Assembly (NCBI GenBank): GCA_018402585.1
Contig: JAGYIO010000001.1
Span: 124,001-188,000 of the forward strand
Length of the DNA: 64,000 bases
From: Chthoniobacterales bacterium
Lineage (GTDB): Bacteria > Verrucomicrobiota > Verrucomicrobiia > Chthoniobacterales > JACTMZ01
Direction: 5' to 3'
Each line of letters begins with the position of its first letter. Positions within the stretch are counted from its first letter, which is position 1. The notes beneath the pieces were generated by a model. It searched no databases. It was given only the letters and a program-made list of their open reading frames with translations, and was not told the DNA's origin. The position numbers were made by a program, and so were the translations under genes. Positions 1-64,000 of the stretch are shown here, one piece after another.

Positions 1-189
1 CAACACACCATGGAACGGAGCGGCCGCCTGCTCGCCGTTTTTTTCAACGGCCGCCAAGTGAGCAATCTGGTCGTCGACCGGCCCGTCAACGATGGCATTA
101 TCAGTATCCCGCGCGGACTCGACAGCACCGAGGTGGAGTTGCTCACCGCGGCTTACCCGGTCATCGGCCAAAGCGGCAAAAAGCGATGA
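1..189 (+). CDS. C-terminal fragment of an unknown protein
   Basis: An open frame enters from the left edge and stops at the TGA ending at 189, leaving 62 codons. The end of the protein reads ...[16 protein letters not shown]. Its stop overlaps the ATG of the M23 peptidase gene by four bases (ATGA), so the two are probably co-transcribed and translationally coupled. The visible part has no motif I recognise and lacks a membrane segment. The start and most of the protein lie outside the window, so no function is proposed. Confidence 0.55.
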   Translation, partial: QHTMERSGRLLAVFFNGRQVSNLVVDRPVNDGIISIPRGLDSTEVELLTAAYPVIGQSGKKR

Positions 190-1286
190 TCAAAGCTTTC
201 GCCGCCTTGCTCCCCTTTTTTTTCCTGCTCGCCATCACGCCGGCGAGATCCTTTTCCCCCGTCTTGCCCACGGACAACGATGCGCTCTTCCGCGGAAAAC
301 CGGAAGAGTTTTACATGTATACGGACCGCAATTTCGAGGGCGTGAAGAGCCGGCCATGGCAAGGGGGCAGCTACGGTTTCACCCGCAATCAGCAGCGCGT
401 CGAGGGGAAAATTCTCCTGACCAAATTCCACGAAGGTATTGATGTGAGCCCCCTCCGCCGCGACGCCTCCGGTCGACCACTCGACGAAATTCGCGCCATC
501 GAGGGAGGACGCGTGGTCCACGTGAGCAACGATGCCAAAGATTCGAATTACGGAAAACTCATCGTGATCGAACACCAAGTCGAGGGCACCCCCGTCTTCA
601 GCCTGTATGCCCACCTGGCCACGATCGAAGTACTTCGCGGGCAGGACATCGCGCGAGGTGACCGCATCGGCCTGCTCGGCTCGACCGGCACCGGCCTCAA
701 CCAGCGCCGCGCCCACCTGCACCTCGAAGTTGCCCTCCTCTGGCACGACCAATTCGCCAGCTGGCACCCGGCCAATTTTCCCGCGCCGAACAAACACGGA
801 CTCTACAACGGGATCAATCTGATCGGCCTCGACATCGCGGAATTCTACCTCCAGCAACGCAAAAACCCGAATTTAACCCTTCCCCAATTCATCAGGCAGG
901 AAGACCCTTTCTTCCGCGTCCGTATTCCGGCATCGCCGCACTTCCAACTCCCCCGCCGCTATCCTTGGCTGGTCAAAGGCAATCCTGCCGGCGTGCGCTC
1001 GTGGCTGGTTTCATTCACCGCACCCGGGTTTCCCGTCCGGATCGAGCCCTCGTCCGAGCCCGCCTCCGCCCCGCGCGTCGAATGGGTCGCCCCGGTAAAA
1101 TTCCCTTACGCCAAATTGACCCGCCGACTGATCGATGGCTCGCGCCAGCAACCGCGCCTCGGGGAGAGCGGCGAAAAACTCCTCGGCCTCCTCACTTGGG
1201 ATCCGGACTTCCGGCCGTCGCCGGACGCGCAACGCGGCTTGTCAGAAGACGCCGCCCAGCTTAGGTTTGGGCCAGCCAATGAGTGA
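186..1286 (+). CDS. Exported M23-family peptidase (LytM/peptidoglycan endopeptidase type)
   Basis: A 366-residue protein with an N-terminal hydrophobic signal segment (residues 4-20), suggesting export to the periplasm. The M23 zinc-peptidase signatures are visible: H82-x3-D86 in FHEGIDV, YAH at 141-143, and the HLH pair at 177-179 in RRAHLHLEV. These residues bind zinc in LytM/EnvC-type enzymes that cleave peptidoglycan cross-links. All the ligand positions are present, so the enzyme looks active rather than being a degenerate activator. About 180 residues follow the catalytic core and have no recognised domain. It starts by an ATGA overlap with the preceding gene and overlaps nuoB by eight bases. 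Substrate specificity cannot be read from sequence. Confidence 0.85.
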
Positions 1287-1800
1287 CCGCAGCCCTTACG
1301 CTTACGATTCCAAAATTGAAGGCAATATCATTTTCACCCAACTTGACACCGCGATCAATTGGATGCGCAGCAACTCGCTTTGGCCCATGCCCATGGGCCT
1401 GGCCTGCTGCGCGATCGAACTCATGGCCGCGGGTGCCGCGCGTTTCGACATCGCCCGCTTTGGTGCCGAGGTGATGCGTTTTTCCCCCCGCCAAGCCGAT
1501 GTCATGATTGTCGCCGGCACCGTGACTTACAAAATGGCCCTCGCGGTCAAACGGATTTACGACCAGATGGCCGAGCCAAAATGGGTCATTGCCATGGGAG
1601 CCTGCGCGTCCTCCGGCGGCATGTATCGCAGCTACGCCGTTCTTCAGGGCATCGACCACCTCATTCCGGTCGACGTCTACGTGTCCGGATGCCCCCCCCG
1701 CCCCGAGGCCCTGCTCGACGGCCTGATGCGCCTGCAGAAAAAAATCATGGGGGAACATTCTTTCCTCGAGCAGAAAAAAGAGCTGCTCGCCTCAATCTGA
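1279..1800 (+). CDS. nuoB: NADH-quinone oxidoreductase subunit B
   Basis: 173 residues, normal for NuoB/PSST, the subunit that holds the terminal N2 [4Fe-4S] cluster of complex I on the cytoplasmic side near the quinone pocket. The four cluster cysteines are present: the adjacent pair in [10 protein letters not shown], one in [10 protein letters not shown] and one in [13 protein letters not shown] chose the ATG eight bases inside the upstream peptidase gene because [12 protein letters not shown] matches the normal amino end; a longer in-frame extension is peptidase sequence in another frame. nuoC follows with no gap. nuoA is not upstream and nuoD is not downstream, so this is a split complex I locus. 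Confidence 0.95.
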
Positions 1801-2409
1801 ATGAAGCTGCCCGAGGTTGCCGCAGCCCTGGCCTCGCGTTTCGGTGCAGGCCTGACCGGTCGCGTCGATTTCCGCGGCGAGACCACCCTGCTGCTCCAGC
1901 CTGAAGCCCTCCGCCCGGTCTGCGAGTTTTGCCGCGACGAACTCGGGTTCGATTTCTTGCTCGATATTTCGAGCATCGACCATTTTGAACACGAGCCGCG
2001 CTACGAAGTGGTTTACGAACTCTATTCGTTGCAGAACGGCCTCCACCTTCGCCTCAAGACTACCGCCCCCGAAGACGAACCCGAAGTCCCCACGGTCTGC
2101 GACCTCTGGCCGACCGCCAACTGGCACGAGCGCGAAGTGTGGGACATGATGGGCATCCGCTTTGCCCGGCACCCCGACCTCCGGCGCATCATCATGTGGG
2201 AGGGTTATCCTTACCATCCCCTGCGCAAAGATTTCCCGCTCGAAGGCAAATTCAGCGACGTGCCTGACGTTGCCTTCACCGAACCCGCCCCGCTGGCCGG
2301 CGGCCCGTTCGTCACCGCCCCCAGCGAAGGCACCACCGAAGTCCGTGAGCCGCGCGCCCGTCGCGCCGGCGATCTCCCGCCCGAGCAGGCCTTCACCGCG
2401 GAACCTTGA
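1801..2409 (+). CDS. nuoC: NADH-quinone oxidoreductase subunit C
   Basis: 202 residues, starting at the base after the nuoB stop. The 30-kDa-subunit signature is clear: WPTANWHEREVWDMMGI followed by FARHPDLRRIIMWEGYPYHP and LRKDFPLEGK. NuoC is a peripheral-arm subunit that packs against NuoD and NuoB. The last ~40 residues are proline/alanine/arginine rich and lack an obvious counterpart in the core family. The frame is separate from NuoD: in many bacteria nuoD follows directly, but here the next gene is an RNase D, so the rest of complex I must be encoded elsewhere. Confidence 0.95.
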   Translation: MKLPEVAAALASRFGAGLTGRVDFRGETTLLLQPEALRPVCEFCRDELGFDFLLDISSIDHFEHEPRYEVVYELYSLQNGLHLRLKTTAPEDEPEVPTVCDLWPTANWHEREVWDMMGIRFARHPDLRRIIMWEGYPYHPLRKDFPLEGKFSDVPDVAFTEPAPLAGGPFVTAPSEGTTEVREPRARRAGDLPPEQAFTAEP

Positions 2410-3467
2410 TCTCCAAGCCGGAACACCTCGCGGACTTCACCACCCGCCTCGACACGCACAAGGTGATCGGACTCGATACCGAGGCCGACAGTCTGCACAG
2501 CTACCACGAAAAGGTCTGTCTCGTGCAGGTCTGCTCGCCCGATGGTTACTTCCTGGTCGACCCGCTCGCCGAAGGGCTCGACCTCTCCGCCTTTTACGCG
2601 TCTCTCACCCCGCACACCGTGATCATTCACGGGGCGGATTACGATCTGCGTCTGCTCGGACGCCACCCGTCCTTCGAGGCCAGCGACATTTTCGACACCT
2701 CCATTGCCGCGCGTTTCCTCGGCCTCGAACAAATCGGCTACGCCGCCCTCGTGCAGAAATTTTTTGAAGTCACCCTCTGCAAAGCTTCGCAGCGCGCCGA
2801 CTGGGGGCGCCGGCCGCTCCCGCCGCGCATGGAAGAATACGCGCTCAACGACGTCCGCTACCTCCTTCCCCTCGCCGAAATCCTTGAAAAACAACTCAAG
2901 GAACTCGGCCGCTGGGCATGGTACGGCCAGTCCCGCGACGCCATGGTGCAAAGCGCCCGCCAGCCCCGCGAACGCGATTTGGAAAAGGCCTGGCGGGTCA
3001 ACGGAAGCAGCAAGTTGCCGCCCCGCGAAGCCGCCGTGCTCCGCGCCCTGTGGCACTGGAGGGACGCTGAAGCCAGCGCCTGGGACCGTCCGACCTTCCA
3101 CGTTATTTCCAACGAGCGCATGATCGAGGCGGCCTGCGCGGCAGTGGCCGGGCACATCTACGAGGTTCATCGCATGCCGCCTCCGCGCTACGCCCGGATG
3201 AAAGAAGCGCTCCGGGCCGCGCTTGAACTGCCCGAGAGCCAATGGCCGGTCTTTGAACGCGAGCGCAAACCCCGTCCGAGCGGGGCGGCCTGCCGCCTCT
3301 TCGAACACCTCCGGGAAAAGCGCGATGCGGTGGCCCGGGAACTGGCCATTGACCCCTCGCTCATCGCCTCCCGCCTCACCCTGATGTCCGTCGCCCAAGA
3401 AGAGAGCAGCCGCCTCCTCCCCTGGCAACGCGACCTGCTCCAGCCCGGCGAAGCCGTCCTCCCGTAG
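2406..3467 (+). CDS. rnd: Ribonuclease D-type 3'-5' exonuclease
   Basis: 353 residues. The DEDDy exonuclease motifs are visible: D24-x-E26 in LDTEADSL (Exo I), D78/D80 in HGADYDLRLL (Exo II), and Y145-x3-D149 in EEYALNDVRYLL (Exo III). The C-terminal half fits an HRDC-like domain. RNase D trims 3' ends of tRNA and other structured RNA using two metal ions. The start is a TTG that overlaps the nuoC stop; no ATG fits before the Exo I motif. A 22-nt hairpin (3468-3489, arms GGACGG/CCGTCC) fills the short gap to nadC and may act as an intercistronic stem. Confidence 0.9.
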   Translation: MISKPEHLADFTTRLDTHKVIGLDTEADSLHSYHEKVCLVQVCSPDGYFLVDPLAEGLDLSAFYASLTPHTVIIHGADYDLRLLGRHPSFEASDIFDTSIAARFLGLEQIGYAALVQKFFEVTLCKASQRADWGRRPLPPRMEEYALNDVRYLLPLAEILEKQLKELGRWAWYGQSRDAMVQSARQPRERDLEKAWRVNGSSKLPPREAAVLRALWHWRDAEASAWDRPTFHVISNERMIEAACAAVAGHIYEVHRMPPPRYARMKEALRAALELPESQWPVFERERKPRPSGAACRLFEHLREKRDAVARELAIDPSLIASRLTLMSVAQEESSRLLPWQRDLLQPGEAVLP

Positions 3468-3496
3468 GGACGGATGGCCCCAGCCGTCCGCCAGCC

Positions 3497-4336
3497 ATGA
3501 GCCCGACCGCCCGCGAAACCATCCGGCAAGCCCTGGCCGAAGATCTCGGTCCCGGCGACATCACCTCCGAGTGCTTCATCCCCGCCGGGCACCGTTCCAC
3601 CGCCCGCCTGATCGCCAAGGAGCCTGCGACGCTGGCCGGCACCGCCGCCGCTCTTGAAGTCTTCCGCCAAGTCGATCCCGCCCTCGAAATCACCCTCGAG
3701 AATAACGACGGCGACCAAATCACCCCCGGTAGCCTTATCCTCACCGCCAGCGGTTCGACCCGCGCCCTCCTTTCGGCCGAACGCACCGCGCTGAACTTTC
3801 TCCAGCGCCTCAGCGGCATCGCCACCCTGACCCGCCACTTTGTTGGAGCGGTGGACGGCAGCAAAGCCCTCATCCTCGACACCCGCAAAACCACCCCCGG
3901 ACTCCGCGAATTCGAACGCCTCGCGGTCCGCGCCGGCGGCGGCACCAACCACCGCTTCGGCCTCTTTGACCGCGTGCTGGCCAAGGACAACCATCTTGCC
4001 ATCACCGGGGACGCCAGCGGATTGCAACGCGCCATCGACCAGGCCAAAAAACGCGCCCCCCGCATCCTCATCGAAATCGAAGCCGACACTCTGGACCAAG
4101 TCCGCCTCCTCTGCGGCCTGCGCGATATCGACCTCATCCTCCTCGATAACATGTCGAACGACCAACTGCGCGCAGCCGTCCAAATCCGCGGCGACCGCGA
4201 AATTCGTCTCGAAGCCAGCGGCGGTGTGAACCTCGACACCGTCGCGGCCATCGCGGCGACCGGCATCGACCAAATCTCGGTCGGCGCCCTCACCCATTCC
4301 GCCCGGGCGATCGACCTCTCGCTCGAAATCGCCTGA
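3497..4336 (+). CDS. nadC: Nicotinate-nucleotide pyrophosphorylase (quinolinate phosphoribosyltransferase)
   Basis: 279 residues, the usual length for NadC. It converts quinolinate and PRPP to nicotinate mononucleotide, the last step of de novo NAD ring synthesis. Family signatures include AEDLGPGDITSE at the amino end, DTRKTTPGLREFER and GGGTNHRFGLFDRVLAKDNH in the middle, and the barrel-strand motifs IEIEADTLDQV, LLDNMS and EASGGVNL. The active-site Arg/Lys/His residues of the DTRKTTPG...KDNH block are intact. nadA and nadB are not in this window. A nested palindromic repeat begins 14 bp after the stop. Confidence 0.96.
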   Translation: MSPTARETIRQALAEDLGPGDITSECFIPAGHRSTARLIAKEPATLAGTAAALEVFRQVDPALEITLENNDGDQITPGSLILTASGSTRALLSAERTALNFLQRLSGIATLTRHFVGAVDGSKALILDTRKTTPGLREFERLAVRAGGGTNHRFGLFDRVLAKDNHLAITGDASGLQRAIDQAKKRAPRILIEIEADTLDQVRLLCGLRDIDLILLDNMSNDQLRAAVQIRGDREIRLEASGGVNLDTVAAIAATGIDQISVGALTHSARAIDLSLEIA

Positions 4337-4347
4337 GCCATCGCTCC

Positions 4348-5310
4348 GTGGTGGATCGCGATGTCCCCATCGCGATAACCCAACCGGAGATCGCGCCGGG
4401 ACGGCGCGATCCACCCGACCGCCATCCATTGGCTCTCCCCAGCTTGCCTAAAGTTCGCAACCTGCTTAAGTCTCTCTTCAAGCGCATGCACCCGCAAAAA
4501 GCAGCTCTGGTCCGCCTGCTCGCCGACGACGACGAACAAACTGTGCGGCTGGTCAAAGCACAACTCGCGCAGGAAGGCGCCGGCCAGCTCGATGACCTGC
4601 GCGACCTCGCCGGTTGCGACCATCCCGTCGCCGCGCTTCACGCGCGCGACGTTCTCCACGAAGTGATACAGAACGAGGCGCTCGAGCGCTTCGAAAACCT
4701 CTGCCGCTCCTTTAACGACAGTTCCGATCTGGAGGAAGCCTGCTGGCTTTTGGGAGCCGCCATGCTCCGCGGCTTCGAACCAGCCCCTTACCGGCAACGC
4801 CTCGCCACTTGGGGCGCCGAACTGGGCCGCCGACTTCGCCGCGCTTCGGCCAGCCGGCAACGGGTGGCCATCATGGCAGACTTTCTCGCCGGCGAACTCG
4901 TCTTCGCCGGCAATACCGACGACTACTACAACGATCGTAATTCCCTCCTGCCCTGCGTGCTCGATTCGCGCAAAGGCATTCCGATCAGCCTCACTTTGAT
5001 CTACATGCTCGTCGGCCATCACGCCGGCACGCCGGTCGAAGGGGTTAACCTGCCCGGGCACTTCCTCGCCCGCTACGACGATATTCTCTTCGACCCGTTC
5101 CACCAGGGAAAAATCCTGACCCGGCGGGACTGCGAGGAAATCCTCCGCCGCCAGAATCAGCGACTGGAAGACTGGCATCTTGCGCCAGCTTCGCCGCGCC
5201 AAATGCTGGCCCGTATCCTGGCCAACCTGCTCTACGTTTACCACCGCCAAGGCGACAGCGCCCGCTACGCGCGGCTCAAACGCTGGAGCCACCTGCTCGT
5301 CCGCGGCTGA
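4348..5310 (+). CDS. SirB1 / transglutaminase-like family protein
   Basis: The longest reading is 320 codons from a GTG, but its first ~23 codons are the palindromic repeat, so the true start is probably further in. Candidates are TTG at 4429 (giving MALPSLPKVRNLL...) and ATG at 4486 (MHPQKAALVRLL...). The C-terminal half matches SirB1/Transglut_core2 proteins: residues around DSRKGIPISLTLIYMLVG, GVNLPGHFLARY and ILFDPFHQGKILTR. The family resembles transglutaminases but its biochemical role is unknown. The amino half (about 47-150) is helical and HEAT-like (LVRLLADDDEQTVRLVK). The stop overlaps the cinA start (TGATG). Confidence 0.8.
   Translation: MVDRDVPIAITQPEIAPGRRDPPDRHPLALPSLPKVRNLLKSLFKRMHPQKAALVRLLADDDEQTVRLVKAQLAQEGAGQLDDLRDLAGCDHPVAALHARDVLHEVIQNEALERFENLCRSFNDSSDLEEACWLLGAAMLRGFEPAPYRQRLATWGAELGRRLRRASASRQRVAIMADFLAGELVFAGNTDDYYNDRNSLLPCVLDSRKGIPISLTLIYMLVGHHAGTPVEGVNLPGHFLARYDDILFDPFHQGKILTRRDCEEILRRQNQRLEDWHLAPASPRQMLARILANLLYVYHRQGDSARYARLKRWSHLLVRG
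4350..4415. repeat. Nested palindromic (REP-like) repeat, copy 1
   Basis: A 66-bp element with outer arms GGTGGATCGCG and CGCGATCCACC. Inside lie two further hairpins: TCGCGATG/CATCGCGA around a short TCCC loop, and TCGCGCCG/CGGCGCGA around GGA. The shape is a three-arm cloverleaf. Its left 27 bp recur without change at 59163-59189. It sits directly after nadC and overlaps the first codons of the longest reading of the next gene. I infer a dispersed REP/BIME-type element that can fold in RNA. Confidence 0.75.
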
Positions 5311-6587
5311 TGCAGGCCGAAGTGATCAATACGGGATCCGAACTCCTCCTCGGTCTCGTGACCAACACCCACCTCGCTTATCTGGCCGGCGAACTCACCC
5401 CTTGCGGCGTCAGCATCGCCCGCCAAGTCTGCGTGCCCGATGGCCCGCCCATCCGCCAAGCTCTCGAGACCGCCCTCCAGCGCGCCGATCTTGTCTTGAC
5501 CACCGGAGGCCTCGGGCCGACCAGCGACGACCTCACGCGCGAAGCTGCGGCCGAATTGCTCGGACTTCCGCTCATCCCTGATGAAGAAATTCTCTCCGGC
5601 ATCCGCGAACGGTTTGCCCGCCGCGGGCTTCCCCTGGCCGACCGCATTGCGCGCCAAGCCATGGTTCCGGCCGGCACCGCAGTCCTGCCCAATCCGCAGG
5701 GGACCGCGCCGGGACTTTACTTCCCCCCCTCGGTGCTGGGCGGACACCGCGCGCGCCATCTTTTCCTGCTGCCCGGACCTCCGCGCGAATTGCGGCCCAT
5801 GTTTGCCGATCACGTCCTGCCCAAATTACGTGCCGTCCTGCCCCCTTCATCTTTGCGCGAACGCCGCATCTACCGTCTGAGCGGTATTGGCGAAAGCCAG
5901 GTCGAAGAACGCATCGGCCGGCAACTCGAAGAGCGCGGTGACCTTGAGGTCGGTTATTGCGCGCGCCCCTCCGAAGTGGACTTCCGCCTGATCGGACCGC
6001 CCGCCATCCTCGCCGAGACCGAGGTGGCCATCCGCGCGGAACTCGGTGATTGGATCTATTCGGACGGCGACCCCCTCGAGTCGGTGGTCGTCCGTCTGCT
6101 GGGCGAAAAGAAACAAACCGTGGCCACGGCCGAATCATGCACCGGTGGTTCCTTGGCCGCGCGCATCACCAATGTGCCGGGTGCCTCGGAGGTCTTTCTC
6201 GCTGGTTACGTGACTTATGCCAACCAAGCCAAGGAAAGGACCCTCGGTCTTCCCGCCGGTCTGCTCGCCACCCACGGCGCGGTGAGCGAACCCGTCGCGG
6301 CGGCCATGGCCGAAGGCGCTCGCCGCGTCTCCGGCGCGCGCTATGCCCTCTCCACGACCGGTATTGCCGGACCCGGCGGCGGAACAGAAAGCAAACCGGC
6401 CGGCATGGTTTACCTCGCACTGGCCTCCGAGGGCCATCCCACCGTGGTCCGCCGCTGTTACTTCCCCCTCGACCGCATCACTTTCAAGCACATGACAACC
6501 AGCGCCGCCCTCGACCTGCTGCGCCGGCGGATCCTCGAGCTGCCGCTCGAACTCGGCGGCGGGTCCGCTTCGCCCCGCTTGGGCTGA
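5310..6587 (+). CDS. cinA: CinA family protein (nicotinamide-nucleotide amidohydrolase)
   Basis: 425 residues in the normal two-domain arrangement. The amino part is a MoCF/molybdopterin-binding-like (COG1058) domain: INTGSELLLG at the start and VLTTGGLGPTSDDLTREA near 70-88. The C-terminal part is a PncC-type deamidase domain with ATAESCTGGSLAARIT and STTGIAGPGGGTESKPAGMV. PncC converts nicotinamide mononucleotide to nicotinate mononucleotide, recycling the by-product of NAD-dependent DNA ligase. Being two genes from nadC, it forms a small NAD-related neighbourhood. The start codon overlaps the preceding stop by one base. Confidence 0.93.
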   Translation: MQAEVINTGSELLLGLVTNTHLAYLAGELTPCGVSIARQVCVPDGPPIRQALETALQRADLVLTTGGLGPTSDDLTREAAAELLGLPLIPDEEILSGIRERFARRGLPLADRIARQAMVPAGTAVLPNPQGTAPGLYFPPSVLGGHRARHLFLLPGPPRELRPMFADHVLPKLRAVLPPSSLRERRIYRLSGIGESQVEERIGRQLEERGDLEVGYCARPSEVDFRLIGPPAILAETEVAIRAELGDWIYSDGDPLESVVVRLLGEKKQTVATAESCTGGSLAARITNVPGASEVFLAGYVTYANQAKERTLGLPAGLLATHGAVSEPVAAAMAEGARRVSGARYALSTTGIAGPGGGTESKPAGMVYLALASEGHPTVVRRCYFPLDRITFKHMTTSAALDLLRRRILELPLELGGGSASPRLG

Positions 6588-6592
6588 GTCGG

Positions 6593-6646
6593 TCGCGGTG
6601 TGCTTGTCACCCCGGCGGCGGGTCCGGAGGTCCCGACGCACCGCGA
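6593..6646. terminator. Inverted repeat between convergent cinA and clpB (possible bidirectional terminator)
   Basis: Arms TCGCGGTG (6593-6600) and CACCGCGA (6639-6646) enclose a GC-rich 38-base loop in the 79-bp gap between two converging genes. No run of T follows, so intrinsic termination is only a possibility. The placement rather than the structure is the main argument. Confidence 0.3.
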
Positions 6647-6666
6647 GCGGGAGGAGCGCATTCCGC

Positions 6667-9240
6667 TTACTGCTTCCGAAACTCCAAAGCGCCCTTCGCC
6701 ACGTCCCCGACAATTAAATCCCCTTCGCCAAACTGCCCGTCCAGAATGGCCACGCTGAGCGGGTTGAGGATTTGCTGTTGGATGACGCGCTTGAGCGGCC
6801 GCGCCCCATAGGCCGGATCATATCCCTCTTTGGCGAGGAACTTCTTTGCCTTCTCGGTCAGGGTCATCTCGATCTTCTGTTGGTCGAGGCGCTTGAGCAA
6901 ACGCTTGAGCTGGATGTCGACAATGCGGGTAATTTCTTTATCGGTCAGGCGATCGAAAATGATCGTTTCGTCGATGCGGTTGATGAATTCCGGACGGAAG
7001 TGCCCGCGCAAGGCCTCCATGACCCGCCGGTTGCGTTCCTCGACCGCCAGGTCCTCCATGATGAACTGACTGCCGATATTGGAAGTCATGATGATGACCG
7101 TGTTTTTAAAGTCCACCGTGCGTCCCTGTCCGTCCGTGATCCGTCCGTCATCGAGCACTTGCAGGAGGGCATTGAAAACATCGCCGTGCGCTTTCTCCAC
7201 CTCGTCAAAGAGCACCACGGAATAGGGATGACGCCGCACCGCTTCAGTCAGCTGCCCGCCCTCGTCATAGCCGACATAGCCCGGAGGTGCGCCGATCAGC
7301 CGCGCCACGGTGTGCTTTTCCATGTATTCGCTCATGTCAAGCCGCACGATGGCGTTCTCGTCGTCAAAAAGGAATTCGGCCAGCGCCTTGCACAATTCGG
7401 TTTTGCCCACGCCGGTCGGGCCGAGGAAGATGAATGATCCGATCGGCCGGTTTTCGTCCTGCAGCCCGGCCCGGGCGCGCCGCACGGCATTGGCCACCGA
7501 CCTGATGGCCTGGCCCTGCCCGACCACGCGCTCCATGAGGCGTTCCTCCATTCTGACCAACTTCTGCCGCTCGCCTTCCTGCAGGCGCGTGACTGGAATG
7601 CCGGTCCAAGTCGCAACAACTTTGGCCACATCGTCCTCCGTCACTTCTTCGCGCAGGAGCTGTCCGCCCCCCTCCTCGGCCAGCTTTGTGTTGTGCGCCT
7701 CCAGCTTGGCGGTGACTTCGGGGATCCTCCCGTATTGGATTTCGCTCGCTTTGGCGAAGTCGCCCTGACGCTGGGCCAGTTCGAGTTCGTTCTTCAGTTC
7801 CTCGACCTGCTCGGCCAGTTTGCGGGATTCGGAAACCTGCTTTTTTTCGTTCTGCCACTGGGCCTTGAGCTTTGAGCCTTGCTCCTTGAGGTCGGCCAGC
7901 TCCTTTTCCAGCTTGGCCAGGCGCTCTTTACTCGCGGTGTCCTTTTCTTTGTTCAGGGCGGTGCGCTCCATTTCGCCCTGCATGATCTCCCGCTCGAGCT
8001 TGTCCAATTCGGTCGGCATGGATTCAAGTTCGATCTTCAAGCGCGAAGCCGCCTCGTCGATCAGGTCGACCGCCTTGTCCGGCAAAAACCGGTCGCTGAT
8101 GTAGCGGTCGCTCAACACCGCCGCACCGACCAGCGCACTGTCCTGGATCCGCACGCCGTGGTGCACCTCATAGCGTTCTTTCAGCCCGCGCAGAATGGCA
8201 ATGGTGTCCTCCACGCTGGGCTCTTTGACCATGACCGGTTGGAAGCGCCGCTCGAGCGCGGCGTCCTTCTCGATGTATTTGCGGTATTCGTCCAGGGTGG
8301 TCGCGCCGATGGTCCGCAATTCACCGCGGGCCAACTGCGGCTTGAGCATATTCGAGGCATCGGCCGACCCCTCGGCGGCGCCAGCCCCGACGATGGTGTG
8401 CAATTCGTCGATGAACAGAATGATCTGTCCCTCGCTTGAGGTGACCTCTTTGAGGAATGCTTTCAGCCGCTCCTCGAATTCGCCGCGGAATTTCGCCCCG
8501 GCAATCATCGCGCCGATATCCATGGCGACCAGCTTCTTGTTCTTGAGCGATTCGGGAACATCCCCGCTGACAATGCGGCGGGCCAAGCCTTCGACGATGG
8601 CCGTCTTGCCCACCCCGGGTTCGCCGATAAGCACGGGATTGTTTTTCGTCCGGCGCGAAAGAACCTGCATGGTCCGGCGGATCTCCTCGTCGCGGCCGAT
8701 GACCGGGTCGATCTTGCCCCGCTGGGCCAGCTCGGTCAGATCGCGGCCGTATTTCTCCAGCGTCTGGTATTTCTCCTCCGGATTCTGGTCGGTGACCCGC
8801 TGCGAGCCGCGCACCTCGACCAGTGCCTTCATCAACTTGTCGTGCGTCGCACCATCCTGCCGAAGCAATTTGGCCGCGGCATCCGAACCCTGCGCCAAGG
8901 CCAGCAGGTAGTGCTCGGCGCTGAGATACTCGTCCTTCAGCTTCGCCATGATTCCTTCGGCCGCTTCAAGGGTCTGACGCAAATCCTTCCCGAGTTGCGG
9001 CTGGGACGCGCTGCCGGAAACTTTCGGACCTCGGTCGAGTTCGGCCTGGAGCTGCTCAGGCAACCGCGCGGTGGAAACGCCGACTTTTTGCAGTAACGGG
9101 ACGGCCACCCCATCGGCCTGGTCAAGCAGGGCGAGCAAAAACTGCTCGTTGCCGATTTCCTGCTGGTGCAGCTTGCTGGTGAGGTCGGCAGCGGCACTGA
9201 GCGCCTCCTGCATCTTCTGGGTGAAACGGTCCGGTCTCAT
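6667..9240 (-). CDS. clpB: ATP-dependent chaperone ClpB
   Basis: 857 residues, standard for ClpB. It is a hexameric AAA+ disaggregase that threads aggregated proteins in concert with DnaK. In order: an N domain ([14 protein letters not shown]..), first AAA+ module with Walker [14 protein letters not shown] and Walker [16 protein letters not shown], the long coiled-coil middle domain (about 400-530, rich in [13 protein letters not shown]), second AAA+ module with [14 protein letters not shown] and [14 protein letters not shown], and the D2 C-terminal domain ending LEFRKQ. It lies 18 bp downstream of ftsZ on the same strand, so it can be read from the dcw operon. I saw no separate heat-shock (CIRCE-type) site in that short gap. 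Confidence 0.98.
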
Positions 9241-9258
9241 AGGACCGAAAAACTACCA

Positions 9259-10512
9259 CTACTTTAGCCGGATACGCAGGCGAATAAATGCGGGAATATC
9301 AAGGTCCTGGCCATCCACCATGGTGGGGTCAAGATCCTTGAACCGCCCGCGGATCGCCTGATCCAAGGGCAACTCCTCCTGAGTCTGCCCGCTCTCGTTT
9401 TTCTTTCCTTTGATCTTGGTTCGCTTGCCTCCGGATTCGCCCGGCTTTTCGCTCTCGGCGCATTCCGCGATCTCCGGCAGAGGCTCAACCAAGGCCTCGC
9501 ACTCATCCTCGTCCTCCAGCAGGACCGGGGGCAAACCCGAACGCGTGCAGCCCAAGACGGTCACCCCGAGGTGCCCGGCGGCCGCAGGATCATGCGCCAC
9601 CCCGACATGCACCAGCGTGGCGGGTCCAAAATGGGCGGAAAGGCGGAGGAGCACCGATTGTAATTCGGACAAGGTGAGCAGATGGTCGCCGGTCACATGA
9701 ATGAGCACCTCCCCGGGTTCAGCTAAAAGCTTCCCTTCCTCGAGGAGCGGAGAGCGCAGCGCTTCGGCCACGGCGAGCCGTGCCCGATCGGGTCCGGACG
9801 CCGCACCATAGCCAAAATGAGCCCGGGCATCCGCTCCTGCAAACATCTGGAGTAATTCGTCGAGTCCGACCGGCAGGACGGCAGGCAGGCCGGCTATTTG
9901 CGCGATGGCCCGCACGGCGAGGGAAAGAACGCCCGTCGCCGCAGCAAAAGCTTGGGTCACCGGTGCCTCCGCCCCGACGACTTCAACCATGCGGTCATTT
10001 TCAAAACAGAGGACGGCAAGACAGTTCCGTCCGAGCCGCGCCAGCGATTCCTCGGCCAGTTCCCGTTTGCGCGAACCCTCGGCGGCAAACGGCAAAGTGA
10101 CCAACGCAATGACCAGCGCACCGGATTTCCTGGCTTGCTCGGCCACCACGGGGGCAGCTCCGGAGCCGGTCCCGCCGCCCAGCCCGGCACACAGAAGCAC
10201 AACCTCGGCCCCTTTGCTCTCAGCCCGTAAACTGGTGAGACTCTCGCTGGCCGAAGCACGGCCGCGCGCCGCATCACCACCCGCCCCGAGGCCTTTGGCA
10301 ACGTCAGGACCAATTTGCATTTTGCGGGCCGCCGGCGAGGCCGCCACTGCTTTGGCATCGGTGTGCACCGCCACGAGGTCAACCGGCGCTCCTGGTTCGT
10401 GGACGAGACGGGCGAGGACGGCTAGGCCGGCGTTGCCCAGGCCGATCACCTTGAGAGCGGAAATGGGAGTGGCCGGAGTGGCAAAGCGTTCGTTGGGGCC
10501 AACCGTAATCAT
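9259..10512 (-). CDS. ftsZ: Cell division protein FtsZ, divergent form
   Basis: 417 residues. The tubulin signature GGGTGSG (112-118) is present in AGLGGGTGSGAAPVV, so GTP binding is likely. The glycine-rich first loop is altered (GLGNAGLAVL). The T7 loop that supplies catalytic acids to the neighbouring subunit, usually NVDFADV, reads PVGLDEL at about 214-220: Asn becomes Pro, the first Asp becomes Gly and the second becomes Glu by my alignment. A charged linker with KRTKIKGKKNESG precedes a good C-terminal peptide, DLDIPAFIRLR, the part that binds FtsA. It overlaps ftsA by ATGA. This is clearly FtsZ by context but its GTPase may be slow or unusual. Confidence 0.93.
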   Translation of the reverse strand: MITVGPNERFATPATPISALKVIGLGNAGLAVLARLVHEPGAPVDLVAVHTDAKAVAASPAARKMQIGPDVAKGLGAGGDAARGRASASESLTSLRAESKGAEVVLLCAGLGGGTGSGAAPVVAEQARKSGALVIALVTLPFAAEGSRKRELAEESLARLGRNCLAVLCFENDRMVEVVGAEAPVTQAFAAATGVLSLAVRAIAQIAGLPAVLPVGLDELLQMFAGADARAHFGYGAASGPDRARLAVAEALRSPLLEEGKLLAEPGEVLIHVTGDHLLTLSELQSVLLRLSAHFGPATLVHVGVAHDPAAAGHLGVTVLGCTRSGLPPVLLEDEDECEALVEPLPEIAECAESEKPGESGGKRTKIKGKKNESGQTQEELPLDQAIRGRFKDLDPTMVDGQDLDIPAFIRLRIRLK

Positions 10513-11723
10513 AGTCCGGGAATGATCCGTCCGATTTTGCTGCGCAGCCGGTCGAAAACGGAAATTTCCGCCAGCGCTTCTTGCGTGGCCTGCGCATAAA
10601 GGACCAGCCCGACCGCAGTGCTCCAGCGTGGACTTTCACAAATCGCGGTCGGGCCCATGAGGGGCCGGGGGCTGGCCACGCGGGCCGGCAGGCCGAAGAC
10701 GTCCGAGGCCAGAAGAGCGATGCCCTTGAGTTCCGCCGTGCCCCCGGTCAAAACCACGCCACCTCCGATGAATTGCGCTTGCCGGTCAAAATGGACCCGT
10801 CGTTTGATCAATGCGAATACCTCGCGCACCCGGGCCTCGCTCACCTTGTTCAAGCTGGAGCGCTCGATTTCCCCGCCGGCATAAGTCGGATCTTCGATCC
10901 GCACCGTGCCGCGCGCCGCAGTGGCTCCCGGTGACACATCGGCATCCTCGGTCTTCAGCTTGTCAGCCCACTTGGTCGGAACCCGTAGCCCGATCGAGAT
11001 GTCATTGGTCACGTGGTCCCCGCCCACCGCGAGCACGCCACTTTGCCGGACGGACCCCTCGCGGAAGAGAATGAAGTCTGTGGTGCCGCCGCCGATGTCG
11101 ATGACCAGGACGCCGCTTTCACGGTCGCTCTGGTCGAGGACGGCATGCGCCGAGGCCACCGCGCTCATCACGACATTGGTCACCCGGAGATTGGCCTCGC
11201 GGATGCAGCGCAAACTGTTTTGGATGCGCGTTTTCGTGCCATGCACAATGTGGAATTCGGCTTCGAGCTTGCGGCCGATCATCCCGAGCGGACTGGAGAC
11301 GCCCTCCTGTCCATCCACGTAGTAATGCTGGTTGATGGTGTGCAGGAAGACATTTCCCGCGGGAATACTCACGTCGAGTGCGCTTTGCTCGACCTCCTGG
11401 ATATCCTCCTCTTCGATTTCATCGCGATCATCCGCGATCGGAATGCCGCCGCGATTGTTCAGACTTTCAAGGTGAGCGCCGGTAACCGAAGCAACCACCC
11501 CGGCAATCTCACGATCAGCTTTTTCTTCCGCTTCGGAGACCGCCTCGTTCAGGCAGAGGGTGATTTTTCCAATGTCGACGATTTCGCCTTTGCGCACACC
11601 TCGGGAGAGAGCTTCGCCGGTGCCGATGATGCGCAAGAGCCCGTCGCTCCGCGTCTCGGCAATCACCGCGGCAACCTTGGTCGTTCCGATTTCTAAACCG
11701 ACATGAAGATGGGAGCGGGCCAT
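10509..11723 (-). CDS. ftsA: Cell division protein FtsA
   Basis: 404 residues of the actin/Hsp70 ATPase fold. Phosphate-1 motif GLEIGTTKVAAVIAE at the amino end, the SHS2 1C domain following, phosphate-2 VLVIDIGGGTTDFILF near 208-223, and the adenosine motif GGVVLTGGTAELKGI near 318-332. The last residues (FDRLRSKIGRIIPGL) form an amphipathic helix of the kind that tethers FtsA to the inner membrane. FtsA anchors FtsZ and recruits the late divisome. Six bases separate it from ftsQ upstream and its stop overlaps the ftsZ start. Confidence 0.97.
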   Translation of the reverse strand: MARSHLHVGLEIGTTKVAAVIAETRSDGLLRIIGTGEALSRGVRKGEIVDIGKITLCLNEAVSEAEEKADREIAGVVASVTGAHLESLNNRGGIPIADDRDEIEEEDIQEVEQSALDVSIPAGNVFLHTINQHYYVDGQEGVSSPLGMIGRKLEAEFHIVHGTKTRIQNSLRCIREANLRVTNVVMSAVASAHAVLDQSDRESGVLVIDIGGGTTDFILFREGSVRQSGVLAVGGDHVTNDISIGLRVPTKWADKLKTEDADVSPGATAARGTVRIEDPTYAGGEIERSSLNKVSEARVREVFALIKRRVHFDRQAQFIGGGVVLTGGTAELKGIALLASDVFGLPARVASPRPLMGPTAICESPRWSTAVGLVLYAQATQEALAEISVFDRLRSKIGRIIPGL

Positions 11724-11729
11724 GGCGGG

Positions 11730-12665
11730 TCAGCGTTTTTTTGCTTTGCTCAGCGTGGGGGCCGGTTCGGCCGGCGGGGTTTCCCCCGCGAAAGTCACCG
11801 GGGTGTTGCGGGTGGGTATAAGATTGACCGTGGCGATCTGGCGCGAAGTCTGGCCGACGTGGAGCAAAATGAGTTGCAGGCGGTCAAGTTGGGCCGAAAG
11901 GTCCTCGGGCCCGAAAGTGAGACGGGTCTGGGGGTCATTCCATGCTGTGATGGACCAACCCTTGCTGACCTCCGCGGCGCGCAACTTCACCTCGGGGTTG
12001 CTGCGCTCGGCAGCGCGACGGAGCAACTCGAGGGCGGCGAGCAATTCGGGCATTGCGATTTTGTCGCCCAGGCGCCACTGCTCCGTGGGCACCCCGTAGA
12101 CCACCGGGAGCCGGGTATACGAAGCCTCGAAACCGTGGGGTTTGATCATCACCCCGGTTGCATCGACCAAACAGGCCGTTTGCATGGTCGAGGGATCGGC
12201 TCCTGTGTCGGCGGGCGCCACCCAGGCCACGGGCCGGCGTGCCTCGATCGAAATGGACACTGTATCGGGCAAGATGCGCTCGACCCGCGCGGACTGGATT
12301 TCCGGAATGGAAGTGAGGGCGCCTTGGGCGGACTCAAGATTGAGCGAGAAAATATTGAGGCCTTCGTGGATACCTGTCGTGGCCAGCGCCTCCTCGCGAG
12401 ACATCACCCCGTCGGTGTTCACCTCGACGACCCGCACTTCATAATTTTTGTTTTTGGTGAAGAAATTTTCGATGAACAAATGTACCCCGAACCACGCCAC
12501 GACGAGCAACCCGGTAAGAAACAACGCTTCGCAGGTGTAAAGCAGGACCTTCTGGTTGCGGCGACGACGCTCGGTCTCCGCCGTGGCGGTCACTTCCAAC
12601 AAATGCTCGCGGCGGCGGCGCGGAGGACGGCGGCGGCGCGGTTTTTTGCTCGAGAAAAGACTCAT
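11730..12665 (-). CDS. ftsQ: Cell division protein FtsQ (POTRA domain)
   Basis: I start it at the ATG overlapping the ddl stop (ATGA), giving 311 residues: MSLFSSKKPRRRRPP.... The first 40 residues are extremely basic, then one membrane segment (about 46-70, LYTCEALFLTGLLVVAWFGVHLF), then a POTRA domain (YEVRVVEVNTDGVMSREEAL...) and an FtsQ beta domain (SVSIEARRPVAWVAP, LPVVYGVP). FtsQ is a bitopic divisome protein that links FtsA/FtsZ with FtsB/FtsL and FtsW/FtsI. Position between ddl and ftsA is the standard one. Sequence similarity in this family is low, so context carries much of the call. Confidence 0.88.
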   Translation of the reverse strand: MSLFSSKKPRRRRPPRRRREHLLEVTATAETERRRRNQKVLLYTCEALFLTGLLVVAWFGVHLFIENFFTKNKNYEVRVVEVNTDGVMSREEALATTGIHEGLNIFSLNLESAQGALTSIPEIQSARVERILPDTVSISIEARRPVAWVAPADTGADPSTMQTACLVDATGVMIKPHGFEASYTRLPVVYGVPTEQWRLGDKIAMPELLAALELLRRAAERSNPEVKLRAAEVSKGWSITAWNDPQTRLTFGPEDLSAQLDRLQLILLHVGQTSRQIATVNLIPTRNTPVTFAGETPPAEPAPTLSKAKKR

Positions 12666-13582
12666 GGATATTTGGTCACGTGGAGTTGCAGGGAGAGCCG
12701 GGCGATTTCCTCGCACAGCGCGAGAAAACTGATGCCGGCCACCGCTGCCGCCTTGGGCAGGAGGCTGGTTTCGGTCATGCCGGGAATCGTATTGGCCTCG
12801 AGGACAAACGGCCTGCCGTCGGCCCGCAAGAGAATGTCGACCCGCGAATAAACTTTCAACCCGAGCGCCCGATGCGCGGCCAACGCGGTCTCCTGCATGA
12901 GACGAGTCGTTCTTTCATCGAGTGGCGCGGGGCAGAAATACTCGGAGGCACCCTTGGTGTATTTGTGCGCGTAGTCATAAAATCCTTCGTGCGGCCGGAT
13001 CTCCACCACCGCCGTGGCTTGGTCACCCACCACGCCGACGGTCAATTCACGCCCTTCAACCAGTTCTTCGATCAAAATTTCCCGGTCCAAGGCCGCACAG
13101 TCCGCCAATGCTCCCTCCAACTGCGCCGGTTCACGCACGAGGTAAACCCCGACACTCGAACCCTCGCGGGGCGCCTTGACCACGATCGGCAAGGGTAGGG
13201 TCGGCCGCTGGCCGGCGGCCAACACTTCCCAGCGCGGAGTGGAAACACCAGCTTGCACAAAGAGTTTTTTGCTCTCCAACTTATCAAAAGCGACCCGACT
13301 GGCTGTCTCGCCCTCGCCCGTGTAGGGGATTCCCCGGTGGTCGAGAAGGGCTTGGATCTGCCCGTCTTCCCCAAAGGTGCCATGCAGCATCAAAACGCAA
13401 AGACCAGTATCCTCCGGCAAGGTGAACTCCGGCCCGCGCACATCCACCTCGCTGACCCGGTAGCCGTCCTCGCGCAACGCGTGGGCCACCGCCCCGCCGG
13501 AGCGCAGGGAAACCTCCCGCTCCGAACCGGGGCCGCCCATGAGGACGGCAAGATGCAAGGCTCGCAAATCGGTCGTACTCAT
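12662..13582 (-). CDS. ddl: D-alanine--D-alanine ligase
   Basis: 306 residues. ATP-grasp enzyme that joins two D-Ala before MurF adds the dipeptide. Signatures: MGGPGSEREVSLRSG at the amino end, the ATP-binding strand PIVVKAPREGSSVGVY, EILIEELVEGRELTVGVV, and the Mg/ATP motif EANTIPGMTETSLLPKAA. The D-Ala specific serine and omega-loop region (KYTKGASEYFCPAPL) is as expected for D-Ala-D-Ala rather than D-Ala-D-lactate. Both ends overlap neighbours by ATGA (murCB upstream, ftsQ downstream). Confidence 0.96.
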   Translation of the reverse strand: MSTTDLRALHLAVLMGGPGSEREVSLRSGGAVAHALREDGYRVSEVDVRGPEFTLPEDTGLCVLMLHGTFGEDGQIQALLDHRGIPYTGEGETASRVAFDKLESKKLFVQAGVSTPRWEVLAAGQRPTLPLPIVVKAPREGSSVGVYLVREPAQLEGALADCAALDREILIEELVEGRELTVGVVGDQATAVVEIRPHEGFYDYAHKYTKGASEYFCPAPLDERTTRLMQETALAAHRALGLKVYSRVDILLRADGRPFVLEANTIPGMTETSLLPKAAAVAGISFLALCEEIARLSLQLHVTKYP

Positions 13583-15861
13583 GACGCTTCCTCCCCGATG
13601 ATTTGCACCTCGGTCTCGAGGCGCACCCCCTGCTTCTTCAAAACCTCGGCACGCACTTGTTCGGCCAGGGCAAGCACCTCGGAAGCCGTGGCGCCCCCTT
13701 CGTTGAGAATAAAATTGGCATGGACCTCGGAGACCCGGGCCGCGCCAACCCGCGCTTCTTTGAGACCGGCAGCCTCGATCAACTGGCCGGCTTTGCCGCC
13801 CGGCGGGTTACGGAAGATGCAACCGGCACTCGCCCCGACCGGTTGCGCGGATTTGCGCTTCGTTGCATAATCCCGCGTCCGGCGCTCGACTTCCTCCGGC
13901 TTTGCCGGCTCGCCGCGGAAAACCGCGGACAGCGCATAATTGGTCCGCAGAACCGGAACATTGCGGTAATGCACTTCAAGGTCACGGGGTGATTTTTCAA
14001 AAATATTGCCCTCGTGGTCGGCATAGCGCAATCGTTCGACCTGGTCGAAAGCCTCGACTCCCATCGCCCCCGCATTCATGCGCAGGCAGCCGCCCACATC
14101 ACCCGGAATCCCTTCCATCCACTCAAAACCAGCGAGGCCGGCCGTGACCGCCGCACCGCTCAGCGCCTTGAGCCGCACGCCGACCCCGGCCCGGACCAGC
14201 GGGCCCTCGAGCGAGAATTCACCAAAAATGCCGTGGCGCAGACGGACAACCACCCCGCGCAGACCACCATCCCGCACAATGAGATTGGATCCGCGGCCGA
14301 TGACCAGGAAAGGAAGTCCGGCTTCGTGGGACGTCCGCACCAAATCACAAAAACCCTCCTCCGTTTCGGGCTCAAGCCAGAATTGGGCCGGTCCGCCCAC
14401 CCGCATCGTGGTGTGCTTGGCCAGGGGTTCGTAGAGACGCGCCAACCCCGGACCCATCACCCTGCGCAAATGATCCAAAGTCTGCAGATCCTTGGCCAGC
14501 ACCGCACCTTGTTCGTGAATATTGCCCGCACCGAGCGTGACCAGCAAATCACCCGGAGCAAGGAGCCGTCCGGCCTCCCGCCCGGCCGCCTCCCGCCCCG
14601 CGAGATAAATGGCGTGGGCGCAGCCGGCCGCACTGGCTGCGTCGGCAATCAACTGGCCGCTTACCCCGGGAATCGGATCCTCGCCGGCCGGATAAACTTC
14701 GGTCACGACCACCGCATCAGCCAGAGCCAAGGCGCGCCCGAACTCCTCCTTCAGCGCCTGGGTCCGCGTGTAGCGGTGCGGTTGGAAAAGCAGAAGCACC
14801 CGGCCGCGGCCCGCCTCCCGCGCGGTGCGGATCACCGCGGCGACCTCCGTCGGATGATGCCCGTAGTCGTCGACGAGCAAATGAAGCTCCGAGGAATGCA
14901 GCACTTCAAAACGCCGGCGCGCGCCCCGGAAACTTTCCAACGCGGCCGCACACTTACCCACGTCGAGGCCCAACTCGGCGGCGACGGCCAACACCGCGGT
15001 CGCGTTGACCACGTTATGCTCGCCCGGAACATTGAGGGTGACCCGCGCCAGCTCTTGGCCATCACGACGGAAAGAAAAAACCGAGGCAAAGCCCCCGGGC
15101 CGGATATCGGTGCAGGAATAAGTGCCGGTCTTTCCGTAGGAAACAGCCCCGGTGCGCCCCGCACAAAGCCGCACCGCCCCGACATCGTCGCCGCAATAGA
15201 AAATTTTTCCCGTCGTCTGGTCGAGCAACTGGCCGAATGCCGCGTCGATTGCCGCCAAATCGGCATAGTGGTCAAGGTGCTCGGGTTCAAGGTTGAGCAC
15301 GATGGTATGTTCCGGATGGTAAAGAACGATTGTGCCGTCACTCTCGTCACCTTCAGCCACGAAAAATTCTCCTCCGTCATCCCACCGTGCATTCGTGCCA
15401 AGGATCGGGATTTCCGCGCCGACATAGTGCGAAGGATGCGCGCCCGCGGCGCGCAAGGCATGCGCCGTCATGGCCGAAACGGTTGTCTTACCATGCATCC
15501 CCGCGACGAGAATTCCTTTTTTTCCGCGCATGAGGGCAGCCAGCGCCTCCGCGCGCCGGACGAGGGGCAGGCCGAGGCGCCGCGCCGCATCGAAGGCGGC
15601 ATTACCTTCGCGGATGGCCGAGGAGTAAACAACCAGCTGAGCCTCGATCACATCATCGGCCCGCTGCGGAGTGTGGAAATCCAGACCGAGGGACTGCAGT
15701 CGTTTGACTTCCACCGTACCCACCTTGTCCGACCCGCTGACCCGGTGACCGAGGGCGAGGAGCAGCGCGGCAATTCCGCTCATGCCCGAACCGGCTACCC
15801 CGATGAGGTGGACCCGGCGCGGGGCGCCATGAAGCAAATCGGCCAGTTCTTTTCTCATCAT
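13579..15861 (-). CDS. murC/murB: MurC-MurB fusion: UDP-MurNAc--L-alanine ligase / UDP-MurNAc dehydrogenase
   Basis: 760 residues joining two consecutive enzymes of precursor synthesis. MurC (about 1-455): GVAGSGMSGIAALLL, ATP loop AGMHGKTTVSAMTAH, and YGHHPTEVAAV. MurB (about 465-760): TTMRVGGPAQFWLEPE, FAD-binding IGRGSNLIVRDGGL, and GASAGCIFRNPPGGKAG. MurB makes UDP-MurNAc with NADPH and FAD; MurC then adds L-Ala. In MurB the proton-donor position normally Ser (GSFFKNP) is Cys here, a change I believe occurs in some other MurB proteins. I see no stop or frameshift at the junction, so the fusion is real at the sequence level. It overlaps murG and ddl by ATGA. Confidence 0.96.
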   Translation of the reverse strand: MMRKELADLLHGAPRRVHLIGVAGSGMSGIAALLLALGHRVSGSDKVGTVEVKRLQSLGLDFHTPQRADDVIEAQLVVYSSAIREGNAAFDAARRLGLPLVRRAEALAALMRGKKGILVAGMHGKTTVSAMTAHALRAAGAHPSHYVGAEIPILGTNARWDDGGEFFVAEGDESDGTIVLYHPEHTIVLNLEPEHLDHYADLAAIDAAFGQLLDQTTGKIFYCGDDVGAVRLCAGRTGAVSYGKTGTYSCTDIRPGGFASVFSFRRDGQELARVTLNVPGEHNVVNATAVLAVAAELGLDVGKCAAALESFRGARRRFEVLHSSELHLLVDDYGHHPTEVAAVIRTAREAGRGRVLLLFQPHRYTRTQALKEEFGRALALADAVVVTEVYPAGEDPIPGVSGQLIADAASAAGCAHAIYLAGREAAGREAGRLLAPGDLLVTLGAGNIHEQGAVLAKDLQTLDHLRRVMGPGLARLYEPLAKHTTMRVGGPAQFWLEPETEEGFCDLVRTSHEAGLPFLVIGRGSNLIVRDGGLRGVVVRLRHGIFGEFSLEGPLVRAGVGVRLKALSGAAVTAGLAGFEWMEGIPGDVGGCLRMNAGAMGVEAFDQVERLRYADHEGNIFEKSPRDLEVHYRNVPVLRTNYALSAVFRGEPAKPEEVERRTRDYATKRKSAQPVGASAGCIFRNPPGGKAGQLIEAAGLKEARVGAARVSEVHANFILNEGGATASEVLALAEQVRAEVLKKQGVRLETEVQIIGEEAS

Positions 15862-16946
15862 GACTTTACTCCGGTCAAAACTGCGGCCACCCGCACCGCC
15901 GCATCCCGCGGGGCCAGCGCCTTGGCTGCCGTGGCCATGGTGGCCAAAGTCTCCGGTGATTCCAGCAAAGAGATCAAGAGGCGGGACAGGCTTTCACCCG
16001 TTGCCGCCTGCTCAACGAGTAGCTTCGCTGCCCCCGCCCCGGTGAAAATTTCCGCGTTCAGCCTCTGGTGGTCCTCGGCCGCATAGGGATAAGGCACCAG
16101 CACCGAGGGCAAACCAAACCAGGACAACTCTCCGAGGCTGGCCGCGCCCGAGCGGGAGAGAACGAGGTCGCCAGCCGGATAAACTTCCTCCATCCGCTCG
16201 CAAAACGGCAGCACCACGGCCGGCACTCCCGACGCGGCGTAAGCAGACTGCACCGTCTCGACCTCGCGTTCTCCGGCCAAATGCACCACCTGCAATTCGG
16301 CGGCGGACAAATATGGCGCAGCCTGGGTCATGAGCGCATTGATTCCGGCTGCACCCTGACTCCCACCCATCACGAGAAGCGTCTTCCGCTCCGCCGCCAA
16401 GCCGAGCAACTGCCGCGCTTCGGCGCACGAGAGCGCGTTATCGGTCAATTCCCGGCGGATCGGCGTTCCGGTGACCTGCGTTGTGCTCCTCGCGAAATAA
16501 CGCGCACAGTCTTCAAAACCGAGCAAAACGGAGCGGCAAAAGCGCGCGGCCAGACGGTTCGCTTTGCCCGGAATGGCGTTCGATTCGTGCAAAAAAGCCG
16601 GTATGCCGCGCATCCGTGCCGCGATGAGCGGGGCGATGCTGGTGAAGCCTCCCATCCCCAAGACCGCATCGGGGCGATCCGCGGCATAGGACGCGCCACA
16701 GCTCTGGAAACTGGAACGCAGGCGGCGGAGGAACGTGAGCATGGCCGGAGAGAAAATCGCGGGCAGGCCGGTCGAGGGAAGTTTCTGACTCGGCAGATCC
16801 GGATAAGCCCGCAGGGCGCGGGCATCGACTTCCTTCTCCGAAACAAAGAGCAAAACCTCGTGACCTTGCCCGCGCAGCACTTCCGCCACCGCCAAACCCG
16901 GAAAAAGATGCCCCCCGGTTCCCCCGCATGCGATGGCAAATTTCAT
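15858..16946 (-). CDS. murG: UDP-GlcNAc--lipid I GlcNAc transferase MurG
   Basis: 362 residues from the ATG that gives MKFAIACGGTGGHLFPGLAVAEVL, the family's amino-end motif; the longer open frame upstream is the antisense of ftsW. Other GT-B motifs: HESNAIPGKANRLAARF, MGGSQGAAGINALM and SRSGAASLGELSWFGLPS with PYAAEDHQRLNA. MurG converts lipid I to lipid II on the cytoplasmic face of the membrane. It sits between ftsW and murCB and overlaps the murC start. Confidence 0.96.
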   Translation of the reverse strand: MKFAIACGGTGGHLFPGLAVAEVLRGQGHEVLLFVSEKEVDARALRAYPDLPSQKLPSTGLPAIFSPAMLTFLRRLRSSFQSCGASYAADRPDAVLGMGGFTSIAPLIAARMRGIPAFLHESNAIPGKANRLAARFCRSVLLGFEDCARYFARSTTQVTGTPIRRELTDNALSCAEARQLLGLAAERKTLLVMGGSQGAAGINALMTQAAPYLSAAELQVVHLAGEREVETVQSAYAASGVPAVVLPFCERMEEVYPAGDLVLSRSGAASLGELSWFGLPSVLVPYPYAAEDHQRLNAEIFTGAGAAKLLVEQAATGESLSRLLISLLESPETLATMATAAKALAPRDAAVRVAAVLTGVKS

Positions 16947-16948
16947 GA

Positions 16949-18091
16949 TCAGAAGCGGACGGCCAGGCTGGTCACCGGGACGGCGCGCGCGCGGCGTTTC
17001 GGCTCGCGGCGTCCTTGGCGGTGGATGTTGATCAGGATGCCGATGAGCGCCATCGACACGGCGAGATTGCTGCCTCCATAGCTGATGAAGGGCAAAGGCA
17101 TTCCCTTGTTTGGCAGGAGCGAGGTGGTCACCCCGATATTTACCACCGCCTGCAGCGTGATCATGATGGTGATCCCGAAGCCGAGAAGCATGCCAAAGCG
17201 GTCTTTGGCATTCATGGCAATAAGCACCCCGGCCAAAAGGATGAGGAGAAAGCAAAAAACGGTCAGCAGGGTGAAACGCAATCCGAGTTCCTCCCCGATC
17301 ATGGGAAATATAAAATCGGTGTGCGCATACGGCAGGTAGAGCATTTTCTGCCGCCCGTTGCCCAGCCCCAGTCCATCGACACCCCCGGCCCCGAAAGCGA
17401 GGAGCGCTTGCCACTGCTGTAATCCCTCGCCCAATTTGTATTTTTCCGGATCGAGAAATGCGATGATCCGCCCCATCCGCTCGTCGATCTGAGAAGCGGC
17501 CAGGGACAAGAGGACGACCCCCGTGCCAACCAAAGGCAGCAGCCAGCGCAAACCGACCCCGGCGACGAAGGCCACGGCGAGCGCCGTGGTCCCGATCAGC
17601 GCCGTGGCCCCGAGGTCCACCTCGACCACAATGAGGGCCATGATGACACCCGCCGCGGCAAGCGGCAGGGCAAAGCCACGCCAGAATTCCCCGGCCTGTT
17701 CCTCGTGACGCGCATACCACGAGGCGAGGAAGAAGAGCACGGCGATCTTACCCAATTCGCTGGGCTGAAAACTGGCGAATCCCAGATTGAGCCAACGCCA
17801 TGCTCCGTTCACCTTCATGCCGATCGGTGGCACGAAGCAGAGGATAAGCATGACCACCGCCAATCCGTAGACCCACGGCCACCAACGCGCCCAGACGCGG
17901 TAATCGACCAGGGCGGCGGCCACCAAGGCCGATCCGCCCATGACCAGCCACAAAAGTTGGCGTTTGACGAAAAAATACATGTCGCCCCGGCTGTCCTGGG
18001 CAAAAGCTCCCGTGCTAAAAAGCATGACGATCCCGATGACGAGCAGACTCCCCATGGAAAGGATCAGGATGTAGCCCGTGCGGCAGCGCAT
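16949..18091 (-). CDS. ftsW: Lipid II polymerase/divisome protein FtsW (SEDS family)
   Basis: 380 residues from ATG 18091 (MRCRTGYILIL...); a start 16 codons earlier would run into the lysM gene. Around ten membrane segments are visible. SEDS motifs: WRWLNLGFASFQPSELGK, DLGATALI with the conserved Asp, the large extracytoplasmic loop with GLGLGNGRQKMLYLPYAHTDFIF, IGEELGL, and NKGMPLPFISYGGSNL. FtsW polymerises glycan strands with its partner FtsI. It starts 10 bp after the LysM gene. Confidence 0.96.
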   Translation of the reverse strand: MRCRTGYILILSMGSLLVIGIVMLFSTGAFAQDSRGDMYFFVKRQLLWLVMGGSALVAAALVDYRVWARWWPWVYGLAVVMLILCFVPPIGMKVNGAWRWLNLGFASFQPSELGKIAVLFFLASWYARHEEQAGEFWRGFALPLAAAGVIMALIVVEVDLGATALIGTTALAVAFVAGVGLRWLLPLVGTGVVLLSLAASQIDERMGRIIAFLDPEKYKLGEGLQQWQALLAFGAGGVDGLGLGNGRQKMLYLPYAHTDFIFPMIGEELGLRFTLLTVFCFLLILLAGVLIAMNAKDRFGMLLGFGITIMITLQAVVNIGVTTSLLPNKGMPLPFISYGGSNLAVSMALIGILINIHRQGRREPKRRARAVPVTSLAVRF

Positions 18092-18101
18092 GAACCGGTC
18101 C

Positions 18102-18764
18102 TCAATTCGCTTTGACCGGAATCTTGAGGATCTGGTCAATCTGCAATTTGGTCGGGTCCTCGATACGGTTGAGTTGGAGTAAGGCTTGGGAGGTCACACC
18201 GAGTTTCTTCGCGATTTTAGAGGGATTATCGCCCTTCACCACTTTGTAAGTGCCGGCGGTGGCCGCGGTGGGCGCCGCTTTGCTTACTCCGGCGGCTTTG
18301 GGCGGCGAGGTCTGGGTCACGGCCGGTGCCACCGCAGCAGGAACCGCGACCGGAGCGACTGGTATCGTCGTCGCGACTAAGGCCGCCGTCGATACGACCG
18401 GCGCTTCGGAACCGACCATGGGCAGAGGTTCGTCCGCATCACCCGGTTGGCGTTGCGGAGCGGCGGGCGCGGCCGGCGCGGCCGCAAGCGTCGAGGAGGC
18501 CATCCCCGTAGCCTTGGCGATCCGGCCGGAGAGGTTGGCCATCAAGTCGGGGTTCTTGTTCACCTTGATGTGGTTGAAGGCGTAGATACCGCCCACCGCG
18601 ACAACGTGCAATATGAGCACGACGATGAAGGCGTGGGAGAGCTTCATGTTGGGTTCCGCCTCTTCATACTCTTCTTCGCCGCCGCGCATGGCGCGGGCCG
18701 AGGCCCGCACCACTTTGCGGCCGCGGGACTTGGCCGTCAGTTTGCTGAACAATGGGATTTTCAT
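18102..18764 (-). CDS. Membrane-anchored LysM domain protein of the dcw cluster
   Basis: 220 residues. A basic, charged cytoplasmic start (1-42), one membrane segment (about 44-66, AFIVVLILHVVAVGGIYAF), a long Ala/Pro/Val-rich linker (about 90-168), and a C-terminal LysM domain (about 171-217: TYKVVKGDNPSKIAKKLGV ... LQIDQILKIPV). LysM binds the glycan backbone of peptidoglycan. Lying between murD and ftsW with ATGA overlap to murD, it is probably a division-site or wall-anchoring factor. Its exact function is unknown; the call is domain and context only. Confidence 0.88.
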   Translation of the reverse strand: MKIPLFSKLTAKSRGRKVVRASARAMRGGEEEYEEAEPNMKLSHAFIVVLILHVVAVGGIYAFNHIKVNKNPDLMANLSGRIAKATGMASSTLAAAPAAPAAPQRQPGDADEPLPMVGSEAPVVSTAALVATTIPVAPVAVPAAVAPAVTQTSPPKAAGVSKAAPTAATAGTYKVVKGDNPSKIAKKLGVTSQALLQLNRIEDPTKLQIDQILKIPVKAN

Positions 18765-20104
18765 GATATGGGATTGGTTGGTTGGATCATTTGGGTCAGT
18801 TGTTTAAAAAGATTCCCGCGCTCCTCGTAGCTGCGGAACATGTCGAAGGAGGAGGTGCCGGGGGAGAAAAGAACCGTGTCCCCCGGACAGGCCAAAGAGT
18901 GCGCTTGGGCCACCGCCTCATCGAGGGAATCGGCCGGATGGCAGGAGGTGGCTTGCGCCCAATCCCGGGCAATGGACTCGCGCATTTCACCGATAAGGAC
19001 GGCATCGCGGACCCGCTCCTTGACGAGATCCGCCACCGGCGCGAAGCCGAAGCCCTTGTTTTTGCCGCCGGCGATCAGGACCACCCGGCCGCTCTGGCTG
19101 CGCAAGGCTTGGGCGAGAGCATCAAGGTTGGTCGACTTCGAGTCGTTGATCCAGGTCACGCCGCCGGTCTCGCGGATGAACTCGCAACGGTGCGCTGGGG
19201 GCGCGTAAGCACGCGCGGCGGGAAGCATCGCCGCCATCCCGGCCCCGAGGCAAAGACCCGCGCCCAAGGCAGCCATGAGATTCTCCGCGTTGTGCGGTCC
19301 GCGCAAACCGGTTTCGCCCATGGCCAGGACCGGCACATCTTGATGCACAATCATCTCCCCGGGACCCAGGGTGAAATCCGCTTCGATCCCGGGAACGGCA
19401 CTGAAGGTCACCCGCCGGGCGCGCAGGGCCGGCAACTCCGCGCGTGCATTGACCACCGCGAAGTCATCCCCGGTCTGACGGTCGAAAATGCGCAGTTTCG
19501 CCGCGCGGTAGGAGGTCACGTCCGGGTAGCGATCCAGATGGTTTGCGCTGAAGTTGGTCCAGACCGCTACCCGGGGACGGAAAACGTCCGTTGTTTCCAA
19601 CTGAAAAGAGCTGATTTCCACCACTGCGGCATCAAGCGAACCGCTCCGCGCGGCCACTTCGCTGAAAGGCAGTCCGATATTGCCGCAGGCCTCGGCTTTG
19701 ATCCCGGCCGCAGCGAGCAGCGCGGCAAGCAGACCGGTCGTGGTCGTCTTGCCGTTCGTGCCGGTCACGGCCACGACGGGGCAGAGGCAACTGCGGAAAG
19801 CCAGTTCGATTTCCCCGAGGAGAGGAATGCCGGCCTCGACCGGGCGGCGCGCGAGCGGCATCACGGGATCGATCCCGGGGCTGAGCACCGCGAAGTCAAA
19901 CTCCTGCACGCAGCGCAACGCGTCGTTCCCCAAAAAGACGCGGGCGCCACGCGAGGAAAGTGTTTCGGCCGCCTCGTGCCGCGAAGCGGGCTCTCCGGAG
20001 TCGAGCACGGTGACCGCGGCACCGCTCGCCAGGAGGAGGCGTGCGGCCGCTGCACCGCTCCGGCCGAGACCGAGCACGGCGACGTGTTTTCCGGTGTAGT
20101 CCAT
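18761..20104 (-). CDS. murD: UDP-MurNAc-L-Ala--D-glutamate ligase
   Basis: 447 residues of the Mur ligase fold. Rossmann start VAVLGLGRSGAAAARLLL, ATP loop VAVTGTNGKTTTTGLLAAL, the substrate-strand motif WTNFSANHLDRY, and the C-terminal WINDSKSTNLDAL typical of MurD. It adds D-Glu to UDP-MurNAc-L-Ala in the cytoplasm. Five bases separate it from the end of mraY upstream. Confidence 0.96.
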   Translation of the reverse strand: MDYTGKHVAVLGLGRSGAAAARLLLASGAAVTVLDSGEPASRHEAAETLSSRGARVFLGNDALRCVQEFDFAVLSPGIDPVMPLARRPVEAGIPLLGEIELAFRSCLCPVVAVTGTNGKTTTTGLLAALLAAAGIKAEACGNIGLPFSEVAARSGSLDAAVVEISSFQLETTDVFRPRVAVWTNFSANHLDRYPDVTSYRAAKLRIFDRQTGDDFAVVNARAELPALRARRVTFSAVPGIEADFTLGPGEMIVHQDVPVLAMGETGLRGPHNAENLMAALGAGLCLGAGMAAMLPAARAYAPPAHRCEFIRETGGVTWINDSKSTNLDALAQALRSQSGRVVLIAGGKNKGFGFAPVADLVKERVRDAVLIGEMRESIARDWAQATSCHPADSLDEAVAQAHSLACPGDTVLFSPGTSSFDMFRSYEERGNLFKQLTQMIQPTNPIS

Positions 20105-20109
20105 GGCGA

Positions 20110-21234
20110 TCAGCGCAATTTCAAAGTGGCCAGCCCGAGGAGGGCGAAAATGACCGAGAGGATCCAGAAGCGCACAATGACGGTGCTTTCCTTCCAGCCG
20201 CTCAGTTCGAAATGATGATGCAAGGGGGACATCTTGAAGATGCGCTTGCCGGTGGTCTTGAAACTCGCGACTTGCAGGATGACCGAGCCCGCCTCGAGCA
20301 CGAAGACGCCGCCGATCAGGGCGAGGAGCAACTCCTGCTTGGCCGAAATAGCCACCACACCGAGCAAACCGCCGATGGCAAGCGAGCCAGTATCACCCAT
20401 GAAGACGCGCGCCGGATGGCAATTCCACCAGAGGAACCCGAGCGCTGCACCGACCAAGGCAAGACAGACCACGGCCAATTCTCCGGAGAACTGGACGAAC
20501 GGAATCTGCAGGTATTGCGCCATCTTGATGTTACCCGCGGCATAGGTCAGCACGGCAAAACCGAACGCCACTGTGGCCGTGCAGCCGGCCGCCAGACCAT
20601 CAAGACCGTCGGTCAGATTGACCGCGTTGGATGACCCGACGATGACCAGAAGATAAAGGACAAAGGTAAAAATCCCGAGATTCTGGATGATGGGTTCCTT
20701 GTAAAACGGCACGTAGAGCTGCGTGGCCTGCGCACTGAGTGCGGGGTCCCAGACAAAGAAGACGGTGATCAGCCCGGCGAGGAGGGATTGCAGGGCGAAT
20801 TTCAGCCGGCTGCTGATGCCGTCCGAAGACTTCTTCGTCACCTTGAGGTAATCGTCGACGAAGCCGAGCGCCCCGAGATAGACGACGGAAAAAATGGCGA
20901 GCCAGACCAGCGGATTGGTCGGGCGGGCCCAGAGCAGGACGGAAACAAGGAGGGCACCGAGCAGGAGGACACCGCCCATCGTCGGGGTCCCTGCTTTGCT
21001 GCCGTGCAATTCGTGCAAGCGGTGCACTTCGTCCTGGGAGCGGATCGGCTGGCCGAGCTTGAGCGAAATGAGGTGACGGATCACCCAGTTGCCGAAAATC
21101 AAACTGAGCACGAATGCGCTGACCCCGGCCGCCACGGCGCGAAAGGTGATGTATTGGAAAACGTTGAACGCCTTGAAAACCTCGGTGTCGAGGTTCTGGC
21201 CGTATTCGGAAAACAGGTGGAGGTAGTAAAGCAT
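20110..21234 (-). CDS. mraY: Phospho-MurNAc-pentapeptide transferase
   Basis: 374 residues with about ten membrane segments. Catalytic motifs: GAPTMGGV-like GTPTMGGVLLLG, the aspartate pair in LGFVDDYLKVTKKSSDG, NLTDGLDGLAAGC and MGDTGSLAIGG, and HHHFELSGWKES near the end. It makes lipid I from UDP-MurNAc-pentapeptide and undecaprenyl phosphate. Its start shares one base with the murF stop. Confidence 0.97.
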   Translation of the reverse strand: MLYYLHLFSEYGQNLDTEVFKAFNVFQYITFRAVAAGVSAFVLSLIFGNWVIRHLISLKLGQPIRSQDEVHRLHELHGSKAGTPTMGGVLLLGALLVSVLLWARPTNPLVWLAIFSVVYLGALGFVDDYLKVTKKSSDGISSRLKFALQSLLAGLITVFFVWDPALSAQATQLYVPFYKEPIIQNLGIFTFVLYLLVIVGSSNAVNLTDGLDGLAAGCTATVAFGFAVLTYAAGNIKMAQYLQIPFVQFSGELAVVCLALVGAALGFLWWNCHPARVFMGDTGSLAIGGLLGVVAISAKQELLLALIGGVFVLEAGSVILQVASFKTTGKRIFKMSPLHHHFELSGWKESTVIVRFWILSVIFALLGLATLKLR

Positions 21235-22589
21235 CAGGCGAAATCCTCCAGGACGCGTTCCATCCGGGCGGCACGGCTTCCTTTGATCACCACCGCATCA
21301 CCCGGCCGGGCCAGTTCGCGTAAAAGATTCGCCGCTTCATTTGTATCTGCGGCCCGCCGCACATCCTTGGTCCCTGTTTTCTCCGCTTCCTCGGCCATCG
21401 GTGCCGTCTCCGCACCAACCGCGATGAGCACATCCATCGTCACGCCCGCGGTGCGGCCGACGCGGCGGTATCCCTCCTCGGCGTAAGTGCCAAGTTCACC
21501 CATCGGCCCGAGCACGGCAAAGCGGCGCCCCGCACCGGGCAAGCCGCGCAGGGCGTGCAGCGCGGCGTCCATCGAGTCCGGATTTGCGTTGTAGCTGTCG
21601 TCGAGAACAGTCACCCCACGGATATCGAGACAGGCCAAACGGCGCGCGGACAACTTGGTCGCAGCCAAGCCCGAGGCGCATTCACGCAGGGAGAGTCCGA
21701 GTTCGAGTCCGGCCGAGACGGCGAGCAAGGCATTACGCACCATATGTTCGCCGGTCACCGGCAAATGCGCGGCTACGCGTTCCCGACCGGAGACGAGATC
21801 GAAATCGAGGCCGCAGGCGGACGGTCGCAAGTTCTCGGCCTGCAGACCCTCCGGCCCTCCGGCCAGCACGACGCGCGCCTTGGTTCGGGCCGCGAGTGCA
21901 GAGGTGAAGTCGTCAGCCACCGGCAAAATCAGCACCGCACCAGCCGGAAGCACCTCGCCAAGCATGCCTTTTTCCTGCGCGATCGCCAGGCGTGAGCCGA
22001 GGAACTCAATGTGGGCCACCCCGATGTTGGTGATCAAAGCGATGGCCGGACCGGCCAGGTTGGCCAGGAGCTCAATCTCGCCCGCGCGATTCATGCCGAT
22101 TTCCCAGACGCAGACCTCGTCCTGCGTGGTGGCCGAGAGGATGGTGAGGGGCAGGCCGATGTGATTGTTCAGATTGCCCTCGGTTTTGTTCACGGCAAAG
22201 CGCGTGGCGGCCACCGCAGCGGTAAAATCTTTGGTGCTGGTTTTGCCGTTACTCCCGGTCAGGCAAATCACGCGCGCTTTCAACCGTCCGCGATGCCAAG
22301 CGGCCAACTGCTGCAAAGCGCGCAGGGTGTCGTCCACCCGGATCAAAGGAAAGGTGGCAGGCAGGCCGAAAACCTTGCGCGATACCACCGCACCCGAGGC
22401 ACCGGAGGCCGCCGCGGCAGCCACAAAGTCGTGGCCGTCGAAATTTTCCCCACCCAACGCCCAATACAGATCCCCGGACTGCAGGGTCCGGGTGTCCTTG
22501 CCGATCGCCGTCACCGTGGTCCTCCCGTCGCCGCAGAGGAGAACACCGCCGCAGGCGGCGGCCAGAGTATGGAGAGTCGTCGCGTCCAT
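21234..22589 (-). CDS. murF: UDP-MurNAc-tripeptide--D-Ala-D-Ala ligase
   Basis: 451 residues. ATP loop VICLTGSNGKTSTKDF, NNHIGLPLTIL, the strand VWEIGMNRAGEIELLA, and the C-domain VLDDSYNANPDSMDAAL typical for MurF. It completes the pentapeptide by adding the D-Ala-D-Ala made by Ddl. The gene begins two bases after murE and overlaps mraY by one base. Confidence 0.96.
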   Translation of the reverse strand: MDATTLHTLAAACGGVLLCGDGRTTVTAIGKDTRTLQSGDLYWALGGENFDGHDFVAAAAASGASGAVVSRKVFGLPATFPLIRVDDTLRALQQLAAWHRGRLKARVICLTGSNGKTSTKDFTAAVAATRFAVNKTEGNLNNHIGLPLTILSATTQDEVCVWEIGMNRAGEIELLANLAGPAIALITNIGVAHIEFLGSRLAIAQEKGMLGEVLPAGAVLILPVADDFTSALAARTKARVVLAGGPEGLQAENLRPSACGLDFDLVSGRERVAAHLPVTGEHMVRNALLAVSAGLELGLSLRECASGLAATKLSARRLACLDIRGVTVLDDSYNANPDSMDAALHALRGLPGAGRRFAVLGPMGELGTYAEEGYRRVGRTAGVTMDVLIAVGAETAPMAEEAEKTGTKDVRRAADTNEAANLLRELARPGDAVVIKGSRAARMERVLEDFA

Positions 22590-22591
22590 GC

Positions 22592-24091
<1,500 letters not shown>

Positions 24092-24097
24092 GCAACC

Positions 24098-25864
24098 TCA
24101 ATTCATGTCATTGCCGAAGGGCACGAGGGCGATGGTTGCACCCGGGGTGGGCGATTCGGGCACCAGTTCCAGGTGGCGGGCCATGGCCTCGCCGATGCGC
24201 GCGAAGATCGGCGCGGCCACCGTGCCGCCGTAATTGCGTCCCCCGGGCGTGCGGGCGTCATCGACCAGGACGATGCCCGCCACTTCAGGATTGTCGGCCG
24301 GAAAATAACCGGCAAAGGAGACCACATATTTGCCCGCAGCGTATCCGCCCCTCGGATCCACCCGCTGCGCCGTGCCGGTCTTGCCGGCCACCGCGAAACC
24401 CGGAATGGAAGCAAGACGCGCGGTGCCGCGCTCACCGACCACCTCGACCAGGGATGCGCCCACTTTGGCCGCGGTATCTTCCGAGACAACGCGGCGGAGG
24501 ATTTCGGGGGAAAAGGCCACGACCTCGCGGCCCTCGTCGTCCTGCACCGAGCGCACGATTTGCGGCAACATCATATTCCCGCCATTGGCAATGACCGACA
24601 TCGCCATGGCAAGCTGCAGCGGCGTGACGGCAATCTCATGGCCCATGGGCACCCGGGTGATGGACAAGCCCGTCCAACTGTGGCGCGGGCGGACCAAGCC
24701 GGGGATCTCGCCGGGCAGCCCCAGCCCGGTGCGCTCGCCGAAGCCGAAACGGCGGATGTATTCGTAAAAGGTGTCGGCTCCGAGGTGCAGGGCAATTTTG
24801 GCACAGCCGATGTTGGAGGATTTGACCATGATGTCGTGCACGCTCATCGAGCCGTAGCCGTGAACGTCCCGGAGGATTCTTCCGGCATAGGCGAAACTTC
24901 CATTCTCGCAGTGGAACATGCTCTCGGGCGTCACCGCTTTTTGCTCGAGTGCAGCAGCAATCACCACGATCTTGAAAGTCGAGCCGGGCTCGACCATGTC
25001 GATGATCGCGCGGTTTTTCGTCGTCTCAATGGCCGCCTGGCCCGGCTCATTCGGGTTGAAAGCCGGCCGCGTGGCCATGGCGAGGATTTCCCCGGTGCGG
25101 GGACGCACGAAGACCGCGGTCATCATCTGGGGATTGAGCTGGCGGTAGGCGGCATCAAGTTCGCGCTCCACGATGTCTTGCAAGGCCATGTCGACCGTCA
25201 ACTTGACCGTCATGCCGTGCTTGGCCGGACGCTCGTGTCCGCGATAAGCCACAATTTCGCGTCCGGTCCGGTCACGCTCGGTGTAGATGAAGCCATCCTC
25301 GCCACGCAGATAGGGCTCCATCATCATCTCGACGCCCTGGATGCCGCGTCCCTCGTGGTTGAGAAAGCCAAGAGCATGCCCGAGCCGTTCCTCATTGGGG
25401 TAGAATCGTTGCGGTTCGGGTTCGCAGATCACGCCGCGCAGCCGCGCACCGGCCAATTCCTCCTTGAGCTGGGCCACGCGCATGGCGTCCACCCCGCGCT
25501 GCACGACGATGTAGGCCCGATCCGAAGCGATCCGGGCCGCGACTTTTTCGGGCGGTAATTCCAGGTGGCGCGCGATGATCCCGGCCAATGACTTGCGGTC
25601 GGATTTCAGCTCGGCGAGCAGCTTGCCGTCGACCGCCACCGAGTAGATGGGAACATTGACCGCGAGCGGCGCGCCGTGACAATCGGTGATCCGTCCGCGC
25701 TCAGCCGCGACAACTTTTTTTTTCGCGGTTTTTTCCGCGGCCAGGCCGCCGTATTCGCGGTGCTTGCCAACCTGCAGATGGACAAGCCGCGCCGAATAGA
25801 CACTTAAGACAACGGCCAGCACGATGCAGACTAGGCCGGCGCGGCGATGCGCACTCCCGCTCAC
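24098..25864 (-). CDS. ftsI: Penicillin-binding protein 3 / transpeptidase FtsI
   Basis: 588 residues: one amino-terminal membrane segment (about 9-27), a class B dimerisation domain (RGRITDCHGAPLAVNV), then the transpeptidase domain. Active-site motifs are EPGSTFKIV (SxxK serine), KSSNIGCAK (SxN) and AGKTGTAQRV (KTG). It lacks PASTA repeats at the C-terminus. FtsI cross-links septal peptidoglycan in partnership with FtsW. Start and stop overlap or abut neighbours (ATGA with ftsL). Confidence 0.96.
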   Translation of the reverse strand: MSGSAHRRAGLVCIVLAVVLSVYSARLVHLQVGKHREYGGLAAEKTAKKKVVAAERGRITDCHGAPLAVNVPIYSVAVDGKLLAELKSDRKSLAGIIARHLELPPEKVAARIASDRAYIVVQRGVDAMRVAQLKEELAGARLRGVICEPEPQRFYPNEERLGHALGFLNHEGRGIQGVEMMMEPYLRGEDGFIYTERDRTGREIVAYRGHERPAKHGMTVKLTVDMALQDIVERELDAAYRQLNPQMMTAVFVRPRTGEILAMATRPAFNPNEPGQAAIETTKNRAIIDMVEPGSTFKIVVIAAALEQKAVTPESMFHCENGSFAYAGRILRDVHGYGSMSVHDIMVKSSNIGCAKIALHLGADTFYEYIRRFGFGERTGLGLPGEIPGLVRPRHSWTGLSITRVPMGHEIAVTPLQLAMAMSVIANGGNMMLPQIVRSVQDDEGREVVAFSPEILRRVVSEDTAAKVGASLVEVVGERGTARLASIPGFAVAGKTGTAQRVDPRGGYAAGKYVVSFAGYFPADNPEVAGIVLVDDARTPGGRNYGGTVAAPIFARIGEAMARHLELVPESPTPGATIALVPFGNDMN

Positions 25865-26223
25865 GGCAGCACCTCCCCGCTGGCGTCACGCACAACTGGT
25901 TGGGCGGCCAGCGCGGTGGTTTGCACCCGGAGGCGGTTGAGGTGGCTGTCCTGCACCTCGATCATGCGGATAAAGCCCTCGTCGCGGCGACGCTCGAGCT
26001 CCGGCCGCGAGGTCAAGCGCATGACTTCGTTGCCGGCCACTTGCAATTTCTCGTCCAGCGAGGCCAAGCCCATCTCCAGTTCGCGGCAACGGTCGCCATC
26101 CGCCTTCAGCTTGTGCTTCATGTGCACGTAGCAGAGACCGAGGAGACCGACAAAAACGACGAGTACCAGCCAGCGCATGAGCGGGCCGAGCGGCAGGGCA
26201 CTGTCCGCACTTTCGAATCTCAT
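25861..26223 (-). CDS. ftsL: FtsL-like division protein
   Basis: 120 residues from the ATG that overlaps the rsmH stop (ATGA). Short cytoplasmic part, one membrane segment (about 15-34, LMRWLVLVVFVGLLGLCYV), then a coiled coil rich in heptads (LEMGLASLDEKLQVAGNEVMRL). Sequence similarity to FtsL is weak, as usual for this family; the call rests on size, topology and the rsmH-ftsL-ftsI gene order. FtsL forms the FtsQLB complex that activates FtsWI. Confidence 0.8.
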   Translation of the reverse strand: MRFESADSALPLGPLMRWLVLVVFVGLLGLCYVHMKHKLKADGDRCRELEMGLASLDEKLQVAGNEVMRLTSRPELERRRDEGFIRMIEVQDSHLNRLRVQTTALAAQPVVRDASGEVLP

Positions 26224-27209
26224 GCCGCCACCTCCCTCGTCCCGGGCCGGATTTCCACCGAACGCAAACGGGCCGAACGCGCCCGTGGGTTGCGCTCCGT
26301 TTCGCCGGGCACCGCGGAGAGCGGCTTGCGGGTCAGGTCCTGGAAACGCCATCCGGGATTGGGTCGCGGGGCAGGCCATTCCGGGCGGTCGAGCCACTGT
26401 TCGCTGCCGGCGCGAAAGAAAGTCTTCACCGCGCGGTCTTCCAGGGAGTGGAAGGTTATGATAACAAAACGCGCGCCGGCTTTGAGCAATGGCGGGATGG
26501 CGACCAGAGCCCGCCGCAGCGATCCGAGTTCATCGTTTACCGCGATCCGGAGGGCCTGGAAAACGCGCGTGGCCGGATGGACCCGGCCACGGCGCCCGAG
26601 TACTTTTTCGATCAGGGCGGCCAGCTGAGCGGTGCGCGTGAAGGGTAGACGTTCGCGCTCCGCCACCATGGCCCGCGCCACGCGCCGGGCCTGCGGTTCC
26701 TCCCCGTATTCACGGAAGAGCCGCACCAGCTCCGCTTCATCGGCGGAATTAACCAGCAGGGCCACCGGTTCGCCGCCCCTCGAGTCCATGCGCATATCCA
26801 GCGGCCCATCATGACGGAAGCTAAACCCGCGGTCGGGTGTGTCGAGTTGGTGCGAGGAGACACCGAGGTCGAGCAGGGCACCGTCGAAGGGTGCGGCGGC
26901 CAGGACCCCGGGCACGTCCGGAGCATCGGCGAAGTTGGCTTGCACCGTGGTGAAGCGGTCTCCGAAGGACGCCAGGCGCCGGGCCGCGTGCTCGAGCGAC
27001 TCACCGTCGCGGTCGAGGCCGACCACCCGCGCGCCGGCCGCGAGCAGCGCCTCGGCATGACCGCCTCCACCCAAAGTGCCGTCGAGAAAGATGCGACCAG
27101 GAGCTGGACGGAGCAAGGCCACCACCTCGTCGCGCAGCACCGGCTGATGCCAGCTCGTCGCGTCAAGGTTTGCGCGGGGCGCTCTTTTTGCGGAAGCCGA
27201 ATTGCTCAT
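26220..27209 (-). CDS. rsmH: 16S rRNA (cytosine1402-N4)-methyltransferase RsmH
   Basis: About 329 residues from ATG 27209 (a GTG five codons earlier is possible). Family motifs: HQPVLRDEVVALL near the amino end, the SAM loop FLDGTLGGGGHAEALL, GLDRDGESL, DLGVSSHQLDTPDRGFSFRHDG, and the C-terminal FVIITFHSLEDRAVKTFFR. It methylates C1402 of 16S rRNA in the decoding centre. The first codons overlap a small open frame read on the same strand. Confidence 0.96.
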   Translation of the reverse strand: MSNSASAKRAPRANLDATSWHQPVLRDEVVALLRPAPGRIFLDGTLGGGGHAEALLAAGARVVGLDRDGESLEHAARRLASFGDRFTTVQANFADAPDVPGVLAAAPFDGALLDLGVSSHQLDTPDRGFSFRHDGPLDMRMDSRGGEPVALLVNSADEAELVRLFREYGEEPQARRVARAMVAERERLPFTRTAQLAALIEKVLGRRGRVHPATRVFQALRIAVNDELGSLRRALVAIPPLLKAGARFVIITFHSLEDRAVKTFFRAGSEQWLDRPEWPAPRPNPGWRFQDLTRKPLSAVPGETERNPRARSARLRSVEIRPGTREVAA

Positions 27210-27315
27210 AAAATGTGCGGACACGGAGATGAAGGCAGACCCAGCCTTCGGCCCGGCCTCCCGCGTCTTTTTTCGCGGAAAAACCGAAGGTAAATTTGCG
27301 GCTGGGCTTGCTCAT
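27163..27315 (-). CDS. Small ORF between mraZ and rsmH (hypothetical, 50 aa)
   Basis: ATG at 27315 opens 50 codons: MSKPSRKFTFGFSAKKDAGG... ending in FRKKSAPRKP. The product is basic and aromatic-rich, with no membrane segment. It fills most of the unusually long mraZ-rsmH gap and overlaps the rsmH start by 47 bases in another frame. A weak purine stretch (GAGA) precedes it. Composition looks protein-like, but I do not recognise a family. It could also be a leader for rsmH translation. Confidence 0.4.
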   Translation of the reverse strand: MSKPSRKFTFGFSAKKDAGGRAEGWVCLHLRVRTFYEQFGFRKKSAPRKP

Positions 27316-27356
27316 TCTCGGAAAATTGTCTCTGGTTTCGGGAGGGGTGAATCGCG

Positions 27357-27788
27357 CTACAAACCGACTTCTCCCGCCACCCGGCGAAAGACCTCGTCTT
27401 CTTCGGCCGTGGCGGCCGCCCAACGTGCAGAGTTCCAAATTTCCACCCGGCTGTGGCTGCCGACCAGCACGACCTCGCCGTCCAAGCTGAGGCGCCGGCA
27501 ACATTCTTCGGGCAAAAGCACACGCCCCTGTTTGTCGACCGCGACAAGCTGGGCCAGAGCGTAAAACCGGCGGATGAATTTGCGCCGGTCAGCCGGGGCG
27601 ATCGAAGGATTGGCTTCGACGTCCGACTTGACCCGGTCAAACTCCGGCGGCGGCAGAATCATGAGGAAGTTCCCCGCGGGATCCGGAACAGCGAAAAACT
27701 CCTCCCCATCCCCACCACGCCAGCGTGACGGAATCGTGACACGATGCTTCGCATCGAGCGCATGGCGGAATTCGCCGGCGTAAACCAT
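27357..27788 (-). CDS. mraZ: Transcriptional regulator MraZ
   Basis: 143 residues from ATG 27788 (MVYAGEFRHALDAKHRV..), which aligns with the family's amino end. An ATG at 27812 is possible; the ATG at 27842 lies inside the operator and is rejected. Two AbrB-like swapped-hairpin repeats are visible: HALDAKHRVTIPSRW and VAVDKQGRVLLPEEC. MraZ binds repeats upstream of its own gene and represses the dcw operon in the bacteria where it has been studied. It is the first gene of the operon. Confidence 0.94.
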   Translation of the reverse strand: MVYAGEFRHALDAKHRVTIPSRWRGGDGEEFFAVPDPAGNFLMILPPPEFDRVKSDVEANPSIAPADRRKFIRRFYALAQLVAVDKQGRVLLPEECCRRLSLDGEVVLVGSHSRVEIWNSARWAAATAEEDEVFRRVAGEVGL

Positions 27789-27828
27789 CGAAGCTGAAGA
27801 GGACTTGGGCATGAGAAGGGTCACGGTG

Positions 27829-27865
27829 CCATTCAGCACCACTTTGACCCACTTTAGACCACTTG
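27829..27865 (-). promoter_or_regulatory. MraZ operator: four 10-bp-spaced AAGTGG boxes
   Basis: On the minus strand the box AAGTGG or AAAGTGG occurs at 27865-27859, 27855-27849 and 27845-27839, with a weaker GAATGG at 27834-27829. The start-to-start distance is exactly ten bases throughout. This matches the MraZ recognition pattern known from other bacteria (GTGG-containing repeats on one helix face). The boxes overlap the predicted -10 and lie just upstream of mraZ, so autorepression is expected. Confidence 0.85.
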
Positions 27866-27882
27866 AGCACCAGGAGGGTCAA
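27853..27882 (-). promoter_or_regulatory. Predicted dcw operon promoter
   Basis: Reading the minus strand, TTGACC (27882-27877) and TCTAAA (27858-27853) are separated by 18 bases and resemble sigma-70 -35 and -10 elements. The -10 lies between MraZ boxes, which fits repression. Only four of six -10 bases match the consensus. Confidence 0.5.
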
Positions 27883-28152
27883 CGCTTTTCAGCAAAAATT
27901 CTGAAAAAAATTCCGACCGCCTTTTTTACCGGTATTTTGCCGGATAATTGATATCTTTATCTTATCGCTGGGCGGCGGGCGGAACCCGACCCCGGGGTGC
28001 CATGGGGATCGATGCAACCGTCGCGAAGCATGCGCAAAGCTGGATTGCTTATAACACACTTTACCATGCTCCTCCGCCCCGCTGGCCGCCGCCGTCGCAC
28101 TTGTGCTTGAGCCGCGCAGGCAAGTCCGCCACCTTGCCGGCGAGCACGAGCT
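27883..28152. promoter_or_regulatory. Divergent intergenic region between mraZ and pta
   Basis: This AT-richer stretch separates the dcw promoter from the rightward pta gene. It contains poly-T/A tracts around 27897-27927 and a TATAAC at about 28049 that might be a -10 for pta, but no convincing -35 pairs with it. I see no small gene or RNA here. Confidence 0.3.
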
Positions 28153-29238
28153 ATGCAATTCATCGAATCCGTTTTCGGCCGGCTGCGCCGTCATCCCAAG
28201 CGCATCGTCTTCCCGGAGGGCGAAAATCCGCGCGCCATCGCCGCCGGGCGTCATTTTTACGAGTTGGGCCTCGGTGTGCCCATTCTGCTCGGACGTCGTG
28301 CCGTGATTGAGGCGGTTGCGCAGCGCGAGAAGATACCCTGGGACCATTTGGGGGTGATCAATCCCGCATTATCCGCCGATCTGCCAGATTTCTGCCGCTT
28401 TCTTGAGACACTCGACCGGTACAAGAAGCTCGGGCCCTCCGATGCCCGCGAGTTACTCCTCAATCCCAACTACTACGCGGCCATGATGGTGCAATACGGC
28501 CGGGCGGACGGCGTGGTCGGCGGCGTGGATTCCCCGACCAGCGCGCTCCTCCGCCCCCTGCTCCGCGTGGTCAAACCCTCGGGCCCGCACCATCTGGTCA
28601 GCAGCTGCCTGGTGGCCGACACCGGCCGGCCCGACATCGGTCACCATGGCGTGCTGGTTCTGGCCGACTGCGGCGTGGTTCCCCAGCCGGATGTCGCTCA
28701 GTTGGCCACCATTTCTCTGCAGGCCGCGCACCTTTGCCTTCAGCTCACCGGGGAAACTCCGCGCGTCGCCCTGCTCAGTTTTTCGACCAAAGGCAGCGCC
28801 GTGACCGCAGGGAGCGAAAAAATTGCCGCGGCCGCCGCCCTCGCGCGGCAACAAGCGCAGGCCCGCCACCTCGCAATCGAAATTGACGGTGAACTCGAGG
28901 CCGACGCCGCCCTTCTGCCCGGGGCGGCGCGGAGAAAATCCGTTTCCGGCACCGTGGCCGGACGGGCCAATGTTCTCATCTTTCCCGACCTCCACAGCGG
29001 CCACATTGCCGGCAAGCTGACCACCATCCTCGGCCGGAGCGCTTACGGACAAATTCTCACCGGTTTGACCAAACCGGCGGCCGATGTCTCGCGGGCCGAC
29101 TCGCCTGAAACCATTGCCGCCGTCGCCGCCATCGTCGGCCTCCAAGCCATCGAAATGCGCCGCCTGCAGGAAATGGCAGAGGAAGAAAAAAAGAATTTCT
29201 CACCGAGCGTCAAAGAACCTTACCCAGAACTTCCATAA
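28153..29238 (+). CDS. pta: Phosphate acetyl/butyryltransferase family protein
   Basis: 361 residues, the length of a single PTA_PTB catalytic domain without the regulatory P-loop extension seen in long Pta proteins. Motifs: RIVFPEGENPRAIAAG, GRADGVVGGVDSPTSALLRP, CGVVPQPDVAQLA, LSFSTKGSAV and FPDLHSGHIAGKLT. The enzyme interconverts acetyl-CoA and acetyl phosphate. No acetate kinase gene is nearby, so whether the substrate is acetyl or another acyl group is open. Its last 29 bp overlap the converging amidase gene. Confidence 0.88.
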   Translation: MQFIESVFGRLRRHPKRIVFPEGENPRAIAAGRHFYELGLGVPILLGRRAVIEAVAQREKIPWDHLGVINPALSADLPDFCRFLETLDRYKKLGPSDARELLLNPNYYAAMMVQYGRADGVVGGVDSPTSALLRPLLRVVKPSGPHHLVSSCLVADTGRPDIGHHGVLVLADCGVVPQPDVAQLATISLQAAHLCLQLTGETPRVALLSFSTKGSAVTAGSEKIAAAAALARQQAQARHLAIEIDGELEADAALLPGAARRKSVSGTVAGRANVLIFPDLHSGHIAGKLTTILGRSAYGQILTGLTKPAADVSRADSPETIAAVAAIVGLQAIEMRRLQEMAEEEKKNFSPSVKEPYPELP

Positions 29239-30688
29239 TCCAATGCTTGGCGGGCTCTTGCTCCCGGCCCGCTTCGGAGTCCACCGGTGCATTTTCCGGC
29301 AGCGCGAAGAGCACGAAGGTTTCCTCCACCCCGCGCGGGGGGAGGAGAGCCCGCCAACCGCGCAGACCCGGCCAAGCAGGCGCCGGATCGGGCCACTCGC
29401 GCGGACGCGAAAGAAAACTTTCCTCCGGCTGACCGGCCGAACGGGCATCTTCGCCCGCCGCCGCCCACCTTTCGAGCTGCACCCAGCCGGCCGGCTCGTA
29501 TTCGAGGCCGAATGGCGGCATCTCTTCAGCGAGCGGCGCGGGCAAAAGCCGCCGCCAACCGGACAGGCCCGGGAACCTGGGACGGACCAGACGTCCGATT
29601 CCTTCCAGTGGTTGGTAATCGAAGGCACTCCCCGCGAGTTCCACCGCAGCCGCTGCCCGGTATTGCGCGAGCCGCTTCGGACTCCTGCCCTCCTTGCTCA
29701 AATTGACGAATTCCGCAATGCCCGCGGCCACCGCCTTGGCCAGACGCTCCCGCCACGCCACAGTATGAAGGAGCCGTGCATCGCGCGGATTCGACATGAA
29801 TCCGCCCTCGATCAAGACACCGGGCACCGCGGATCCGCGCAGCACGGCAAAACGCGCCCGCTTCACCCCGCGATCGAACATTGGCACAAGGCCCAACTTG
29901 GCATGCTGGATCGAAGTGGCCAGCACGTGACTCGCGTGGTCGCTCTTGTGCCCTCGTTCGGCCGAAAAACTGCGGCGCGTCAGGTAGGTATCGTGGCTGT
30001 TTGGTGCACCGCGCGGCGTCAGCGTGAAAACCTCGAAGCCCGTGGCCAAGGAATGGCGCGTCGCGGCGGCATTGAAATGCACACTGACAAAAACCGCCCC
30101 GTCCCCGATTTGGTTGCCCACCCTGGGCCGGGCCTCCAGCGGGATGAACTGGTCGCGACTGCGCGTGATCACCACCCGCAAACCCGCCGCCCGCAAATGC
30201 GTGCGGATACGCCGGCAGAGATCGAGGTTGTAATTTTTTTCCGAGCCCCAGCGATTGACCGCACCGCGGTCATGACCACCGTGCCCCGGATCTAGGACCA
30301 CGGTATGCACCGGTTTGAGGCCGGGAATCTTTTCCGGACGCATCAGCGGATCGATCGTTTTGGCCAGATCCATGCGCGAGACGTGGAATTGCCCGCCGAA
30401 ATAGAGCACGGGAAAAGAGAGCCAGTGCTTCACCCCGTCGATCCGCGCCTCGCGCGAGTTTTTTCCGAACTCGAGGCACCGCTGCTCCGAGCTGAGCGTC
30501 ACCCCGCGGTCGCCCCGCGTGGTCAGGCCCATCTGGTAAAACGAGGCCAGCTGCGGGACCGGAAGGTAATCCCGTCCGGCCAGACGCTTGACCTGCCAAG
30601 TGGCCGCCCAACTAAACGCCGCCGCCCCGAGCAGAAGTAGACCCGCCACGATGGGAGCCCGCCAACCTCTGGAAAATCGTGCGCCCAT
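29210..30688 (-). CDS. Exported N-acetylmuramoyl-L-alanine amidase (Amidase_3) with repeated C-terminal motif
   Basis: 492 residues. A signal segment (about 12-29), a ~100-residue amino domain, then an Amidase_3 zinc domain: VVLDPGHGGHDRGAVN (first zinc His), VSVHFNAA (second His), and VLIEGGFMSNPRDARLL (catalytic Glu). It cleaves the MurNAc-L-Ala bond in the periplasm. The ~150-residue C-terminal extension contains a motif twice, 67 residues apart: PGLSGWRRLLP at 373 and PGLRGWRALLP at 440, each followed by an EE-containing stretch. I do not recognise that repeat; wall binding is a guess. Confidence 0.88.
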   Translation of the reverse strand: MGARFSRGWRAPIVAGLLLLGAAAFSWAATWQVKRLAGRDYLPVPQLASFYQMGLTTRGDRGVTLSSEQRCLEFGKNSREARIDGVKHWLSFPVLYFGGQFHVSRMDLAKTIDPLMRPEKIPGLKPVHTVVLDPGHGGHDRGAVNRWGSEKNYNLDLCRRIRTHLRAAGLRVVITRSRDQFIPLEARPRVGNQIGDGAVFVSVHFNAAATRHSLATGFEVFTLTPRGAPNSHDTYLTRRSFSAERGHKSDHASHVLATSIQHAKLGLVPMFDRGVKRARFAVLRGSAVPGVLIEGGFMSNPRDARLLHTVAWRERLAKAVAAGIAEFVNLSKEGRSPKRLAQYRAAAAVELAGSAFDYQPLEGIGRLVRPRFPGLSGWRRLLPAPLAEEMPPFGLEYEPAGWVQLERWAAAGEDARSAGQPEESFLSRPREWPDPAPAWPGLRGWRALLPPRGVEETFVLFALPENAPVDSEAGREQEPAKHWIMEVLGKVL

Positions 30689-30794
30689 CTAACAAGACCG
30701 GCCAGTTGCCGCCCAGGGAGAAGACCGGAGAAAGCTGTCCCTTTTGCGCATAAGTACGCGAACCTAACGCAACCTGAACCCCGCAACAACCCCC

Positions 30795-31529
30795 TCAATC
30801 ACCATCTTCCTCTTCCTCCGGCGCGGCCAGTCGCCGGTAGTCCTCAATCACCTTGGTCGCGGTGTGGCCGAGCAAGGCGGCCACTCCGACCGTGAGAACC
30901 AAGCCCCCACCCCAGAGCGCGTACTCCATCGGGCCCGGCTCGGATTCGCCACGCAAAATACGGATCCCCAACTGCCCGAGGGTTCCCAGATAACAATAAA
31001 GAAAAACTCCCGGCAGCCGACCCAGCGCAACCCACTTGAGACACTCCCAGAACCGCACTCTGGTGATGCCGTAGAGGTAATTGAACAAACTGGTGGGAAA
31101 GAGCGGGTTCAATTGACTGTAAAAAATGATCCGCGGCCCGTGCTTGCCGATCGCCCCGTCCAGCGCGGCCCAACGCGGGTCGCGCAACATGCGCTGGCGT
31201 ACGAATTTGCGTCCCAGCTTGTCGCCGACCAAAAAGGCTACGGCCGCCCCGAGCAGGTTACCGACCAGCACCAGCAACGTTCCCCACCACAGTCCGAAGA
31301 AAAATCCGCCCCCCAAGCTCAAAATTCCGCCCGGCAACAAAAGCACCGTGGCAGCCATGACCAGTAAGGGATAGATCATAATGCTCAGCGTCCCCCATCG
31401 CCTCACCACGTTTTCGGTTTCCTCCACCGCACCGAGAAAGGGGGCCGATCGCGCCACGTAGATCAAAGCGCCGACCACGAGCAACGCCACCACAGCCTGC
31501 AGAACCGTTGCCTTGGCTGCCGACTTCAT
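30795..31529 (-). CDS. TVP38/TMEM64 (DedA-like) membrane protein
   Basis: 244 residues with about five membrane segments. The VTT-domain signature is visible: GGILSLGGGFFFGLWWGTLLVLVG, then GAAVAFLVGDKLGR, FYSQLNPLFPTSLFNYLYGITRV and WVALGRLPGVFLYCYLG. Members of this superfamily include lipid scramblases and undecaprenyl-phosphate recyclers; the role here is not defined. The start overlaps the ABC permease stop by ATGA, so it is the last gene of the ABC operon. Confidence 0.85.
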   Translation of the reverse strand: MKSAAKATVLQAVVALLVVGALIYVARSAPFLGAVEETENVVRRWGTLSIMIYPLLVMAATVLLLPGGILSLGGGFFFGLWWGTLLVLVGNLLGAAVAFLVGDKLGRKFVRQRMLRDPRWAALDGAIGKHGPRIIFYSQLNPLFPTSLFNYLYGITRVRFWECLKWVALGRLPGVFLYCYLGTLGQLGIRILRGESEPGPMEYALWGGGLVLTVGVAALLGHTATKVIEDYRRLAAPEEEEDGD

Positions 31530-32317
31530 CGCGACTCCGGCCCTCCCCGCCGCACCGCCCGCAAGGCGAGGAAGAACATGACCAAGGCAAAAGCCAAGGT
31601 CACCGCCATGGCCGGGCCGAACGACGGCACCAAGCCGAGATCGGCCCCGTCACCGTAGAAGGCCCGCCGCACGCTCGCCGTGATGTAGGCCAGCGGATTC
31701 AGCGCGGCCGCCCACTCCGTCCAGAGGCCGGCCCGGGCCGGAAAAAATGCCCCCGAAAGCAGCCAGAGCGGAATGAGCACCAAGTTCATCATGACGTGGA
31801 AGCCCTGCGTCGATTCGAGCGGCCAGGCGATGACAAATCCCAGAGCGGTCAGCGCGAAGCCCCCGAGCAAAAGCGCGGCGAGCAAGCGCAGGACCACCGC
31901 CCCGTCGAGGGGTAAGCCCGCCCAGGGGGCGGCCAGACAAAAAAGCGCGGCCTGCGCCGCCGCGAGTGTCATGCCCCCGAGGCACTTGCCAAAAACGATC
32001 GAGGCACGGGAGACCGGCGCGACCAACACGCCCTGCAGGAAACCATCGCGCCGGTCCTCGATGACCGAGACAGTGGAAAAGATCGCGGTAAAAAGAAGGA
32101 TGAGCACCACCGTGCCGGGAAAGAAATAACGCATGAACCCTCCCTCGACTTCGGCCCCGCGGAAACTTTCCCCCAAACCGGATCCGATAAGCAGCCAGAA
32201 AATCAACGGTGTAGCGAGCGCACCAACGATCCGGCTGCGCTGGCGGACAAAACGCGTCATCTCGCGCTGCCACAAAGCGAGGGTCGGCCGGAAAAACAAT
32301 CCACGCTTCCCGCTCAT
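31526..32317 (-). CDS. ABC-2 type transporter permease
   Basis: 263 residues, about six membrane segments, and the ABC-2 signature around the middle: FLQGVLVAPVSRASIVFGKCLGG and LNPLAYITASVRRAFYGD near the end. It pairs with the ATPase immediately upstream (ATGA overlap) and would form an exporter of the NodJ/DrrB kind. The substrate cannot be read. It is followed by the TVP38 gene with another ATGA overlap. Confidence 0.9.
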   Translation of the reverse strand: MSGKRGLFFRPTLALWQREMTRFVRQRSRIVGALATPLIFWLLIGSGLGESFRGAEVEGGFMRYFFPGTVVLILLFTAIFSTVSVIEDRRDGFLQGVLVAPVSRASIVFGKCLGGMTLAAAQAALFCLAAPWAGLPLDGAVVLRLLAALLLGGFALTALGFVIAWPLESTQGFHVMMNLVLIPLWLLSGAFFPARAGLWTEWAAALNPLAYITASVRRAFYGDGADLGLVPSFGPAMAVTLAFALVMFFLALRAVRRGGPESR

Positions 32318-33246
32318 GCTTCCCCCTCGCCACGCAAAGGTTCACCGGTCAGCTCGAGGAAGACGTCCTCGAGGGTCGGACGCCCCACCGTCACGGAATC
32401 GGCCGCCCTGCCCAGCGCGCTGACCAAGCGCCCGGCCGCATCCCCTCCGGACGGCACTTCCACCCGGAGGCGCTCCCCACGCACCGACATGGGCCAGCCG
32501 AACATTTCCCGGACCCGCGCGGCCAGCGCCTCGGGCTTCCGCCCCGAGACCACCACCACATCCGTGCCCAACCGCCCGCGCAATTCGGCCGGAGTTTGGC
32601 ACGCCACGAGGCGCCCGCGGTGCAAGATGGCCACCCGGTCGCAGCGCTCCGCCTCCTCGAGCAGATGGGTGGTCATTACCACCGTCACCTCCGACTCGTG
32701 CCGCACCCTCTCCAAGGTGGCCCGCAGTCCCTCGCGGGCCGCGGGGTCGAGGCCGGTCGAGGGTTCATCGAGCAGCAGCACGCGCGGACGCGGCAGGAGA
32801 CATTTGGCGATTTCCACCCGGCGCTGCAAACCGCCGGACAAACTCTGCACCCGATCAGTCAACCGCTCGGACAAGCCCAAGGCCCCCGCCGCCGCACGCA
32901 AGCGCACGGCCAAATCCGCGCCGCGCAACCCGTAAAGATTTCCGGCACAACGCAGGTTTTCCTCCACGGTCAATTGCGGGTCGAGTGCGGGGGATTGAAA
33001 AACCACCCCGATCTGATGGCGTACCGCCATCGCTTCCCCCGCCACATCGCAGCCACCGATCCGTGCCCTTCCCGCACTCGGGGCCAGGAGGGTGGAAAGG
33101 ATGCGGAACAAAGTTGTCTTTCCGCTGCCATTGGGCCCGAGCAAAGCGAACATTTCCCCCGCCCGGATGGACAAGGTCACCCCGGAAAGGGCGGTGCGCG
33201 GACCGAAATTTCGGCCCAGATCGTTGGTCTCAACCGCGGCACTCAT
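32314..33246 (-). CDS. ABC transporter ATP-binding protein (ABC-2/DrrA type)
   Basis: 310 residues from the ATG overlapping the small upstream gene; the longer open frame is not needed. Walker A GPNGSGKTTLFR, signature SLSGGLQRRVEIAK, Walker B VLLLDEPSTGLDP and switch His in MTTHLLEEAERC. The C-terminal ~80 residues form a DrrA-like extension. It energises the permease encoded just downstream. Confidence 0.93.
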   Translation of the reverse strand: MSAAVETNDLGRNFGPRTALSGVTLSIRAGEMFALLGPNGSGKTTLFRILSTLLAPSAGRARIGGCDVAGEAMAVRHQIGVVFQSPALDPQLTVEENLRCAGNLYGLRGADLAVRLRAAAGALGLSERLTDRVQSLSGGLQRRVEIAKCLLPRPRVLLLDEPSTGLDPAAREGLRATLERVRHESEVTVVMTTHLLEEAERCDRVAILHRGRLVACQTPAELRGRLGTDVVVVSGRKPEALAARVREMFGWPMSVRGERLRVEVPSGGDAAGRLVSALGRAADSVTVGRPTLEDVFLELTGEPLRGEGEA

Positions 33247-33434
33247 TCCGGTTCCGCCACCACCCCGGGAACGGGTTCCGGCGGCGCAAACGTAACCACA
33301 CTCACTTCCTGCGCCGGCTTCGCCCCCCGCAAAAGTGCCACCCCGTATCCCCCGGCCAGGACCAGCACGCAGAGCAGCAACCAGCCAACCGAAGACCCCT
33401 GATGGCGGCAGTCCGCTTCCGATCGATCGCTCAT
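33243..33434 (-). CDS. Small single-pass membrane protein at the head of the ABC operon
   Basis: 63 residues from ATG 33434, preceded by a GGGGGG stretch acting as ribosome binding site. One membrane segment (about 16-33, VGWLLLCVLVLAGGYGVAL) and a Pro/Val-rich tail outside. Its stop overlaps the ATPase start by ATGA, which supports it as a real gene. I do not recognise a family; it could be an accessory subunit of the exporter. Confidence 0.6.
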   Translation of the reverse strand: MSDRSEADCRHQGSSVGWLLLCVLVLAGGYGVALLRGAKPAQEVSVVTFAPPEPVPGVVAEPE

Positions 33435-33526
33435 GCCCCCCAGCATCCGGCGCACCTCCGCGCCTTGGCAAAGCAATTTTCCTTGGGGTCGAAGGGCGGG
33501 CCGAGCACTATTTGCTTATTCGACCC

Positions 33527-34414
33527 ATGCAACCCGACCGGCCCATCACCGACCTCATCGCGGAAAACCGCCCGCTTCTTTCCGTGGAATTCTTTCCACC
33601 AAAGGATGAAGAGGGCGGTGAACAACTCCTCCGCACGGCCGAAGCCCTGCGTCCCTACCGTCCGGACTTTGTTTCCATCACCTACGGCGCCGGCGGGACA
33701 ACGCGTGAGCGCACCTTCAAATACGCCAAAATTCTGCGTGACGACTTCGGCTGGCTCGTCTTGCCGCACCTCACCTGCGTCGGATCGACCAAAGCCGAAC
33801 TCCTCGACATCGTCGCCGGATATCATGCCGACGGCCTGCGCAACATCATGGCCCTGCGCGGCGACCCGCCCAAGGGAGAAACCGAATTCGCGCCCTGCCC
33901 GGACGGCCTCCGCTACGCCAGCGACCTCATTGCGTTGATCCACGAAAGTTTCCCCGACATCTGCCTCGGGGCCGGGGCCTACCCGGAAAAACACCCCGAA
34001 GCCGCGTCGATGGAAGAGGACCTGCGTCATTTGAAGATCAAAGCGGACGCCGGTGCCTCCTTCCTCACCACGCAACTTTTCTTCGACAACGAGAAATATT
34101 TCGAATTCCTCAAGGCCTGCCGTGCTTACAGCATCGATCTGCCCGTGCTGCCGGGGCTGCTTCCCCCGCTTTCCCTGGCCCAAGTGCAGCGCTTCGGTCC
34201 GATGTGCGGCTCGTCCTTACCCACCGCCCTACTCGAGCAATTGCAAGTGGTTGACGACAATCCGCGCGCAGCCGAAGCGGTCGGCGTGACCTGGGCCTAC
34301 CATCAAATCCGCGAACTCCTCCGCCACGGTTCTCCCGGCGTGCACCTTTACATCCTCAACCGCTCCGCGTCCGCCATCACCTTGGCCCGCTCGCTCGAGC
34401 GCGCGGCCGCCTGA
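33527..34414 (+). CDS. metF: Methylenetetrahydrofolate reductase
   Basis: 295 residues from ATG 33527 (MQPDRPITDLIAENRPLLSVEFFPPKDEEG). MetF signatures: SVEFFPPK with the catalytic Glu, FVSITYGAGGTTRERT, HLTCVG, NIMALRGDPP, and DAGASFLTTQLFFDNEKYF. It reduces 5,10-methylene-THF to 5-methyl-THF with FAD, feeding methionine synthesis. The reading frame upstream of this ATG is noncoding. zwf begins eight bases after the stop. Confidence 0.95.
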   Translation: MQPDRPITDLIAENRPLLSVEFFPPKDEEGGEQLLRTAEALRPYRPDFVSITYGAGGTTRERTFKYAKILRDDFGWLVLPHLTCVGSTKAELLDIVAGYHADGLRNIMALRGDPPKGETEFAPCPDGLRYASDLIALIHESFPDICLGAGAYPEKHPEAASMEEDLRHLKIKADAGASFLTTQLFFDNEKYFEFLKACRAYSIDLPVLPGLLPPLSLAQVQRFGPMCGSSLPTALLEQLQVVDDNPRAAEAVGVTWAYHQIRELLRHGSPGVHLYILNRSASAITLARSLERAAA

Positions 34415-34422
34415 CTTTCGTC

Positions 34423-35958
34423 GTGCCCGAAACCGCCTGCGAGAACCCGCTCCGTTTCCACCTGGTCAACCGCCCGGTCCCGGATCCTTGCATCATCGTC
34501 ATCTTCGGCGCGACCGGCGACCTTACGCGGCGCAAACTCATCCCCGCGCTCTACAATTTGGCGGCGGACGGCAACCTGCCCTCCTCGCTCGCCGTGGTCT
34601 GCTTCGCCCGTCGCGAGAAAACGAGCGAAAGCTTCCGCGCGGAACTCGGCGAGGCGGCGCGGAAGTATTCACGCCGCCCGCTCAATGACGAACTCTGGAC
34701 CCGTTTTGCGGCCAATATATTCTACCATCGGAGCAGTTTTGACCAACCCGCGGGTTACACCTCGCTCGGGGACGAACTCGATGCGATCGACCAACGTCTC
34801 GGCACCCGCGGCAACCGCCTTTACTACCTTGCCTCCTCGCCCACCGAATTCGACCTCATCCTGGAAAACCTGAGCGCAAGCGGACTGAGCTCGGCCAAAC
34901 CCGGCACTTGGTCCCGCCTCATTGTGGAGAAACCTTTCGGCACCGACCTTCCCAGCGCGCACCGTCTCAATGACGCCGTAGCTGCTGCTTTTCCCGAGCG
35001 CGACACCTTCCGCATCGACCATTACCTCGGCAAGGAAACCGCGCAGAACATCCTGGTTCTGCGCTTCGCCAACACCGTCTTCGAAGCCCTCTGGAACCGC
35101 CGCTACGTGGACAATGTGCAGATCACGGCGAGCGAACCGCTCGGGGTCGAATCACGGGCCGGTTACTACGAGAACTCCGGAGCCCTGCGCGACATGGTGC
35201 AAAACCACCTTTTGCAACTGCTCTGCCTCACCGCGATGGAACCGCCCATCGACCTCGGCGCGGACGCCGTGCGCAACGAGAAGGTCAAAGTCATGCAGGC
35301 CCTCCGCCCGCTGAACGGCGCCGCTGTGGCCGAAAATGTGGTTCGCGCGCAATACACCGCAGGATTCATCAACGGCCAGGAAGTCCCGGGCTACCGCCAC
35401 GAACCGGGTGTCGCGCCGGAATCCATGGTCGAAACCTACGTCGCCCTCCGCCTGCACATCGACAATTGGCGCTGGGCCGGCGTGCCTTTTTTCATGCGTG
35501 TGGGCAAGCGTCTGCCCAAGTCCGGGACCGAAATCGCCATCCAATTCCGCGGCACCCCGCCCGTGCTTTTCAACCGCGAGAGCAAACTGCAGGACCCCAA
35601 TGTCCTCGTCATCCGCATCCAACCCGACGAAGGCATCTCCTTCCGCATGGCCGCCAAAATGCCCGGAGCCATGCTCCAAATCGAACCGGTCAAAATGGAC
35701 TTCCACTACGGCACGTCTTTCGGCAAAGCCACCCCCGAGGCCTACGAGCGACTGCTCCTCGACGCGATGAGCGGCGATGCCACCCTCTTCGCCCGCCGCG
35801 ACGAAGTGGAACACGCCTGGGCCTTCATCGACCAGATCCGCGAGGCCTGGCAGGACGACTCGGCGCCACGCCTCGACTTCTACCCCGCCGGGTCCTGGGG
35901 CCCGCGGCAGGCCGACGAACTCCTCGCGCCGGACCATGCCGTCTGGCGGCGTCTATGA
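34423..35958 (+). CDS. zwf: Glucose-6-phosphate 1-dehydrogenase
   Basis: 511 residues from a GTG start. NADP loop VIFGATGDLTRRKLIPALYN, the active-site block RIDHYLGKETAQNILVLRF (residues around 200), and conserved ENSGALRDMVQNHLLQ and FMRVGKRLPK. It catalyses the first oxidative step of the pentose phosphate pathway. The stop overlaps the opcA start (ATGA), the same pairing seen in cyanobacteria and actinobacteria. Confidence 0.97.
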   Translation: MPETACENPLRFHLVNRPVPDPCIIVIFGATGDLTRRKLIPALYNLAADGNLPSSLAVVCFARREKTSESFRAELGEAARKYSRRPLNDELWTRFAANIFYHRSSFDQPAGYTSLGDELDAIDQRLGTRGNRLYYLASSPTEFDLILENLSASGLSSAKPGTWSRLIVEKPFGTDLPSAHRLNDAVAAAFPERDTFRIDHYLGKETAQNILVLRFANTVFEALWNRRYVDNVQITASEPLGVESRAGYYENSGALRDMVQNHLLQLLCLTAMEPPIDLGADAVRNEKVKVMQALRPLNGAAVAENVVRAQYTAGFINGQEVPGYRHEPGVAPESMVETYVALRLHIDNWRWAGVPFFMRVGKRLPKSGTEIAIQFRGTPPVLFNRESKLQDPNVLVIRIQPDEGISFRMAAKMPGAMLQIEPVKMDFHYGTSFGKATPEAYERLLLDAMSGDATLFARRDEVEHAWAFIDQIREAWQDDSAPRLDFYPAGSWGPRQADELLAPDHAVWRRL

Positions 35959-37007
35959 CAGTCTCCCCCGGCCTCGCGGTCGAAGTCGGCGACATCGACC
36001 GCCAACTCGGTCTCCTTTGGTCGCAATCCGACGCGGGCAAGGTCCGCGCCTCGCTGGTCAATCTGGTCATCTACAGCGAGGCCCCCGACGCTATGGCGGC
36101 CAACACGCCTCTGCTCTTCGCGATCGCCGCCGACCACGCCTTCCGCGCCCTCCTTGTGCAGGCGCAACCGGAAGCGAAAAAGTCGGCCGTCCGCGCTTGG
36201 ATCACCGCGCATTGCCATCTGCGCGAGACGGGTAAAAAGGAAATCTGCTCGGAGCAGATCACCTTCCAACTCGACGGCCCCGCGGTAGGCCGCCTTCCCA
36301 GCATTGTCTTTTCCCATCTCGACACCGACCTGCCGCTTTATCTTTGGTGGCAGGGAGACCTCCACCCTGACCCCGACCCCCAATTGTGGCGCTGGGTCGA
36401 CCGCCTGATCGTGGACAGCAATTCGTGGTCCGATCCCGCCGGCCAATTCCGTATCCTCCGGGAAATCCAATCCCTCGGCCGCACCCGTTCCGCTCTGGCC
36501 GATCTCAACTGGACCAGACTTTTTCATTTGCGTTATGCCGTAGCCCAGATTTTCGATTTGCCCGCCGCGCTCGAGCGCCTTGACCGCATCGATCGGGTCG
36601 AAATTGTCCACGCTCCCGGTTACCGTCTCACCGCTCTGCAACTCCTCGGCTGGTTGGCCAGTCGCCTCGGGTCGATTTTAGACCACGACGACCGGGCGCC
36701 CGTCTTCCGCCGGCCAGATGGGGGCACCGTGACCTTCCGACTCAAGGTGAATCAGGACGCCAAGGCCTGTGTGGAATCCATTGACATCGGCCTCGGCGAC
36801 GCCACCGCGTCCGTGCGCCGCAAGATCAGCGGCGATTATTACCTCGGCACGTTCACTGCCCCGCACCAGGCACCATTCGCCCAGATGCTGCCGGCTGAAC
36901 GCGACAAAACCTCCGACATCCTGCTCTCCGAATTGAGTCGCATCAGCCGCCATCCCCTCTTTTGGCCGTCCATCCGCGCCATCGAGCCGCTTTTGTCCCG
37001 CCCCTGA
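35955..37007 (+). CDS. opcA: Glucose-6-phosphate dehydrogenase assembly protein OpcA
   Basis: 350 residues. The start overlaps the zwf stop. OpcA-type features include VNLVIYSEAPDAM near the amino end, CSEQITFQL, and LPLYLWWQGDLHPDP ... WRWVDRLIVDSNSW. OpcA allosterically activates or assembles G6PD in cyanobacteria, where it responds to redox state. The gene order strongly supports the call. I did not identify the redox cysteines with confidence. Confidence 0.9.
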   Translation: MTVSPGLAVEVGDIDRQLGLLWSQSDAGKVRASLVNLVIYSEAPDAMAANTPLLFAIAADHAFRALLVQAQPEAKKSAVRAWITAHCHLRETGKKEICSEQITFQLDGPAVGRLPSIVFSHLDTDLPLYLWWQGDLHPDPDPQLWRWVDRLIVDSNSWSDPAGQFRILREIQSLGRTRSALADLNWTRLFHLRYAVAQIFDLPAALERLDRIDRVEIVHAPGYRLTALQLLGWLASRLGSILDHDDRAPVFRRPDGGTVTFRLKVNQDAKACVESIDIGLGDATASVRRKISGDYYLGTFTAPHQAPFAQMLPAERDKTSDILLSELSRISRHPLFWPSIRAIEPLLSRP

Positions 37008-37058
37008 CCGCGACCACGCTTGTCAGGACGCCGTCACAACGGCAGAGTTCCTCCCTTT

Positions 37059-37823
37059 ATGCGTAAAAAGATCATTGCGGCGAATTGGAAAATGAACATG
37101 ACCTCCGCCGAGGGCGCCTCGTTCATCGAGGACCTCAGGCTGGAATTGAAAAACTTCGACGGCGCGGAAATCGTCATCGTCCCGTCCTTCACCGCCCTCC
37201 CCCGGCTTTCCGAGATCATTTCCGAGCTTCCCGGCATCACCCTCGGCGCACAAAATATGTGGCATGAGTCGTCCGGTGCCTTCACCGGCGAAGTCAGCGC
37301 CGGTATGCTCCGCGAATTTTTCACCCGCTATGTCGTCCTCGGGCACAGCGAGCGCAGGATCATCTTCGGCGAGACCGACGAACTGGTCAATCAAAAGGTC
37401 AAAGCCGCCCACGCGGCCAGCCTCCGCCCCATCCTTTGCGTCGGCGAAACCCTCGAAGAGCGCGACGCCGGCCGCCATCACGAGGTTCTGGCCAAGCAAC
37501 TCCGCGGCAGCCTGGCCGGACTCGACGCCGAACAGATGCTCGACACGGTCATTGCTTATGAACCCGTCTGGGCCATCGGCACCGGCCGCACCGCCACGCC
37601 CGAGCAAGCCCAGGAAGCCCACGCCTTTATCCGCCAGACCCTGTCCGAAATGTTCGATCCCGCCACCGCGGCCAAAGTCCGCATCCAATACGGCGGGAGC
37701 GTGAAACCGGACAACGCCAAAGAACTCCTCCACCAGCCCGACATCGACGGCGCCCTGGTCGGTGGCGCCAGCCTCGACCCCCGCAGCTTCGCCAAAATCG
37801 TCCAAGCCGCCGCCCGCAAGTAG
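37059..37823 (+). CDS. tpiA: Triosephosphate isomerase
   Basis: 254 residues from ATG 37059 (MRKKIIAANWKMNMTS). Catalytic residues are visible: Lys in NWKMN, His in VLGHSERR and Glu in AYEPVWAIGTG; the phosphate loop GGSVKPDNAKELL and GALVGGASL complete the barrel. It interconverts DHAP and glyceraldehyde-3-phosphate. It lies 51 bp after opcA and may share its transcript, giving a small central-carbon group. Confidence 0.97.
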   Translation: MRKKIIAANWKMNMTSAEGASFIEDLRLELKNFDGAEIVIVPSFTALPRLSEIISELPGITLGAQNMWHESSGAFTGEVSAGMLREFFTRYVVLGHSERRIIFGETDELVNQKVKAAHAASLRPILCVGETLEERDAGRHHEVLAKQLRGSLAGLDAEQMLDTVIAYEPVWAIGTGRTATPEQAQEAHAFIRQTLSEMFDPATAAKVRIQYGGSVKPDNAKELLHQPDIDGALVGGASLDPRSFAKIVQAAARK

Positions 37824-37831
37824 TCGCTGAA

Positions 37832-37892
37832 GCCGCCCCCGTAGGATCCGCTCGCCCGGCGGACCGCATCTTTCGCGTCCGCAGGAGGCGGC
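37832..37892. terminator. Nested inverted repeat between convergent tpiA and ABC ATPase genes
   Basis: Outer arms GCCGCC (37832-37837) and GGCGGC (37887-37892) enclose an inner stem CGGAC (37860-37864) / GTCCG (37877-37881). A short T run (CCGCCTTT) follows on the plus strand. Placement after tpiA and between converging genes makes a terminator plausible, though the stems are interrupted. Confidence 0.35.
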
Positions 37893-37935
37893 CCGCCTTT
37901 CACTCAGATCTCAAACTCAAACCTCCGCCCTCTCC

Positions 37936-38811
37936 TCAATTCCTCCCCGACCCCGCGTCCGCCGACTGCCCCGGCTCAATCGCTTCAAGAAACAAATTCT
38001 CCAACGTGGTTTGCGGCCGTCCGCTTGAGACAATTTTGAGCCCGAGCTTTTCCGCGGCTTCTTGCAGCGCGGCCAACTTTTCCGGCGAAACCTGCTCGAG
38101 GACGACTTCCGTGCGGTCGCGCACCGCGAGGAGATCTTCCACCCGTCCTTCGCGCACCAACTGGCCGCGGGCCAGAATCCCCACCCGATCGCAAATCTCC
38201 TGCACTTGCGAAAGAAGATGCGAGCAAAGCAGGATGGTCTTGCCCCGGGCCTTGAGCTCTAAGATCAAATCGCGGATCTCGCGCGACCCGACCGGATCAA
38301 CCCCGGCGGTCGGCTCATCGAGCACGAGCAATCCCGGGTCCTGAACCAGCGCTTGAGCCAGGCCTACGCGTTGCAGCATCCCCTTCGAATAAGCACCCAC
38401 CCGACGATCCGCGGCTTCGGTCAGGCCGACCAATTCGAGCAACTCCTTGACCCGCGCCTCCAAAACCGTCCCGCTCATCCCGCTCAGCTTCCCGAAAAAC
38501 CGCACGGTCTCCGCCCCGCTGAGGAATTTGTAAAAGTAGGGGTTTTCCGGGACAAACCCCACGTCCTTCCGGCTGCGCACCCAAGCGCTGTCCTCGCCGA
38601 AGACTTTGGTCTGCCCCCGGGTCGGCGAAACCAGTCCGAGCAGAATTTTCAGCGTCGTGCTTTTTCCCGATCCATTCGGTCCGAGCAAACCGTAAACCTC
38701 CCCCGGCTCGACCTTGATCGAAAGATCCCGCACCGCCACGATCCGCTCCCGGCGCAGAGGAATTTTGAAGACCTTGGTCAGGTGTTCGATTTCAACCGGC
38801 GCGGCACTCAT
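37936..38811 (-). CDS. Orphan ABC transporter ATP-binding protein
   Basis: 291 residues from ATG 38811 (MSAAPVEIEHLTKVFKIPLR). Walker A GLLGPNGSGKSTTLKILLG, signature YSKGMLQRVGLAQAL, Walker B LLVLDEPTAGVDP, and switch His in LLCSHLLSQVQEICD. The C-terminal tail resembles the NatA/CcmA-like ABC-2 ATPases. No permease is adjacent on either side; the upstream side is the repeat-rich gap, so a partner may have been lost or lie elsewhere. Confidence 0.9.
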   Translation of the reverse strand: MSAAPVEIEHLTKVFKIPLRRERIVAVRDLSIKVEPGEVYGLLGPNGSGKSTTLKILLGLVSPTRGQTKVFGEDSAWVRSRKDVGFVPENPYFYKFLSGAETVRFFGKLSGMSGTVLEARVKELLELVGLTEAADRRVGAYSKGMLQRVGLAQALVQDPGLLVLDEPTAGVDPVGSREIRDLILELKARGKTILLCSHLLSQVQEICDRVGILARGQLVREGRVEDLLAVRDRTEVVLEQVSPEKLAALQEAAEKLGLKIVSSGRPQTTLENLFLEAIEPGQSADAGSGRN

Positions 38812-39085
38812 AAGACGAACAAACCATAAACCCGTCCGGCCCATTTTCCCAAGCCCCCATTTTCCGCGCCGAGGAGCCAGAAAAATACACTCCACCCCGA
38901 ACCTTCTCCCATCATCCACCCTTCACTCAGCTTTGGTCGCTGCGGCGACCTATCTCCGGCCTGCGGCCTCCGGTTCAGGTCTCAGCCCCTCATCCCTCCG
39001 CTCCCCCCGTCTCCTCCCTCCGCGGTTCCCTCCCGAGTAACTCGAGTTATGGAGGGGGAGCCAGCTTGTGGTTCGGGCAGGGGGC

Positions 39086-39205
39086 ACGGGCGTCCCGCCC
39101 GTCACGACCCAAGCCCATCGGCAGGATGCCGATGCCACACCCCAATGATTTGGGTCACGGGCGTCCCGCCCGCATGGTCTTTCGGAAAACGGGCGAGACG
39201 CCCGT
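39086..39205. repeat. Three copies of a short palindrome ACGGGCG-N3-CGCCCGT
   Basis: The palindrome with seven-base arms and a three-base loop occurs at 39086-39102 (loop TCC) and 39189-39205 (loop AGA), and slightly shortened at 39158-39172 (CGGGCGTCCCGCCCG). All lie in the gene-free stretch before the acylphosphatase gene. They look like REP-type hairpins; no protein is encoded by the short open frames that cross them. Confidence 0.7.
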
Positions 39206-39223
39206 TCCCCCTGGGCTTTGCCG

Positions 39224-39271
39224 CCCCAGTTACTCCCCAACCACGCCCGCCAATGCGCGGGTTCAGGGACT
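39224..39271. repeat. 48-bp direct repeat, copy 1
   Basis: This 48-bp sequence (beginning CCCCAGTTACTCCCC and ending TTCAGGGACT) is repeated without mismatch at 39576-39623. The two copies bracket a 215-bp inverted-repeat element. Such a long perfect direct repeat suggests a recent duplication, or recombination around the element. Confidence 0.9.
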
Positions 39272-39319
39272 CCCGACTAACTCAATGAGAGTTACTCTCT
39301 CGAAAGGGAATAAAGACAG

Positions 39320-39534
39320 GCCACAGCCGAGCCGAGCGAGACAGACAGCTCGGAGAGCTGAGCGAAGCGGTCAAATGGAAGAAGATGAAAGAGGATAAGC
39401 GGGGCGCGCTGACACGCGCCCCGCTCATGGCATCTCTCCGAGGACTGTGTTTGCGCCGTGTCAGCGGCGCGAACACCATCTTCTGGCATCCTCTTCCATT
39501 TGCCTGTGGGCCGTCTCGCAGACTCGGCTGTGGC
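39320..39534. repeat. Large nested inverted-repeat element
   Basis: Three arm pairs match exactly in order: GCCACAGCCGAG (39320-39331) with 39523-39534; GCGAGAC (39336-39342) with 39513-39519; CAAATGGAAGA (39372-39382) with 39492-39502. Inside are two hairpins, GCGGGGCGCG/CGCGCCCCGC (39399-39424) with loop CTGACA and GCGCCG/CGGCGC (39453-39470) with loop TGTCAG. The loops are reverse complements. It therefore appears to be two inverted copies of one ~95-bp unit. It has no coding potential I trust. A MITE-like or structured-RNA element is possible. Confidence 0.8.
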
Positions 39535-39575
39535 TTTCTGACTTCTGGCCTGCCCAAGCTCGCCGTCGACGCCGG

Positions 39576-39623
39576 CCCCAGTTACTCCCCAACCACGCCC
39601 GCCAATGCGCGGGTTCAGGGACT
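39576..39623. repeat. 48-bp direct repeat, copy 2
   Basis: Identical to 39224-39271. Its right end coincides with the stop codon of the acylphosphatase gene (read on the minus strand), so the repeat supplies part of that stop. Confidence 0.9.
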
Positions 39624-39897
39624 AAAAACGGATTTCAAATCCGCGCAAGCCCGCCGGTTTGCCGATCTCGCCAACTTCTTCCCTCCCCACATGCCCGGCC
39701 AACTCACTCTCCCGCACCCCCCGCAAAAATCCGTCCACCTCCTCCTCATCCCCCGAGGCGACCAATTCAACCCGCCCGTCCGGAAGATTCCGCACATATC
39801 CCGCCACCTCATACCCCGCCGCGACCCGCCGCGCCGTGTAACGAAAGCCCACGCCCTGGACGCGGCCCTCGTAAAAAACCTGCACTGTTTTCCCCAT
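39622..39897 (-). CDS. acyP: Acylphosphatase
   Basis: 91 residues, the typical size. Motif GRVQGVGFRYTARR with the phosphate-binding Arg, and VAGYVRNLPDGRVELVASGD with the catalytic Asn. It hydrolyses acyl phosphates such as 1,3-bisphosphoglycerate and carbamoyl phosphate. It begins three bases after proA, with which it is probably co-transcribed; the gamma-glutamyl phosphate made for ProA is also an acyl phosphate, so the pairing is suggestive but unproven. Its stop lies in a 48-bp repeat. Confidence 0.93.
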   Translation of the reverse strand: MGKTVQVFYEGRVQGVGFRYTARRVAAGYEVAGYVRNLPDGRVELVASGDEEEVDGFLRGVRESELAGHVGREEVGEIGKPAGLRGFEIRF

Positions 39898-39900
39898 CGC

Positions 39901-41163
39901 TCAACCCCGCACCTGCCCGGCGCCGGTCACGAGATACTTGTAGGTCGTCAATTCCTCCAACCCCATCGGCCCCCGCGCATGCAATTTGTCCGTGCTGATC
40001 CCAATTTCCGCGCCAAAGCCAAATTCCCCGCCATCGCTGAAACGCGTGGAAACATTCCAAAAGACCGCCGCCGAATCGACCGCGGCCAGAAATTTCCGCG
40101 CCGCCGCCTCATCGGTCGTCACGATGGAATCGCTGTGATGCGAACCGTAATGCTCAATGTGGTCGATCGCCGCCTCGAGGGAATCCACCACGCGAATGCT
40201 CAGGATCAGATCGAGGTACTCCGTCGTCCAATCCTCCTCCGTCGCCGCTTTGATCCCCGCCCCGAGCACTTCAACAGTGCGCCGGTCGCCCCGCAACTCG
40301 ACCCCTTGGTCCCGCAGCGCCCGGGCCACGGAAGGTAAAAATTTCTCCGCCACCTCACGATGGACCAGCAACGTCTCCATCGCGTTGCACACCCCCGGAC
40401 GCTGGCACTTGGCATTGACCGAAATGCGCTCGGCCATGGCCAGGTCGGCACTCTTGTCCACGTAGACATGACACACCCCGTGGTAATGCTTGATCACCGG
40501 CATGCGCGCGTGCTCGACGACCGCTTCGATCAGCGCGTGACCGCCCCGCGGCACGATCACATCAAGGTAGCGGTCCATCTGGGCCAACAACCGCACCCCC
40601 TCGCGATCGGTGAAAGGCACCAATTGAATGACCTCCGCCGGCAATCCCGCCTTGACCGCCCCCGCGGAAAGGGCCCGCGCGATTGCCGTATTGGAATGAA
40701 TCGCCTCCTTGCCACCGCGCAGGATGCACGCATTGCCCGACTTCAAACAAAGCACCGCCGCATCGGCCGTCACGTTCGGCCGCGACTCGTAAATAATCCC
40801 GACCACCCCGATCGGCACCCGGATCTTGGTGATGGTTATCCCGTTCGGACGCGTCCATTCGCGGATGATATCCCCGCACGGATCGGGCAGGGACGCCACC
40901 TGGCGCACGCCTTCCGCCATGGCCCGGACGCGCGCGGCATCCAGCTTGAGACGATCCACCGCCGCCGCATTGAGACCATAGCCCGGCGCCGCCGCAAGAT
41001 CCCGGCCGTTGGCGGCGAGGACATCCTCCCCGGAAGCCTCCAAGGCATCGGCCATGGCCAGGAGCGCCGCATTTTTTTGATCCTTCGAAGACAAGGCCAA
41101 GACCCGCGCCGCAGCACGCGCCTGTTGACCGAGTTGCTCAATCTGTTGCCCCAAGTCCGCCAT
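39901..41163 (-). CDS. proA: Gamma-glutamyl phosphate reductase
   Basis: 420 residues of the aldehyde dehydrogenase fold. Motifs: [31 protein letters not shown] in parts, [29 protein letters not shown], and the catalytic Cys in [17 protein letters not shown]. It reduces gamma-glutamyl phosphate to glutamate semialdehyde in proline synthesis. proB is not in the window. A 52-bp gap separates it from the divergent rarA gene and must hold both promoters. Confidence 0.96.
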
Positions 41164-41215
41164 AATCTGGCAATATCCGCCTCGCCCCGCCGCGGGTCCA
41201 AGCTAAATTAGTCCA

Positions 41216-42559
41216 ATGATGGCCTCCGACGACCTTTTCGCCGCCCAGGAGCCCTCCACCGCGGCGGCCCACGCCCCGCTGGCCGAGCGGATGCGGCCGC
41301 GATCCTTGGACGAATACGCCGGACAGGAACACATTCTCGGGCCGGGCAAACTTCTCCGTCGCGCCATCGAAGCCGACCGATTTTCCTCCGTCGTCCTCTA
41401 CGGTCCACCCGGCACGGGCAAGACCAGCCTGGCCGAGATCATTGCCCGCACCACCGAGGCCCGTTTCGAACGCCTCAGCGGCGTGGAGAGCACGGTGGCC
41501 GAAATGCGCAAGGTCATGGCCGCCGCCGCCCTGCGCCTCACCCGCGACGGCACCCGCACCGTCCTCTTCATCGACGAAATCCACCGCTTCAACAAAGCCC
41601 AACAGGATGTCCTCCTTCCCGACGTGGAGCGCGGCACGGTGCGACTGATCGGGGCGACGACCTTAAATCCGTTTTTCTACGTCAACAGCCCGCTCCTCTC
41701 CCGCTCGCTCGTCTTCGAGCTTCGTCCGCTCTCGCCGGCAAATCTGCGCGCGCTCCTGGACCGTGCTTTGACCGATGTGGAACGCGGTCTGGGCGCCAAG
41801 AGGATCGGCCTTGATGAAGAGGCTGCCGCGCACCTGGCCGAGATCTGCGACGGCGACGCCCGCCGCTGCCTCAACGCCCTCGAGTTGGCCGCGCTGACCA
41901 CCGAACCTTCGGCGGATGGCGCCATCCGCCTGACCCGCGCCGTCATCGAGGAAAGCATCCAACGCAAAGCCGTGGTCTACGATGCCAAGGATGATGCGCA
42001 CTACGATACGATCAGCGCCTTCATCAAAAGCATCCGCGGCAGCGATCCCGATGCCGCGCTCTATTGGTTGGCCAAAATGCTCCACGCCGGGGAAGACATC
42101 CGCTTCATCGCCCGGCGCCTCGTTATTGCCGCCAGCGAGGACATCGGCCTGGCTGACTCCCGCGCGCTCCTCCTCGCCGTCGCCGCCCAGCAGGCCTGCG
42201 AATTCCTCGGCTTGCCCGAGGCGCAGATCCCGTTGGCCCACGCCACGGTTTATCTGGCCATCGCGCCGAAGAGCAACACGGCCTACGCCGGACTCCGGGC
42301 CGCGCAATCCGATCTGCAAAAAGGCCGCACCCTCGCCGTCCCCGAGCATCTGCGCGACAAGCACCCCAAAAGCGCCGGTCAGACCGATCCAGCCCCTTCT
42401 GACCAATACGCCCACGACTTCCCCGACGCCTACGTCCCGCAGGCCTACCTGCCTGAGGGCCGCGTCTTCTACGAGCCCTCCGACCGCGGCGAAGAAAAAC
42501 GCATCGCCGAACGCTTGGCGCACTGGCGCACGCTCTTTACCCCAGCGCCGGAAGCATAG
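41216..42559 (+). CDS. rarA: Replication-associated recombination protein A (MgsA/RarA AAA+ ATPase)
   Basis: 447 residues. RPRSLDEYAGQEHILG at the amino end, Walker A LYGPPGTGKTSLAEII, Walker B VLFIDEIHRFNKAQQDVLLP, sensor IGATTLNPFF, and the C-terminal tetramerisation part (YDAKDDAHYDTISAFIKSIRGSD split over its motif, then PLAHATVYLAIAPKSN). RarA acts at stalled replication forks with SSB. The predicted start is the first of two tandem ATGs. Confidence 0.95.
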   Translation: MMASDDLFAAQEPSTAAAHAPLAERMRPRSLDEYAGQEHILGPGKLLRRAIEADRFSSVVLYGPPGTGKTSLAEIIARTTEARFERLSGVESTVAEMRKVMAAAALRLTRDGTRTVLFIDEIHRFNKAQQDVLLPDVERGTVRLIGATTLNPFFYVNSPLLSRSLVFELRPLSPANLRALLDRALTDVERGLGAKRIGLDEEAAAHLAEICDGDARRCLNALELAALTTEPSADGAIRLTRAVIEESIQRKAVVYDAKDDAHYDTISAFIKSIRGSDPDAALYWLAKMLHAGEDIRFIARRLVIAASEDIGLADSRALLLAVAAQQACEFLGLPEAQIPLAHATVYLAIAPKSNTAYAGLRAAQSDLQKGRTLAVPEHLRDKHPKSAGQTDPAPSDQYAHDFPDAYVPQAYLPEGRVFYEPSDRGEEKRIAERLAHWRTLFTPAPEA

Positions 42560-42603
42560 GGCAGGCTTTCCATCGCGGCCCATCCTGATAGGTTTGCGCT
42601 GCC

Positions 42604-44250
42604 ATGTTTGCCCGTCCTCCTCGCGCCGCGCTCCACGCCTTGGCTGCCCTCGCCATGGTCTTCTTCTCCACGGGTTGCACCATCGTCGGCTTGCAAGTGC
42701 AAAATTTATCGGCCCGGCAAGGCGAGGCGCGGAATTTGGCGGCGCGCAACGGAGACGACCGCGCCGCCGTGCTCCTCAAACAGGCGGTTGGGCGCGGTGT
42801 GGGCGAGACGGAGAAAATTTCAGACCTCGTCGAGGCCATACGCCTGACCAACACCGCACGGCCCGGCAGCGCGCAGCACCAGATCAATCAAACGGCGACC
42901 GAGACCCTGGTTTCCGCGCTGCAGGCCCGCCAATTCGCGCCGGTCACCTTGCGGGACGGCCAAACATTGAGCGTGGCCGGCACTTCGGGTCGGACCATGG
43001 ACCCGCGCAGCGCGGACGAACTCGTTCCGGCCTCCGCTTTGCGTATCGAAAGGCTTCGCGTTCGCACCACCCAAGAGGGCGCGGGCGCGCCCTACGTGGT
43101 GCGCTATGTGCCGTCCTCGCCGCACCTGAGCGGACAACCCGGGATCCCTCCGCAGGCCGGAATGACCGAAGCCGTCACCGCCGTCTTGCGTTCCGAGCGC
43201 GGTCAACCACAGCTCGTTTTTTATCGCACGAGCAAGGACGACGATGTGGTCATGAACGGACGTCGCGCCAAGCTCGCCGCCGATTTCACCGCGCCGCTCG
43301 CCTACATGCTCTCCAAGGGCCGCAACCGCAGCATGGATATCCGTTCGCTCATCCGCACCGATCTGACCATGGACCAGGCCGGCCTTTACCAGTTTTCCCC
43401 CTATGATCCCGACAAAATCCCCGTGGTCTTTGTCCACGGTCTCATGTCCCGTCCCGAAACCTGGGTGCCGGCGGTCAACGAGTTGCTGGCCGACGAAAAG
43501 ATCCGCGAGCGCTATCAGTTTTGGTTTTTCCTCTACCCGACCCGCCTGCCCGTCTGGGCCACGGCGGCGAAGTTGCGCGAAGAGATGGACCGCTTTCGCA
43601 CCGCGCTCGATCCGCGCCGGGCCAACCCGAACCTCGACCGCATAGTGTTAGTCGGACACAGCATGGGCGGGCTGGTCTCCGGGCTGCAAATCCGCACCGG
43701 CGGGAAGCATCTCTGGCAGCAGTTCATGAACACGCCACCGGAAAAACTCGACCTCACTCCGCAGACCAGAGAGCGCCTGCTCAGGATCATCAACTTCGGC
43801 CCGCGCAACGACGTGGGCCGGGTGGTTTTCTTCGCCACTCCGCACCGCGGGAGCGAACTGGCGGTGAAGCCCTTCGCCGAATTTTTCGCCCGCCTCGTGC
43901 GCCTTCCCTTCACCATCGCCCAGCGCGATATGATCACTATCCGCCAGGCCCTGCGCGAAGATTTGCGCGAGTTGTTTGTCGCCCCCGCCAACAGCATCGT
44001 TTTCCTGCGGGCCAGGTCGCCCCTCCTGAAGGCCATCCTCAATCTCCCGATGAAACCCACCGTGCCCTACCACTCCATCATCGGGGACCGGGGCCAGGGC
44101 GACGCGCCGGACAGCTCCGACGGCGTCGTGCCTTATTGGAGTTCCCATCTGAGCAAAGCGCGCTCGGAAAAAGTCGTCCCATCCGGCCACCGCGCCCACG
44201 CAAATCCTCAAGGCATCGCGGAACTGGCCAGGATTCTCCGCGCGCACTGA
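42604..44250 (+). CDS. Lipoprotein alpha/beta hydrolase
   Basis: 548 residues with a lipoprotein signal (ALAMVFFSTGC, Cys at 25). The C-terminal half is an alpha/beta hydrolase: PVVFVHGLMSRPETW for the oxyanion region and the nucleophile elbow VLVGHSMGGLVSGLQI; a GDRGQGDAPDSSDGVVPY block with an Asp and the late H in GHRAHANPQ complete a plausible Ser-Asp-His triad. The amino ~250 residues are unassigned. Members include putative lipases/esterases at the outer membrane. Substrate unknown. It ends 264 bp before the biosynthetic operon. Confidence 0.8.
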   Translation: MFARPPRAALHALAALAMVFFSTGCTIVGLQVQNLSARQGEARNLAARNGDDRAAVLLKQAVGRGVGETEKISDLVEAIRLTNTARPGSAQHQINQTATETLVSALQARQFAPVTLRDGQTLSVAGTSGRTMDPRSADELVPASALRIERLRVRTTQEGAGAPYVVRYVPSSPHLSGQPGIPPQAGMTEAVTAVLRSERGQPQLVFYRTSKDDDVVMNGRRAKLAADFTAPLAYMLSKGRNRSMDIRSLIRTDLTMDQAGLYQFSPYDPDKIPVVFVHGLMSRPETWVPAVNELLADEKIRERYQFWFFLYPTRLPVWATAAKLREEMDRFRTALDPRRANPNLDRIVLVGHSMGGLVSGLQIRTGGKHLWQQFMNTPPEKLDLTPQTRERLLRIINFGPRNDVGRVVFFATPHRGSELAVKPFAEFFARLVRLPFTIAQRDMITIRQALREDLRELFVAPANSIVFLRARSPLLKAILNLPMKPTVPYHSIIGDRGQGDAPDSSDGVVPYWSSHLSKARSEKVVPSGHRAHANPQGIAELARILRAH

Positions 44251-44514
44251 GCGGGAACCAGGCACTCTAAATCCCTCCGGTGGGGCCTACCCTTTGGTCT
44301 TAAAGCTTTCTGGTTCGCGGACGGCGCCACCAGATATTTGTCGTTCGTTCAGAGAAGACTTGGGCTTGCGCTGCGTCAGGGCAAAGCAGGGCTTTTTCAA
44401 GCCTCAGAAGAAATTACCATCTTTTTCGGGCGCACCAGCGAATTGTTATTCGACTCAACAGGGCAGATTCAAGATTCTCGCTGCAACACGCCCCAAGCAT
44501 TCAAAGAAATTACT
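44251..44514 (+). promoter_or_regulatory. Leader region of the biosynthetic operon
   Basis: This 264-bp stretch is AT-richer than its surroundings. It has a hairpin (TCTGGT 44309-44314 / ACCAGA 44329-44334, with inner GCG/CGC). It also has an imperfect direct repeat: 44398-44425 resembles 44494-44521 at about 22 of 28 positions, the second copy containing the start ATG of the first gene where the first has ATC. I found no convincing -35/-10 pair. The open frame across it is in phase with the cyclase but has atypical composition. Confidence 0.35.
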
Positions 44515-45777
44515 ATGTTTTCTGTTCAATTCCTTGACCAAAAATCCGCCCCAGCCAGCTTTGCTCCCTCTCCCGACCGCTCGCTCGGCGCGGAGTTTTC
44601 CCTCGCTGACGATGAATTTGATATCCAGTTTGACGTTCCTCAGGTTCAGCGTCTTCGCTTCACGCAGGATTTGATGGAAAATGATTTCGCGGTGCTCGCC
44701 GCGCTGCTCGAACCCTCCGGACCGGACCCGGCCAAGGTGCAAATTTGGGCGGACCAAGCGCTTTCAGCCTCGCAAGGCGCGAGATTGGAGGAATTGCGCG
44801 GCCGCCTCAGCGGGGAAGCGCGGATCAGGGCGGTCGATCCGATCCACTATCTGACCGGCGGCGAGAGCTGCAAGCGGGACCCGCGGCTGATCGAAGCCGT
44901 TTTAGCCGCTTTCAACCAAGCCAATCTTGACCGTCGCAGCTACGTTCTAGTCATCGGCGGCGGGGCGGTGCTCGATGCGGTGGGTTACGCCGCGGCCACC
45001 GCTCATCGTGGCATCCGCCTCATCCGGATTCCCACCACCACCCTGGCCCAAGGGGATTCCGGTGTCGGGGTAAAAAACGCCATCAACTACTTCGGTAAGA
45101 AGAACTGGCTGGGCACCTTCGCCACCCCCTGGGCGGTGATCAATGACACGAAAATTCTCGAAACTTTGCCCGATCGCGACTTCCGCTGCGGGTTCAGCGA
45201 AGCGGTCAAGGTCAGCCTGCTCAAGTCTGCCCCGCAGTTTGAGATCTTGGTGGCCAATGCCGCGCAAATTCGCGAACGCGACCCCGAGGCGACGCAACAA
45301 GCGCTGAAGCACTCCATCCTGCTCCATCTGCAACATATCACGCGCGGCGGAGACCCCTTTGAAGCCGAAATGGCCCGACCGCTCGATTTCGGCCACTGGA
45401 GCGCGCACAAACTGGAGCCCATGTCCGGCTACACGCTGCGTCACGGCGAGGCCGTCTCAATCGGGGTGGCCCTCGACTGTCTTTACAGCTCGCGGGTTTA
45501 CCAGCTTTCCCGCGAGGACGCCCACCGGGTGGTCGCTTGCCTCGCGGAGATGGGCTTGCCCACCTCGCACCAGCTGCTCGCGGAGAAAAAAGCGCTCTTC
45601 GACGGCCTCGAAGAATTCCGCCAACACCTCGGGGGCGAACTGACCATTACGATGATCGACCAACCCGGCTCGCCGGTCGATGTGCACGAAATCGACCAGG
45701 CTGCCATGTGTTCCGCGATCGACGAACTGATCGAAATTTCCCGCGGGGCAAAGGCTATCGGACGCGAGGTGGCATGA
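44515..45777 (+). CDS. Sugar phosphate cyclase (3-dehydroquinate synthase family, EboD-like)
   Basis: 420 residues from ATG 44515. NAD-binding VIGGGAVLDAVGYAAA (GGG 148-150), then PTTTLAQGDSGVGVKNAIN, KKNWLGTFATPWAVINDT and GFSEAVKVSLLKSAP (Glu 229). Zinc-site histidines are in DFGHWSAHKLEPM (294, 298) and YTLRHGEAVSIGVALD (310). The DFGHWSAHKLE form is that of EboD-type cyclases rather than housekeeping AroB, which reads NFGHTFGHA. The family closes sugar phosphates into carbocycles. It opens a nine-gene operon, so it probably makes a cyclitol building block; the substrate is unknown. The stop overlaps the next start (ATGA). Confidence 0.85.
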   Translation: MFSVQFLDQKSAPASFAPSPDRSLGAEFSLADDEFDIQFDVPQVQRLRFTQDLMENDFAVLAALLEPSGPDPAKVQIWADQALSASQGARLEELRGRLSGEARIRAVDPIHYLTGGESCKRDPRLIEAVLAAFNQANLDRRSYVLVIGGGAVLDAVGYAAATAHRGIRLIRIPTTTLAQGDSGVGVKNAINYFGKKNWLGTFATPWAVINDTKILETLPDRDFRCGFSEAVKVSLLKSAPQFEILVANAAQIRERDPEATQQALKHSILLHLQHITRGGDPFEAEMARPLDFGHWSAHKLEPMSGYTLRHGEAVSIGVALDCLYSSRVYQLSREDAHRVVACLAEMGLPTSHQLLAEKKALFDGLEEFRQHLGGELTITMIDQPGSPVDVHEIDQAAMCSAIDELIEISRGAKAIGREVA

Positions 45778-46718
45778 CCGATGCTCGGCAAGCCCACGGG
45801 TTTGCTCCCGAGATCCGCAGGCAACTCGAATTCCTGCGGGAGCTTAATGATCTCAAGCGGTTGTCTTCGCCCAATCTCGGACCCAACTCTTTGGCCACTT
45901 GGGTTTTCCGCCGGGCCAGCTCGGCCATCTCGGCGGGAGAGCCCCTGCACGCCGACCTCTGGTGTGCGAGGACCGTGGGTGCGGCCCGCCTTGGCGCCAT
46001 CACCCCGGAAATTCTGCGGGAGAGCGGGCTTGATCAGCCGGCCTGCCTCGAGATCTGGCAACGATCGATCGTGGTCCACGAGAACCTTACGGAGCCGATG
46101 CGCGACTCGCTGACCGCGGCCTGTGCTGCACTCAACCAATGCTCTTTGCCTGCTCCAGCCATCGAGGCCGATTGGGTCAACCGCTTGGCCCTGGCGCCAC
46201 GAGCCGGGGCGACCTGCCCGGGCCAGCCGCGCCTCGCCTTGGAACCGGCCGAAAGCCATGGCGATCATTCACTCATGGTCGCAGTTTATGCCTACCTGCT
46301 GGCCGATTTATTCGGGGCGGACCGGGAGGACGCTTGGCTCATTGCCTTATGTCACCATTTTCACAATGCCTACCTTCCCGATGCGGGATTTACCGGGGAG
46401 ATGATGCTGGGAAAACATTTGGGCCAAGTACTTGAGACCTTGCGGGCGCGCGTCATTACCAGCTTGCCGGATTGTTACCAGGCACGCGTCACTGAGCTAT
46501 TCTGCGAAATCGAGGAGGCCACCACGCCACTGGCCATGACCTTTCATGCCGCCGATACGATCGACCGGGTCTTGCAGATGGAGCATTACGAGCGGGTGAC
46601 TCAATTCCGGGTCCGCCACGCTCTGGTCGATCTCAACTTGGTGCACGAGGGGCCAGCGCAGGCCTTTCAGTTTGCTTTGCTCAAATCCATCGGCCTTTTT
46701 CCCGAGCCGCGGCCATGA
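45774..46718 (+). CDS. HD-domain-like protein of the biosynthetic operon
   Basis: 314 residues. An HD-type metal site is suggested by AESHGDHSLMVAVYAYLL (His 165), IALCHHFHNAY (His 194/195/197) and TFHAADTIDRVLQMEHY (Asp 261/264). HD proteins are often phosphohydrolases, so removing a phosphate from a cyclitol phosphate is an attractive but unproven role. The first ~140 residues are helical and unassigned. Both ends overlap neighbours by ATGA. Confidence 0.55.
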   Translation: MTDARQAHGFAPEIRRQLEFLRELNDLKRLSSPNLGPNSLATWVFRRASSAISAGEPLHADLWCARTVGAARLGAITPEILRESGLDQPACLEIWQRSIVVHENLTEPMRDSLTAACAALNQCSLPAPAIEADWVNRLALAPRAGATCPGQPRLALEPAESHGDHSLMVAVYAYLLADLFGADREDAWLIALCHHFHNAYLPDAGFTGEMMLGKHLGQVLETLRARVITSLPDCYQARVTELFCEIEEATTPLAMTFHAADTIDRVLQMEHYERVTQFRVRHALVDLNLVHEGPAQAFQFALLKSIGLFPEPRP

Positions 46719-48958
46719 GCACCCCTTGGTTCCACTTGCTCGATCCGTTTTCCCGCAAACCACTTCACTTCACCCCGCTGGGTGATACCCCGGGCTTTGG
46801 CTCCTGGGCCGACGAGGAAGCAACCCACCGATGGCCGATGGCCCTGGGTATTTCTTTTTTGCGGGCGGACCGCGTTGCCCTCGCGGAGGCGGTGGTCGAA
46901 CTTCTCCGTGCTGACAAGCCGGTCGAGGCCGTGGGGCGACTCTTGCAGGACACGGACGACTTTGCCCCCCGCATTCCCGAACTGGGCGCATGCGAGGATC
47001 TGGCCGCACGGTTGCTCGCCCCGGACGATGAGCTTTCGGCTCGGGAGATGATGGAGGCGCTGCAATTCGGTCCGGTTGCCGATTACTTTGCCTTGCGTGG
47101 TTCCGCCCCGACCTTTTTCTCCGGGCTGGGCTTGTTGAAACTCGGGGCATGGGCGGACCGACCGCTGGTCGAAGTCGGGTGCGGGGCCGGTCATTTTTTG
47201 CACTGGCTGCAAACCCGCGGGGTCGAGGCCGTGGGCACGGATTCCGTTTTTAGCAAACTCTGCCTGGCCCACCGGTTTCTCCAAGTGCCGGCCGACCACT
47301 TGCTTTGTGCCGTCGCCGGGAAGGAAGCCCCGCTCCCTCTGGTCTGCGCGGGACCAGTCAGTATTTTTTGCCATGACGCTTTTTATTTTTTCGAGGACAA
47401 GTCGCGTTGCCTCGAGGATTTTCGACGACTGGCCGGGGCCAAGGGCTCCATTTTAGTCGGTCACGCGCACCTCGCCACGGCGGACCACGGCAAGGTGTCC
47501 GGCTTTCCCTTGCCGCGTGAGGAGTATGCACAACTCGCTGCCGCTGGGGCCCACTGGTTTGATGATGCGGCGCTCGTCGCCGTGGGGGCCGGAACCGGTC
47601 CGCTCGACCGGGAGATTCCTCCTTCGGCCGAGGCTCTCTCTTTTCTCGAAGGGACCTTGGCCGAGGACGGAACCGACTGGTGGAGCGGTGCGGACCAGCT
47701 TTTGCACGCACCGATGGGTCTGACCTGGTCGCCCGCGGAAGGCCGCACGCAGATGGATTGGCCGAGCGAGGGGTTCGCCCGGGAATACCGGTCGGCCGAC
47801 TACTTGGTCTCGGCGAGTAATCCGTTCGAACATCTGCCGGCCCGCGGGAATCCCGACCCGGCGATGCTCCACCCGGGCTTGGCCATTCCCACCCGCTTTC
47901 AGGCCCTCGGTATCCAGCCGCTGCGCTGGGGGATCATCGGCGGGGGCTGGATTGCCACGGATTATTTCGCCCCGGCCTTCGCCTACACTCCGCAAGCCAA
48001 GCTGGTCGGCTTGGCTGACTTGCATCCGGAGCGGCGCGAAGCTCAGGCCGCGGTCCACGGGCTGCGCACCTTCGCCGACTGGCGCGAAATGCTCGCCGCT
48101 TGCCCGTTGGACGCCGTCTATATCGCCACGCCGAATGATGCGCATGCCGAGATTTTCGAGGGAGCCGCCGCCGCGGGCCTGCAGGTGCTCTGCGAGAAAC
48201 CCCTCGCGACGAACCAGCCTGACCTGGAGCGGATGCGCCACTGCTCCCGCCAAGCACCCGACTTTTTCCAAACCGCCTACGACCAAAGGTATCACCCTGC
48301 GCATCTCCAGCTCGCCCGGCGGATCGCCGAAGGTGCCTTGGGCACCGTGACCCAGATCCGCGTGCATTATGCCTGCTGGGTCGACGGAGATTGGCGCAAA
48401 GCGGAGGCGACGGAAAACTGGCGTATTGATCGACTTCGGGCAGGCGGCGGGGCCGGCTTCGATCTGTTGCCGCATTGCCTCGATTTGGTTTCGGTGCTCG
48501 TCGCGGACTCCATTGTGGAGGCCCACTTGAGTTACCAAAGCAAGGTGCACGACTACGCCGTGACCCAAACGATTGATGACGGCGCTCTCCTTACGCTGAA
48601 AACCCGGAGCTCGATTTTGGCCAGCATCCACGTCGGATACCATTGTCCGGAGGATCAACCGAGGAGGCGCCTTGAGATCATGGGCACCCGCGGACGGGTT
48701 GAGGCGCTCGATACCATGGGACAAGACCCGGGAGGTGAGCTTGTTTGGCAGCTCCCGACCGGCATAACCCGCGAAAAGTTTCCCCCCGGTGCGGAGGCCG
48801 GTCCGTTCGTGCGGCAACTTGATGCGGTCTCACGGATGTGGCTGCGGGGAGATGAGCCGCCATTTTCCTTCGAGCGTGACCTTGCCTTGGCTGAGCTGCT
48901 CATTCGCTGCGACGCGCAGGCCAGAGCAAACCCCGTCCCAACCCACCAACCAGCATGA
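46715..48958 (+). CDS. Methyltransferase / Gfo-Idh-MocA oxidoreductase fusion
   Basis: 747 residues with two domains. The amino part (about 130-300) has a SAM-binding motif LVEVGCGAGHFLHWL (151-165) followed by EAVGTDSVFSK, as in class I methyltransferases. The C-terminal part (about 403-747) is a Gfo/Idh/MocA dehydrogenase: WGIIGGGWIATDYFAP (405-420) for NAD(P) and VLCEKPLATN with the catalytic Lys at 495. Such oxidoreductases act on sugars and inositols, fitting a cyclitol. No stop separates the domains. I do not know this fusion from any described pathway. Confidence 0.8.
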   Translation: MSTPWFHLLDPFSRKPLHFTPLGDTPGFGSWADEEATHRWPMALGISFLRADRVALAEAVVELLRADKPVEAVGRLLQDTDDFAPRIPELGACEDLAARLLAPDDELSAREMMEALQFGPVADYFALRGSAPTFFSGLGLLKLGAWADRPLVEVGCGAGHFLHWLQTRGVEAVGTDSVFSKLCLAHRFLQVPADHLLCAVAGKEAPLPLVCAGPVSIFCHDAFYFFEDKSRCLEDFRRLAGAKGSILVGHAHLATADHGKVSGFPLPREEYAQLAAAGAHWFDDAALVAVGAGTGPLDREIPPSAEALSFLEGTLAEDGTDWWSGADQLLHAPMGLTWSPAEGRTQMDWPSEGFAREYRSADYLVSASNPFEHLPARGNPDPAMLHPGLAIPTRFQALGIQPLRWGIIGGGWIATDYFAPAFAYTPQAKLVGLADLHPERREAQAAVHGLRTFADWREMLAACPLDAVYIATPNDAHAEIFEGAAAAGLQVLCEKPLATNQPDLERMRHCSRQAPDFFQTAYDQRYHPAHLQLARRIAEGALGTVTQIRVHYACWVDGDWRKAEATENWRIDRLRAGGGAGFDLLPHCLDLVSVLVADSIVEAHLSYQSKVHDYAVTQTIDDGALLTLKTRSSILASIHVGYHCPEDQPRRRLEIMGTRGRVEALDTMGQDPGGELVWQLPTGITREKFPPGAEAGPFVRQLDAVSRMWLRGDEPPFSFERDLALAELLIRCDAQARANPVPTHQPA

Positions 48959-50223
48959 GAATTTGTTTTCTTTCGCGCCGCTACTTTCCCGCGATCAGCG
49001 GGATGAGCGTCTATGCGCAAAACTACTTGCAAGAACTGGTGCGGCTCGGCCACGACGTAGTCATGGTCTCCCAATACCGCGATGATGAGGCAGGAACGAA
49101 AATCTACGGCGGAGGTCCGCCCCCGTCCATTGAAGGTGTTGTCGTGCTTGGCTTGGCCGCCCACGGCGAGCAGCAGGTGAACGCGGGACAATTGGCCGAC
49201 TTCGAGTCAGACCTCAACACCATGGTGGAGACCGCCTTGGCGCAGCACCGCAGCAAACCCTTCGACCTCGTCCACGCGCAATACGGATACCCGAACGGAC
49301 TGGCCGCCTTGGAAATCTCACGGCGAACCGGAATACCCAACGTGGTGAGCATTCAGGGCGGGGACGGCCACTGGGTGGGCCTCTGTTGCGAAACGCATCG
49401 TCGGGCGATCAACGCGGTATTCAACCACGCCAACGAGTTGATCATCGGCAGCCCGTCATTTGCCGCCGAGGTGCAGGAAAACCATGGCACCGCACCAGAA
49501 CGTTTCACGATCATACCCGGGGCCATCAATGCGGATCATTTCCGCCCGCGGGACGACCGGCCCCTCGGAGAAATCGGCGCGCCTCCGACCCTGCTCTACC
49601 ACGGCCGGGTGGACCGCCGCAAAGGTGTCCTCGAATTGATCGAAGCGGTCAAACTACTGCGCTCCAAGGGTCGAATTTTTCGCCTCATAATCAGCGGCAT
49701 CGGACCGGACCTTGTGCCGGCCCAAGAACTCAGCGCGGCCAACTCGCTCACGGACGTCATCGAATTTTCCGGCTACGTCCCCTACGCCGAGGTGCCGGAG
49801 GTTTACCGCTCGGCCGATCTTTTTCTCTCCCCGACTTGGTCCGAAGGCTTTTCCAATACCATTCTTGAGGCCATGGCCAGTGGCCTCCCCATCGTGGCCG
49901 CACGCGCCATCGGGGTGGTTGATTGCCTCACAGACCGGGAGAACGCTCTTTTCCACGAGGTCCATGACGTGACGGGCCTGACCCGGCAGATCGAGACCTT
50001 GTTCGATGATGCTCCGCTCCGCCGCCGACTGGCCATAAATGCCCTGCAGGAAATCCAGACCAAGTATCGTTGGCCGGTCATCGCCGGACAGATCATGGAC
50101 CGCCTTGAACATGTCCGCTCGCAGGCGCCCGACAATCGTTGGACCGCAAATTACGATCCTGCCTCGTCACGGGCCGAGGCGGACCCGACCTGCCGCTTCC
50201 GGCAATCTCCGCACCTGCTATGA
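48955..50223 (+). CDS. Family 4 glycosyltransferase
   Basis: 422 residues, GT-B fold. MRICFLSRRYFPAISGMSVYAQ at the start (split after residue 20 by a short loop), LLYHGRVDRRKGVLELIEAV for the donor domain and the EX7E motif E297-GFSNTIL-E305. GT4 enzymes use nucleotide sugars with retention; BshA and MshA of bacillithiol and mycothiol synthesis belong here. The next gene is a PIG-L deacetylase, as in those thiol pathways, so transfer of GlcNAc followed by deacetylation is a reasonable inference. Confidence 0.9.
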   Translation: MRICFLSRRYFPAISGMSVYAQNYLQELVRLGHDVVMVSQYRDDEAGTKIYGGGPPPSIEGVVVLGLAAHGEQQVNAGQLADFESDLNTMVETALAQHRSKPFDLVHAQYGYPNGLAALEISRRTGIPNVVSIQGGDGHWVGLCCETHRRAINAVFNHANELIIGSPSFAAEVQENHGTAPERFTIIPGAINADHFRPRDDRPLGEIGAPPTLLYHGRVDRRKGVLELIEAVKLLRSKGRIFRLIISGIGPDLVPAQELSAANSLTDVIEFSGYVPYAEVPEVYRSADLFLSPTWSEGFSNTILEAMASGLPIVAARAIGVVDCLTDRENALFHEVHDVTGLTRQIETLFDDAPLRRRLAINALQEIQTKYRWPVIAGQIMDRLEHVRSQAPDNRWTANYDPASSRAEADPTCRFRQSPHLL

Positions 50224-50990
50224 AGACGATCTTAACCCTCTCCCCCCATCTCGATGATGCGGCATTTTCGGTCGGACCTCTGCTCGCTCAGTGGGCCACC
50301 GAATTGCGAGTTGTGGTCGCCACGGTCTTCACCAAATCGGTGGCCCAGCCGGAAAAGTTTGCCCTGGCCTGTCAGTTGGACAAGGGGTTGCCGGCCACCG
50401 CCGATTATATGAAAATCCGGCGGAGCGAGGACCTGGCCTGGGCGGAAAAAATCGGTGCCGTCGTCACGCACGGCCCGTTCGCCGAGGCTCCCCATCGCGG
50501 TTACCACTCGGTTCAAGAATTGTTCGGCCCGATCCTTTCAACGGACGCGATCGGCCCAAGTTTGCTCGCCTGGTGGCAAACCCTGAGGGCCTCCTTCGCG
50601 CCGGATCTGGTTCTCGCGCCGCTCGGCCTCGGGGGTCACGTCGACCACCAGTGGGTGCGGCAAGTTGCCTCGGCGGCGACCTTCGACCCGGCGCCGCTGG
50701 TTTACTTCCAAGACCAGCCCTACGCAGCGAAAGCAAAGGATGCGGTGCCCGGATCCTTTCGGGAGAAGAACGAGTTACTGGTTGGATGGACCGTGCCGCT
50801 TAGAGCGGACTCGCGGACCCGCGCACTGCAGGCCGTCGAAGCTTATCCATCCCAAATCCCCTTCCAGTTCGGTGGCGCGGAGCAGATGAAAGACCTGCTC
50901 GGCTCCGCGTGGGGGGAAAATATTTCCCTTTTTCACCGTGAGGAGGCTTCGGCCTCGATTCAAGCACTGCGGCAAACCACCCTCCCCTGA
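50220..50990 (+). CDS. PIG-L family deacetylase
   Basis: 256 residues, starting within the GT4 stop (ATGA). The zinc motif PHLDDAAFS (His 10, Asp 12/13) and the second motif GGHVDHQWV (His 140, Asp 142, His 143) are both intact. Members such as BshB, MshB and PIG-L remove acetyl from GlcNAc conjugates. The neighbouring GT4 suggests the substrate is the GlcNAc-type glycoside it makes. It is soluble, with no signal. Confidence 0.88.
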   Translation: MKTILTLSPHLDDAAFSVGPLLAQWATELRVVVATVFTKSVAQPEKFALACQLDKGLPATADYMKIRRSEDLAWAEKIGAVVTHGPFAEAPHRGYHSVQELFGPILSTDAIGPSLLAWWQTLRASFAPDLVLAPLGLGGHVDHQWVRQVASAATFDPAPLVYFQDQPYAAKAKDAVPGSFREKNELLVGWTVPLRADSRTRALQAVEAYPSQIPFQFGGAEQMKDLLGSAWGENISLFHREEASASIQALRQTTLP

Positions 50991-50992
50991 AC

Positions 50993-51874
50993 ATGCCCGG
51001 CCTCATCCCATTCCTGCCTTCGCTCCAACTGCCGGCCTACGTCTGCCGAAATTGCGGTTTCTGGCAACGGCATTTCGCCAGGCCTTCAGACTGCCCGCTG
51101 TGCCAGGATGCCCGGCACGTCCTGCCCCCGCACGGCTGGAGTTTTTACAATCTCGAAGAGGCCAAGCAGGCCTTCCCCCTGCATTGGGAGGAGATGCTGC
51201 CGGGACTTTGGCGATTCTGGAACGACCCGGTGGATGGCATCGGGAGCCACTCTTACCTGATTCAAAATAACTCCGGAAACCTGATCTTCGAAGGAGCCAC
51301 GGTCTATTCCTCAGCGGCTCTCGAGTTCATCGACACCTTGGGAGGGGTTCATTTTGCCGCGGCCTCCCACCCCCACACCTACGGTGCACTCTGGCAACTG
51401 CAGGACCATTTCGAGGCCAAGATTGCCCTGCATCCTGCCGACCTGGCTTGGACCAGCGCGCTGCGGGTGACCCATCCGTTTGATCAAGAGTTGCTGCTTT
51501 CCCCGCAACTCCGTTTGCTGCATGCGGGGGTCCACTTTGCCGGACAAGCCTTTCTGCACGACGCTTACCACGGGGTGCTTTTCTGCGGCGACGCCTTGAA
51601 ATTCGACCTCGACCGGCAATCCGCTTGCCGGGCAGTCGGCATCTCGGCGCACAAGTCCTTTGTGCGCGGTGTGCCGCTGACCCCGGGAGAAGCGAAGAGT
51701 TACCGGGAAGTTTTTCGCCGGTTGCCTTTTGAAAAAACTTACAGCCCGTTTGAGCAAGCCCATAACGTGAACTCCCTTCTGGTCGACCGTTTTCTGGCCC
51801 GCGTTATAGCCGAATACCCGCAGCCGGAATTCGTCGGAATTGATTCGCTCGACGTCACCCCTTTGCCCCGATAA
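50993..51874 (+). CDS. Zinc-ribbon plus metallo-beta-lactamase-fold protein
   Basis: 293 residues. A rubredoxin-like zinc ribbon sits at the amino end (Cys 18, 21, 34, 37: CRNCGF...CPLCQ). The rest looks like a metallo-beta-lactamase fold: SHSYLIQNNSGNLIFEGA, then SHPHTYGAL (His 126, 128) where the canonical HxHxDH should be, and HDAYHGVLFCGDALKFD. The Asp and last His of that motif are Tyr and Gly here, so the metal site is changed and one metal or none is likely. It may be a redox or binding protein rather than a hydrolase. Confidence 0.6.
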   Translation: MPGLIPFLPSLQLPAYVCRNCGFWQRHFARPSDCPLCQDARHVLPPHGWSFYNLEEAKQAFPLHWEEMLPGLWRFWNDPVDGIGSHSYLIQNNSGNLIFEGATVYSSAALEFIDTLGGVHFAAASHPHTYGALWQLQDHFEAKIALHPADLAWTSALRVTHPFDQELLLSPQLRLLHAGVHFAGQAFLHDAYHGVLFCGDALKFDLDRQSACRAVGISAHKSFVRGVPLTPGEAKSYREVFRRLPFEKTYSPFEQAHNVNSLLVDRFLARVIAEYPQPEFVGIDSLDVTPLPR

Positions 51875-51889
51875 ATCCCCCCCAAGCCT

Positions 51890-52783
51890 ATGTTCCGGAG
51901 TGCATCAATAAGCGGCCAGACCATGACTCGGGTCAGCGGACCGACCCGCGGATCCGAAGTGACCACCCTGCCGGAAGATTGGCCGGCCTCCTTCCCCCTG
52001 AACGATCGGTCGCGTTATTTGGTCTACCAAAGTGGACGAGCCCGCCAGTTCGGGGCGGTCGTTTACCGCTTCACCGATTCCGAAGCACGCTTTGTCTTGC
52101 GGGGGGATCTTGTCTCCGGCGACGAGCTGACGGCCTGCTTGGAAGCCAGCGAGGAACTGGCCCGGCAACTTGCCTGTCGCGCCTTGGTCACGCAGGAAAA
52201 AATCCGTCCCGACTGGCTCGAGGCGGCCGATATTTTTGCGCGCCGGGGTTTCGCGCCGCTCGATGAATCATGGATTTTCGCCTGCCCCTTTGAGTCCTTT
52301 GCCAAACGTTCGCATCGCCTCATGCAAATTCTGGTCCGTCATGGGGCCATCCCCGACGAGGCGAGGGTTACCAATCTTGACCAAGGCAGGTCGCCAGCCC
52401 GGGGCATTCTCGAAGCGGCGCTCTTGATGGACGGGTTTGATTTTGACCATCGCCTCGCAGCCAATGCTTTCCGGCCGATTTCCGCCGAACACAGCCAGCT
52501 CGTGTGGGTCGGGGAAGAGCTCGCCGGGATTATTCTGGTCGCGCCAACCGCCGACGATGGCACCTACGAAATCCCGGTGCGATACGTCGCCGCCAACTAC
52601 CGCCAGACCTGGGTCAATGCCGTGCTCGTCCACTCCTGCGTCCAACGCGGGGAAATGATGGGGGCCACCACGATTCGTTTTAGCGCCAATGCCCAGACCC
52701 ACCACGAGACGATGCGCCTCGCGGAGCAGGCCGGGTGCGTGCGCGTGGCCACCTCTCACCGCTATGGAAAAGAACTCTCCTGA
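51890..52783 (+). CDS. GNAT-like acyltransferase-type protein
   Basis: 297 residues from ATG 51890 (ATG 51923 also possible). The final ~130 residues show a GNAT-like pattern: QLVWVGEELAGIILVAPTADDG, YEIPVRYVAANYRQTWVNAVLVH and a C-terminal TTIRFSANAQTHHETMRLAEQAG. The first half repeats a weaker beta-rich pattern (RQFGAVVYRFTDSEARFVLRG), so it may be a tandem GNAT. I give the family with caution. Acyl transfer onto the amine freed by the PIG-L enzyme would be logical, as in MshD. Confidence 0.5.
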   Translation: MFRSASISGQTMTRVSGPTRGSEVTTLPEDWPASFPLNDRSRYLVYQSGRARQFGAVVYRFTDSEARFVLRGDLVSGDELTACLEASEELARQLACRALVTQEKIRPDWLEAADIFARRGFAPLDESWIFACPFESFAKRSHRLMQILVRHGAIPDEARVTNLDQGRSPARGILEAALLMDGFDFDHRLAANAFRPISAEHSQLVWVGEELAGIILVAPTADDGTYEIPVRYVAANYRQTWVNAVLVHSCVQRGEMMGATTIRFSANAQTHHETMRLAEQAGCVRVATSHRYGKELS

Positions 52784-54335
52784 ACTCACCCCGGCCGCGA
52801 TGAGCCCCGGATCTGCAGAGCTGAACCGGGCGAGCGAAATTTATGGCCAGTATCTGGCCGGGACCGAATTGTTCATCTTTGACATTTCGGGTCTTGATCG
52901 GATCGGCGTCCCGATTCAGGTTGCCGCGCTCCGGAGCGACGATGGGTTTTCCAACGATGGTTTTGGCTACGGGGGCAGCTCGGCCGAGGCACTTGTCGGG
53001 GCGCTCGGCGAAATGTCCGAAACTTACCACCTGCATCAGGCGCTGAAACGCGCTCCGGCCTGTGAGGCCGTATGCTACAGGGCCATGGCCGACCGTTTCG
53101 GCGTGGACCGGGTCATCGATCCTCTCACCCTCTGCCTCTCGGCAGGTTATCCTTACGACGAGCAATTACCGCTGCGCTGGGTGGCCGTGACGCGGTGGGA
53201 CGACGGCGCCCGTTGTTGGGCCCCGCGCGAAATAATCGCCCCCGGCGCCGCCAGTTATGGCCTCCCATCAACCCAGGTCGAATGGTCAGGCAACCAGTTG
53301 CCGGCCCAATTATTTCCCCCCATCACCTGCGGTTTGGGGGCGGGACTTTCGCTCGAGCAGGCCCTGGCCCACGGGGTGCTCGAACTTTTGCAACGCGATG
53401 GCAATTGCACGGCTTTCCGCGCCATGGATCAAGGGATCGACCTGGAACTCGACACGATCGAGAGCGCGGAAATCCGAGCGACGATCCACCATCTGGCCAG
53501 CCTCGGTCTTCGCGTCCGACCAAAGCTCGCTTCGACCGAATTCGGACTGGTCAACCTGTACGTCTGCGCGGAGCAAATCGAGGGGCACCCCGCGCGTGAG
53601 TCCTTCCCGCTCCTCGCCACGGCCTGTGGCGAAGCGGTGCATCCGAACCGCGAACGGGCACTGCGCAAGGCGCTCCAGGAATTCCTCGCTTCGCGCTGCC
53701 GGAAGATGTTCATGCACGGGCCCCTGGAAAATATCCGGAAACTTGCCCCGCCGCGCTACATCGAGACCACGCTCGACCCAAGCCAGCCAGCCGGAGAAGA
53801 ACCCAAAGCGCTCCGCGAAATGGCCGGCTGGGTCAAAATGAGCCAGGAGGAACTCGTCGCACGACTTGCCCAGACCGCCTTTTCCTCGCGGACCAAGGTC
53901 GCTTTTTCCTCGCTGCCGAGCACGGCTGACCAATTGGTGGCCGATCCGGTCGACCGGATGAATGACGTCACCCGGCGCTTGAAAGCGGAGAATATTTCCA
54001 TCTTTTATTTCGACGCTTCACCGGACGGAACCAACGGGCCGCAGGTAATCAAAGCTTTCGCCCCCGGGCTGGAGGGGGAAACGCTAAGTTACTGGCGGAT
54101 CGGGGCGCGGGGGGCCAAGCGATTGCTGACGCGAGGATCCCCTTTGGTCACCCAGGGCCCACCGAGGCCGCAGGATCTACCCGTTCTCCTCACTCCCGCC
54201 GCCCGGGAAACCCTCGGTGGCCCGGTCTATTTCCGGGTTGCCGAGTGGGAGACCCTTTTGCACGGGCATTACCCACTTTATCGCGAGCCAGCCAGCCATA
54301 CGGTGCAGAAATACCTCACGGGTGATGGAGCCTGA
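52764..54335 (+). CDS. YcaO domain protein
   Basis: 523 residues from ATG 52764, which overlaps the GNAT-like gene by 20 bases (ATG 52800 is an alternative). YcaO ATP-site features: DGFGYGGSSAEALVGALGE near 60-83, CGLGAGLSLEQALAHGVLELLQRDG near 189-213 (matching the EERD-type block), and ATACGEAVHPNRERALRKALQEFLASR later. YcaO enzymes use ATP to activate amide carbonyls, making azolines, thioamides or amidines, typically on peptides. No partner cyclodehydratase or precursor gene is seen. What it acts on here is the main puzzle of the operon. Confidence 0.85.
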   Translation: MEKNSPELTPAAMSPGSAELNRASEIYGQYLAGTELFIFDISGLDRIGVPIQVAALRSDDGFSNDGFGYGGSSAEALVGALGEMSETYHLHQALKRAPACEAVCYRAMADRFGVDRVIDPLTLCLSAGYPYDEQLPLRWVAVTRWDDGARCWAPREIIAPGAASYGLPSTQVEWSGNQLPAQLFPPITCGLGAGLSLEQALAHGVLELLQRDGNCTAFRAMDQGIDLELDTIESAEIRATIHHLASLGLRVRPKLASTEFGLVNLYVCAEQIEGHPARESFPLLATACGEAVHPNRERALRKALQEFLASRCRKMFMHGPLENIRKLAPPRYIETTLDPSQPAGEEPKALREMAGWVKMSQEELVARLAQTAFSSRTKVAFSSLPSTADQLVADPVDRMNDVTRRLKAENISIFYFDASPDGTNGPQVIKAFAPGLEGETLSYWRIGARGAKRLLTRGSPLVTQGPPRPQDLPVLLTPAARETLGGPVYFRVAEWETLLHGHYPLYREPASHTVQKYLTGDGA

Positions 54336-55059
54336 GCTCAGCGGTTCCAAACCAGCCACGAGCGCCCTCCGCCTCCCGGCCCGCCAAGGCGGGGCAGAGC
54401 TCTTGGCCCGCGCGCTCGGGCTCCGCGCCGCAGAGGACTATTACCGCACGCTGCCCACTTCTCAGGGGTTGGCCGCTTGTGCGGACCGGGTGCTTTCCGA
54501 TCAAGGGATTGATCTCGCCACGGTCCATGCCGCCGCCCGCTGCCTTCCGGAGCGGGGAGCTCTGCTCGTGACCTCAAATCATCCCACCGGAATCCTCGAC
54601 GGTGTCCTGCTTCTTTCCGCCCTGCTCAGCCGGCGCCCCGACGTCCGCATGGTGGCCAATGAGGCCCTATGCTGTATTCCCGTCCTGGCCGACCAAGTGA
54701 TTCCGATCGAAAAAACCGCGCACAAGGACGGCCGGGAAAGCAACGCCTTGTGGGCGGTTCACCGGTCGTGGAAAAGGATGGAGTGCGTCATCGCCTTTCC
54801 GGCCGGCACGGTGGCGCACTGGCAGTGGCGGACCATGCGTCTTGGCGAGGCTCCTTGGACGGACGGAATCCAGCGCTTCGCCGCCAAGCTTGGCCTCCCG
54901 GAATACCGGGCCACCCTTTCGCTGAAAAACCCGGGTTGGTTTCATGGCTGCAGCGCCGTCTCCCGGAAAGCCCGCACCGCCCTTCTGCTTCGCGCCTTTT
55001 TCGCCGGCGCGGGAAAACATCCAGCACACCCCGTGGTTTTTGACCGGCTCGAGCGCTGA
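54325..55059 (+). CDS. PlsC-like lysophospholipid/acyl acyltransferase
   Basis: 244 residues from ATG 54325, overlapping the YcaO stop. The acyltransferase motif is TSNHPTGILDGVLL (His 86, Asp 92), with FPAGTV later in the place of FPEG/FPAG. This arrangement matches the hemolysin-type branch of acyl-ACP or acyl-CoA acyltransferases. It would attach a fatty acyl chain to the product, which suggests a lipid-like final compound. It is the last gene of the operon. Confidence 0.75.
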   Translation: MEPELSGSKPATSALRLPARQGGAELLARALGLRAAEDYYRTLPTSQGLAACADRVLSDQGIDLATVHAAARCLPERGALLVTSNHPTGILDGVLLLSALLSRRPDVRMVANEALCCIPVLADQVIPIEKTAHKDGRESNALWAVHRSWKRMECVIAFPAGTVAHWQWRTMRLGEAPWTDGIQRFAAKLGLPEYRATLSLKNPGWFHGCSAVSRKARTALLLRAFFAGAGKHPAHPVVFDRLER

Positions 55060-55241
55060 AAGATCAGCCCGTAACCATCGGTAGGAGACCGCCCGCGGGG
55101 GGCACCTTCGCCGCCCTGCCGACCAGCATCACGCCACTCGGCCAGCGCGGCCGCTAATTTTTCCGATTGCCTCGCCTCGAGCTCCGCGGGCCTGGCAGAA
55201 GGGGGCGAAGGCATTCTCGCCGGCGGAGCAGGCCCTTGTTC
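55060..55241. other. Gap between convergent operon end and araC gene
   Basis: 182 bp separating two converging genes. GC-rich with partial inverted repeats around 55090-55115. No clear terminator with a T-run and no gene I trust; an open frame read on the minus strand here is low quality. Confidence 0.3.
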
Positions 55242-56249
55242 CTACCGCCCGGCCACCGGCACCGTGGTCGAAATCTGCTTTTGCAGCGTCTGCGAAGGAG
55301 ACTCCCCGAACATTTCGCGGTAACGCACCGCGAAGCGCCCCAACTCGGTGAAGCCCAACCCGGTGGCGATCTCCGTGACTTTCCGCTCCCGCCCGTCTGC
55401 CCCCAGCAGCGTGCTGCGGGCTTCATTGAGCCGGCGCCGCAGAAAAAAGGCATGCGGAGTTACCCCGGTGACAGTTTTGAACGCGTGCTGCAACGTGCTT
55501 GGGCTGACCCTCAACACGGAGCAGAGGTGTGCCATGCGCAGCAGTCCATGCTTCGCGTCGGCCAGGTCCACCGCGCGCCGCACCAAAACAGCGGCCGGCG
55601 GACGGCCAGGGGGAACATTTTGCCTCTCGAGAATGGCCAGCGCCTGACCGTAAACCCAGTCCTCGAAATCCCGAGCGCTGACCCGCAACTGACCGGCGGC
55701 CGCGGCCTGCAAATAATCGGCCATGCCCAAACCAAAAGCAGCGACCGCCTCAGGCCGCGCGACGAGCGGCATGGACGATCGGCCGGGGCGAATGGCGCAT
55801 TGCACCTCCGGCGGCAGACCTGCCTCGTCAGCCAGCGAGGCCAAGCGTGCCTGATCGAGCAGAACGACAAATTGCTTCAGCCCGTTCGGTGCGTAGACAT
55901 CCATTTCCTCGCCGGTCAGAGCCGAAGCCAGACGGCATTGGTCCATTTCCTCGCCGGAAAACTTGAGACCGTGCGTTGTCTCCGGGATGGCAACGCCAAA
56001 ACGGTTGTGCAACAACTCGCCACGCAACTGGGTGCGTATCGGGTAATGCTCGCGGTAAAGGAACGTGTTGCCCGCCGCAATAAAGTCGATCTGGCAATGA
56101 CAGGGGCCGGGCTCGAGCTGCACGGCATGGAGATCGAAGAAGTTCCGCACCGCGCCGCTCATATCCTCGATCGCGTCACGGCGGATGACGCCGCTTAACA
56201 CCTGCTCGACTGGCTTCAGTGACGGTTGATCCGACATAGCATGAAACAA
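55242..56249 (-). CDS. AraC-family transcriptional regulator
   Basis: 335 residues (M1 or M5 could be the start). The amino ~220 residues form an effector-binding region of the AraC-binding-like type. The C-terminal ~100 carry the two helix-turn-helix motifs: RMAHLCSVLRVSPSTLQHAFKTVTGVTPHAFF and VTEIATGLGFTELGRFAVRYREMFGESP. It is divergent from the sulfatase gene across a 161-bp gap and is the obvious candidate regulator of that module, probably responding to a sulfated or downstream metabolite. Confidence 0.9.
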   Translation of the reverse strand: MFHAMSDQPSLKPVEQVLSGVIRRDAIEDMSGAVRNFFDLHAVQLEPGPCHCQIDFIAAGNTFLYREHYPIRTQLRGELLHNRFGVAIPETTHGLKFSGEEMDQCRLASALTGEEMDVYAPNGLKQFVVLLDQARLASLADEAGLPPEVQCAIRPGRSSMPLVARPEAVAAFGLGMADYLQAAAAGQLRVSARDFEDWVYGQALAILERQNVPPGRPPAAVLVRRAVDLADAKHGLLRMAHLCSVLRVSPSTLQHAFKTVTGVTPHAFFLRRRLNEARSTLLGADGRERKVTEIATGLGFTELGRFAVRYREMFGESPSQTLQKQISTTVPVAGR

Positions 56250-56410
56250 TACTCACACCCCACGGCCTGCCCAAATCAAGTCCCAGGGTCGGCTGATTTA
56301 CTTTTTTACGCATTTTGCATAGCAGCATCATCCTTGCAACCTCACTATTCCGATTCCCCCCTACTGTGATGGGGGAAAAGCTTCCACCTTTCCAAAAAAC
56401 CATTCCGACT

Positions 56411-57952
56411 ATGCCTAAAAAAATCCACCTCCTCTCGGCCACCCTCGCTGCCATTACCGGCCTGCTGGCCCCCTCCCTCCTCGCCGAAACAGCCGCCAAG
56501 AAACCGAATATCCTCATCATCTGGGGTGACGACATCGGGCAGTTCAACATCAGCGCCTACAATCTGGGCATGATGGGTTACCGGACACCAAACATCGACA
56601 GCATCGCCAAACAAGGCGCGCTCTTCACCGACTGGTATGGCCAGCAATCCTGCACCGCGGGCCGCGCCGCCTTCATCACCGGACAATCCCCCATTCGCAC
56701 CGGCCTGACCAAGGTCGGACTGCCCGGCACGCCGGAAGGCATGAAAAAAGAGGACCCGACCATCGCCACCCTGCTCAAAGCACAGGGCTATGTCACTGGT
56801 CAGTTCGGCAAGAATCACCTTGGTGACAGCGACGACATGCTGCCGACCAACCACGGCTTCGACGAATTCTTCGGCAACCTTTACCACCTCAACGCCGAAG
56901 AGGAGCCCGAGCACCCTGACTACCCGCAAAACCCCGAGTTCAAAAAAAAATGGGGGCCACGCGGCGTCATCCACAGTTTCGCCGGCGGCAAAATCGAGGA
57001 CACCGGCCCGCTGACCCGCCAGCGCATGGAGACCATCGACGAGGAGGTCAACGCCAAGGCCCTCGACTTCATGGAGCGGGTGGCCAAGGACGACAAACCC
57101 TTCTTCCTCTGGTGGAACTCGACCCGCATGCACATCTTCACCCACTTGAAGGTAGAATCGGACGGCAAGACCGGCCTCGGCATCTACGCCGACGGCATGG
57201 TCGAGCATGACGGACACGTCGGTCTGGTTCTGGCCAAACTCAAGGAACTCGGCCTCGAGGAAAATACCATCGTGATGTATTCGACCGACAACGGCGCCGA
57301 AGCTTTCACCTGGCCCGACGGAGGCACCACCATGTTCCGCGGGGAGAAAAACACCCAGTGGGAAGGCGGCTACCGTGTCCCCGCCATGATCCGCTGGCCC
57401 GGCACCATCCAGCCCGGCACGGTGATCAACGAGATCACCGCCCACGAAGATATGTTGCCCACTCTCGTCGCGGCCGCCGGCAACCCTGACGCCAAAGAGC
57501 AGCTCCTCAAAGGGGCCAAGTTGGGCGACCGCAATTACAAGGTCCACCTCGACGGCTACAATCTGCTGCCCTCCCTCAAAGACGGCGCCGCCTGGCCGCG
57601 CCGCGAGTTCATCTACTGGACCGATGACGGCAGCGTCGCTGCCTTGCGCTATGACAACTGGAAGATCACCTTCCTCGAGCAGAAGGCGCATGGGCTGCAC
57701 GTCTGGCAACAGCCCTTTGTCGAACTGCGCGCCCCCATTCTGAACAACCTCCGCATGGATCCGTTCGAGCTGGCCCAAGACATCGGCATGGACTACGGCC
57801 GCTGGTATCTCGAGCACATGTTCGTCATCGCCCCCGCCACCGCCTACGTCGGCCAATGGCTGCAGAGCTTCAAAGATTATCCGCCCCGCCAGAAACCCGG
57901 CAGCTTCAATCTCGACCGCGTGATGGAAGCCGTGACCAGCGTTCAGCAATAA
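56411..57952 (+). CDS. Exported type I sulfatase (arylsulfatase family)
   Basis: 513 residues from ATG 56411 with a Sec signal (about 4-25, ending in ALA-type SLLAE). Metal site start NILIIWGDDIGQ (Asp 40/41). The formylglycine motif is QSCTAGRAAFITG, Cys 81 to Arg 85 as C-x-A-x-R, and a later YSTDNGAE supplies metal-binding Asp/Asn. It hydrolyses sulfate esters after Cys is oxidised to formylglycine. A gene for an FGE lies two genes downstream, in agreement. The start 32 codons upstream lacks a signal at its end and is rejected. Confidence 0.93.
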   Translation: MPKKIHLLSATLAAITGLLAPSLLAETAAKKPNILIIWGDDIGQFNISAYNLGMMGYRTPNIDSIAKQGALFTDWYGQQSCTAGRAAFITGQSPIRTGLTKVGLPGTPEGMKKEDPTIATLLKAQGYVTGQFGKNHLGDSDDMLPTNHGFDEFFGNLYHLNAEEEPEHPDYPQNPEFKKKWGPRGVIHSFAGGKIEDTGPLTRQRMETIDEEVNAKALDFMERVAKDDKPFFLWWNSTRMHIFTHLKVESDGKTGLGIYADGMVEHDGHVGLVLAKLKELGLEENTIVMYSTDNGAEAFTWPDGGTTMFRGEKNTQWEGGYRVPAMIRWPGTIQPGTVINEITAHEDMLPTLVAAAGNPDAKEQLLKGAKLGDRNYKVHLDGYNLLPSLKDGAAWPRREFIYWTDDGSVAALRYDNWKITFLEQKAHGLHVWQQPFVELRAPILNNLRMDPFELAQDIGMDYGRWYLEHMFVIAPATAYVGQWLQSFKDYPPRQKPGSFNLDRVMEAVTSVQQ

Positions 57953-58011
57953 ATCCAGACGGCCTGAGCCGATTGCCGTTGGTTACGGGAGGGCCCGCTG
58001 GCCTCAGCGGG

Positions 58012-58143
58012 CCGCTGCCAATCAGCCGCTGGGCCACGCTCATTGCCGGTTACCGCACGCCCGGTTGCAACTACGACCAGGCTAACTTTGAATACAACGT
58101 CAACACCCATGGCCCCCTCCTCGGTTTCGAAATCAGTTTTTAA
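58012..58143 (+). pseudogene. Possible C-terminal remnant of an outer-membrane beta-barrel protein
   Basis: In the gap after the sulfatase, one frame reads ...LIAGYRTPGCNYDQANFEYN and ends in LLGFEISF followed by TAA. An aromatic final residue after an amphipathic strand is typical of outer-membrane barrels. No start or upstream body exists, so this would be a leftover of a deleted porin-like gene. It overlaps the HAD start in another frame. Chance is a real alternative. Confidence 0.3.
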
Positions 58144-59137
58144 TCGCGCGCTCACCGTCCTCCTTCTCGCCGCAGCGTCCGGCCTCGCCGCCCCGGGTGA
58201 CCCAGTCATCAAAGTCCCGCCACCCCTTGCCTCCTGGCATGACACGGCGGCGAAACAAGCGGTCGTTGATTTTGTCACCCGCGTGACGGACGAGGCATCG
58301 CCGGACTTTGTGCCGCCCGCCGAGCGCATCGCGGTCTTTGACAACGACGGCACCCTCTGGCCGGAAAATCCCATGCCGTTCCAATTGGCCTTCGCGCTGG
58401 ACGAACTCAAACGCCGACTACCCGAGGAACCGGAGTGGAAAGACGACCCCGCCGTCCAAGCCGCCCTCGCCGGCAACCTTCCCGCCTTGCTCGCCGACCA
58501 CTACAAGGGCCTCTTCCGGATCATCGAACTGACCGGCTCCGGCCTGACCACGGTCGAGTTCGCCGACCGCGTGCGCGCGTGGTTCGCCACCGCGAAGCAC
58601 CCGCACTTCGACCGACCCTACGACCAGCTCGCCTACCAACCCATGCTCGAACTGCTGGCCTACCTGCGCGCGAACGGCTTCAAAACCTTCCTCGTCTCCG
58701 GCGGCGGCGCGGACTTCATGCGCGTCTTCAGCGAGCGGATTTACGGCGTGCCGCCCGAACAAGTCATCGGCTCGAACGCCCGCACGGTCTACGAACTGCG
58801 CGAGGATGGCCCGGTGCTGCTCAAAACGATGGACGCCCTCTTCATCGACGACAAGGCCGGCAAACCCGTCGCCATCCATCAATTCATCGGCCGCCGCCCG
58901 ATCGCCTGCTTCGGCAACAGCGATGGCGACCAGGAAATGCTCGAATACACCACGATCGACAATCCGCGTCACTCGTTCGGTCTCCTTGTCCACCACACCG
59001 ACACCGAGCGTGAATACGCCTACGACGCGAAGCCGAAAAGCAGCGGTAAGCTGGTCAAAGCGCTGGCCGATGCGCCGCAACGCGGCTGGATTGTGGTCGA
59101 CATGGAGAAAGACTGGGCGGAAGTTTTTGCAGATTGA
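58109..59137 (+). CDS. Exported HAD-family phosphatase
   Basis: 342 residues from ATG 58109 with a signal segment (about 13-28, ALTVLLLAAASGLA). HAD motifs: VFDNDGTLW (nucleophile Asp 78, DxDGT type), FLVSGGGADFM (motif II), and ACFGNSDGDQEML (motif IV Asp pair). It resembles phosphoserine-phosphatase-like hydrolases. Lying between a sulfatase and an FGE with the same export route, it probably dephosphorylates a periplasmic product; the substrate is unknown. Confidence 0.87.
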   Translation: MAPSSVSKSVFNRALTVLLLAAASGLAAPGDPVIKVPPPLASWHDTAAKQAVVDFVTRVTDEASPDFVPPAERIAVFDNDGTLWPENPMPFQLAFALDELKRRLPEEPEWKDDPAVQAALAGNLPALLADHYKGLFRIIELTGSGLTTVEFADRVRAWFATAKHPHFDRPYDQLAYQPMLELLAYLRANGFKTFLVSGGGADFMRVFSERIYGVPPEQVIGSNARTVYELREDGPVLLKTMDALFIDDKAGKPVAIHQFIGRRPIACFGNSDGDQEMLEYTTIDNPRHSFGLLVHHTDTEREYAYDAKPKSSGKLVKALADAPQRGWIVVDMEKDWAEVFAD

Positions 59138-59162
59138 AGTTCGCTCCCGCAGTCAACCCCGA

Positions 59163-59189
59163 GGTGGATCGCGATGTCCCCATCGCGAT
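59163..59189. repeat. Partial copy of the nested palindromic repeat
   Basis: 27 bp identical to the left 27 bp of the repeat at 4350-4415, including the TCGCGATG/CATCGCGA hairpin. The right half is missing. Its last two bases form the AT of the ATG that starts the FGE gene, so the hairpin sits on that ribosome-binding region. In both cases the element lies at the 5' end of a gene. Confidence 0.85.
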
Positions 59190-60258
59190 GACGCCTGCAC
59201 CCGCCCCCCGGCGGCAGCTCTCACCACGAGCCTTCGCGCTCCTCGCTCTGACCCTCGCCGCCTGCAGGCCGACCGCCATTCCACCGGGCATGGTTCTCAT
59301 CCCCGGAGGCGAGTTCACCATGGGGAGCGAGGCCGACTACGCTTTCCCCAACGAAAGTCCCCCGCACCGTGTCACCGTTTCCCCGTTTTTTCTCGATGTG
59401 AACCCGGTGACCAATGACGACTTTGCCCGCTTCATTAAATCGACCGGCTACCTCACGGTGGCCGAACGCCCGATCGATTGGGAGGAAATGAAAAAACAGC
59501 TCCCCCCCGGCACACCAAAACCACCCGACGAAGTGCTCGCTCCCGGTTCGCTCGTTTTCCGTCCGACCGAGGGCCCGGTCGATTTTCGCGACATATCGCA
59601 ATGGTGGATTTGGACCACCGGCGCGTCATGGCGCCACCCCGAGGGTCCGGCGAGCAATTTGGAAGGACGCGGCAACCATCCCGTGGTCCACGTTGCTTGG
59701 GAGGACGCGCAGGCTTACGCCGACTGGGCCGGCCAGCGCCTGCCGACCGAGGCGGAATGGGAATTCGCCGCGCGCGGCGGACTCGACCAAGCCCGCTACG
59801 CGTGGGGCGATGAGGAGAACCCGGACGGACGATTCATGGTCAACCGCTGGACCGGCACATTCCCCGACCGCAACGACCGCGCTGACGGCTTTGCCGGCAC
59901 ATCACCCGTCGGATCCTTCCCGCCCAACGGATACGGCCTTCATGATATGGGCGGCAACGTGTGGAATTGGTGTAGTGACCTTTACCGCGCCGATACCTTC
60001 GCCACGCGGGCCGACGACCAGCAAGCCTGCTGCGATCCGGGCGGACCGCTCGACTCCAAGCGCGAAACCCCGGTCCCCGGCGACCCCTCACCGCCGCTCG
60101 TTCCCGGTGCGGAACGCCGCGTGACCAAAGGCGGATCCTTCCTCTGTCATCCAGCCTACTGCGAAAGCTACCGCCCGACGGCCCGACGCGGAACTCCGCC
60201 GGACACCGGCAGCAGCCACGTCGGATTTCGCTCTGCGCTGGATGCTGTGGCACCGTGA
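59188..60258 (+). CDS. Lipoprotein formylglycine-generating enzyme (FGE-sulfatase domain)
   Basis: 356 residues from ATG 59188, beginning MTPAPAPRRQLSPRAFALLA with lipobox LAAC (Cys 26). The FGE domain starts GMVLIPGGEFTMGSEADYAFPNE (split by charge) and ends RVTKGGSFLCHPAYCESYR. Both active-site cysteines (about 320 and 325) of true aerobic, copper-dependent FGE are present, so it is likely catalytic, not a lectin-like paralogue. It would oxidise Cys 81 of the exported sulfatase outside the cytoplasm. Its last seven bases overlap the degraded integrase on the other strand. Confidence 0.92.
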   Translation: MTPAPAPRRQLSPRAFALLALTLAACRPTAIPPGMVLIPGGEFTMGSEADYAFPNESPPHRVTVSPFFLDVNPVTNDDFARFIKSTGYLTVAERPIDWEEMKKQLPPGTPKPPDEVLAPGSLVFRPTEGPVDFRDISQWWIWTTGASWRHPEGPASNLEGRGNHPVVHVAWEDAQAYADWAGQRLPTEAEWEFAARGGLDQARYAWGDEENPDGRFMVNRWTGTFPDRNDRADGFAGTSPVGSFPPNGYGLHDMGGNVWNWCSDLYRADTFATRADDQQACCDPGGPLDSKRETPVPGDPSPPLVPGAERRVTKGGSFLCHPAYCESYRPTARRGTPPDTGSSHVGFRSALDAVAP

Positions 60259-60790
60259 AGCGCTGCTGCGGACCGGATCCAGCCGACGTGGATTTGTTCG
60301 GTGCGGCAGGAATAGTGGTGGGCGCGGCCAGCGGCGCGGATTTCGTCGATGAATGGGGCAAAGCGCGGCGGCAGCTCACCGCGGTCGGACTTGCCTTGAT
60401 GCCGGGCACGGAGGAACTCTTCGTCGAGCGGCGGCCGCCGCTCCGGGAGGCTGTGCGGCGGCGAGCGGTTGGCGCACTTTCCAAACAGCCGATCACGGGG
60501 CGGGGTAGCGGGGATTGGTGCAGGAGTTTGAGCGCCGCCTCGGCCTGCTCGATCTGCCAACCGGCTTTGCCTTGGTCGGCCAGATGCTGCAAAAAGGCCT
60601 CGACCTCGGATTCCCCTGCGTCCACGAATTTGCGAGGCGAGAGATACTCCCCTCAAGGCGTGACCTAACTGGTCCAAAATGGAATCAATGGTTCCTGCAC
60701 GCCCTTTTTCTCGGGCCACGTCCCCGAACTGCTCGCAAAAACTCGAGTGGGCCATAGCGGATGGAATAATCCAACAACTGCCCCTCACTT
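60252..60790 (-). pseudogene. Degraded integron integrase (intI)
   Basis: Two blocks in different minus-strand frames match integron tyrosine recombinases. The first (60625-60515) reads ESEVEAFLQHLADQGKAG, in keeping with the N-terminal extension I recall from such integrases of Verrucomicrobiota. The second (60362-60252) reads AHHYSCRTEQIHVGWIR, close to IntI1 LHYSLRTEQAYVHWVR. They are joined by a frameshift, and an in-frame stop precedes the first block. The catalytic domain (R-H-R-Y) is missing; homology ends at the FGE gene. It is clearly nonfunctional. Confidence 0.75.
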
Positions 60791-60855
60791 AAAAGTAATA
60801 TGCGACCAGTCGTAAAACCCAATATTAACGAACTGTCGTATACTATACGTTCGAT
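60791..60855 (+). other. attI-like site
   Basis: The first cassette core GTTCGAT (60849-60855) lies 60 bp from the integrase remnant. Just before it is a perfect 13-bp palindrome CGTATACTATACG (60837-60849), with similar flanks AACTGTCG and TACGTTCG, reminiscent of the paired binding sites of an attI. A promoter is possible (TATACT) but no good -35 was found. The G at 60849 is the predicted crossover base. Confidence 0.6.
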
Positions 60856-60861
60856 CAAGAC

Positions 60862-61176
60862 ATGGTTTACCTACAAGTCCTAGGCTTTTTGGTCTTGGTG
60901 TATAGCGGTGGCTTTGTCCTGCCGTTTGTCTACTGCCGTGTCCGAAGGCGCATGCCCTGGCATCAGTGCATTGTGCCTGCTGTTCTGGGGTTTGTTTTGT
61001 TTCTCCTTCTGGCGACTAGCGTTGCGGATCTCGGCTACGAGAAGTTCCGTGGAATACCAGTTGCTGCAACAGTGGCGCTTATCAGCTTAATTGCGGTGCC
61101 ATATCTTTTGTCTTTCTGGCTTATCTTTCAGCAGCGCCGCTGCGTTGGGAAACATGGAACTCGATCAAATACTTAA
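60862..61176 (+). CDS. Cassette 1 membrane protein A (hypothetical)
   Basis: 104 residues with three membrane segments (about 4-24, 38-56 and 66-88) and a short basic tail. It begins 13 bases after the cassette core, as usual for cassette genes, and overlaps the next gene by 23 bases. I do not recognise a family. Codon use is less GC-biased than in the chromosome proper. Confidence 0.65.
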   Translation: MVYLQVLGFLVLVYSGGFVLPFVYCRVRRRMPWHQCIVPAVLGFVLFLLLATSVADLGYEKFRGIPVAATVALISLIAVPYLLSFWLIFQQRRCVGKHGTRSNT

Positions 61177-61492
61177 TCTGGCCGAAGCAGTCCTTTGGTT
61201 TGCTATTGCCCTCATTTTGTTTCTGAGAGCAAAACGCTCCGTGCCGAACCGAATGCTAATGCGTATTTCCGCAGCAGCATTCTTCGTTTTTGGACTTTCG
61301 GATCTCGTCGAGATGGTTACTCGCGCATGGTATCAGCCGTTGGGGCTTTTTCTGCTCAAAGCGGTCTGTGTCATGACACTGATCGGATGTCTCGTTGCCT
61401 ATCGTCGCACTCGTGTTTCCCCAAACAGATCGAACCACACGCTACACCAGACGCCTGCAGGCGCTGGTGACCTGAAGCGTTCGATCAGATGA
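61154..61492 (+). CDS. Cassette 1 membrane protein B (hypothetical), C-terminus encoded by attC
   Basis: 112 residues with three membrane segments (about 8-24, 36-54 and 62-82). The last ~20 residues (NRSNHTLHQTPAGAGDLKRS) are translated from the attC hairpin. Similar HxLHQTPAGAG-like tails occur on many small proteins of soil bacteria; here they are explained as attC read-through rather than a domain. No function is proposed. Confidence 0.65.
   Translation: MELDQILNLAEAVLWFAIALILFLRAKRSVPNRMLMRISAAAFFVFGLSDLVEMVTRAWYQPLGLFLLKAVCVMTLIGCLVAYRRTRVSPNRSNHTLHQTPAGAGDLKRSIR
61429..61485 (+). other. attC site of cassette 1
   Basis: 57 bp from ATCGAAC (61429-61435) to core GTTCGAT (61479-61485), exact reverse complements. 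The stem is CACCAG(A)CGCC / GGCGCTGGTG around a TGCA loop (61445-61469), with one unpaired A of the kind that orients IntI binding on the folded strand. The length is that of the shortest known attC sites. Confidence 0.9.
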
Positions 61493-61875
61493 AAATGAAT
61501 ACAGTCAGAAAGATCCTTCTGGTCCCGATCTTCATATCGGTGGCTGTTCTGGCTGTCTGCGCGTATCTCGGACCAAGGGCGCTGTCCCTTGATTACCCAG
61601 CTCCCTACAGCAAGAAAGCTGTCGAATGGCACGCTGCCGCAATGAAATCGAATGACCCAGAAATTCTTCGAGACCACGCAGACAAATTGTGGGGCGCCCT
61701 CAATGACTCGGACAAGATTGTCGGCACCTTTGTCAAAGCCAACAGCTCTGGATTGGTTGCCGCAAGCTCCGCATCTTTTGCGGTGTTGGTGTTTGGCATT
61801 GCCGCATTCATCAAAGCGAAAGGGAATGATCGAACCATGCCGTCCAGCAAATCGAGCCAAGGACTCGACTGCTGA
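61489..61875 (+). CDS. Cassette 2 membrane protein (hypothetical)
   Basis: 128 residues, starting ten bases inside cassette 2 by an ATGA overlap with the gene before. A signal-anchor segment (about 8-28), a soluble part (SKKAVEWHAAAMKSNDPEIL...), and a second membrane segment (about 89-108). The frame ends inside attC. No family is recognised. Confidence 0.65.
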   Translation: MKMNTVRKILLVPIFISVAVLAVCAYLGPRALSLDYPAPYSKKAVEWHAAAMKSNDPEILRDHADKLWGALNDSDKIVGTFVKANSSGLVAASSASFAVLVFGIAAFIKAKGNDRTMPSSKSSQGLDC

Positions 61876-61890
61876 CGGCGAACGTTGGCA
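61829..61890 (+). other. attC site of cassette 2
   Basis: 62 bp from ATCGAAC (61829-61835) to core GTTGGCA (61884-61890). Its 5' core is the exact reverse complement of the start of cassette 2 (GTTCGAT at 61479). The stem pairs GCCGTC(C)AGCA (61839-61849) with TGCTGACGGC (61870-61879), leaving one extrahelical C, and an inner TCGAG/CTCGA stem. This is the clearest attC fold in the array. Confidence 0.92.
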
Positions 61891-61897
61891 TTATCGC

Positions 61898-62170
61898 ATG
61901 AGGACGGTCGGTAACACATTGCTCCTCGTGACGGTCCTGCTTGCCTTGGCGCCGGTCATGATCGTCGGCCGTGGCTCACAACCATCCACGCAAATCTACC
62001 AAGACGCCAAGGGCAGCTGGATGCCCGCGGCGTATGCCTACGCCAACCCACGTGCTCTCTTAATCGCGGCAGGCTTTACCGGACTCGCTGGGGCTGGTTT
62101 TATCGTCGCATCTTCGCTGGTGGAGCGGCGCCGTCGAGCGGGCCGCCCGGGAAAACCGGCTCAAGACTGA
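61898..62170 (+). CDS. Cassette 3 small membrane protein (hypothetical)
   Basis: 90 residues from ATG 61898, seven bases after the core. Two membrane segments (about 5-24 and 52-72, ALLIAAGFTGLAGAGFIVA) and a basic C-terminal tail. It precedes the RelB/ParE pair within the same cassette, which would make this a three-gene cassette. Unknown function. Confidence 0.55.
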   Translation: MRTVGNTLLLVTVLLALAPVMIVGRGSQPSTQIYQDAKGSWMPAAYAYANPRALLIAAGFTGLAGAGFIVASSLVERRRRAGRPGKPAQD

Positions 62171-62210
62171 ACAGCATTGCTCCGGCCCCGAAGTGCAGTA
62201 TGCTAAAACC

Positions 62211-62429
62211 ATGATCGCTCAGTCTGAAATACGGCAGATGTCTTTTCCTGAAAAGGTGGCCTTGCTCGAGACGGTCTGGTCCGAGATCGCTGCAGACCCC
62301 GGCCAAGTCGAAGTGCCGCAATGGCACAAAGACATCTTGGACGAGCGTGACCTTGCTCTAAATGAGGGGCGAGCAACGGTCCTCGATTGGGACGAAGCTA
62401 AAAGGCAAATCGAGCAGGCCACTCGATGA
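62211..62429 (+). CDS. Antitoxin, putative addiction module component (RelB-like)
   Basis: 72 residues from ATG 62211, with the start of addiction-module family proteins (SEIRQMSFPEKVALLETVWSEI over the first helix, written in part). The C-terminal WDEAKRQIEQATR would wrap the toxin. A possible promoter (TTGCTC 62177, TATGCT 62199, 16 bp apart) precedes it. The stop overlaps the ParE-like start by ATGA, the usual antitoxin-toxin layout. Confidence 0.85.
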   Translation: MIAQSEIRQMSFPEKVALLETVWSEIAADPGQVEVPQWHKDILDERDLALNEGRATVLDWDEAKRQIEQATR

Positions 62430-62725
62430 GGTTGCAAATCCTTGATTCGGCGCGCGACGACCTGATCGACGGATTTTACTTCTACGAAAAGCAAGAGCCC
62501 GGGTTGGGCGCTTACTTTCTGACAAGCCTTTACGCCGACATGGAGGCCTTGAAGATATTGTTTGGGATTCATCCGCAGGCGTATCGCGGTTTTCACCGGT
62601 CGCTTTCGAACAGATTTCCCTTCGCCATCTACTACACCTACGACCCAGAGGCCGTTATGATTCGCGCTGTGGTGGATTGCCGCCGCAAGCCGTCTTGGAT
62701 TCGGCGGCACATTGAAAATGCCTAA
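62426..62725 (+). CDS. RelE/ParE-family toxin
   Basis: 99 residues. ParE-type features: LDSARDDLIDGFYFYEKQEP at the start, a central GIHPQAYRGFHRSLSNRFPF and IYYTYDPEAVMIRAVVDCRR as the last strands. ParE-type toxins inhibit gyrase and RelE-type cleave mRNA; I cannot say which this is. Its stop codon TAA is part of the attC core GCCTAAC. Confidence 0.87.
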   Translation: MRLQILDSARDDLIDGFYFYEKQEPGLGAYFLTSLYADMEALKILFGIHPQAYRGFHRSLSNRFPFAIYYTYDPEAVMIRAVVDCRRKPSWIRRHIENA

Positions 62726-62779
62726 CAAGCCAGGCTAGCCAACCTCGCTGCGCTCGGCGGCTGTCCTCCAGCGTTCGCA
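62720..62779 (+). other. attC site of cassette 3 (degenerate)
   Basis: 60 bp from GCCTAAC (62720-62726), which contains the toxin stop, to core GTTCGCA (62773-62779). The stem AGG-CT-AGCC (62732-62740) pairs with GGCT-GT-CCT (62759-62767). The 5' core ATGCCTAAC matches the cassette start GTTGGCAT except for one extra base. The fold is weaker than in the other sites. Confidence 0.65.
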
Positions 62780-62793
62780 GACAAATATGCACT

Positions 62794-62822
62794 TTGGCAT
62801 GGATGCCTTTTAGGCATACATT
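62794..62822 (+). promoter_or_regulatory. Promoter and operator of the BrnT-like pair
   Basis: TTGGCA (62794) and TACATT (62817) are 17 bp apart. A palindrome ATGCC-TTTTA-GGCAT (62803-62817) lies between them and is a likely operator for the antitoxin. Transcription would start about at the GTG of the next gene, so its mRNA may be leaderless. Confidence 0.5.
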
Positions 62823-62828
62823 GCGAGG

Positions 62829-63104
62829 GTGGTTTTTGACTGGGGTCCAGAGAAGAATGAAAAAATCAAGAGGGAGCGGGGGATCTCTTTTGAGGAAATC
62901 GCTCTGCTGCTTGCTGCCGGGAGTGTCTGGGCAGTCACAAAACACTGGAATACGGAAAAATATCCCAACCAAAGGATTTTTCTCATTCCCATCGATGGTC
63001 GCATTATCGCGGTTCCCTTTGTCCGGGATAAGGACCGATTTTTTCTCAAGACCCCTTTCCCCTCAAGAAAGATGACAAAACTCTACAACGAGGAGCAAAA
63101 ATGA
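62829..63104 (+). CDS. BrnT-like toxin
   Basis: 91 residues from GTG 62829. The amino motif FDWGPEKNEKIKRERGISFEE is the BrnT opening (WDxxKNxxNxxKHGxSFEEA), and RIIAVPFVRDKDRFFLKTPF is near the end. BrnT toxins are RNase-like proteins regulated with BrnA. The stop overlaps the next start by ATGA. GTG is preferred as no ATG precedes the motif. Confidence 0.75.
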   Translation: MVFDWGPEKNEKIKRERGISFEEIALLLAAGSVWAVTKHWNTEKYPNQRIFLIPIDGRIIAVPFVRDKDRFFLKTPFPSRKMTKLYNEEQK

Positions 63105-63376
63105 AACCAACCACTGAGGCAGAAGAAAAAGAAATCGCAGACGCCCTTGAGCGCGGAGTTATCGAGTTTGAGAAACCCTCTCGTAAACTCCTCTCCGATT
63201 TGAAGAGGGCTTCGGAGAATACATTCAAGAAAGACAGAAGAATCAACGTGCGCCTGAGCAGTCATGATTTGCTTGGCATCCAGAGAAAGGCCCTCAAAAA
63301 AGGTCTTCCCTACCAAGCGCTGATTTCCGGTTTGATCCACCAGTATGTTGAGGGAGAACTCTTGGAAAAATCATAA
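63101..63376 (+). CDS. BrnA/CopG-like antitoxin
   Basis: 91 residues. Charged amino part, then a ribbon-helix-helix-like segment: RRINVRLSSHDLLGIQRKAL followed by KGLPYQALISGLIHQYVEG. It lies directly after the BrnT-like gene with ATGA overlap, the order seen in brnTA. It probably binds the palindrome upstream of the toxin. Confidence 0.78.
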   Translation: MKPTTEAEEKEIADALERGVIEFEKPSRKLLSDLKRASENTFKKDRRINVRLSSHDLLGIQRKALKKGLPYQALISGLIHQYVEGELLEKS

Positions 63377-63493
63377 TGCGAACAAACCGATGGACCCGAC
63401 TGCCATGCCTGAAGTGGCACTTTTGGCACGTCGCCTGCGGGGCAGGCTTTGGTGCTAAAAGCGAATAGCCGCAGGTCATCGCGGACGTTCGGC
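63377..63493 (+). other. attC site of cassette 4
   Basis: 117 bp from TGCGAAC (63377-63383) to core GTTCGGC (63487-63493). The 5' core is the exact reverse complement of cassette 4's start (GTTCGCA at 62773). The outer stem CGATG(G)ACC (63388-63396) pairs with GGTCATCG (63474-63481), with one extrahelical G. A long, partly structured middle (with GCCTGCGGGGCAGGC) makes this the largest attC here. Confidence 0.85.
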
Positions 63494-63506
63494 AGAAAAC
63501 TGCGGC

Positions 63507-63540
63507 TTGACGCTGTCGCGAGTATGATATATCGTCATAC
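63507..63540 (+). promoter_or_regulatory. Promoter/operator of the RHH-MazF pair
   Basis: TTGACG (63507) could be a -35. The inverted repeat GTATGA-N7-TCATAC (63522-63540) overlaps the expected -10 (TATATC or nearby) six bases before the antitoxin ATG. Ribbon-helix-helix antitoxins bind such sites, so autoregulation is likely. Confidence 0.6.
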
Positions 63541-63545
63541 CCACT

Positions 63546-63788
63546 ATGAGCGTTGCTAAAATCGCGATCACCATGGAAGTGGGGTTGGTCGAGCAAGTCG
63601 ATCGGCTCGTGCGGGAGCATGTTTATCCCAACCGGAGCCGGGCGATTCAGGACGCCGTGGCCGACCGGTTGCGGCGCATGGATCGAGGGCGGTTGGCTCG
63701 CGAGTGCGCCAAGCTTGACCCCAAGTTCGAGCAGGCTCTTGCCGAAGAGGGGATGGGTTCGGAGATCGCGCAATGGCCCGAATATTGA
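63546..63788 (+). CDS. Ribbon-helix-helix antitoxin (MazE/CopG-type)
   Basis: 80 residues. RHH pattern: [20 protein letters not shown] (strand and helix A), then [19 protein letters not shown] (helix B), with an acidic tail ending AQWPEY. It overlaps the toxin gene by 16 bases and lies next to the inverted repeat it probably binds. It belongs to cassette 5. Confidence 0.9.
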
Positions 63789-64000
63789 GGGGCGACATTG
63801 TCTGGACCGACCTCGAGCCGACGCGCGGCAACGAGCAAGCCGGACAGCGTCCGGTCTTGATCCTGAGCGAAGATGTTTTCAACGACCGGTCGGGAACGGT
63901 CATTGCCATCGCTTTGACCAGCCAGCCGCAAAAAGCCAGTTTTCCTCTCACCTTGGAATTGCTCGAGACGAAACTGCCGAAGCGATCTTGGGCCAAGATC
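63773..64000 (+). CDS. MazF/PemK-family endoribonuclease toxin, cut by window end
   Basis: 76 codons are visible. [20 protein letters not shown], then [17 protein letters not shown] and [18 protein letters not shown] are the MazF opening motifs, with the conserved GxEQxGxRPVLIL-type block (Arg next to Pro). MazF cleaves mRNA at short sequences. The remaining C-terminus lies outside the window. Confidence 0.93.

Follow-up and report, generated by a model that had tools for sequence, protein, structure and literature searches.

A chromosomal integron array with an intact attI and a truncated integrase gene beside sulfatase genes in a Chthoniobacterales bacterium

The array and its neighbors

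The window, i.e., the whole 64-kb stretch of Chthoniobacterales DNA that was analyzed (genome G000), ends in an array headed by an attI site and the 5' part of an integrase gene (intI). The array comprises seven cassettes and continues 2.1 kb beyond the window. Its features are as follows:

60276–60788, minus strand: truncated intI, 5' part (N-terminal extension and integrase start; 3' part absent)
60770–60851, plus strand: attI, with the crossover G^TT at 60849/60850
60850–61479, plus strand: cassette 1, with ORF 60862–61176 and an ORF ending at 61492; no Pfam match over cut-off
61429–61485, plus strand: attC1, 57 bp; R''/R' complementary at 7/7
61480–61884, plus strand: cassette 2, with ORF 61489–61875; no Pfam match
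61829–61890, plus strand: attC2, 62 bp; found with covariance model R1
61885–62773, plus strand: cassette 3, with three ORFs (one ending at 62170, 62193–62429, and 62426–62725)
62720–62779, plus strand: attC3, 60 bp; member of a short attC family recurring in the genus
62774–63487, plus strand: cassette 4, with a BrnT-like ORF (62829–63104) and a CopG-antitoxin-like ORF (63101–63376)
63377–63493, plus strand: attC4, 117 bp; belongs to a long attC family that has an extrahelical base
63488–64000, plus strand: cassette 5, first part, running out of the window to attC5
G000:C1:188637–188750, beyond the window: attC5, E 4.5e-4
G000:C1:189346–189436, beyond the window: attC6, E 3e-7
G000:C1:189997–190122, beyond the window: attC7, E 5.3e-17

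According to Pfam, the genes adjoining the array encode a sulfatase, a HAD-hydrolase, and an FGE-sulfatase (sulfatase maturation), and the intI fragment, whose reading frame is interrupted by stops, abuts the FGE-like gene ending at 60258. The initial annotation had described a chromosomal integron array adjoining sulfatase genes, and the attC models, the attI, and the Pfam neighbors bear this out; the sulfatase genes are simply neighbors of the insertion. All four attC sites were located at the lengths it gave (57, 62, 60, and 117 bp), the first core that it placed at 60849 is present and belongs to attI, and the array does go on downstream, with three more attC sites at G000:C1:188637–190122. 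That earlier reading missed the truncated intI and the attI in 60276–60853. A scan of 60650–60950 for a promoter-like site found none.

Toxin–antitoxin-like genes occur in five of the seven cassettes. Within cassette 3, the ORF ending at 62170 has no Pfam match, ORF 62193–62429 belongs to the Unstab_antitox family (PF09720, 44 bits), and its partner, ORF 62426–62725 (no Pfam match), would be the toxin, judging by position only. The cassette 4 ORFs score 26.2 bits (PF04365) and 23.9 bits (PF12441), both under curated cut-offs, while cassette 5 carries a ribbon-helix-helix-like ORF (63546–63788, sub-cut-off) and a PemK/MazF-family toxin starting at 63773 (PF02452, 69.4 bits). A second copy of cassette 2, 94% identical, lies at G000:C1:1222–1628. 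Membership of the ~140 bp to the right of the last attC in the platform is not supported: part of this stretch recurs at no fewer than 15 further sites of G000, as judged from 27 scored candidates out of 73, and among other genomes, it was found only at the G009 copy of the locus.

The attC and attI sites

We scored the sites using covariance models built without any site of the window array, namely R1 (10 sites, nine from relatives and one from a different array in the same genome) and R2 (seven sites, all from relatives). When the 64 kb were searched, attC3 scored 73.7 bits with R1 (E 8.8e-18) and attC4 105.3 bits with R2 (E 1.2e-23), values that are partly by construction, because the training sites were originally gathered by BLAST with the window array's own sites. 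With R1, attC2 scored 23.2 bits (E 7.7e-4) and attC1 a weak 17.1 bits (E 0.036), in a match beginning 9 bases early. The expectation that covariance models would score all four sites was therefore realized clearly for attC2, attC3, and attC4 and weakly for attC1. The single extra match at E ≤1 across the 64 kb was to R2, at 6176–6257 (E 0.61). No Rfam family matched the window at gathering thresholds. The attC5 and attC7 cores are degenerate.

The cassette start had been described as complementary to the R'' of its own attC, exactly in cassettes 1, 2, and 4 and nearly so in cassette 3. The former pair at 7/7 positions each, but cassette 3 pairs at 4/7 (ungapped). Outside the window, the values for cassettes 5, 6, and 7 are 5/7, 5/7, and 4/7; the chance of exact pairing for a random 7-mer pair of such kind from the window is ~0.007. 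Folded as single-stranded DNA against 200 shuffles, attC1, attC2, and attC4 gave z values of −4.1, −2.8, and −2.9, respectively, and attC3 gave +0.5, with 137 of 200 shuffles folding equally well, so that the case for attC3 rests on homology. In the long attC family, 89.8% of cells were paired, versus 79.5% in shuffles, and 27 cells had changed on both sides, versus 9.9 in shuffles (0 of 500 as high; 2–12 in slid controls). Two other covariation measures stayed within the range of the shuffles: seven pairs were changed on both sides, a count reached in 61 of 500 shuffles (sliding by −3 gave eight), and there were 16 further pair types, a count reached in 375 of 500 shuffles. The attC sites of the array thus show R''/R' and L''/L' pairing and an extrahelical base, attC1 being weak by the model and attC3 by its fold.

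By sequence and position, an attI with a G^TT crossover heads the array. It scored 96.3 bits (E 5.8e-29) with model R3, which was built from 10 attI copies outside the window, each originally retrieved in a BLAST search with the window copy. A reading of this repeat as an attC is not supported, since it adjoins intI in three genomes (G009, G007, and G004) and ends at G^TT, is absent from the window matches of both attC models, and folds little better than its shuffles, 22 of 200 of which equal it (z −1.3).

The truncated intI and the locus in relatives

Positions 60276–60853 are 94% identical over 580 bp (blastn) to intI/attI of G009, and the intI break point is identical in the window and in G009:C76, both ending at query 584. 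All assemblies are metagenomic and incomplete, and in the window's own (89.6% complete), nothing reached the TIGR02249 cut-off. Its best matches, frames of 372 and 300 aa (83.5 and 74.8 bits), were considered as IntI and are taken for other tyrosine recombinases, because they are sub-cut-off and 14 control genomes give sub-cut-off matches too; weak matches at C1:340 kb are an intI 3' remnant. Within the genus, the cut-off was exceeded in 5 of 11 genomes, with a top score of 419.7 bits. Whereas an integron has a complete IntI adjoining attI, a CALIN has at least two attC sites and no neighboring complete intI; the window array, with seven attC sites, is strictly a CALIN with attI, because the local intI is a 5' fragment only and nothing in the assembly passes TIGR02249.

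The window-type attI gave 17 matches in 7 of the 11 genus genomes and none in 46 genomes of other genera; six of the 17 are partial or degraded. A complete or contig-cut intI adjoins three. Ten are followed by an attC within 1.5 kb, nine of these with at least one attC match outside the training set, and the seven without attC are either close to contig ends (three) or degraded (four). Pieces of intI are scattered likewise, 5' pieces at the window locus, G009:C76, and G004:C42 and 3' pieces at G000:C1:340 kb, G010:C12, G010:C19, and G009:C2.

Two relatives, G006 and G008, have the locus without the array, with 47 and 61 unaligned bases between matching flanks; the arrangement named at the outset as contrary to an integron, with the cassettes single-copy and syntenic in integron-less relatives, is thus not seen in these two. 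At the beta locus, G000 and G009 share a flank that is 89–91% identical and an attI that, at 97.6%, is better conserved than this adjacent flank, while right of G^TT, identity is 49.6% (shuffle maximum 58.1). Both at beta (G000 and G009) and at delta (G006 and G007), the common left side lacks a complete intI and different cassettes stand at G^TT. Where orthologous attI sites have in common that intI is truncated or lost, the first cassettes differ and identity stops at the crossover; the evidence for this is firm for one locus pair and fair for another. Orthology is uncertain for the alpha-prime pair and for the delta site of G004, because the common stretch on the left is short, reaching −148 and −186, respectively. 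Different first cassettes could also come from homologous exchange of arrays through attI.

The intI genes of G009 and G007 lie at different loci and are 97.7% identical, compared to 78.7% for one housekeeping region, and from this one species pair, platforms seem to move between species. Homology between the two platforms stops at the intI stop codon. Movement by IntI via a core-like GTTGGAT in the intI 3' end is not supported, since this core is in the opposite orientation and the intI of G002:C38 is without it. The stable, vertically inherited position of a sedentary integron was not found, as the array is absent in G006 and G008 and the intI loci differ.

Interpretation and comparison with known systems

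The window array is a genuine integron in which the gene for the capture enzyme is broken and the docking site is intact. The attI, the attC sites, the common truncation, the empty site in relatives, and the dispersed attI copies are seen directly, and the whole is very probably best explained by an integron whose integrase gene broke after the platform had entered the locus. The platform (intI, attI, and cassettes) would have lain between FGE-like and aminopeptidase-like genes in the ancestor of G000 and G009, and intI would then have been cut to its 5' fragment, with attI and the attC-bounded cassettes kept. In integrons, incoming cassettes are joined to attI at G^TT, and recombination at attC releases them again. 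Since the truncated locus is common and the first cassettes differ in G000 and G009, recombination at the window attI most likely continued after truncation, with IntI presumably acting in trans from another locus, such as the one that G009 still has. The array is probably frozen now, because no intact IntI is seen in the assembly.

A chromosomal integron of the ordinary kind that has decayed, with no activity at this locus after the break in intI, is quite possible, if short of probable; the dispersed attI copies would be relics of several platform insertions, and the differences in first cassette would either predate each intI loss or stem from homologous exchange. Such decay fits the intI remnants of differing kinds at several loci, the 4 of 17 attI that are degraded and without attC, and the uncertain orthology of the alpha-prime pair and of the G004 delta site, but the beta and delta left sides were already without a complete intI, yet have different cassettes at G^TT, and attI is more conserved than its flank. 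The short flanks weigh toward decay and away from a distributed integron, in which one IntI would serve several scattered attI sites, each heading its own array without its own intI, while platforms pass from species to species and from locus to locus, most copies lose intI, and selection keeps attI as a capture point served in trans; this we can only propose tentatively. It is very unlikely that the array is a CALIN seeded by off-target cassette insertion at a genomic attG-like site with IntI elsewhere; this is among several CALIN origins proposed (PMC8618304; here and below, sources are cited for the excerpts available) and is possible for the separate 94% copy of cassette 2, but inserted cassettes would not bring the attI and intI fragment that head the array. 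Chance hairpins among unrelated small genes, with no integron, can practically be dismissed: although a home-made R''/R' and L-box scan was too unspecific, picking up numerous unrelated pairs and, of the seven array sites, only attC1, and although shuffled sequences fold as well as attC3 does, the models, the attI, the intI fragment, and the empty site contradict this, and the same attC families adjoin intI in relatives.

Known in kind, the system is unusual in its distributed attI sites, for which trans action would have to be assumed. It resembles the sedentary chromosomal integrons of Vibrio and Xanthomonas in its attI, divergent intI, attC-bounded cassettes, and toxin–antitoxin cassettes, and differs in that the position of the intI-bearing platform varies between two species of one genus and that attI recurs at many loci where no complete intI is present. 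Arrays retained with truncated or lost intI are described in Xanthomonas (PMC12444791), and intI loss in Treponema phagedenis (PMC3607928). As in CALINs, of which a large survey counted 2961 versus 2760 complete integrons (PMC9024848), an attC array is present with no complete intI adjoining; unlike them, the window array has a recognizable attI and an intI fragment. Per excerpts of the same source, attI is poorly described and goes undetected by IntegronFinder 2.0 outside class 1 integrons, so that the window-type attI would not be reported. The delta-attI-type cassettes of class 1/2 integrons likewise have attI sequence away from its own intI, mostly 14–18 attI bases that follow a cassette ORF within a mobile integron (PMC12901181), whereas the attI of this genus is ~70–85 bp and heads separate chromosomal arrays. 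Shewanella is similar in that its genomes carry several integron genes each, intI is transferred laterally, and CALINs lie away from intI, but its intI genes are several and different (PMC9229058), compared to one attI type at many loci here, mostly without intI. An exact-word search of open-access literature returned no account of intI-less attI sites heading arrays at several loci per genome.

The identified attI marks this intI-less array as the descendant of a whole platform, with the docking site still present. An enzyme gene at another place may serve the multiple chromosomal docking sites of the relatives, and if IntI from elsewhere uses such attI sites, one enzyme would have several capture points per genome.

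The cassette array and its attC sites

The initial annotation had placed four attC-like sites, of 57, 62, 60 and 117 bp, at the end of the window, and their positions and lengths were borne out. Its claim that a cassette opens with the reverse complement of the R'' of its own attC held exactly (7 of 7 bases) in cassettes 1, 2 and 4, but cassette 3, taken as nearly exact, matched at only 4 of 7 positions ungapped; cassettes 5, 6 and 7, beyond the window, matched at 5, 5 and 4 of 7. Two such 7-mers drawn at random from the window match exactly with a probability of ~0.007. The expected continuation of the array was found: it runs past the window to G000:C1:190122 (G000 being the window's own assembly, 2.46 Mb in 35 contigs and 89.6% complete, in which the window spans C1:124001-188000), with seven attC sites in total. 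Directly right of the last attC stands a repeat (G000:C1:190142-190223; L018:6142-6223) present at 74–88% identity in at least 15 other places in G000. Sulfatase, HAD hydrolase and FGE-sulfatase genes lie left of the array, and on its right is a putative aminopeptidase-like gene on the opposite strand, named from its reading frame. Toxin–antitoxin-like genes were found in 5/7 cassettes:

Unstab_antitox ORF with an unmatched partner
BrnT/CopG-like pair, both under Pfam cut-offs
ribbon-helix-helix-like gene (under cut-off) with PemK/MazF
Phd/ParE
Phd-YefM/YoeB

Two attC covariance models, neither containing a site of this array, were searched over the 64-kb window. R1, of 60 positions, was built from 10 sites, 9 of them in relatives and the tenth in a different array of the same genome; R2, of 114 positions, was built from 7 sites, all in relatives. 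Recovery by such models, anticipated for all four sites, was clear for three: attC2 (R1, E 7.7e-4), attC3 (R1, E 8.8e-18) and attC4 (R2, E 1.2e-23), the last two not being blind tests because the training sites were collected by BLAST using this array's own sites (two R2 training sites share 86–90% identity with attC4). By contrast, attC1 was weak (R1, E 0.036, the match beginning 9 bases early). The sole further match at E ≤1 was to R2, at 6176–6257 (E 0.61).

The long attC family (11 aligned sequences, 4 from this array) was scored for a structure of R boxes, L boxes and one extrahelical base. Paired cells made up 89.8%, compared to 79.5% in shuffles; 27 cells were changed on both sides, compared to 9.9 (a level reached in 0/500 shuffles; 2 to 12 in slid controls), and the covariation score was 0.373, compared to 0.186. 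Neither the pairs with both-side change (7; 61/500 as high) nor the further pair types (16; 375/500 as high) rose above shuffles.

An alternative version of the array's right half occupies contig C8 (G000:C8:1-12809; L022), which matches that part and the sequence past it at 99.85% identity over 10,176 bp, all 15 mismatches falling within the first 149 bp. Its left side, with the end of a sulfatase gene and a sodium:solute symporter, differs and has no second place in the G000 assembly; the two versions part 3 bp away from the cassette 5 core. The contig looks like either a population variant broken at a cassette core or a chimera. Near the end of the C8 match, a stretch of about 594 bp is repeated in tandem with 96% identity (L018:13534-14718). 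A separate 94% copy of cassette 2, ending at G^TT boundaries (G000:C1:1222-1628; L021), had no attC by R1 or R2 in the 10 kb examined and looks like an off-target cassette insertion.

attI at the window locus and across the genus

Other places in the genus also carry the 53 bp that precede the first core. Since the same sequence stands directly upstream of a divergent integrase gene (intI) in the relatives G009, G007 and G004 (the last copy cut by a contig end), we read it as the docking site, attI. The window copy was recovered at E 5.8e-29 by a sequence model built from ten copies outside the window, all of them originally BLAST-found using the window copy. Over window positions 60276–60853, identity to attI and the adjoining 5' end of intI in G009 is 94%. 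Because intI breaks at the same position in the window and in G009:C76, where the FGE gene again forms the flank (1507 bp aligned at 92%), the truncation is common to both species. Only 47 and 61 unaligned bases separate the FGE-gene flank from the aminopeptidase-gene flank in G006 and G008, which thus show the locus without the array.

The attI model found 17 attI, 10 of them its training copies, in 7/11 genomes of the genus and none in 46 genomes of 28 other genera, under stricter filters owing to genome number, by which weak copies may be missed. Eleven scored ≥88 bits; the other six, at about 60 bits or lower, were partial or degraded. Three have an intI next to them, either complete or cut by a contig end, and four more adjoin intI pieces (the window locus, G009:C76, G004:C42 and G010:C19). 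An attC follows within 1.5 kb at 10/17, and at nine of these ten loci (the exception being L082) at least one attC match was unused in training. Three attI without attC are 98–320 bp from a contig end; for four degraded ones no attC was found, two of these loci being no longer than about 3 kb. In intI-less copies, homology begins about 68–85 bp left of the core, near the intI start, with outliers at up to about 102 bp (a degraded copy) and at 47 bp (G010:C19). Four attI belong to G000, and since their contigs measure 532, 392 and 201 kb, mis-binned small contigs are not their cause. Contig C23 carries the second G000 array, with a tRNA-Leu (gag) gene ~0.8 kb past the last attC found there (L023:7079-7160).

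IntI and the probable movement of its platforms

IntI is a 459-aa frame, N-terminally extended, with Phage_int_SAM_4 from residue 146. Among the best 80 of 514 related stretches, many (about 39–48% identity) match into the extension, including those of Desulfobulbaceae, Lentisphaerales and Thauera.

The G009 intI is 97.7% identical to that of G007 and 91.4% to that of G004, compared to 78.7% and 76.8% for one housekeeping region, an aligned 6.0 kb running from the aminopeptidase-like gene past proS. The G009 and G007 platform copies have different surroundings, homology stopping at the intI stop codon. The sequence that flanks the G007 copy also occurs in G009:C2, next to the decayed 3' end of an intI; two attC follow ~2.7 kb on. 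Together, these comparisons suggest that platforms moved between species and loci and that old copies decay. Decayed intI 3' ends, each split by a G+C-rich insert whose length is about 86 bp, or more in L093, were seen at:

G000:C1:340076-340373 (L020 8080-8373)
G010:C12 (L044)
G010:C19 (L086), the piece adjoining attI
G009:C2 (L093)

Different first cassettes at shared attI loci

At the window locus (beta; G000 and G009), where the truncated intI is held in common, the flank is 89–91% and attI 97.6% identical, while identity right of G^TT is 49.6%, against a maximum of 58.1% in 20 shuffles; here the argument for IntI acting in trans is firm. It is fair at a second locus, delta, for G006 and G007, which share a left flank without intI (blastn 85% over 433 bp, 75% from -169), with attI at 85.4%, the neighbouring flank at 64.2% and the right side at 53.8%, slightly over the shuffle maximum of 53.0%. 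It is weak for G004 at delta (flank common only to -186; attI 77–78%, flank 62–70%) and for the alpha-prime pair, G000:C23 and G006:C36 (common only to -148; attI 84.1%, flank 63.2%), the right sides lying within shuffles in both cases.

The simplest reading, though unproven, is that cassettes were gained and lost after intI loss, which would require IntI from elsewhere. G009, G007 and G004 have intI at another locus; G000 and G006 have no intI over the cut-off. Homologous exchange across attI, which would also explain the different first cassettes, is a real alternative to turnover.

Published accounts describe truncated or lost intI with CALINs (attC clusters without a complete intI) at other loci in Xanthomonas (PMC12444791), intI loss in Treponema (PMC3607928), lateral intI with CALINs in Shewanella (PMC9229058) and cassettes of class 1 and 2 integrons that carry short attI pieces (PMC12901181). 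In the open-access literature searched, no description was found of a genome with arrays at several loci that start from an attI lacking intI. Together, these precedents and that absence point to an integron of known kind, in which IntI may act in trans on intI-less attI, a reading still unproven, and in which the dispersed arrangement of such attI appears to be new.
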